Assembly: GCA_023137005.1 (NCBI GenBank)
Contig: JAGLQE010000106.1
Span: 1 to 21,507 of the forward strand
Direction of reading: 5' to 3'
DNA length: 21,507 nt
Origin: Thermoplasmata archaeon
GTDB lineage: Archaea; Thermoplasmatota; Thermoplasmata; SG8-5; JAGLSY01
A program made the position numbers and the translations under genes. Of this stretch, positions 1-21,507 are shown piece by piece. A model generated the notes under the pieces. That model saw only the letters and a program-made list of their open reading frames with translations. It searched no databases and was not told the DNA's origin. Within the stretch, counting starts at the first letter, position 1; every line of letters begins with the position of its first letter.

Positions 1-143
1 GATCTCTTCCAACCCCAAAGGACAGAACCTCATGGTCGGACAATGGTCCAACATAGGGCCGGTTACGCCGCACTCGGCCGTCACCCCTGCTAAAGACGAT
101 TTCAGTGTATAAGGGGACGCCTACCCCCCCGGTTAGCCTAGCA
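1..143 (-). ncRNA. SRP RNA (7S RNA), 5' portion, cut by the window edge
   Basis: Read on the minus strand, this stretch begins GCTAGGCTAACC, continues with a G run, GTAGGCGTCCCC and then TGAAATCG, and reaches AGCAGGGGTGACGGCCGAG. Order and spacing resemble the 5' domain of archaeal SRP RNA as I remember it (CUAGGC, GGGGGG-loop-GUCCCC helix, GAAA-CG, GGGG-CCGA). That domain holds helices 2-4, and the Alu-like fold. There is no long ORF here. An archaeal TATA box sits about 25 bases upstream of the proposed 5' end, as expected for an independent RNA gene. The S domain and 3' end lie outside the window. SRP RNA is the scaffold of the particle that targets nascent membrane and secreted proteins. 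The 5' end is placed from the TATA spacing and is good to a few bases. The identification rests on remembered consensus, not a covariance search. Confidence 0.75.
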
Positions 144-163
144 AAATCGGTTAACAGGGGGAG

Positions 164-174
164 ATATATAAAAG
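164..174 (-). promoter_or_regulatory. TATA box of the SRP RNA gene
   Basis: The minus strand reads CTTTTATATAT, a strong match to the archaeal TATA consensus. Its centre is about 25 bases upstream of the proposed RNA 5' end near 143. Confidence 0.65.
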
Positions 175-180
175 TTGGGC

Positions 181-202
181 GAGATAAGAAAAGGCTTATC
201 TC
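181..202 (-). terminator. Perfect 8-bp inverted repeat overlapping the kae1 stop
   Basis: GAGATAAG and CTTATCTC are perfect inverted repeats separated by six bases (AAAAGG). The TAA stop of the leftward gene lies inside the right arm. It probably marks the 3' end of that mRNA just before the SRP RNA promoter. There is no long T tract directly after the stem, so a terminator role is inferred and an mRNA-stabilising or processing role is equally possible. Confidence 0.4.
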
Positions 203-1173
203 CAAACAACATCCACATCATCAGTCCGGTAGCGCTGGTCCACCTGGGTCTCGCTGATCTCCAATGCCACCCCGGCCTTGTTCATCAATAATCCTGTCCA
301 GGCTATCATGGCCCCATTGTCCGTGCATAGACTACCTGGTGGAACGAACATCCTGGCATCCCTTTCTTCGGCCATGATGGTCACCATCTCCTGAAGCCGC
401 TTGTTCTGGGCAACCCCACCACCTAGTAGAACCTCGGATGCTCCAAGATGAGCCATGGCCCTTTCGGTGACTTCGACCAGCATGGCGAAGGTGGTTTCCT
501 GCAGGCTGTGGGAGATATCAGCAATGTCATGCTTACCTCTCTTGGCCAGTGCGGCTGTCAGGATGCCGGAAAATGCTATATCCATTCCCTTGACCGAGTA
601 GGGAAATTCAATGAATCGGTTTCCTTCTCTGGCCATTTTCTCTATCGTGGGGCCAGCTGGGAACGGCATGCCCATCACTCGACCGAACTTGTCCAACATA
701 TTGCCGATGCCGATGTCCAGGGTTTCTCCAAACACCCTGTACTTCCCATTGGCGAATGCGATGACCTGGGTGTTTCCTCCTGACACGTACAGAAGGACCG
801 GATCCTGGCATTTGAATAGACCTCGGCCGATCTCCAGGTGCGCGACACAATGATTCACACCCACTATCGGCTTCTTCAGATTGAGTGAGAGAGTTCGAGC
901 CATGGTTGCTCCAGTTCTTAGGCATGGTCCCAATCCCGGGCCCTGAGCGAAGGCAATGATGTCTATCTCTTTCTTGGATATGCCAGCTTTTTCCATAGCC
1001 AGCTTTAGAATTCCCGGACCCTTGTCCGCATGGTGATTGGCAGCCTCTCTAGGGTGGATGCCGCCTTCCTTCGGGCTGTACATGGTGATCTCATTGGCGA
1101 GAATCTCGCACTGCTCATTGACCACACCGACCCCGAAACTGTGGGCGGTTGACTCGATGCCTAGGCATATCAT
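196..1173 (-). CDS. kae1: tRNA N6-threonylcarbamoyladenosine transferase, Kae1 (unfused)
   Basis: Kae1 is the catalytic subunit of the KEOPS complex. It transfers threonylcarbamoyl from threonylcarbamoyl-AMP to A37 of ANN-decoding tRNAs. The 325-residue product shows the ASKHA fold signatures: GIESTAHSFG at the N-terminus, the metal-binding pair His108/His112 in VNHCVAHLEIG, the nucleotide-binding SGGNT at 131-135, LLGGGVAQNKR near 250, and CTDNGAMIAW near 285. The length equals a complete stand-alone Kae1, so the C-terminal Bud32 kinase domain fused to it in several euryarchaea is absent and should be encoded elsewhere. The start is the ATG that gives the conserved MICLGIEST N-terminus. A TATA box 27 bases upstream implies a leaderless mRNA. 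The SRP RNA gene follows on the same strand with its own promoter. Confidence 0.95.
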   Translation of the reverse strand: MICLGIESTAHSFGVGVVNEQCEILANEITMYSPKEGGIHPREAANHHADKGPGILKLAMEKAGISKKEIDIIAFAQGPGLGPCLRTGATMARTLSLNLKKPIVGVNHCVAHLEIGRGLFKCQDPVLLYVSGGNTQVIAFANGKYRVFGETLDIGIGNMLDKFGRVMGMPFPAGPTIEKMAREGNRFIEFPYSVKGMDIAFSGILTAALAKRGKHDIADISHSLQETTFAMLVEVTERAMAHLGASEVLLGGGVAQNKRLQEMVTIMAEERDARMFVPPGSLCTDNGAMIAWTGLLMNKAGVALEISETQVDQRYRTDDVDVVWR

Positions 1174-1195
1174 TGGGATTGGATAACTGTGATTG

Positions 1196-1203
1196 GTTAA
1201 AAG
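1196..1203 (-). promoter_or_regulatory. TATA box of kae1
   Basis: The minus strand reads CTTTTAAC, centred about 27 bases before the kae1 ATG. That spacing would start transcription at or within two bases of the start codon, giving a leaderless mRNA. Confidence 0.45.
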
Positions 1204-1221
1204 ATTTGTTGAAGTGGGATA

Positions 1222-1893
1222 TTACGCATCCGGGTCTTTCAAATCCGGCTCATTATCGATCTCTGGCTTATTTATGATCTTACGATTTATCTCTTCACCG
1301 AAATCCTTTGTTATCTCCTTGAACTTGCCTTTCTTCACCCAGCCCACCCCGAATGTGGCCACGAGTATTCCCGCGATAGTGTCCACGACCAGATCCTTCA
1401 TTGTATTGTCCAGGCCCGTCTGCATATTGGTGTTGAAGAGAGAATCGGACATCCATTCTGTAAATTCCCAAAACACCCCTACAGCTATGGTGAATATCAC
1501 AACAATGAAGGCCATGGAATATGCATTCATGTGAAGGTCATCCCAGTATTCGTCCAAGATGAAGACAATGGTGAAAGCGAATAAACTGACAAAAATGGAG
1601 GATACGAAATGGGTAATAGTATCATAGCCAGGTATCGTGAGGTACGCGCCAAGTGCATGGCCACCAACATGGAGGAGTACGGCCGAGGACAGTAGCACAT
1701 TGAGGTGCCAAGGGAGGGGGATCTTATCTCTTTTCAGAATGGATGGAAGAAAGCCTGCCAGCAATATCAAAGAGGCCGTGAATATACCCAGGCCATCTCT
1801 GTTCCAGATAAAGAACACAAGCAATATCACCATCAGAATTCTGACTATAAAAGATACTATCTTGTTATGGCGCTTGCGGTCCTTTTGTCCCAT
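1222..1893 (-). CDS. YjdF/DUF2238-like integral membrane protein
   Basis: This is a hydrophobic protein with a basic N-terminus (MGQKDRKRHNK) followed by about six predicted membrane segments. Conserved polar residues lie next to the membrane segments: H and G in LLHVGGHALGAY, D and H in YDTITHFVSS, E/W in FILDEYWDD, WEFTEWMSD, and the late DLVVDTIAG. This D-x3-H, WE-x2-E and D-x-x-xD pattern matches the YjdF (DUF2238) family as I know it. The family's molecular function is not established, and the charged C-terminal tail is probably cytoplasmic. I chose the ATG at 1893 because a TATA box lies 28 bases upstream. An in-frame TTG at 1950 would add 19 residues and overlap the upstream gene's stop, but it has no visible ribosome-binding site. 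Confidence 0.75.
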   Translation of the reverse strand: MGQKDRKRHNKIVSFIVRILMVILLVFFIWNRDGLGIFTASLILLAGFLPSILKRDKIPLPWHLNVLLSSAVLLHVGGHALGAYLTIPGYDTITHFVSSIFVSLFAFTIVFILDEYWDDLHMNAYSMAFIVVIFTIAVGVFWEFTEWMSDSLFNTNMQTGLDNTMKDLVVDTIAGILVATFGVGWVKKGKFKEITKDFGEEINRKIINKPEIDNEPDLKDPDA

Positions 1894-1917
1894 GTGATCA
1901 AATATTGGTCGCGGTCT

Positions 1918-1925
1918 TATTAAAC
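1918..1925 (-). promoter_or_regulatory. TATA box of the YjdF-like gene
   Basis: The minus strand reads TTTAATAA, about 28 bases before the chosen ATG at 1893. It lies just downstream of the preceding gene's stop codon, so it also argues against the TTG start at 1950. Confidence 0.4.
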
Positions 1926-1939
1926 CTTCGATAAATCGA

Positions 1940-2191
1940 TCATTTACCAATATTGGCTATATCCAGCATCTTATTCTTTATCTTGATCGCGCCCTCAAAA
2001 GCTTGGTCATTATGGATAAGTATGGGCATATCCCTTTCAATGAGCTCGTAATAGGCACCGTGCGCCATACCATCGACCGTGGTCATATCCATTATCTGAA
2101 CATCCAGACCATTGGGTATCTTTCCCTTTAGATAGTCGCATTTCTGGCAACCGGGCTTCGTAAATAAAAGTACATCTTCTGACAACTGCAT
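1940..2191 (-). CDS. Glutaredoxin/NrdH-like thioredoxin-fold protein
   Basis: This is an 83-residue protein with a single thioredoxin-like fold. The N-terminal strand LLFTKPGCQKCDYLKGKIP carries a CxxC redox pair (CQKC) at the start of the first helix. A DMPILI segment near residue 60 supplies the conserved cis-proline. The size and layout fit the small glutaredoxin-like proteins of archaea, which exchange disulfides in the cytoplasm, and the electron donor cannot be told from the sequence. The chosen start (MQLSEDVLLF) is preceded by AAGAGGG, a possible ribosome-binding site. An ATG at 2275 would add 28 residues whose composition does not look like a folded domain and whose DNA lies in a degenerate repeat. 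Confidence 0.75.
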   Translation of the reverse strand: MQLSEDVLLFTKPGCQKCDYLKGKIPNGLDVQIMDMTTVDGMAHGAYYELIERDMPILIHNDQAFEGAIKIKNKMLDIANIGK

Positions 2192-2259
2192 CCCTCTTAG
2201 AAAGGGTAATGGAAACCAGGTTAAAAAACCTTTGGATTTATCCTCGTTTTTATGGATTA

Positions 2260-2327
2260 TTTTCATGGATTTCATGGCACAATGAACATATGATTTTCAT
2301 AGCCTTCATGGCAGTATGAAAATATCA
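2260..2327. repeat. Two 34-bp imperfect tandem copies spanning the 3' end of the OB-fold gene
   Basis: Copy A (2260-2293) and copy B (2294-2327) start identically with TTTTCAT and differ at seven of 34 positions by my count. Copy B holds the last codons and TGA stop of the leftward OB-fold gene. Copy A, just downstream of that gene, repeats a decayed version: the terminal residues D-I-F-I-L-P-stop of copy B correspond to H-M-F-I-V-P-stop in copy A. Confidence 0.7.
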
Positions 2328-3028
2328 TTCTCATCGCCCATCATGACCTGCCAGCTTCCTGTTCTCGTATAATATTGGAAGGTGCCAGATACCTCGATCA
2401 TGGAGCCAGTTCCATAGGCTCCAATCATATCATTGTCAAAGACCACGCAGGCCAGTGTGTATGTCCTGTTCTCATGAACTTCCTGCAGATCGAAACCCAT
2501 GCCTTTCGTGCCATTTGCATCGGATATGATATATGGATCCTCGATGGTGCCGCTTGTGCGCACTTCCATACCATCGAACAATGTAGGGGTCTGTAATAAT
2601 TGGTGAACCTGAACCATGGATTCGCTGGCATCCTCCAACATGCGTATATCGCTACCTGATGAGACCACTAACTCGAAGATATCCTGATAGACCTCGATGG
2701 TACCGATGAATTGGAATTCATCTCCGGGTGTTGGCCCTCCTCCTGGTTCATCATTTATCAGTCCCTCATAGGCCTCTGGCTGGATGTATATCACGATACT
2801 GGCATTAGAGTCCAGGTCAATTAATTCACAGGATACGGAACCGTCCTGCATTATCTTCACGGTCCTGATGGTGCCATTCAATCGAACAAGGGATCCGACA
2901 TCGTCTTCGCCGATATCCGCTATGGTCATTTCCTCTGGGGAGATGGAAGCTGCATAAAAGAACAATGCCAGCACTCCAGTGATAGAAACAATGATAGCGA
3001 TGGCCAGGAACTTGTGATTATCCAGCAT
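2306..3028 (-). CDS. Membrane-anchored extracytoplasmic protein with two OB-fold-like domains
   Basis: The product has 240 residues. One hydrophobic segment (about residues 8-28) follows a short N-terminus and should act as a signal anchor, placing the rest outside the membrane. Two beta-rich segments follow, at about residues 38-125 and 135-240. Each has the run G-x-x-V/E-x-x-x-G-T-I and a closing G-x-x-x-x-x-G-T/S-F strand (LVRLNGTIRTV, FQFIGTIEVYQ, EVRTSGTIEDP, IEVSGTFQYY). This pattern suggests OB folds, somewhat like CcmE or extracytoplasmic OB-fold proteins. I recognise no catalytic residues. The ATG lies four bases after the cdc6 TGA, with a GAGGCG site overlapping that stop, so the two genes are almost certainly cotranscribed and translationally linked. 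Its function is unknown. Confidence 0.7.
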   Translation of the reverse strand: MLDNHKFLAIAIIVSITGVLALFFYAASISPEEMTIADIGEDDVGSLVRLNGTIRTVKIMQDGSVSCELIDLDSNASIVIYIQPEAYEGLINDEPGGGPTPGDEFQFIGTIEVYQDIFELVVSSGSDIRMLEDASESMVQVHQLLQTPTLFDGMEVRTSGTIEDPYIISDANGTKGMGFDLQEVHENRTYTLACVVFDNDMIGAYGTGSMIEVSGTFQYYTRTGSWQVMMGDENDIFILP

Positions 3029-3032
3029 CGCC

Positions 3033-4214
3033 TCAACCCAATTTTCGCGAGCCTAGCATTTCCCTGACCTTCTCGGCCAGCACGGTCGAAGGTATGTCCG
3101 GGAGTGAGATGAGCGTGGTCTTTCCCACATGTCCCTTGCCCGAGATCTTCAGGGTCAAAAGGCCGTAGCCGTCCAGTTCCTTCAGATATTCCCAATAGCG
3201 AGTGTGTGCCCTGGGTTTTTCCTCGTATTCCTCACAGGCCAGAGCATAAGCTTTCTCGGCCTCACTGGTGGTTATGTAAACCTTTTTCTTGATGGCTCCG
3301 GAAATTCCCAGAAGGGCGAGCATCATATGATCTGACAGAGGTGCTAAATTGGATTCGGTGATCACCGAGTGGGTCATGGCCTTGGCCGATCTCACATGGT
3401 CCGGGGCTATCATATCAAGATCCTCTTCGCTGGCTATCATGCCCGAGTTCTCCAGAAGTTCTATCCCGAAACGTGCATCACCCCATTCCGATGCGATATC
3501 GGCTATCAACTCTAGGGTCTCGTCCTCCACACTTCCTGGATAAAGTGCCAGTTCCACCCTATCCCTGAGAATGTCCCACAATTGATCCTTGCCATAATTC
3601 TCGAACTGAATGGTATTGGTGCGCTTGAAGGTTGATAGAGTGGCTGGGTCCAGGAACTCGTAGACCGGCTTCTGGGATATGAGAATGAGAGATAGTTTCT
3701 GATCTCCACCCAGGCTTTCATCATCAAATCTGGTAAGCGCGTAGAGTAGATCGGTCCCAGACCTCTTGATCAGGACATTTATCTCATCCAGCACGACTAT
3801 CAGGTGGGATTTCTTCTTGTCGATATGTTTTCTCAGGATCTCCAGCATCTCGGTCGTGGAAAATCCTCTATCTGGAAAGCCCTTATCAAAATGATCTATT
3901 ATCTTTAAAAGAACACTGGCAGGGGTGTTTCTCGACCTGCAATTGACGATGACGAACTCCATGCCCTTTCCCTTCTCATGGGACCAGTCCTTGAAATCCA
4001 TGCAGAAGCGTTTGGACATGGCTGACTTTCCAGTGCCCACATTCCCTGTGAGGAAAGCACGCTGGGCCATTCCTCCTTCCACTGTTTGGCGGAACATGGA
4101 AAAGAGGCGCTGCATCTCCTTATCCCTGTGAACCAGCTTCTCTGGCACGAAGTCGAATGAGAGCTTGGCGGGGTATTTGATTATCCTCTGCTGGTATTCG
4201 TCAAAGGGGGGCAT
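3033..4214 (-). CDS. cdc6: Orc1/Cdc6-family replication initiator (AAA+ ATPase plus winged helix)
   Basis: Orc1/Cdc6 binds origin repeats and recruits the MCM helicase. From the chosen ATG the protein has 393 residues, typical for the family. The N-terminal VPEKLVHRDKEMQRL matches the conserved lead-in of Orc1/Cdc6 proteins. Walker A is GNVGTGKS at 57-64 and Walker B is VVLDE at 140-144. A sensor-1 strand (LSLILISQKP) is followed by STFKRTNTIQFENYGKDQL, the region of the initiator-specific insertion, then the lid helices. Residues from about 300 form a winged-helix segment ending in KTTLISLP. An upstream in-frame extension to 4382 would add 56 cysteine-rich residues unlike the family. The chosen ATG follows GGGGTCGG. 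The next gene starts four bases after the stop. Confidence 0.9.
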   Translation of the reverse strand: MPPFDEYQQRIIKYPAKLSFDFVPEKLVHRDKEMQRLFSMFRQTVEGGMAQRAFLTGNVGTGKSAMSKRFCMDFKDWSHEKGKGMEFVIVNCRSRNTPASVLLKIIDHFDKGFPDRGFSTTEMLEILRKHIDKKKSHLIVVLDEINVLIKRSGTDLLYALTRFDDESLGGDQKLSLILISQKPVYEFLDPATLSTFKRTNTIQFENYGKDQLWDILRDRVELALYPGSVEDETLELIADIASEWGDARFGIELLENSGMIASEEDLDMIAPDHVRSAKAMTHSVITESNLAPLSDHMMLALLGISGAIKKKVYITTSEAEKAYALACEEYEEKPRAHTRYWEYLKELDGYGLLTLKISGKGHVGKTTLISLPDIPSTVLAEKVREMLGSRKLG

Positions 4215-4440
4215 CCGACCCCTATCATGATTATGGGAATAATAGTTTTGGATTAGAAAGTGGGTTAATATTGCTTCACCCTGGCGGGAGCAATTGCCAA
4301 TAGAACATATGATAGCAGTGCATTTATCAACAAAGCATAAACTCTTTGAACATGCACCGTCTGATTGAACCGATTGGACCAAGGAGGGCGGGGTACTCTC
4401 AGTGATGTATTAACGAGTGACAAGATGACTCAGTAAAAAC
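4215..4440. other. Non-coding region upstream of cdc6; candidate origin area
   Basis: No credible gene is visible here. Bases near 4222-4275 are AT-rich (several TTAAT/ATTAT runs), and GGAGGGCGGGG lies near 4382-4393. The short motif AACGAGTGAC occurs near 4412 and again near 4485. Archaeal origins often lie beside an orc1/cdc6 gene, which makes this a reasonable candidate. I could not find a convincing set of origin-recognition-box repeats, so the origin role is only a contextual inference. Confidence 0.25.
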
Positions 4441-4441
4441 A

Positions 4442-4507
4442 TTACACCTCGCGTAAGCGTGCGAGGGGCGTAATCAAACCCCGGAACGAGTGACGCAGGG
4501 CCGGGGT
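4442..4507 (-). terminator. Two-hairpin terminator downstream of the ferredoxin/RAM-domain pair
   Basis: On the minus strand the first hairpin pairs ACCCCGG with CCGGGGT (arms 4501-4507 and 4478-4484, 16-base loop). The second pairs CCTCGC with GCGAGG (arms 4461-4466 and 4447-4452, 8-base loop). The second hairpin is followed on that strand by TGTAATGTTTTTAC, giving a T run suitable for archaeal termination. It lies directly after the RAM-domain gene and ahead of cdc6. Confidence 0.6.
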
Positions 4508-4521
4508 CCTTATTCGATAAC

Positions 4522-4758
4522 TCAATCAATGTTCAGGGCTATCAGGGTGTCAGTGGACTTGATGCCCTCCAATGACCTCACATCATTGACGACCCGGGAT
4601 AGCATACGGGCGACATTGTCACCATTGATGGTCACTATGATGTCATAGGTTCCAGTGACAACATCCACATGACCAATGCCCTTCAGGGTCTTGACCATGT
4701 CCACCACCTTCTCAAGATGGCCAGTTCCCACTTTAATAAGAACGTATATGGTTTCCAT
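4522..4758 (-). CDS. Stand-alone Lrp/AsnC effector-binding (RAM) domain protein
   Basis: The 78-residue protein covers only the C-terminal alpha-beta sandwich of Lrp/AsnC regulators. It starts with YVLIKVGTGHLEKVVDMVKT, has the conserved turn VVTGTYDIIVTINGDN, and ends with VRSLEGIKSTDTLIAL. The DNA-binding helix-turn-helix is absent, and there is no room for it before the start. Such single-domain proteins oligomerise and bind amino acids or other small molecules, so it may act as a sensor or partner of a full-length Lrp. The start has GGAAGTGG upstream. The ferredoxin gene ends about 31 bases upstream on the same strand, so the two are probably cotranscribed. A terminator follows. Confidence 0.9.
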   Translation of the reverse strand: METIYVLIKVGTGHLEKVVDMVKTLKGIGHVDVVTGTYDIIVTINGDNVARMLSRVVNDVRSLEGIKSTDTLIALNID

Positions 4759-4789
4759 TATTCCACTTCCTTTATCGATATGGTAATTA

Positions 4790-4960
4790 TTAATTCATGG
4801 AGATCGCTTCGCTCGGGCACTCGTCAACGCAGATCCCGCAGTCAATGCATGTGTCTGGGTTCACCTTGGCAATATCGTCCATGGTGATGGAACCCTCGGG
4901 GCAAGCATCAACACAGATCCCACAAGCAGTGCAATCTTCTCCTTTTACAACAGCTGGCAT
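4790..4960 (-). CDS. Small 2x[4Fe-4S] ferredoxin
   Basis: The 56-residue product contains two classical cluster motifs, CTACGICVDACP and CIDCGICVDECP, each CxxCxxCxxxCP. It therefore binds two low-potential [4Fe-4S] clusters and should act as a soluble electron carrier. It is complete, starting MPAVVKGEDC and ending EAISMN. Two ATGs occur as ATGACTATG. The ribosome-binding site AAGGAGG directly abuts the first, leaving six bases before the second, so I chose the second. The internal symmetry of the two halves is strong, as usual for clostridial-type ferredoxins. A TATA box lies about 40 bases upstream of the start. Likely redox partners cannot be named from this window. Confidence 0.95.
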   Translation of the reverse strand: MPAVVKGEDCTACGICVDACPEGSITMDDIAKVNPDTCIDCGICVDECPSEAISMN

Positions 4961-4969
4961 AGTCATCCT
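4961..4969 (-). promoter_or_regulatory. Ribosome-binding site that decides the ferredoxin start
   Basis: On the minus strand AAGGAGG is immediately followed by ATGACTATG. The site touches the first ATG but sits six bases from the second, favouring initiation at the second. Confidence 0.6.
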
Positions 4970-5000
4970 CCTTATTTTATTGAATCGGGATAGGATAGGG

Positions 5001-5008
5001 TATTTAAA
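5001..5008 (-). promoter_or_regulatory. TATA box of the ferredoxin/RAM-domain operon
   Basis: The minus strand reads TTTAAATA. A start about 25 bases downstream leaves a short leader that includes the AAGGAGG site. Confidence 0.55.
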
Positions 5009-5043
5009 TCTCTTTTGATGGTCTTGTTAAGTGTGGAAGATTA

Positions 5044-5051
5044 TTTATAAT
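5044..5051 (+). promoter_or_regulatory. TATA box of the small zinc-ribbon gene
   Basis: TTTATAAT is centred about 23 bases before the ATG at 5070, predicting a leaderless mRNA. It is divergent from the ferredoxin TATA box about 40 bases away. Confidence 0.5.
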
Positions 5052-5069
5052 GTAAAATTAATATCTTCC

Positions 5070-5354
5070 ATGAAGCGTATTCGAGTTCGCTTCGGAGGAG
5101 TAGACGTGGGCACTATAGATAAGTATAGCTTGGATAGGTTGGGGAGTTCGGGAGTTGAGATAGCTTTTGACTGCCCTCAATGCAAGAGGCAGAGAATAAT
5201 CATGGACGCTGATAGTGGGCTTGATTTCTGGGAGGGGGTTGAATGCAGAAAATGTCATGCGAAGATCGTTCTTGACAGCTTCAGTCTGGCCATTATTCGG
5301 GAGAATGGCACACCAACGGAAACTGAGCCGGAAAGGAACAAGGCATTTACCTGA
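5070..5354 (+). CDS. Small zinc-ribbon protein of unknown function
   Basis: The product has 94 residues. It starts MKRIRVRFGGVDVGTIDKYS, then has CPQC and, about 27 residues later, CRKC. This CxxC...CxxC arrangement fits a four-cysteine zinc ribbon between beta strands (EIAFDCPQCKRQRIIMD, VECRKCHAKIVLDS). The tail is charged and probably flexible. There are no membrane segments. I recognise no specific family. Zinc ribbons of this size often bind nucleic acid or other proteins, but that is a family generality. An upstream GTG at 5031 would add 13 residues, but these are encoded by the promoter. The giant surface-protein gene begins about 37 bases after the stop on the same strand, so cotranscription is possible. 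Confidence 0.65.
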   Translation: MKRIRVRFGGVDVGTIDKYSLDRLGSSGVEIAFDCPQCKRQRIIMDADSGLDFWEGVECRKCHAKIVLDSFSLAIIRENGTPTETEPERNKAFT

Positions 5355-5391
5355 TAGATATCCGAGCTAGTGCCCGAAGCTGGGTGGTCAC

Positions 5392-8300
5392 ATGAGAGAA
5401 ACAATACTAAGGAGAAGTGGGCTGGGGAGTAGATCGATAGTGTCCAATGAGGGCATGAAGAGGGCTTTGACGATATTCATTGCTTTATCAATGATGGGTA
5501 GTATTTTGACCATCATTTCAACAGATGTATATTCGCATTCTGGAGATGTTATATTCTCTGATTGGGCATTCAGCCAGCCTACCATGGACGGCATGATAAA
5601 TGCTGGAGAATGGGATGATGCTGTGATGCTTGACCTTTCGATCATCCCTGGAACAACCATGGAAACCTACCTCTATGTGATGAATGATGGCACAAATCTG
5701 TATATGGCATACGATGCCGTGGGTGATGAGTTCTCTGATATGATGGATGGAGCTATCTTCTGCTTCGACACCGACCACAATGGCTTTGAGACAGATATGG
5801 AGGATGACCAATTCATCATCGGGGATATATTTGGGATTACTGGTGGACAAAATCAAGCACGCTATGTATATGATATTCTAATGCCTGGATGGGTAGAAGA
5901 AAGCTGTCCCTTCACTGAGCCGGGATTGGATGGAGATTATGGATTTTCCTCCTCACCCAATAGCGCGAACGACCACAGGATGTATGAGATCACAATTCCA
6001 TTGGCTCTATTGTCTGTTGCTCCGGGAGACACCATTGGCTTTGCCTCACATGGCTTCATGGGAGAAGGGGTCCTTGACTTCATGATGTGGACCAGGGCTG
6101 GATGGCCAGCCTGCCAATTCGCACCACAGCCATTGTCTGAATATGGAGATATCATACTGGATACACCTCCAGACCTTGTGGGGATGAGGCTCACACCAGA
6201 CCTTGATGAGAACTTCGGACTACCTGGTACTGATGTGGATTATCTTATGACGGTCAAGAACAAAGGTACATCTGGAGCAGATACCTTTGAACTTGATTTT
6301 ACTTCAGCCCCATTGGGTTGGGCTGTCACTTTCTATGATGAGACTGGAACTGTTCCACTCACAGATACAAATGCCATTCCCACACCGGATACTGGCCCGA
6401 TAAACACAGGGGACAGCATGAACTTCATAGCCCGTGTGACAGTGCCTGGTGGTGCCCTACCTGGAGATTGGGATATCGCTGATATGAATGCCTCTTCCTT
6501 CAATGATCCTTCAGTTTATGAGATATCTGAATTGAATACAACTGTCGCCTTTGACATACTGGTGGTGGACGATGATGCGGGATTGGATTCCGAACTGTGG
6601 TATACGAGCTCCCTCACCAGCCTGGGATATTCATTCGATGTGTGGAATGTCAGTGCTGAAGGTTCACCGGACATGAACTCGCTAGATACCCATCTGGCCG
6701 TCATCTGGTTCACTGGTAATGACCAATGGGACCAGGCCACTCTCAATAAGGGCAACCGTGCAGTCCTGGAAGAATATCTTGACAATGGTGGAAAACTTTA
6801 CATGTCCTCAACCGGACTTGGACAGGATGCATATAATTGGAATGGCTTTGATGATTGGTATGAAACATATTTCGACATGACCCAGGAAAGCACTGCAGGG
6901 GGGGCGAATACCGTATTCAGTCAGCCTACCAACCCGGTCACCAATGGCATGGCACCGATGGAGACACATATTGGAGACTACTGTACTGGCCTCAATGGTC
7001 AGATATCGACCCATGAACCCATAATGCTGGCCGATCCAGCCTTCAATATCACATTGGCAGGTGTGAATGATACCGCCATGAGCCTCGAACATTATGCTTA
7101 CAGGCTGTTCTACACTGGCTTTGACTTTGCAGATGTCAACAATAGCGTGGTCAGGGATGATCTAATGGACAGGATCCTAAACTGGCTACTTCCAGTGGAT
7201 GGAGTGTCTATATACCCACATCAAATGGGCTACAATGTGCCTGGAATTGAGGTTAACTACACCCTGACAGTGAAGAACATTGGGAGCAGTATTGACAGCT
7301 TTAATTTGGCTGGTATTGGAGATCCACTCTGGCCTATTGCTATTTACGATGAAACAAATACATTCATAATAGCGAACACAGGACCTATTGATCCGTATGA
7401 TTCTGTAGATATCACTGTTCGTGTGACCGTGAACCCAGCAGCCGTACCAGGGGACATGGATATTTCATTGATAACAGCCACATCCACCAATGATGGCACC
7501 CAGGCTTTGACCATGCCCCTGGAGACCCAGGTCTATGGAGATATCCTACTAGTGGACGATGACAAGCATCTGGATACCGAATTATGGTATGTCAATTCAT
7601 TGGTGGCCAATGGCTACACTTATAATATCTGGAACAGGACCCTTTACGGAGTTCCAACCTTGGACCTTCTTCAGGACCACACAGCAGTGTTGTGGTTCAC
7701 TGGCAATTCAGATGGCAACGGATGGGGAGAGGGCGATACCCTGAACACCGATGACAGGGCATTGCTCGAAAACTATCTGGACGGTGGTGGAAGATTCTAT
7801 CTTTCCAGTCAGTATGCGGCTCAGGAGGCTCAATGGGGCCCGGAGCCTTGGGCATCATGGCATGAGGAATTCCTGGATTCCACCATGGATATGAACTGGT
7901 GGGGGGAGAATGACCAGATAGGACAACTTGGAAACCCAATAGGAGATGGTCTCAATATCCAGACCTATAACCTTACAGGAGACCAATGCCGGTGGCTGGA
8001 TAATCAGACCTCGACCTTCAATGTCCTGGCTCCTGCAGAGCCGTGCTTCGATATCCAGGCATCACCAGGTGAATGGACCATGCTCAATGCGGATGAAGGA
8101 ACTTATCGGCTCGTATACTCGGGCTTTGACTTCTCGGGTGTGAATGACAGTGTTGACAGAGACTTGCTCATGTGGCGTATCCTGAACTGGCTCATGCCTG
8201 TGGATGGTGTATCTATCTATGAGGAACAGGATGGTTATGGATACGGAGGGGACACCGTGGACTACACCCTTACAATTAGGAACATCGGCTCCAATATGGA

Positions 8301-11300
8301 CACCTTTGACCTGCAAAACATTGGGGGATTCCACGGGTGGACCACCGAGTTCTGGGATGATACAAACACCATACAGTTGATAGATACTAATGGGGATTTT
8401 TATGGACGGCCAGATACCGGAACCATAATGCCTGCAGGCATAGCCCCTGGAGATACAATGAACATCACTGTGAGAGTGTATATCGATCCACTGGCACTGG
8501 TAGGCAATGAGGACAGCCACTGGATAATGACGAACTCAACCAATGATCCAACTATAAATGACCTCACTATAGTGAGAGCTACAGTTCCCTATGATGCGCC
8601 CTGGTCAGACGATATGGAGATCGCACCTGCCCTCGGAATGGCCTACTGGGATCCAGAGGGGTTATGGCATCAAGTGGACTCGGCAAGTCCATTCCCAGAA
8701 TGGAATAGCTTTGATTCGAGCTGGTGGTACGGTCAGGACGCGACCGGGGACCACGAGACCGGCGGACAGAATTTCGGCATGCTGGCTTCCCCACCCATAG
8801 ACCTCACACGCGCTTCCTTCGCTGGCTTGGGCTTCATGGACTGGTATGATGGGGACACATGGTGGAATGCCAGACAGATAAAGATCAGTGTTGATGGCGG
8901 TGATTGGCAAACGATAGACACCATGGACAATATGGCCACACCTCTCAGAGCATGGACCCACCATTCCGTGAACCTCGATGCCTATATTGGCCATGTGGTG
9001 AAGATAGGATTCTGGTTCGACCTTGGCCAGTTCGGCTGGGGTGGCATGAACGCGCCCAATGGATGGTATATTGATGATATTGTCATTGACATAACACCAC
9101 CAGAACCTCCCACGAACACCACTGCCTCATTGTCCGAGACTGGCTATATTGCTGGATCTGACTGGGGTTTCTTCGGACCTGTCATAAATGACTACACGGC
9201 CACGCATGCATCCGATGACTTCGATAACTCTCAAGGAGAATGGGATTCCTACCAGGGAAATAGTGTTCCACAGAACGAGCCAGTGGTTGCGGATGGAAAT
9301 CTCATGGGAGGCACATATGTGGAGGTGCAGACCGCGGCAGACGGTGGTGCCACACAAAGATGGCAGGAGCAATTGGTGGCCGAAGGCGAGATCGTGGTGG
9401 CACAGGCTGAGCCCACGATCAATAGCGGCCTGCTTCTTGACGGGACATACACGGACACGCAATTGGCCGATGGACTGGACCAGGATTGGGAAGAAGAAAC
9501 ACTAGGTCTTGTGGAAACCGTGGAGCCGACCTCTGAGCCCACCATCACCAGTGGAATTCTTGTGGAAGGAACATTTGTCGATGTCCAGGCACCTGATGGC
9601 CTTGAGGAGAAATGGACAGAGGAGACCGTGAATGTAAAGGAAACTGTGGTAACTCTGGCAGAGCCAGCCATTACCTATGGGGTCGTGAACAGCGGCACCT
9701 TTGCAGATACTCAGACCATTGATGGCACCAGCGAGGTCTGGACAGAGACAAACTACCAGGCCAGCAAATGGGGATTGGAGATCGACTATTCTCTGACATT
9801 CGCCACCGTGCCTGCCGGAACCTTTGATATATCCATCCTGGCCAATTACACGGATGCGGATGCCGCGGACCAGGTCAGCATATGGCTGTATGACTGGACA
9901 GTGCCCATCTGGGTCGATACCGGCGTGGATGTGTTCAAGGGAAGTCCAGAGACTCTGATCAACCTTCCTGGTATGGCGAATAACTACGTCAGTCCTACTG
10001 GAGAAGTTCAGATAAGGTATGCGGATGATGCGAGGGCCAATGGAGAGGCCATGGGTTTCCTGAGCATTGATTATCAGAACATCAGCGTTGATTCATCATA
10101 CGAGGGGCTGGACCTGTACTATGAATGCACCTTCACTGCGGTTCCCGCAGGAACAATAGATATCGCAATATTAGCTAATTACACGGATGCGGATGCCGCA
10201 GACCAGATCAGTATTTGGCTGTATGATTGGGTCGCGACCGGATGGGTGGACAGTGGACTGGATGTGTTCAAAGGCAGCCCGGCAACATTGACCAACCTTC
10301 CCGGCATGAGCAATAACTATGTCGGACCTGGTGGAGAAGTTCAGATTAGATTGCTCGATGACCTCCAGGGAACTGGTGAGAATGTTGGATTCTTGTGCAT
10401 TGACCACATCAGTGCGAGTGTGGATGAGGCCACTGCGGCCATGGACCTTTATTATGAAATGACATTCGCTGGCACGCCAGCCGCTACCTTTGATATTGCA
10501 GTACTGGCCAATTACACGGATGCGGATGCTGGAGACCAGATAAGCATATGGCTATATGACTGGACATTGCCAGGTTTCATTGATTCCGGGCAGGATGTGT
10601 TCAAAGGCAGTCCTGCGACATTGACCAATCTTATTGGCCTGCCGAGCCCACTCTATGTCGGGCCTGGCGGAGAGATCTGGATAGAGTATCAGGATGATGC
10701 TACAAGTGTCGGAGAGGATGTCGGCGTGCTGAGGATAGACCATCAGGAAGCCAGCTACTCCGAGAATGTGAGGTCCCTCGATCTTTATTACAATTGCACC
10801 TTCCCCCAGGAAGTGTACGGGGTATTTGACATCCAGCTCAGAGGAGCGTGGTACTTCGATACTCTTGATCCACTGGACAATATCAATATCCTGGTGTATA
10901 ATTTCACTTCCAAGGCCTTCGATGATACAGGAGTAAATGTCAACAAGGACTCAATGGCCTACAGGTACGTGTACAACCTCGCTGCGGAGCATTATATGAA
11001 CGCCTCCACCTACGAGGTCTTCATAGGATTCAAGGATGATTATCAGGCCGTGGGAGAGGATACTGGCCAACTGTATATTGACTATTTGAATGTACGAACC
11101 TACACTAGCGCGGGATGGCATGCCTGGCAATTCGATGTGTTTGATAGTCCAGATCTGGAAACATGGACCTTCAATGTCGAGGCCAGTAGCTCGGCCAATA
11201 CCGAAAATGAGGGATGGTTGTTCGAATATTCATTCGATAATATTGTCTATTCTCCATTCGCCACCAATATAGAGTTCCTGGCCACGGATACCGTGGATAT

Positions 11301-12180
11301 TATCAAATCCTCTGATATTCCAATAACCGGCTCTGGAAATGTGTACATAAGAGCGACCGACACTGACAAGGGGTGGGGCAATGAATCATCGGATTACATC
11401 AATGTCGATCACATGACCATCGTGCCAACCAGTGCCATCGGAGTCAGAATGGGCAATGTCGATGTCAGCTGGGAGGCTTCAGTATCTCCGGATGTGGCAT
11501 CATACAATATCTATCGGGCGACCAGTATAGGTGGGACATACCTTCAGATAGCTGAGGGCGTGATCGGCCTGAATTATATCGACATCGATGCTGGTGACCA
11601 GGACTGGAATGACTATTTCTATTATGTGAGAGCCGTGGATTCCTCGGGAATTGAGGATAGTGCCATATCTCCGGATAGGGCGGTCAAATATGTGAGAGCC
11701 GTGGACGATGGCTGGAATTTTGTTTCATTCCCTGTTGAGGTCAGTGACACTTCGCTACTGACCGTCCTTCAAACCCTTGACTGGAATTATGTGCTTTGTT
11801 ACAATACCTCTGATCCAGATAAGTGGAGCACCAACAATATAGTGAGGCCAGACTTTATGGACGACCTATGGGCTTTGGATCATACAAGAGGGATGTGGCT
11901 CAATACCACGGGCAATGACAATATGATTGTCGCGGGAAGTGTCCGGACATCCACCACCATCACCCTCAAGGCTGGCTGGAATCTTGTCGGATATACATCC
12001 TTCAATACATCCACCACCATGAGCGATGCTCTCTTCGGCCTGCCAGTGGATCTTGTCGAGAGATTCGATGCCCCATCACCTTACATGATGATCCCAATGC
12101 TTGGAACTGATATCATGATGCCTGGGGAGGCTTATTGGGTAAGCGTGAGTGCTGATTGTGTATGGACAGTGGATTGGTAA
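5392..12180 (+). CDS. Giant modular secreted surface protein (2,262 residues)
   Basis: A Sec-type signal peptide (hydrophobic core about residues 25-44 after MKR) begins at an internal Met22. An ATG at 5455 is therefore an alternative start. Module order, with approximate residues, is as follows. A CBM9/DOMON-like beta-sandwich (50-260) is followed by a NEW3-like CARDB/Ig domain (263-385) and a GATase1-like Rossmann domain (388-600; ILVVDDDAGLDSELWY, VIWFTGN, YLDNGGKLYMSS). A second NEW3 (603-715) and second GATase1-like domain (717-935) follow, then a third NEW3 (938-1065). Next are a MAM-like jelly roll (1067-1230), four ~42-residue repeats (1296-1458), four ~111-residue repeats (1463-1900) and a fibronectin type III domain (about 2013-2100). 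A C-terminal module (2103-2262) has paired GWNFVSFP and GWNLVGY motifs and ends AYWVSVSADCVWTVDW. No C-terminal membrane anchor, PGF-CTERM or sorting motif is visible, so attachment is unclear. Adhesion or envelope roles are inferred from the architecture only. Confidence 0.85.
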   Translation: MRETILRRSGLGSRSIVSNEGMKRALTIFIALSMMGSILTIISTDVYSHSGDVIFSDWAFSQPTMDGMINAGEWDDAVMLDLSIIPGTTMETYLYVMNDGTNLYMAYDAVGDEFSDMMDGAIFCFDTDHNGFETDMEDDQFIIGDIFGITGGQNQARYVYDILMPGWVEESCPFTEPGLDGDYGFSSSPNSANDHRMYEITIPLALLSVAPGDTIGFASHGFMGEGVLDFMMWTRAGWPACQFAPQPLSEYGDIILDTPPDLVGMRLTPDLDENFGLPGTDVDYLMTVKNKGTSGADTFELDFTSAPLGWAVTFYDETGTVPLTDTNAIPTPDTGPINTGDSMNFIARVTVPGGALPGDWDIADMNASSFNDPSVYEISELNTTVAFDILVVDDDAGLDSELWYTSSLTSLGYSFDVWNVSAEGSPDMNSLDTHLAVIWFTGNDQWDQATLNKGNRAVLEEYLDNGGKLYMSSTGLGQDAYNWNGFDDWYETYFDMTQESTAGGANTVFSQPTNPVTNGMAPMETHIGDYCTGLNGQISTHEPIMLADPAFNITLAGVNDTAMSLEHYAYRLFYTGFDFADVNNSVVRDDLMDRILNWLLPVDGVSIYPHQMGYNVPGIEVNYTLTVKNIGSSIDSFNLAGIGDPLWPIAIYDETNTFIIANTGPIDPYDSVDITVRVTVNPAAVPGDMDISLITATSTNDGTQALTMPLETQVYGDILLVDDDKHLDTELWYVNSLVANGYTYNIWNRTLYGVPTLDLLQDHTAVLWFTGNSDGNGWGEGDTLNTDDRALLENYLDGGGRFYLSSQYAAQEAQWGPEPWASWHEEFLDSTMDMNWWGENDQIGQLGNPIGDGLNIQTYNLTGDQCRWLDNQTSTFNVLAPAEPCFDIQASPGEWTMLNADEGTYRLVYSGFDFSGVNDSVDRDLLMWRILNWLMPVDGVSIYEEQDGYGYGGDTVDYTLTIRNIGSNMDTFDLQNIGGFHGWTTEFWDDTNTIQLIDTNGDFYGRPDTGTIMPAGIAPGDTMNITVRVYIDPLALVGNEDSHWIMTNSTNDPTINDLTIVRATVPYDAPWSDDMEIAPALGMAYWDPEGLWHQVDSASPFPEWNSFDSSWWYGQDATGDHETGGQNFGMLASPPIDLTRASFAGLGFMDWYDGDTWWNARQIKISVDGGDWQTIDTMDNMATPLRAWTHHSVNLDAYIGHVVKIGFWFDLGQFGWGGMNAPNGWYIDDIVIDITPPEPPTNTTASLSETGYIAGSDWGFFGPVINDYTATHASDDFDNSQGEWDSYQGNSVPQNEPVVADGNLMGGTYVEVQTAADGGATQRWQEQLVAEGEIVVAQAEPTINSGLLLDGTYTDTQLADGLDQDWEEETLGLVETVEPTSEPTITSGILVEGTFVDVQAPDGLEEKWTEETVNVKETVVTLAEPAITYGVVNSGTFADTQTIDGTSEVWTETNYQASKWGLEIDYSLTFATVPAGTFDISILANYTDADAADQVSIWLYDWTVPIWVDTGVDVFKGSPETLINLPGMANNYVSPTGEVQIRYADDARANGEAMGFLSIDYQNISVDSSYEGLDLYYECTFTAVPAGTIDIAILANYTDADAADQISIWLYDWVATGWVDSGLDVFKGSPATLTNLPGMSNNYVGPGGEVQIRLLDDLQGTGENVGFLCIDHISASVDEATAAMDLYYEMTFAGTPAATFDIAVLANYTDADAGDQISIWLYDWTLPGFIDSGQDVFKGSPATLTNLIGLPSPLYVGPGGEIWIEYQDDATSVGEDVGVLRIDHQEASYSENVRSLDLYYNCTFPQEVYGVFDIQLRGAWYFDTLDPLDNINILVYNFTSKAFDDTGVNVNKDSMAYRYVYNLAAEHYMNASTYEVFIGFKDDYQAVGEDTGQLYIDYLNVRTYTSAGWHAWQFDVFDSPDLETWTFNVEASSSANTENEGWLFEYSFDNIVYSPFATNIEFLATDTVDIIKSSDIPITGSGNVYIRATDTDKGWGNESSDYINVDHMTIVPTSAIGVRMGNVDVSWEASVSPDVASYNIYRATSIGGTYLQIAEGVIGLNYIDIDAGDQDWNDYFYYVRAVDSSGIEDSAISPDRAVKYVRAVDDGWNFVSFPVEVSDTSLLTVLQTLDWNYVLCYNTSDPDKWSTNNIVRPDFMDDLWALDHTRGMWLNTTGNDNMIVAGSVRTSTTITLKAGWNLVGYTSFNTSTTMSDALFGLPVDLVERFDAPSPYMMIPMLGTDIMMPGEAYWVSVSADCVWTVDW
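9277..9766 (+). repeat. Four ~42-residue tandem repeats inside the giant protein
   Basis: The repeats begin at 9277, 9409, 9535 and 9661, giving periods of 132, 126 and 126 bp. Each opens with EP, then x-I/V-x-x-G, G-T-Y/F-x-D/E-x-Q, a D-G pair and a W-x-E. The protein consensus is clear, while the DNA has diverged. Confidence 0.85.
9778..11095 (+). repeat. Four ~111-residue tandem repeats inside the giant protein
   Basis: Matching positions lie at 9778, 10111, 10444 and 10780, giving periods of 333, 333 and 336 bp. The first three share the box LANYTDADAADQ (with A-G for A-A in the third), SIWLYDW, DVFKGSP and G-E-x-G-x-L-x-I-D. The box is also strongly conserved at DNA level (AATTACACGGATGCGGATGC). 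The fourth copy is degenerate, keeping the YY-x-C-TF opening and the closing GEDTGQLYIDY. Confidence 0.9.
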
Positions 12181-12229
12181 GCAACAGCTGAACGAGCAGG
12201 TGAGGGCGAGTTTCCTTTTGGATTGGAAA

Positions 12230-12275
12230 CCTTTTCTTTAGAGCCCGAACCAGCGGAGCGAGGGGAAAGAAAAGG
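12230..12275 (+). terminator. 10-bp perfect inverted repeat after the giant gene
   Basis: CCTTTTCTTT (12230-12239) and AAAGAAAAGG (12266-12275) are perfect inverted repeats with a 26-base loop. A smaller pair, GTTTCC and GGAAAC, lies just before it (about 12210-12229). Position downstream of a long gene suggests a transcript end. Confidence 0.4.
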
Positions 12276-12285
12276 CTTCCGGTGG

Positions 12286-12317
12286 GTGCTGATTGTGTAT
12301 GGACTATAGACTGGTAG
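12286..12317 (+). repeat. Degenerate second copy of the giant gene's 3' end
   Basis: This 32-base stretch repeats bases 12149-12180. The first 19 bases (GTGCTGATTGTGTATGGAC) are identical, and overall 27 of 32 match by my count. In frame it encodes ADCVWTIDW-stop against ADCVWTVDW-stop in the gene. It lies about 105 bases past the true stop, with no open frame leading into it. Confidence 0.85.
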
Positions 12318-12318
12318 A

Positions 12319-12343
12319 CTTTCAGGCTTAAAGGACCTGAAAG
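12319..12343 (+). terminator. 8-bp hairpin downstream of the duplicated 3' end
   Basis: CTTTCAGG (12319-12326) and CCTGAAAG (12336-12343) pair perfectly around a nine-base loop. It follows the duplicated 3' end and precedes the methyltransferase promoter. No long T tract follows. Confidence 0.4.
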
Positions 12344-12356
12344 CCCCAGTCGATAA

Positions 12357-12364
12357 TCATAAAT
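12357..12364 (+). promoter_or_regulatory. Probable TATA box of the tRNA G10 methyltransferase gene
   Basis: TCATAAAT is centred about 27 bases before the GTG start, which would give a leaderless or nearly leaderless mRNA. Confidence 0.35.
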
Positions 12365-12387
12365 CACCCAACAGGATACCAATCCTC

Positions 12388-13389
12388 GTGAAGCTGATCA
12401 TCGAGCTATCCGGAGAGCAGACAGACATGGCCGTGTCAGAGGCTATTGGAGCGGCCAGTGCCATTGATGGTTCTACCAGGCTTATTGAACAGGATGGTCG
12501 TATCGCTATTTTGGACACGAGTTCAGGGGCCGATATCCTTTCTGAAAGGCTAGCACTGTGTTGGCATATCTCCGAGTATCTCTTTTCATTTGACCTGGAT
12601 GAAATAAATGATGTCTTCGATGGCCTGGACCTTGGAGGAAAGACCTTCGCTATCAAGATGAAAAGGCTTGATGATAAATGGAAACCAGAGGACAGCCAGG
12701 CCATGATCGAAAAAATAGCCGGTGTTTTGGAGAGAACCGGCAAGGTCGACCTGAGATCACCAGATATGATCCTCCGTGTGATAATGGGAGAAAAATTACA
12801 TGCTGGCTGGCAGCTTCATGAGATAGATCGCACTAGTTTTGAAGCAAGAAAGGGAAAGGACAGGCCCTTCTCCCACCCCATAAGCCTGCATCCACGGTAT
12901 GCCCGGGCGATGGTGAACCTGGCACGAGTTAAGCCGGAGGATGTGCTTCTAGACCCCTTCTGCGGGACTGGAGGAATACTCATCGAAGGTGGGATGATCG
13001 GTGCCCACATCATTGGTTCGGATATGGATCCGCGCATGATCGAGGGTTGCGGGATCAACCTATCACATTTCCTGGGGAAGGATAATGAATTCCAACTTCA
13101 TGAGCTGGATGTGGCAGATATAGGAAAGCTGGGAAAGGTCGATGCGATTGCCACTGACCCACCCTATGGCAGGTCGGCCAGCACTGCGAAGGAAGATGTG
13201 GGCGAGTTGTATGAGAGGGCTTTGGAAGCCTTTGTCGATATTCTCAAGCCTGGAGGAAGACTGGCAATTGTTTTCCCCGATAAGAGATATGTCAAGCTCG
13301 CCAGCAAATATCTATCACTTCTGGAGGTCCATGATCTCTTTGTCCATCGAAGCCTTACTAGATATTTTTGTGTTTTTGAAAAAGAATGA
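12388..13389 (+). CDS. tRNA (guanine-10) N2-methyltransferase, Trm-G10/Trm11 family
   Basis: The enzyme methylates N2 of G10 in tRNA using S-adenosylmethionine. The 333-residue product has an N-terminal THUMP-type half (about residues 1-160) and a C-terminal Rossmann methyltransferase. The SAM-binding motif is DPFCGTGG near residues 189-196, with the acidic strand end GSDMDPRMIEG following. The catalytic N-methyltransferase motif DPPYG is near residues 257-261. The linker HPISLHPRYARAMVNLARV matches the family. It starts with GTG. No nearer ATG preserves the THUMP strand MKLIIELSGEQ. The next gene is convergent, with only about 26 bases between stops. Whether it makes m2G or m2,2G cannot be read from sequence. 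Confidence 0.9.
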   Translation: MKLIIELSGEQTDMAVSEAIGAASAIDGSTRLIEQDGRIAILDTSSGADILSERLALCWHISEYLFSFDLDEINDVFDGLDLGGKTFAIKMKRLDDKWKPEDSQAMIEKIAGVLERTGKVDLRSPDMILRVIMGEKLHAGWQLHEIDRTSFEARKGKDRPFSHPISLHPRYARAMVNLARVKPEDVLLDPFCGTGGILIEGGMIGAHIIGSDMDPRMIEGCGINLSHFLGKDNEFQLHELDVADIGKLGKVDAIATDPPYGRSASTAKEDVGELYERALEAFVDILKPGGRLAIVFPDKRYVKLASKYLSLLEVHDLFVHRSLTRYFCVFEKE

Positions 13390-13415
13390 ATGTCGGCCAG
13401 TGATGGTTCCCGGAA

Positions 13416-14993
13416 TTAATTAAGAGGTGGGGATTGTTCCCTGAGATCCAGTGAGATCATCAACTCTTTCCTCAGTTCACTCTCCAGGCCAGGGGTGTTC
13501 TCCTGTGCGAAGACCCTGATGGTGACCGTCCCATTGGCACCTGGGGGTATGGCCATATTCAAAGTTATATCCACTTCTTCCTGAAACTCCATTATGATAG
13601 TGTGAGAGTCAGAGGCAGTGGAATTATCACCATTCAGCCACAGGGTGGCATTGACAAGGTCAGCATTGGTCGTAGTGATACTGATCGTGATATTGGCCTC
13701 GACATTACCATCAAAGCTCAGTCTCAGTGTCTCGGTCTCGTTCATCCATTGTGAAGGGGATGTGAACATCGTAATGGTGTGCGAATCCATCATATTCCCA
13801 TCAACCCCCACGATGTGGAAACCAGCATCGTACTGGACGGGTTCTATACTGAAGGGTATGGGGACAAAGCACAGGACAAGAATAAGAGCGGTCGCGGCTC
13901 CCAGGGCCTTTCTCTTACCATCCAACTTGGTGATATCATTGAGTGGTGGTGGGTGCCTTAGTCCCAGCATCATTATCAGCATGGCGAATATGATCCAGCC
14001 ATTGTACCAGAGCCCGAGTATCAGCATGAGGCCGAAGGCCCCGTAACTCGCATATCTGGCCTTGTCTCCGAGAAGTGCCCGAGCGATATGGCCACCATCC
14101 AACTGACCTGCAGGTAGTAGGTTGAGGGCCGTGACGAATATTCCCACCCATCCAGCGAAGGCTAGAGGATGTAGAACTATATTCTCTGGAATGAAAAGTA
14201 GGTTTCGAACCATATTGAAGAATATCGATTCGCCGATCATGAGAGTCCCGCCACTCACGGCAGTGTAATCTGCTGGCACCACGATATCCGCTGAAAGGAT
14301 CAGACCAATAGCAGTCACTGGTATTGCCACTAAGAACCCTGCAATTGGCCCAGATATGCCGATATCCAGCAATGCCTTCTTATTGGGTATCGGTTCCCTT
14401 ATGCTGATGAATGCCCCCATGGTTCCCAGGGGCGGGATGAAGATGGGAGGAATGGGAATGAAGAAAGGTAGAGAAGCGGCTATTCCATGCTTCTTGGCCG
14501 CATAATAATGGGCCATCTCATGAACACCCAGTATGGCCATCAGGGGCAGGGCGAAGAACAATGCACCATAGGCCAGGTTCGCGAGTTCGAACATTTCCAT
14601 GTATGACTGGTAATTCACAGCATTCTCGGGTATGAGGAATATCCACAACATGGAGCCTGCAAGAATGGTAGTGATGATCGTAGCCAGGAGCATGATTATA
14701 TTGATATACGGGCTCTTGAACTTCATGTCCGGCTGCTTGACCACATGGAGAATGTACTCTCCTCCCTTGTATTTGAGAATGGGAATGAAGTTCTGGGGTT
14801 TCATTTCCATCCGCAGGGCCTCGAACTTATCCTCAAGCTGGTCTGGCTCTATATTGCAATACAGGGAGATCGTATTAAACTCCACTCTCACCTCGTATAT
14901 GGGGAAATATTTGCCCACCAAGCCCTTCACGGCCTCGAGATCATCTGAAAAGCCCTCGGGACGTGGTGGTGGTACATTGGACCAACTTGCCAT
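13416..14993 (-). CDS. Site-2-protease (M50) family membrane metalloprotease
   Basis: This is a polytopic membrane protein of the intramembrane metalloprotease family. From the chosen start (525 residues) there is a soluble cytoplasmic N-terminal domain of about 90 residues, then a first membrane helix. The zinc motif HEMAH is at about 158-162 (LGVHEMAHYYAAKKHG). A proline-rich hydrophobic loop (FFIPIPPIFIPPLGTMGAF) and the third zinc ligand in LNLLPAGQLDGGH (about 298-302) follow. After about seven hydrophobic segments, a ~150-residue C-terminal domain rich in Asn, Thr and beta strands probably lies outside the cell. All active-site residues are present. I chose the ATG at MASWSN because a TATA box lies 27 bases upstream. 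A GTG at 15044 overlapping the alaS stop is possible and adds 17 residues. The substrate is unknown. Confidence 0.85.
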   Translation of the reverse strand: MASWSNVPPPRPEGFSDDLEAVKGLVGKYFPIYEVRVEFNTISLYCNIEPDQLEDKFEALRMEMKPQNFIPILKYKGGEYILHVVKQPDMKFKSPYINIIMLLATIITTILAGSMLWIFLIPENAVNYQSYMEMFELANLAYGALFFALPLMAILGVHEMAHYYAAKKHGIAASLPFFIPIPPIFIPPLGTMGAFISIREPIPNKKALLDIGISGPIAGFLVAIPVTAIGLILSADIVVPADYTAVSGGTLMIGESIFFNMVRNLLFIPENIVLHPLAFAGWVGIFVTALNLLPAGQLDGGHIARALLGDKARYASYGAFGLMLILGLWYNGWIIFAMLIMMLGLRHPPPLNDITKLDGKRKALGAATALILVLCFVPIPFSIEPVQYDAGFHIVGVDGNMMDSHTITMFTSPSQWMNETETLRLSFDGNVEANITISITTTNADLVNATLWLNGDNSTASDSHTIIMEFQEEVDITLNMAIPPGANGTVTIRVFAQENTPGLESELRKELMISLDLREQSPPLN

Positions 14994-15015
14994 AATCATT
15001 GATATAATTGGCTGC

Positions 15016-15023
15016 TTAATAAT
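15016..15023 (-). promoter_or_regulatory. Probable TATA box of the M50 protease gene
   Basis: The minus strand reads ATTATTAA, about 27 bases before the chosen ATG. It lies within the region that would be coding if translation began at the upstream GTG. Confidence 0.35.
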
Positions 15024-15040
15024 ATTATGCAAGAATTTTC

Positions 15041-17749
15041 TCACTTAGATGTTTCTGATTTTCCTGCCTTTATTTTAGCTAACTCTATTGCTTTATCTCG
15101 CATTTTTTTGGCAGTTTGAGGATCTTTACCTGGAACAGATACCTGGGCGAAATCAGGCTTTCCTCCTCCACCAGTCTCGTATTCCTCAGCAAGAATTTTA
15201 GCTGTCGAGCCACAATCAATATAGCTAGAAGAACTTGTGATATACAATAATGATGAGTCCTCTGGAGTTAAAACAGAAAAGGAGTTGGGTTCTTGTGATA
15301 AAAGCATAGAGGTATTCCTTGTCATTACGATTGAACCAGGTACAGTGGCATTAATGTAGAAAATACCATCAACCTCTTCTGCCTGTTGTCTAATCTCCTT
15401 AACATAAGCTGTAGAATCAGTTTTTTCCTCTTTCTTCCTGCCCTTCTGGTACTCCTTCCGCTCTTTGTGGGTCTTATCCACGGCTTTGATCAGCTTATCA
15501 TGATCATCGATGCCATGTATCTCCTGTATCTCTGAAACGGTCTTGTGATGCTCCTTCATCCATTCAAAGAGAGGTCGACCAGCAATGAATTCCAATCTCA
15601 GAACACCATCCTGTATCCTTCTGGACCGTAGTATCTTGATAGGGCCTATCTCCGTGGTCCTGGAGCAGTGTATCCCACCACAGGCCTCGACATCCACTCC
15701 TCGTACATCGATTATCCTTAACTCGCGACCGGGAACCGCACCTCCCTGGTACAGCCTCATGCCGAACTTCTTCTCGGCATCGGTCCGGTTCATGACATAC
15801 GAGTCCACCGGAATATCAGCGATGACATAGGCATTGGCCTTCTCCTCTATCTCCTGGAACTGCTTGGGTGTCAGACTGGCATAATGAGTGATGTCCAGCC
15901 GGGCCATGTCCTCACTCTTGTGCGCACCGCTCTGCCAGATATGGTTTCCTAAAACCTCTCTGGCCGAGGCATTGACAAGGTGTACCGCGGTATGATGGCG
16001 CATGAGCTGTCTACGACGAGCCCAATCGAGCTTGCCAGTGACCTCCAGACCCTCCTGAAGAACATGATCATCTGTATCGATAGTATGAATTACCACATTA
16101 CCAATGGACTGAACATCCGCCACTTTGTATCCACCCAGGGTGCCAGTATCATGCTCCTGCCCTCCTCCCTCGGCGTAGAAATAGGTCTTGTCCAGAATTA
16201 TATCCCTTCCAATGACCTTGATGACAGTGGATCTGAACTCATGAATATGCGAATCCTCATAATAGCCCAGGATGGTTGGAGGAGCGTCTATCTTTTCAGC
16301 TGCATCGGTCTCGGCCTCCTTCTCTAGAGCCTCATGTCTGGCAGCAACCGCCTGGTAGAAATCATCCGGGATATCGAATTTCTGGGTGGCGAAATCCTGT
16401 ACCACTTCAGGGTTCAGACCATGGGAGTCGTAAAGATCCACCAATTGCTCGGTATCAAAGGACTTGCCCTCATTCTTCAATTTGGTCTCCAGCCTTCCGA
16501 CAAGCGAGTGCCCTTTCTTCAGGGTCTCCTCGTATTTCCTGGATTCTACCTCCACCAGCTCCATTATGTCCTGGCCATTCTCCTTGAACTCGGGGAACTC
16601 TTCTTTGAAATAGTCAATATGACTTGCCACTATCTCCACAAGTGGTATGTGCAGATCGAGGGCCGTGAGGGCGCGGGTCGCCCTTCTTACCAGCAGCCTG
16701 GCAAAGTAGCCAGCCTTGACATTGGACGGTACTATACCATCATTTAGCATGAAAGTTAGAGCGCGTGTGTGATCGCACACGACATAGATATTCTCCATGG
16801 GCATTGTCTCGGCCTCTAGTTGTTCGACAGACAACTCCAGCCTCTTGGCCACCTGCTGTCTCAGCTCTCGCAAACTACCGGGATTGTCAATATTCAAAAT
16901 TCCTGACACTCGAGAGAATTCTCCCATGATCTTCGAGTCCGGCCTGATGCCAGTGAGTGTCTTCAGCTTTTCCAGAGGGGGACCGAATACCGCCTCGTAG
17001 GCACTGGATGTTCCCTGAGATATCCAGGACAGTCTCTCCAGGCCATAGCCCGTGTCAACCACCTGCATGTCCAGCTTGGTCTTTTTCCCTCCAGCTTCGG
17101 AGTACATCATGAATACCAGTGTGGCCAGCTCGACACCGTCCACCATGACCTCGAGGCAAGGGCCGGAATTCCCGCCGCCTTTCCAATCGGCCTCGATATA
17201 GCTCAGTCGGTCATCAGGGATCCCGAAATCATCCCTGTACAGTTTGTCACATAACTCGACCGTTCTATCTTTGAAATAAATGAATTTACCTTCCTTATTG
17301 AAGACATGGTGTGCCATCATCTCGAACATGGTGAAATGACTGCCAGTCCTGCCAACATTATCGATATCATTGAACCTGACGCAGGTCTGCGAGATAGTGA
17401 GAGGATTGGCCGGGGGCTCCACCACGCCACTTATGACCCAGGGTTGAAAGCCGTAGATCGAAGCCTGGGTGAAGAAGACATCGTCCCTCCATCTGGCAGT
17501 GATCGGGTATCTGTTGATACGCGTGTGATCATGCTTTTCGAAAAAGCTAAGATACTTCTCCCTGGTCTCGTGAAGTGAATGTTTTTCCCTGGTGGGTGGG
17601 TTGCCGATGAAGGAGTACTCGATGCAGGGTGATTCCCCACACAGCTCGCGCTCTGTCCTGGCCCAGAAATATCGGCCGCACTTGGAACACTGCTGTCTAA
17701 GGAAATCCTCGTTCTTGAAGAAATCCAGGTCGTACTCGCTCTTGGTCAT
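15041..17749 (-). CDS. alaS: Alanyl-tRNA synthetase, archaeal type
   Basis: The enzyme charges tRNA-Ala. The 902-residue product is full length for archaeal AlaRS. The archaeal-type N-terminal segment has paired cysteines (CSKCGRYFW, CGESPC). The class II aminoacylation core follows, with TARWRDDVFFTQASIYGFQPW and GGGNSGPCLEV. The editing domain has HHTAVH near residue 587 and CGGIHCSRTTEIG near residue 690, which supply the zinc/editing ligands. A charged linker leads to the C-terminal DHHA1-type domain with ETGGGGKPDFAQ. The last ~130 codons (about 15041-15430) are conspicuously AT-rich and favour A/T-ending codons, unlike the rest of the gene, although the reading frame is intact. A TATA box 27 bases before the ATG implies a leaderless mRNA. 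The stop overlaps a possible GTG start of the next gene. Confidence 0.97.
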   Translation of the reverse strand: MTKSEYDLDFFKNEDFLRQQCSKCGRYFWARTERELCGESPCIEYSFIGNPPTREKHSLHETREKYLSFFEKHDHTRINRYPITARWRDDVFFTQASIYGFQPWVISGVVEPPANPLTISQTCVRFNDIDNVGRTGSHFTMFEMMAHHVFNKEGKFIYFKDRTVELCDKLYRDDFGIPDDRLSYIEADWKGGGNSGPCLEVMVDGVELATLVFMMYSEAGGKKTKLDMQVVDTGYGLERLSWISQGTSSAYEAVFGPPLEKLKTLTGIRPDSKIMGEFSRVSGILNIDNPGSLRELRQQVAKRLELSVEQLEAETMPMENIYVVCDHTRALTFMLNDGIVPSNVKAGYFARLLVRRATRALTALDLHIPLVEIVASHIDYFKEEFPEFKENGQDIMELVEVESRKYEETLKKGHSLVGRLETKLKNEGKSFDTEQLVDLYDSHGLNPEVVQDFATQKFDIPDDFYQAVAARHEALEKEAETDAAEKIDAPPTILGYYEDSHIHEFRSTVIKVIGRDIILDKTYFYAEGGGQEHDTGTLGGYKVADVQSIGNVVIHTIDTDDHVLQEGLEVTGKLDWARRRQLMRHHTAVHLVNASAREVLGNHIWQSGAHKSEDMARLDITHYASLTPKQFQEIEEKANAYVIADIPVDSYVMNRTDAEKKFGMRLYQGGAVPGRELRIIDVRGVDVEACGGIHCSRTTEIGPIKILRSRRIQDGVLRLEFIAGRPLFEWMKEHHKTVSEIQEIHGIDDHDKLIKAVDKTHKERKEYQKGRKKEEKTDSTAYVKEIRQQAEEVDGIFYINATVPGSIVMTRNTSMLLSQEPNSFSVLTPEDSSLLYITSSSSYIDCGSTAKILAEEYETGGGGKPDFAQVSVPGKDPQTAKKMRDKAIELAKIKAGKSETSK

Positions 17750-17772
17750 TATTTGGGAGAATATGCGGGTGG

Positions 17773-17780
17773 TAATAAAG
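17773..17780 (-). promoter_or_regulatory. TATA box of alaS
   Basis: The minus strand reads CTTTATTA, centred about 27 bases before the alaS ATG. This predicts initiation at the start codon. Confidence 0.5.
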
Positions 17781-17807
17781 TTAATCTTTAACGGGCTCTC
17801 AGATCAT

Positions 17808-17917
17808 AGGGTATATGGTGCATGAACCACAAAAGAGAAAACAATGAGATATTGGTTAATACACCACATACCCTACGTTGGTTAATGGTTTTGATAGGGT
17901 ATTTGGTGTATTTCCCG
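17808..17917. repeat. Three copies of an AGGGTATNTGGTGYAT element in mixed orientation
   Basis: Copy 1 (17808-17829) and copy 2 (17853-17874, inverted) match over 22 positions with three differences. Copy 3 (17896-17911) is in the same direction as copy 1 and shares the 16-bp core. A short TTGGTTAAT also recurs near 17852 and 17878. The cluster lies between the leftward alaS promoter and a rightward TATA box at 17935, so it may be a shared operator. That role is inferred. Confidence 0.75.
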
Positions 17918-17934
17918 GTTATCACCAAAATCCC

Positions 17935-17942
17935 ATTATATA
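17935..17942 (+). promoter_or_regulatory. TATA box of a rightward transcript with a long leader
   Basis: ATTATATA fits the archaeal TATA consensus. A start near 17967 would give a leader of about 215 bases before the small ORF at 18181. Confidence 0.45.
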
Positions 17943-17964
17943 CTCTCATGTCAATGTTATTCTT

Positions 17965-18180
17965 GGGCAGTCAATGAGGGGTCAGTATTCCCTCCGCTAA
18001 ATTCACAGATAGATGCTAGCAGAGTGAATGTGAGCCTTTATTGAATTCAACCCAAGCTATGCTTGGGGATGAATCAATGATAGGCAAAAGTTTGGAGGAG
18101 GCGGATTCAGAGCTTCTGGTGAAACTCTGAATTAACTGAAAAGGAAATAGCCTAATGGGCCACCAACGGAGATTGGAAAG
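17965..18180 (+). other. Structured untranslated leader or small RNA, with a possible 23-codon ORF
   Basis: No ordinary gene is visible. Two clean hairpins occur. CCCAAGC and GCTTGGG form a seven-base stem with a three-base loop at 18051-18067. ATTCAGAG and CTCTGAAT form an eight-base stem at 18105-18132 with a 12-base loop. A 23-codon ATG frame at 18059-18130 (MLGDESMIGKSLEE...) starts inside the loop of the first hairpin and stops inside the arm of the second. It could be a leader peptide or chance. I could not match the RNA to a known family (RNase P, box C/D or riboswitch). Confidence 0.35.
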
Positions 18181-18405
18181 ATGAAAAAGAAGAAAAGGGT
18201 ATACGAATACGAACTGTGCATAACGCACCTGGACCCCGAAATCAGAGGTATCAGAGTGAGGAACATAGGACTTAGTTCCAATGCCAGTTTTTCATCTGAA
18301 GTTGGTCATGATTTCTGTGATCTCGGATTCTGTAATATCCGATTCAAAGGAACCAAAGATGTGAAAGTGGCCCTGATGCCCACCCTGGAGCAAATGCTTA
18401 GTTGA
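18181..18405 (+). CDS. Small unrecognised protein (74 residues)
   Basis: I do not recognise this protein. It has a lysine-rich start (MKKKKRVYEYELCITH), then ISGLSSNASF-like mixed sequence, a segment with two cysteines five residues apart (HDFCDLGFCNIRF), and a Leu/Met-rich end. It has no membrane segment or signal peptide. The ATG is preceded by GGAG nine bases upstream, and a TATA box far upstream implies a leader of about 215 bases. Its neighbours upstream and downstream are repeat-rich non-coding DNA, and it faces the leftward coiled-coil gene. It may be a genuine small basic protein or a chance frame. The ribosome-binding site and isolated rightward promoter are the only support. Confidence 0.4.
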   Translation: MKKKKRVYEYELCITHLDPEIRGIRVRNIGLSSNASFSSEVGHDFCDLGFCNIRFKGTKDVKVALMPTLEQMLS

Positions 18406-18623
18406 GATTATGGAAATATTCGCATTAGCTCTTCTAATCGCGTACAATTAAAGGGAGTATACGCGGAACAAACACTTCGCTAAGAAGTACATTGAAACCG
18501 TGTTAGTTCTTCTAATCGCGTCTAATTACAGATAATATGCGCAATTAGAAATTAGAAGGAACATTTTCTAGATCTTTGCAAAGCTCACACTATTCAATGT
18601 GATTTCATAGCTCGAGGAACTGC
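18406..18623. other. AT-rich intergenic region between convergent genes
   Basis: No gene is visible. It holds the repeated element annotated at 18425-18562 and otherwise no feature that I can name. It separates the 3' ends of the rightward 74-residue ORF and the leftward coiled-coil gene, so it should carry both terminators. Confidence 0.5.
18425..18562. repeat. Direct and inverted copies of a TTCTAATCGCGT element
   Basis: Two 26-bp direct copies (18425-18450 and 18503-18528) share TTAG-Y-TCTTCTAATCGCGT followed by AATTA or TAATTA, 78 bases apart. An inverted relative (AATTAGAAATTAGAAGGAAC, 18543-18562) faces the second copy, making a long imperfect hairpin: GTTCTTCTAAT against ATTAGAAGGAAC and TCTAATT against AATTAGA. 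Confidence 0.7.
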
Positions 18624-19988
18624 CTATATTACCTTCTTCTTGGCAACCTTCTTGGCATCCTCTTCTATCTGGGTACCACAGGCATAGCACATGACTGCAT
18701 CGCCAGATATCATTGTACCGCAAGATGGACAGGCTATCTCCTCGTCCTCACCGCCAGATGCTTCCTCTGCTGGTGCATCGCCGGAATCCAATTGGGTTCC
18801 ACAGGCATAGCACATAACAGCGTCGCTGGAGATCATGGTGCCACAAGATGGACAGGCCTTCTCATCGTCACCGCCAGATGCTTCTTCGGCCGGAGCTTCT
18901 TCTTCAGTAGGGGCATCCTCAGCAGGGGCCTCTTCTTCGGCTGGAGCATCGCCACCATCAGAATCCAATTGGGTTCCACAGGCATAGCACATAACAGCGT
19001 CGCCGGAGATCATGGTGCCACAAGATGGACAGGCCTTCTCATCGTCACCGCCAGATGCTTCTTCGGCCGGAGCCTCTTCTTCAACCAGCTCTACCGGGGG
19101 TTCTTCGGCCGGAGCTTCTTCTTCAGCAGGGGCCTCCTCTTCGGCTGGTGCTTCTTCTTCAGCAGGGGCTTCCTCTTCGGCTGGAGCTTCTTCTTCAGCA
19201 GGGGCTTCCTCTTCGGCTGGAGCTTCTTCTTCAGCAGGGGCTTCCTCTTCGGCTGGAGCTTCTTCTTCAGCAGGGGCCTCCTCTTCGGCTGGAGCTTCCT
19301 CTACTGGCGCAGGGGCGGCTGCGGCCTGTGAAGCCATACCTCTCAGGGATTCTTCCTTCTGAAGGAGTTCCTGCTCCCTCTCCATGAGGCGCTTTCCGTC
19401 AGTGATTATCTTATCTTTATTAGAATTGAGATCTTCCTCTTCCTTGGCCAGTGCCTTCTCTCTCTCGAGAAGTTCCTCGCCCTTGGACATGAGCTTCTCC
19501 ACGATCTCCTTCAATTCGCCGTGAGCCTTCAATTGCTCCTCTTCCTTGGCGATCATGGCATTTCTTTTCTCTGCCACTTCATCCTCGATGGTCTTTATCT
19601 CCTCCATCTTGGAATATATCTCGGTCTCGCGAGTTGCCAATTCCTGCTGCTTGGAGTTTATCTCGGCCTCTCTGGACTCGAAACCCTTTTCCAGGTCCAC
19701 GATTCTGGCCTTCTCATCGTCAAATGCCTGCTTATCAGAATCCAGCTGGCTCTTCATTGAGTCCAGTTCGCTGGTCTTGGATTCCAGTTCGCTTGTTTTG
19801 GATTCCAATTCACTGGCTTTGGAATTGAGTTCGCTCTCCTTGGTCTCGAACGAGGCCTTGAGCTCCTCAATTTCCTTTTCTTTCTCAGCAACAGCAGTTT
19901 CTTTGTTGCGCAATTCCTCTTCCTTGTTCTTAAACTGTTCAGCCTGCTTTTGCATGACTTCCCAAAGTGATGGTTCTTCTCCGCCCAA
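18624..19988 (-). CDS. Coiled-coil protein with EEAPAE repeats and three zinc ribbons
   Basis: The 454-residue product has three parts. Residues about 8-222 are an almost uninterrupted charged coiled coil, with heptad-like runs such as KASELESKTSELESKTSEL. Residues about 230-297 are about eleven EEAPAE hexapeptides, forming an acidic, probably extended linker. The rest holds three near-identical zinc ribbons (CPSCGTMIS...CYACGTQ, near residues 318, 377 and 418) separated by shorter acidic linkers, ending in a lysine-rich tail. There is no signal peptide or membrane segment, so it should be cytoplasmic. The start is TTG, supported by GGAGG seven bases upstream. The next leftward-reading gene upstream is a KaiC-like ATPase. 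A scaffold or adaptor role is my inference. I do not recognise the full-length protein. Confidence 0.85.
   Translation of the reverse strand: MGGEEPSLWEVMQKQAEQFKNKEEELRNKETAVAEKEKEIEELKASFETKESELNSKASELESKTSELESKTSELDSMKSQLDSDKQAFDDEKARIVDLEKGFESREAEINSKQQELATRETEIYSKMEEIKTIEDEVAEKRNAMIAKEEEQLKAHGELKEIVEKLMSKGEELLEREKALAKEEEDLNSNKDKIITDGKRLMEREQELLQKEESLRGMASQAAAAPAPVEEAPAEEEAPAEEEAPAEEEAPAEEEAPAEEEAPAEEEAPAEEEAPAEEEAPAEEEAPAEEEAPAEEPPVELVEEEAPAEEASGGDDEKACPSCGTMISGDAVMCYACGTQLDSDGGDAPAEEEAPAEDAPTEEEAPAEEASGGDDEKACPSCGTMISSDAVMCYACGTQLDSGDAPAEEASGGEDEEIACPSCGTMISGDAVMCYACGTQIEEDAKKVAKKKVI
18664..19080 (-). repeat. Three copies of the zinc-ribbon-coding segment
   Basis: Segments starting at 18787 and 18964 (177 bp apart) are nearly identical over about 110 bp. 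I see one substitution (GCT versus GCC) in that span. The C-terminal copy (about 18664-18735) is more diverged. The high identity points to recent duplication or ongoing gene conversion. Confidence 0.85.
19101..19300 (-). repeat. 36-bp minisatellite encoding paired EEAPAE hexapeptides
   Basis: About five and a half 36-bp units repeat, each with two 18-bp halves that use different synonymous codons (TCAGCAGGGGC against TCGGCTGGAGC on the plus strand). Units are almost identical, so copy number probably varies between strains. All changes seen keep the reading frame. Confidence 0.9.
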
Positions 19989-19995
19989 TTAAATT

Positions 19996-20000
19996 CCTCC
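19996..20000 (-). promoter_or_regulatory. Ribosome-binding site fixing a TTG start
   Basis: The minus strand reads GGAGG, then seven bases, then TTG. No ATG is available in this frame until residue 12. A TATA-like ATATATAA lies at 20011-20020, too close to leave the site in the mRNA. A second one (GTTATAACC near 20038) is better spaced. Confidence 0.6.
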
Positions 20001-20093
20001 AATTGTTTAGTTTATATATTGCCCAACTGTCGCGGTTATAACTGTTATTGTATTAAGTACTTTTTGTAGACCAGGGCACTATTAATGCTATTA

Positions 20094-20804
20094 TCATAGT
20101 TCAGTATCGAATATCGGGCCAAGGACCACTATGCCCCCTTTTCCGACCTCGATAGCATGCTTCTCCATACTGTGCTGGCTCGCCCTCATTTTCTCCACCT
20201 GGAGATACCTCACAAGCTTGCCGCGATTCCTGTCAAGTCCCAGCATTATGATGCCATCCACCAGGAAACCCTCGTTCCCCAGAAGATTGGAATCTCCACC
20301 CAATGCTCTCTCCATTACCACGAAGCAAATTAGATTATTATCCCTGAGCATCTTGAAGAAATAGAACATCTTTTTCCTCATACTGTCCTGGTCCTCCATA
20401 AGAGAATACAAAGCACCCAGTGAGTCAAGTGCGAAAACCGAGAACTTATCTCCATGCTTTCTCTTGAAATGAACTATCATCTTCTCCAGGAATTTCAAAT
20501 AGTCAGTCTCATCCGCTCCTTCGACCACCCTGTCGATCTCCCTGAGGTCTGTGAAGTCCGATATCTGCATATTCGTGCTGAGGTCGAAACCCAGGCTCTC
20601 CATGTTCCTGACATGGCTCTGGACGGTTTCCTCCAGTGTGGTGTAAAGCCCGAAATTGTCCGTATCCTCCAGGTATTTGGATATCAGAGTGTAGCAGAAG
20701 CTTGTCTTCATAGAGCCAGGTGGCCCGGTTATCAGTACTATCGCTGGTGCCTGAATATCTGTTTTGAATACCTTATCCAATCCTTTTACAGAGTTCTTGA
20801 ACAA
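20094..20804 (-). CDS. Single-domain KaiC-like (RecA-fold) ATPase
   Basis: The 236-residue product is one KaiC/RadA-type ATPase domain. The phosphate-binding loop GPPGSMKT (27-34) has Met where the usual Walker A has the second Gly before Lys, a variant I associate with archaeal KaiC-like proteins. Glu58/Glu59 in TTLEET match the catalytic glutamates of KaiC. Walker B is FSVFALDS (121-128). The C-terminal VDGIIMLG...RYLQVEKMRASQHSMEKHAIEVGKGGIVV is the KaiC subunit-interface signature. Such single-domain archaeal proteins usually act in signalling or motility-like assemblies as hexamers, but the role of this one is unknown. It starts with TTG, backed by GGTGAT just upstream. It reads toward the coiled-coil/zinc-ribbon gene, with about 105 bases between. 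Confidence 0.85.
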   Translation of the reverse strand: MFKNSVKGLDKVFKTDIQAPAIVLITGPPGSMKTSFCYTLISKYLEDTDNFGLYTTLEETVQSHVRNMESLGFDLSTNMQISDFTDLREIDRVVEGADETDYLKFLEKMIVHFKRKHGDKFSVFALDSLGALYSLMEDQDSMRKKMFYFFKMLRDNNLICFVVMERALGGDSNLLGNEGFLVDGIIMLGLDRNRGKLVRYLQVEKMRASQHSMEKHAIEVGKGGIVVLGPIFDTEL

Positions 20805-20807
20805 TTT

Positions 20808-20813
20808 ATCACC
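20808..20813 (-). promoter_or_regulatory. Ribosome-binding site supporting the KaiC-like TTG start
   Basis: The minus strand reads GGTGAT, complementary to the 3' end of archaeal 16S rRNA, followed by AAA and the TTG start. TATA-like TTATTAAA (20846-20853) lies upstream. Confidence 0.5.
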
Positions 20814-20895
20814 TTTCTATAGATAATGGAGATGGCAATTAGACATTTAATAATTACCTTTATAGTTAGATAGCCTCAAAATCGATCGGGATCCC

Positions 20896-21507
20896 TCATT
20901 TGTGTAGCTTAATGACGATCGCCGATAATTCCTCCCATGAGGCATCGGTCCTCAGACCCTTTGTATCATAGTGGACGAGTGAGGCCTGATGGCCTTCTTC
21001 GATCAGCTGGCTGACCAGTTTTTTGGTATTGGGGGGATGGACCTTGCAATGGCTGGCGATCTCATCGGTCGTGTACACGAATGGAGGGAAAGGGGTCTCG
21101 CCGGCCAGTAATTTAAGAAGGGATATGGTATCGGATGATATATTCTCATGGACCTTGTCATCCTCCTTGACCATTTTATTCAATGTATCAGTGTCATTGA
21201 GGGCTCCCATCCACATTGGGCCACCATATATCTCACCCGGGATCGGCCACGTGGTCTCTCTGTACCCGCCTTTTCTATCCTTGATAATGTATCCTATTTT
21301 CTTGATAAGATCATCGGACAGCTTGGCTCCCTTCTTTATTCTGAAGTACGCTCTGAAATAATGACCAGAGAAGTATGAAACAAGAGGGGTTGCCGAAATA
21401 TCGAAGACCGCCGCCCTGCTGATGGCATTGCCCACAAGTATTCGGAGGCCAGTATCGTGCATGGTCCCTGTATGCAGGGGCCTGGCCCCGTACCTTCGAA
21501 TGCAGGT
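20896..21507 (-). CDS. trm1: tRNA (guanine-26) N2-dimethyltransferase Trm1, C-terminal part (partial)
   Basis: The frame is open to the window's right edge, so the 5' part (SAM-binding domain) lies outside. The visible 203 residues begin CIRRYGARPLHTGTMHDTGLRILVG, a conserved Trm1 stretch, then continue AAVFDISATPLVSYFSGHYFRAYFRIKKGAK, GPMWMGALND and the C-terminal winged-helix-like tail HYDTKGLRTDASWEEL. This order matches Trm1, which makes m2,2G26 in tRNA. The C-terminal domain helps bind tRNA. An internal ATG at 21462 is not the true start. Its expected TGA/TAA end lies about 90 bases from the start of the KaiC-like gene, which has its own promoter signals. Other tRNA-processing genes lie nearby (kae1, Trm-G10, alaS). 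Confidence 0.92.
   Translation of the reverse strand, partial: TCIRRYGARPLHTGTMHDTGLRILVGNAISRAAVFDISATPLVSYFSGHYFRAYFRIKKGAKLSDDLIKKIGYIIKDRKGGYRETTWPIPGEIYGGPMWMGALNDTDTLNKMVKEDDKVHENISSDTISLLKLLAGETPFPPFVYTTDEIASHCKVHPPNTKKLVSQLIEEGHQASLVHYDTKGLRTDASWEELSAIVIKLHK

Follow-up and report, generated by a model that had tools for sequence, protein, structure and literature searches.

A dispersed pseudoknot-ended element that probably interrupts and restores gene ends in Thermoplasmata archaea

The 3' end of a giant gene in a Thermoplasmata archaeon is repeated, stop codon included, a short distance downstream, and our analysis attributes this repetition to a mobile element. Specifically, within the window (the whole stretch of 21,507 nucleotides that was analyzed; all features below lie on its + strand), we consider it probable that a non-autonomous, RNA-ended element was inserted in the last codons of the gene, supplied a replacement ending, and left the original ending stranded beside it. 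At the level of the element family, what is established is a dispersed, covarying RNA repeat with a consistent right boundary that is followed by an orphaned gene or tRNA end, the mostly synonymous divergence of the two ends and, in relatives, an uninterrupted gene that continues into the DNA found after the right copy. The window copy was probably inserted in the same direction as the rest of its family.

The gene (5392..12180) is an open reading frame (ORF) of 2262 aa whose last codons would now come from the left copy of the repeat. Its sole Pfam match, to NPCBM_assoc, is sub-threshold, and "surface protein" is a term of the preliminary description that we keep as our own reading of a protein with no family match. 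The repetition of the gene end noticed in that description is real: 12149-12180 and 12286-12317 share 27 of 32 bases, with the first 19 identical and the first mismatch at base 20, and the pair extends to 12145-12180 and 12282-12317, where 30 of 36 bases agree (86% over 35 nt in a separate repeat comparison; local alignment score of 25, compared with at most 18 among 5000 shuffles). Also as described, both copies encode the same C-terminal residues and a stop, i.e., VSADCVWTVDW and TAA in the left copy (12145..12180), which is the working gene end, and VGADCVWTIDW and TAG in the right copy (12282..12317), into which no frame leads among the listed + strand ORFs of at least 70 aa. Given the direction seen at the empty sites of relatives, we infer that the left copy is the element-borne replacement end and the right copy the displaced original. 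A tail between the restored stop codon and the conserved core (12181..12189, read from the sequence) differs in length and sequence among copies of the element, and the core itself (12190..12280) is a dispersed repeat of the organism's own genome, one base past the end of which the right copy begins. Directly after the right copy, a hairpin identified by folding the sequence, CTTTCAGG...CCTGAAAG (12319..12343), is probably the gene's original terminator-like hairpin.

The element family has 17 matches in the own genome (window copy included) and 146 matches in 9 of 13 genomes, and was found in 21 of 200 genomes of the class, representing 11 of 78 genera (own genome included in each case). Its members have a common core of about 95 nt, the right end of which is a covarying pseudoknot. 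In the window, the covariance-model match spans 12185-12281 with an E value of 3.9e-16, the window copy being one of the training sequences of the model. Helix 2 of stem 1 pairs GGTGAGGGC (12199..12207) with GCCCGAACC (12243..12251) and covaries, with 92.9% of cells paired over 34 copies; stem 2 pairs GGAAACCTTTTCTTT (12225..12239) with AAAGAAAAGGCTTCC (12266..12280), an inverted repeat (I1, 93% complementary) that crosses stem 1 and thus forms the pseudoknot. The 3' strand of stem 2 is the right end of the element, a boundary that is consistent in related copies. Over the structure, 87.1% of cells are paired and covariation is 0.583 vs. a mean of 0.193 for shuffled and 0.019-0.168 for slid alignments, while the terminal helix of stem 2 (119 copies) has a mean of 4.16 vs. 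permuted-partner maxima of 3.84 and 3.99 (200 permutations each); the outer helix has two of five standard pairs in the window copy. Rfam gave no match at 11900-12600 of the window (E up to 1) and two tRNAs, and nothing else, at 20 other element loci (E up to 0.1), and none of the titles and opening parts of abstracts listed in our literature searches describes a pseudoknot element of this kind.

The arrangement seen in the window recurs throughout the family. That is, the gene or tRNA end flanking the element on the left is repeated right after the pseudoknot in 50 of 132 copies with usable flanks, vs. 18 of 2000 mis-paired flanks and 34 of 3471 cross-genome mis-pairs, and in 60 of 154 when 23 further copies are added; 81 of these 154 lack both a duplication and an adjacent tRNA. 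In 48 of the 50 duplicated copies, no more than 5 nt separate the start of the right match from the end of the model match. A cassette boundary was among the suggestions of the preliminary description, and there is indeed a specific boundary, although what it marks is the element's right end. Targets verified with Pfam include topoisomerase VI A, M29 peptidase, class-I GATase, class-II tRNA synthetase, triosephosphate isomerase, proteasomal ATPase and FlpD/MvhD, and 21 of 165 copies directly adjoin a tRNA (ARAGORN calls). Where the tRNA is on the right (13 copies), a left duplication scoring 16 is missing in 11, and in the remaining two a tRNA-end-like stretch is seen 104-138 nt to the left. 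A search for left copies farther upstream (to 6-7 kb) gave nothing convincing among the matches listed.

How the two ends differ indicates what they were doing while they diverged. Mismatches between left and right copies in 30 coding cases fall on codon positions 1, 2 and 3 at 53 of 489, 25 of 492 and 172 of 492 sites, respectively, with 158 synonymous vs. 44 non-synonymous codon changes, and this third-position bias means that both ends diverged while coding. The same pattern disfavors local duplication followed by decay, which had been offered earlier as an alternative. Further, the distance from the end of the aligned left copy to the stop codon is at most 2 nt in 16 of the 30 cases and at most 11 nt in 24. 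Empty sites, all of them observed in other species, allow the foreign end to be assigned: in 6 of the 15 insertions that we tested, the right copy leads into native downstream DNA. Specifically, the DNA after the right copy scores 21-73 against the DNA downstream of the orthologue in 9 of 23 comparisons (shuffle maxima of 13-17 in those rows) and has no match above shuffles in the other 14, vs. a single comparison of the 23 in which the DNA after the left copy reaches the 21-73 range. Hence, the left, working end came with the element, and the working 3' end is best read as a diverged relative of the original end that took its place and displaced it, a replacement of the kind that the preliminary description had suggested. 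Orthologues are nearer to the right copy in 13 of the 23 comparisons and to the left copy in 9 (one tie), so the assignment of the foreign end rests on the downstream test and not on identity.

Under the insertion reading, a short non-autonomous element would have entered the surface-protein gene about 12 codons ahead of the stop. The left part of the element would provide recoded last codons that keep the frame, a new stop and then the short tail; its right end would be the structured pseudoknot RNA motif ending at 12280; and the original last codons, the downstream hairpin and the next gene would have been pushed rightward, making 12282-12317 an orphan outside the listed frames. As to how such an element might move, we advance homing and an RNA-guided step as a proposal, not a result, and one that we hold tentatively. 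Homing could carry the element into the corresponding conserved gene ends of other cells. There, the DNA would be broken in trans, in the simplest case by an RNA-guided nuclease for which the pseudoknot is the scaffold and the right-flanking target the guide, and mended from the allele that has the element; in its recoded form, the left copy would both rescue the gene and evade re-cutting. It is possible, although we would not expect it, that the family as a whole constitutes a natural archaeal home-and-rescue drive, in which a pseudoknot RNA with a 3'-flank guide and a host- or trans-encoded nuclease act on conserved gene and tRNA ends and a recoded rescue end escapes cutting. Two observations bear against the RNA-guide step, namely that left/right divergence is lowest near the junction and that 1 of 25 cases lacks a mismatch in the first 20 nt. 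As for a motif 5' of the target, of the kind that TnpB elements have (TAM), the 50 duplicated copies show a weak enrichment of G (25 of 50 at -1 and 24 of 50 at -2).

No partner protein was found in the genomes searched, several of the relatives being incomplete. Blastp clusters of ORF stretches taken up to 3.5 kb to the left and 3 kb to the right of 142 copies (often about 700 nt) included, among the up to 40 largest clusters, recognizable target genes and ordinary neighbors and no recognizable nuclease or integrase, and the window insert of about 100 nt has no endonuclease ORF and no + strand ORF of at least 70 aa. For TnpB, PF01385 was matched in none of 12 genomes and PF07282 gave seven weak matches in five of seven genomes (above cut-off in two of the seven), no convincing TnpB among them: the two that we inspected are zinc-ribbon proteins, three lie in frames of 1689-2789 aa and two are short. 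Cas1 was present in 4 of 12 element-bearing genomes, with none found in G000.

Alternatively, the copies might be integrase-type integrative elements, with att sites at gene or tRNA ends, that have shrunk to trans-mobilized mini-elements, with the pseudoknot serving as a passive or a regulatory terminus. Insertion at such ends with restoration of the end is classic integrase behavior, known from islands and prophages in gene 3' ends (e.g., icd) and tRNA ends, and the family does have a restored gene or tRNA end with a displaced fragment. There is also a 347-aa integrase-family ORF 3.6 kb from one copy (G009:C97), and, in G003:C55, a different insert has an ORF matching PF00589 (tyrosine integrase) immediately beyond its displaced gene end. 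However, no integrase recurs beside the copies, one conserved end adjoins many unrelated target sequences, the 11 right-tRNA copies described above lack the left duplication, and PF00589, matched in six of eight genomes, has no match in G001 and G002 despite their 30 and 20 element copies (genomes 74% and 83% complete). We regard this explanation as unlikely. Casposons are likewise archaeal and insert at tRNA and gene 3' ends, but we noticed no terminal inverted repeats here, and Cas1 is limited to the few genomes noted above.

Direct copies of variable length flanking an element, as observed, would also result from target-primed reverse transcription or from transposition with an unusually long target-site duplication (staggered cut of 20-100 bp). 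Such copies would be identical initially, however, and an untranslated orphan should not gain, after insertion, the third-position bias seen here (172 of 250 mismatches); further, the left copies track the stop codon rather than a fixed length, and RVT_1 had no match in G000, the sole genome covered by that search, so that this explanation appears highly improbable. Even less credit is due to 3'-end exchange between paralogous surface-protein genes, the cause suggested by the preliminary description. The C-terminal module does belong to a large paralogous family, as had been anticipated, with 22 matches in the own genome, itself included (149-aa query), and 34, 34 and 55 in three relatives, and several module genes have the element at their end (G001:C182, C229 and C136, G012:C41, G004:C32); the probable G001 orthologue of the surface-protein gene runs off its contig ahead of the insertion site. 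Yet housekeeping genes and tRNAs show the same arrangement beside the same pseudoknot element, and hence the agent is the element and not the paralogue family. A diversity-generating retroelement, with the right copy as template repeat and the gene end as variable repeat, would account for a gene 3' end repeated in downstream non-coding DNA but can practically be dismissed, since the mismatches are not adenine-specific (right-copy bases A57 C55 G76 T54, with 147 transitions and 95 transversions, in 25 of the 30 coding cases) and are mostly synonymous, the opposite of diversification, and the RVT_1 search of G000 applies here as well.

Among known systems, the IS200/IS605 TnpB-omegaRNA elements and their miniature derivatives have a structured pseudoknot RNA at the right end followed directly by a flank that acts as guide, and the present element resembles them in having such an RNA end and a flank that could play this part; unlike them, it comes with no convincing TnpB in the genomes searched, and gene-end restoration is, to our knowledge, not an IS605 feature. 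Beside its targets, we saw the weak G enrichment noted above. Synthetic home-and-rescue gene drives use recoded rescue ends by design, and the archaeal element would share this feature if the corresponding reading is true. The nearest counterpart may be found in fungal mitochondria (Glomus sp.; atp6 of Allomyces), where endonuclease-bearing mobile ORFs carry a diverged, foreign C-terminus joined in phase to the gene while the native end, nearer to relatives, is displaced downstream (PMC3630166). The duplicated gene end, the in-frame end borne by the insert and the displaced native end are common to both systems, the direction in the window copy being our inference. The fungal inserts encode LAGLIDADG or GIY-YIG endonucleases in organelles (PMC3630166), whereas the archaeal elements reside in chromosomes, have a conserved pseudoknot RNA end and exceed 100 copies at many targets. 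Our best reading is that the element resembles these mitochondrial ones minus the endonuclease. If so, some Thermoplasmata genomes would each harbor tens of tiny elements that disrupt conserved genes and tRNAs and repair them using diverged ends that the elements themselves supply. The ends of genes in these archaea would have a past separate from that of the remaining gene, with consequences for trees and annotation. With its target-derived 3' flank, the RNA end would then offer a testable case for an unrecognized RNA-guided or RNA-marked mobility system and, should the home-and-rescue reading also be true, a programmable RNA-guided system distinct from TnpB, IscB and Cas.

A few minor observations concern individual loci. 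Short-pattern matches in viral contigs were set aside, one in a phage-like contig (L322) lying inside an ORF and another (L323) having flanks unlike the element on inspection, and a second sequence pattern had no matches in viral contigs. An ORF pair at L285 looked toxin-antitoxin-like (PIN-like) by eye, but its longer ORF has no Pfam match and we make no claim for it. One copy (G002:C56) carries cargo between the restored end and the RNA-like end, a 109-aa ORF with no Pfam match. Reverse-strand ORFs end at the element (240 nt on the right) in 8 of 157 copies vs. 4 and 7 at two shifted control positions (the second of which could be scored in the 107 copies of sufficient length), i.e., not above control. 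Three proteasomal-ATPase-like genes, one of them with Pfam support, share an insertion at the end of a reverse-strand ORF.

A second copy of the final 36 bases of the 2262-aa surface-protein gene (12145-12180) lies at 12282-12317 and agrees at 30 positions, which bears out the central observation of the preliminary description, namely that the 3' end of the gene, stop codon included, is repeated downstream: over the 32 bases compared there, the two copies share 27 and are identical through the first 19, and none of 5000 shuffles reached the score of the left/right alignment. The stop codons differ (TAA in the left copy, i.e., the working end of the gene, and TAG in the right copy), and no + strand frame of at least 70 aa in the window's ORF list leads into the right copy.

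The DNA between the two copies is not unique. A search of the window's own genome with 12100-12360 returned 17 matches, the window included, and the other 16 all fall inside 12190-12288; as a repeat would predict, nine sit no more than 100 nt from the edge of a contig. When forty relatives were added, 12 of 41 genomes, own included, matched. A covariance model of this element (core 12190-12280), built from 34 copies, gave 146 matches, spread over 9 of the 13 genomes scanned, and, under stricter filters, was positive in 21 of 200 genomes of the class (11 of 78 genera). An exact-pattern scan of GTDB-species contigs with one pattern hit 6 assemblies at 15 loci; their labels are Thermoplasmata, Methanomassiliicoccales and, in one case, Euryarchaeota. 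Rfam had no match to the window copy and returned only two tRNA genes among 20 other loci. Elsewhere, a whole element and its flank are duplicated in tandem with 160-bp spacing (L326, contig G005:C48, 1332-1584), and elements are nested in elements, repeatedly just in front of the stem-1 CGCAG of the outer copy (L110, L118, L119, L108, L141).

The right end of the element is a covarying RNA motif. On the + strand, stem 1 pairs GGTGAGGGC (12199-12207) with GCCCGAACC (12243-12251) and stem 2 pairs GGAAACCTTTTCTTT (12225-12239) with AAAGAAAAGGCTTCC (12266-12280); since the two stems cross, the predicted fold is an H-type pseudoknot. Among the 34 copies, aligned by sequence and with the stem-1 columns picked after inspecting the alignment, stem 1 has standard pairs in 87.1% of cells, both sides change in 11 of 12 pairs, and the covariation score is 0.583 vs. 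a shuffled mean of 0.193 and at most 0.168 for slid pairings. The count of further pair types, matched by 47 of 500 shuffles, is not striking as a single measure. Where stem 2 ends, next to the right boundary, a copy's own partner pairs better than permuted partners (119 copies; mean 4.16 vs. permutation maxima of 3.84 overall and 3.99 within genomes). That the + strand is the folded one is supported by a stem-1 pair that reads U-G in 18 of the 34 copies. The outer helix of the window copy has standard pairs at 2 of 5 positions. In five copies (L018, L021 and L023 in the window's genome, G000; L176 and L177 in the related genome G001), the loop preceding stem 2 contains an additional hairpin, which is also seen in modular functional RNAs.

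Duplication of the flanks is a property of the element family. We assembled 142 copies, i.e., 137 of the 146 model matches (excluding nine that were weak, truncated or overlapping) plus five from G005, G011 and G012. With duplication defined as a left/right score of at least 16, 50 of the 132 copies with enough flank are duplicated, compared to 18 of 2000 mis-paired flanks (34 of 3471 when mis-paired across genomes), and the right copy starts within 5 nt of the model-hit end in 48 of the 50; adding 23 further copies from the class-wide scan gave 60 of 154 usable copies. Loci in which ARAGORN found tRNA genes include L050, L067, L197 and L324-L332, and a tRNA directly adjoins the element on the right in 13 and on the left in 8 of 165 copies. 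Either duplication or an adjacent tRNA is present in 73 of 154 usable copies, and neither in 81; 11 of the 13 right-side tRNA copies lack a left duplication scoring 16. In Pfam tests of ten proteins, the target genes confirmed were topoisomerase VI A, M29 peptidase, class-I glutamine amidotransferase, class-II tRNA synthetase, triosephosphate isomerase, a proteasomal ATPase (reverse orientation) and an FlpD/MvhD subunit (element near the 5' end). Insertions L116 (G026) and L115 (G036), the latter into the FlpD/MvhD-type gene, affect reverse-strand genes close to the 5' end, and their left copy restores the gene start, not the gene end. Three copies (L022, G000:C458; L055, G001:C136; L041, G002:C15) face the 3' end of a proteasomal-ATPase-like gene, whose stop codon is supplied by the element's TTA on the other strand; the Pfam result refers to L041 only.

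Which of the two ends is native was assessed from codons and from orthologues. In 30 coding cases (two look mis-framed by the script and three have no mismatch; of the 50 duplications, 6 were excluded for gaps and 14 as non-coding or of unclear coding status), mismatches fall at codon positions 1, 2 and 3 in 53/489, 25/492 and 172/492 sites; of the 202 changed codons, 158 carry synonymous changes. Such codon-biased mismatches should not build up in an untranslated orphan, so most of the divergence predates insertion. In 9 of 23 orthologue comparisons (6 of 15 insertions; scores 21-73 vs. shuffle maxima of 13-17), the right copy is followed by DNA that matches the region downstream of the gene in a relative. 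For the left copy this holds once (score 21), in a case where the orthologue appears to have an element's left hairpin of its own; in the remaining 13 comparisons neither side exceeds the shuffle maxima. By these downstream matches, the right copy is, where testable, the native end and the left copy came in with the insert. Identity by itself is not decisive, orthologues being nearer the right copy in 13 comparisons and the left in 9, with one tie. For the window copy the direction is taken from the family, since the probable orthologue in G001 runs to the end of its contig, so that the empty site is missing; its right copy is thus probably the native one. The earlier suggestion that a related copy had replaced the gene end was close to right, while the exchange among paralogues it invoked is not supported: the paralogue family of the target gene (22 matches in the window's genome) is the target's background, not the cause.

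As to how the element moves, homing with an RNA guide is possible but rather doubtful. The RNA end directly precedes target-derived sequence, which could serve as the guide; conserved targets are chosen across genera, with one gene targeted in both G000 and G001 and, at a different position, in G011, and another in both G005 and G009; and a diverged rescue copy would fit, the left and right copies differing within the first 20 nt in 24 of 25 coding cases (median 3 mismatches). However, such differences are also expected from divergence alone, the adjacent motif is weak, and divergence is low next to the junction: the third-position mismatch share grows with distance, from 44/485 of all sites in the first 15-nt bin through 42/404, 39/273, 22/152 and 16/101 to 9/56. 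An integrase route is slightly less likely still; G001 and G002 hold 30 and 20 copies, yet no integrase was found in either. Nor was a reverse-transcriptase family matched in G000 or IS605 OrfB in 12 genomes, and no mobile gene was recognised in recurrent clusters beside copies; most searched genomes are incomplete, so these absences are weak evidence. Cas1 is present in 4 of 12 genomes. PF07282 gave weak hits only, two of which were read and rejected, being zinc-ribbon proteins.

The closest precedent is found in fungal mitochondria, where mobile ORFs insert into atp6, atp9, cox2 and nad3 and bring a foreign C-terminus, leaving the native one downstream, through an encoded endonuclease (PMC3630166). 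The arrangement is the same; unlike those ORFs, the window insert encodes no endonuclease and has a conserved structured RNA end instead. The stretch from restored end to RNA can hold genes, as indicated by a copy in G002:C56 (spotted by reading and outside the family counts), in which a restored topoisomerase VI A end is followed by a 109-aa ORF with no Pfam match, an element-like RNA end and the displaced gene end.

Different inserts were also seen. L285 (G003:C55, 1-1800) has a ~660-bp insert in a topoisomerase VI A-like gene, at its 3' end, with ORFs of 155 aa (no Pfam match) and 48 aa, a ~150-nt displaced gene end, a convergent PF00589 integrase-family ORF beyond, and no pseudoknot seen; it follows the same restore-and-displace plan. 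In L286 (G011:C85, 640-980), an upstream paralogue of the M29 peptidase gene contains a ~210-nt insert of again another type, which includes a GGCTCA/TGAGCC hairpin; here too the gene end is displaced. Two other repeats lie in the window: an in-frame 36-bp tandem repeat at 19102-19302, encoding PAEEEA-type repeats in a 454-aa protein, and a 34-bp repeat (2.2 copies) at 2259-2334, around the 5' end of the minus-strand gene 1940-2275.
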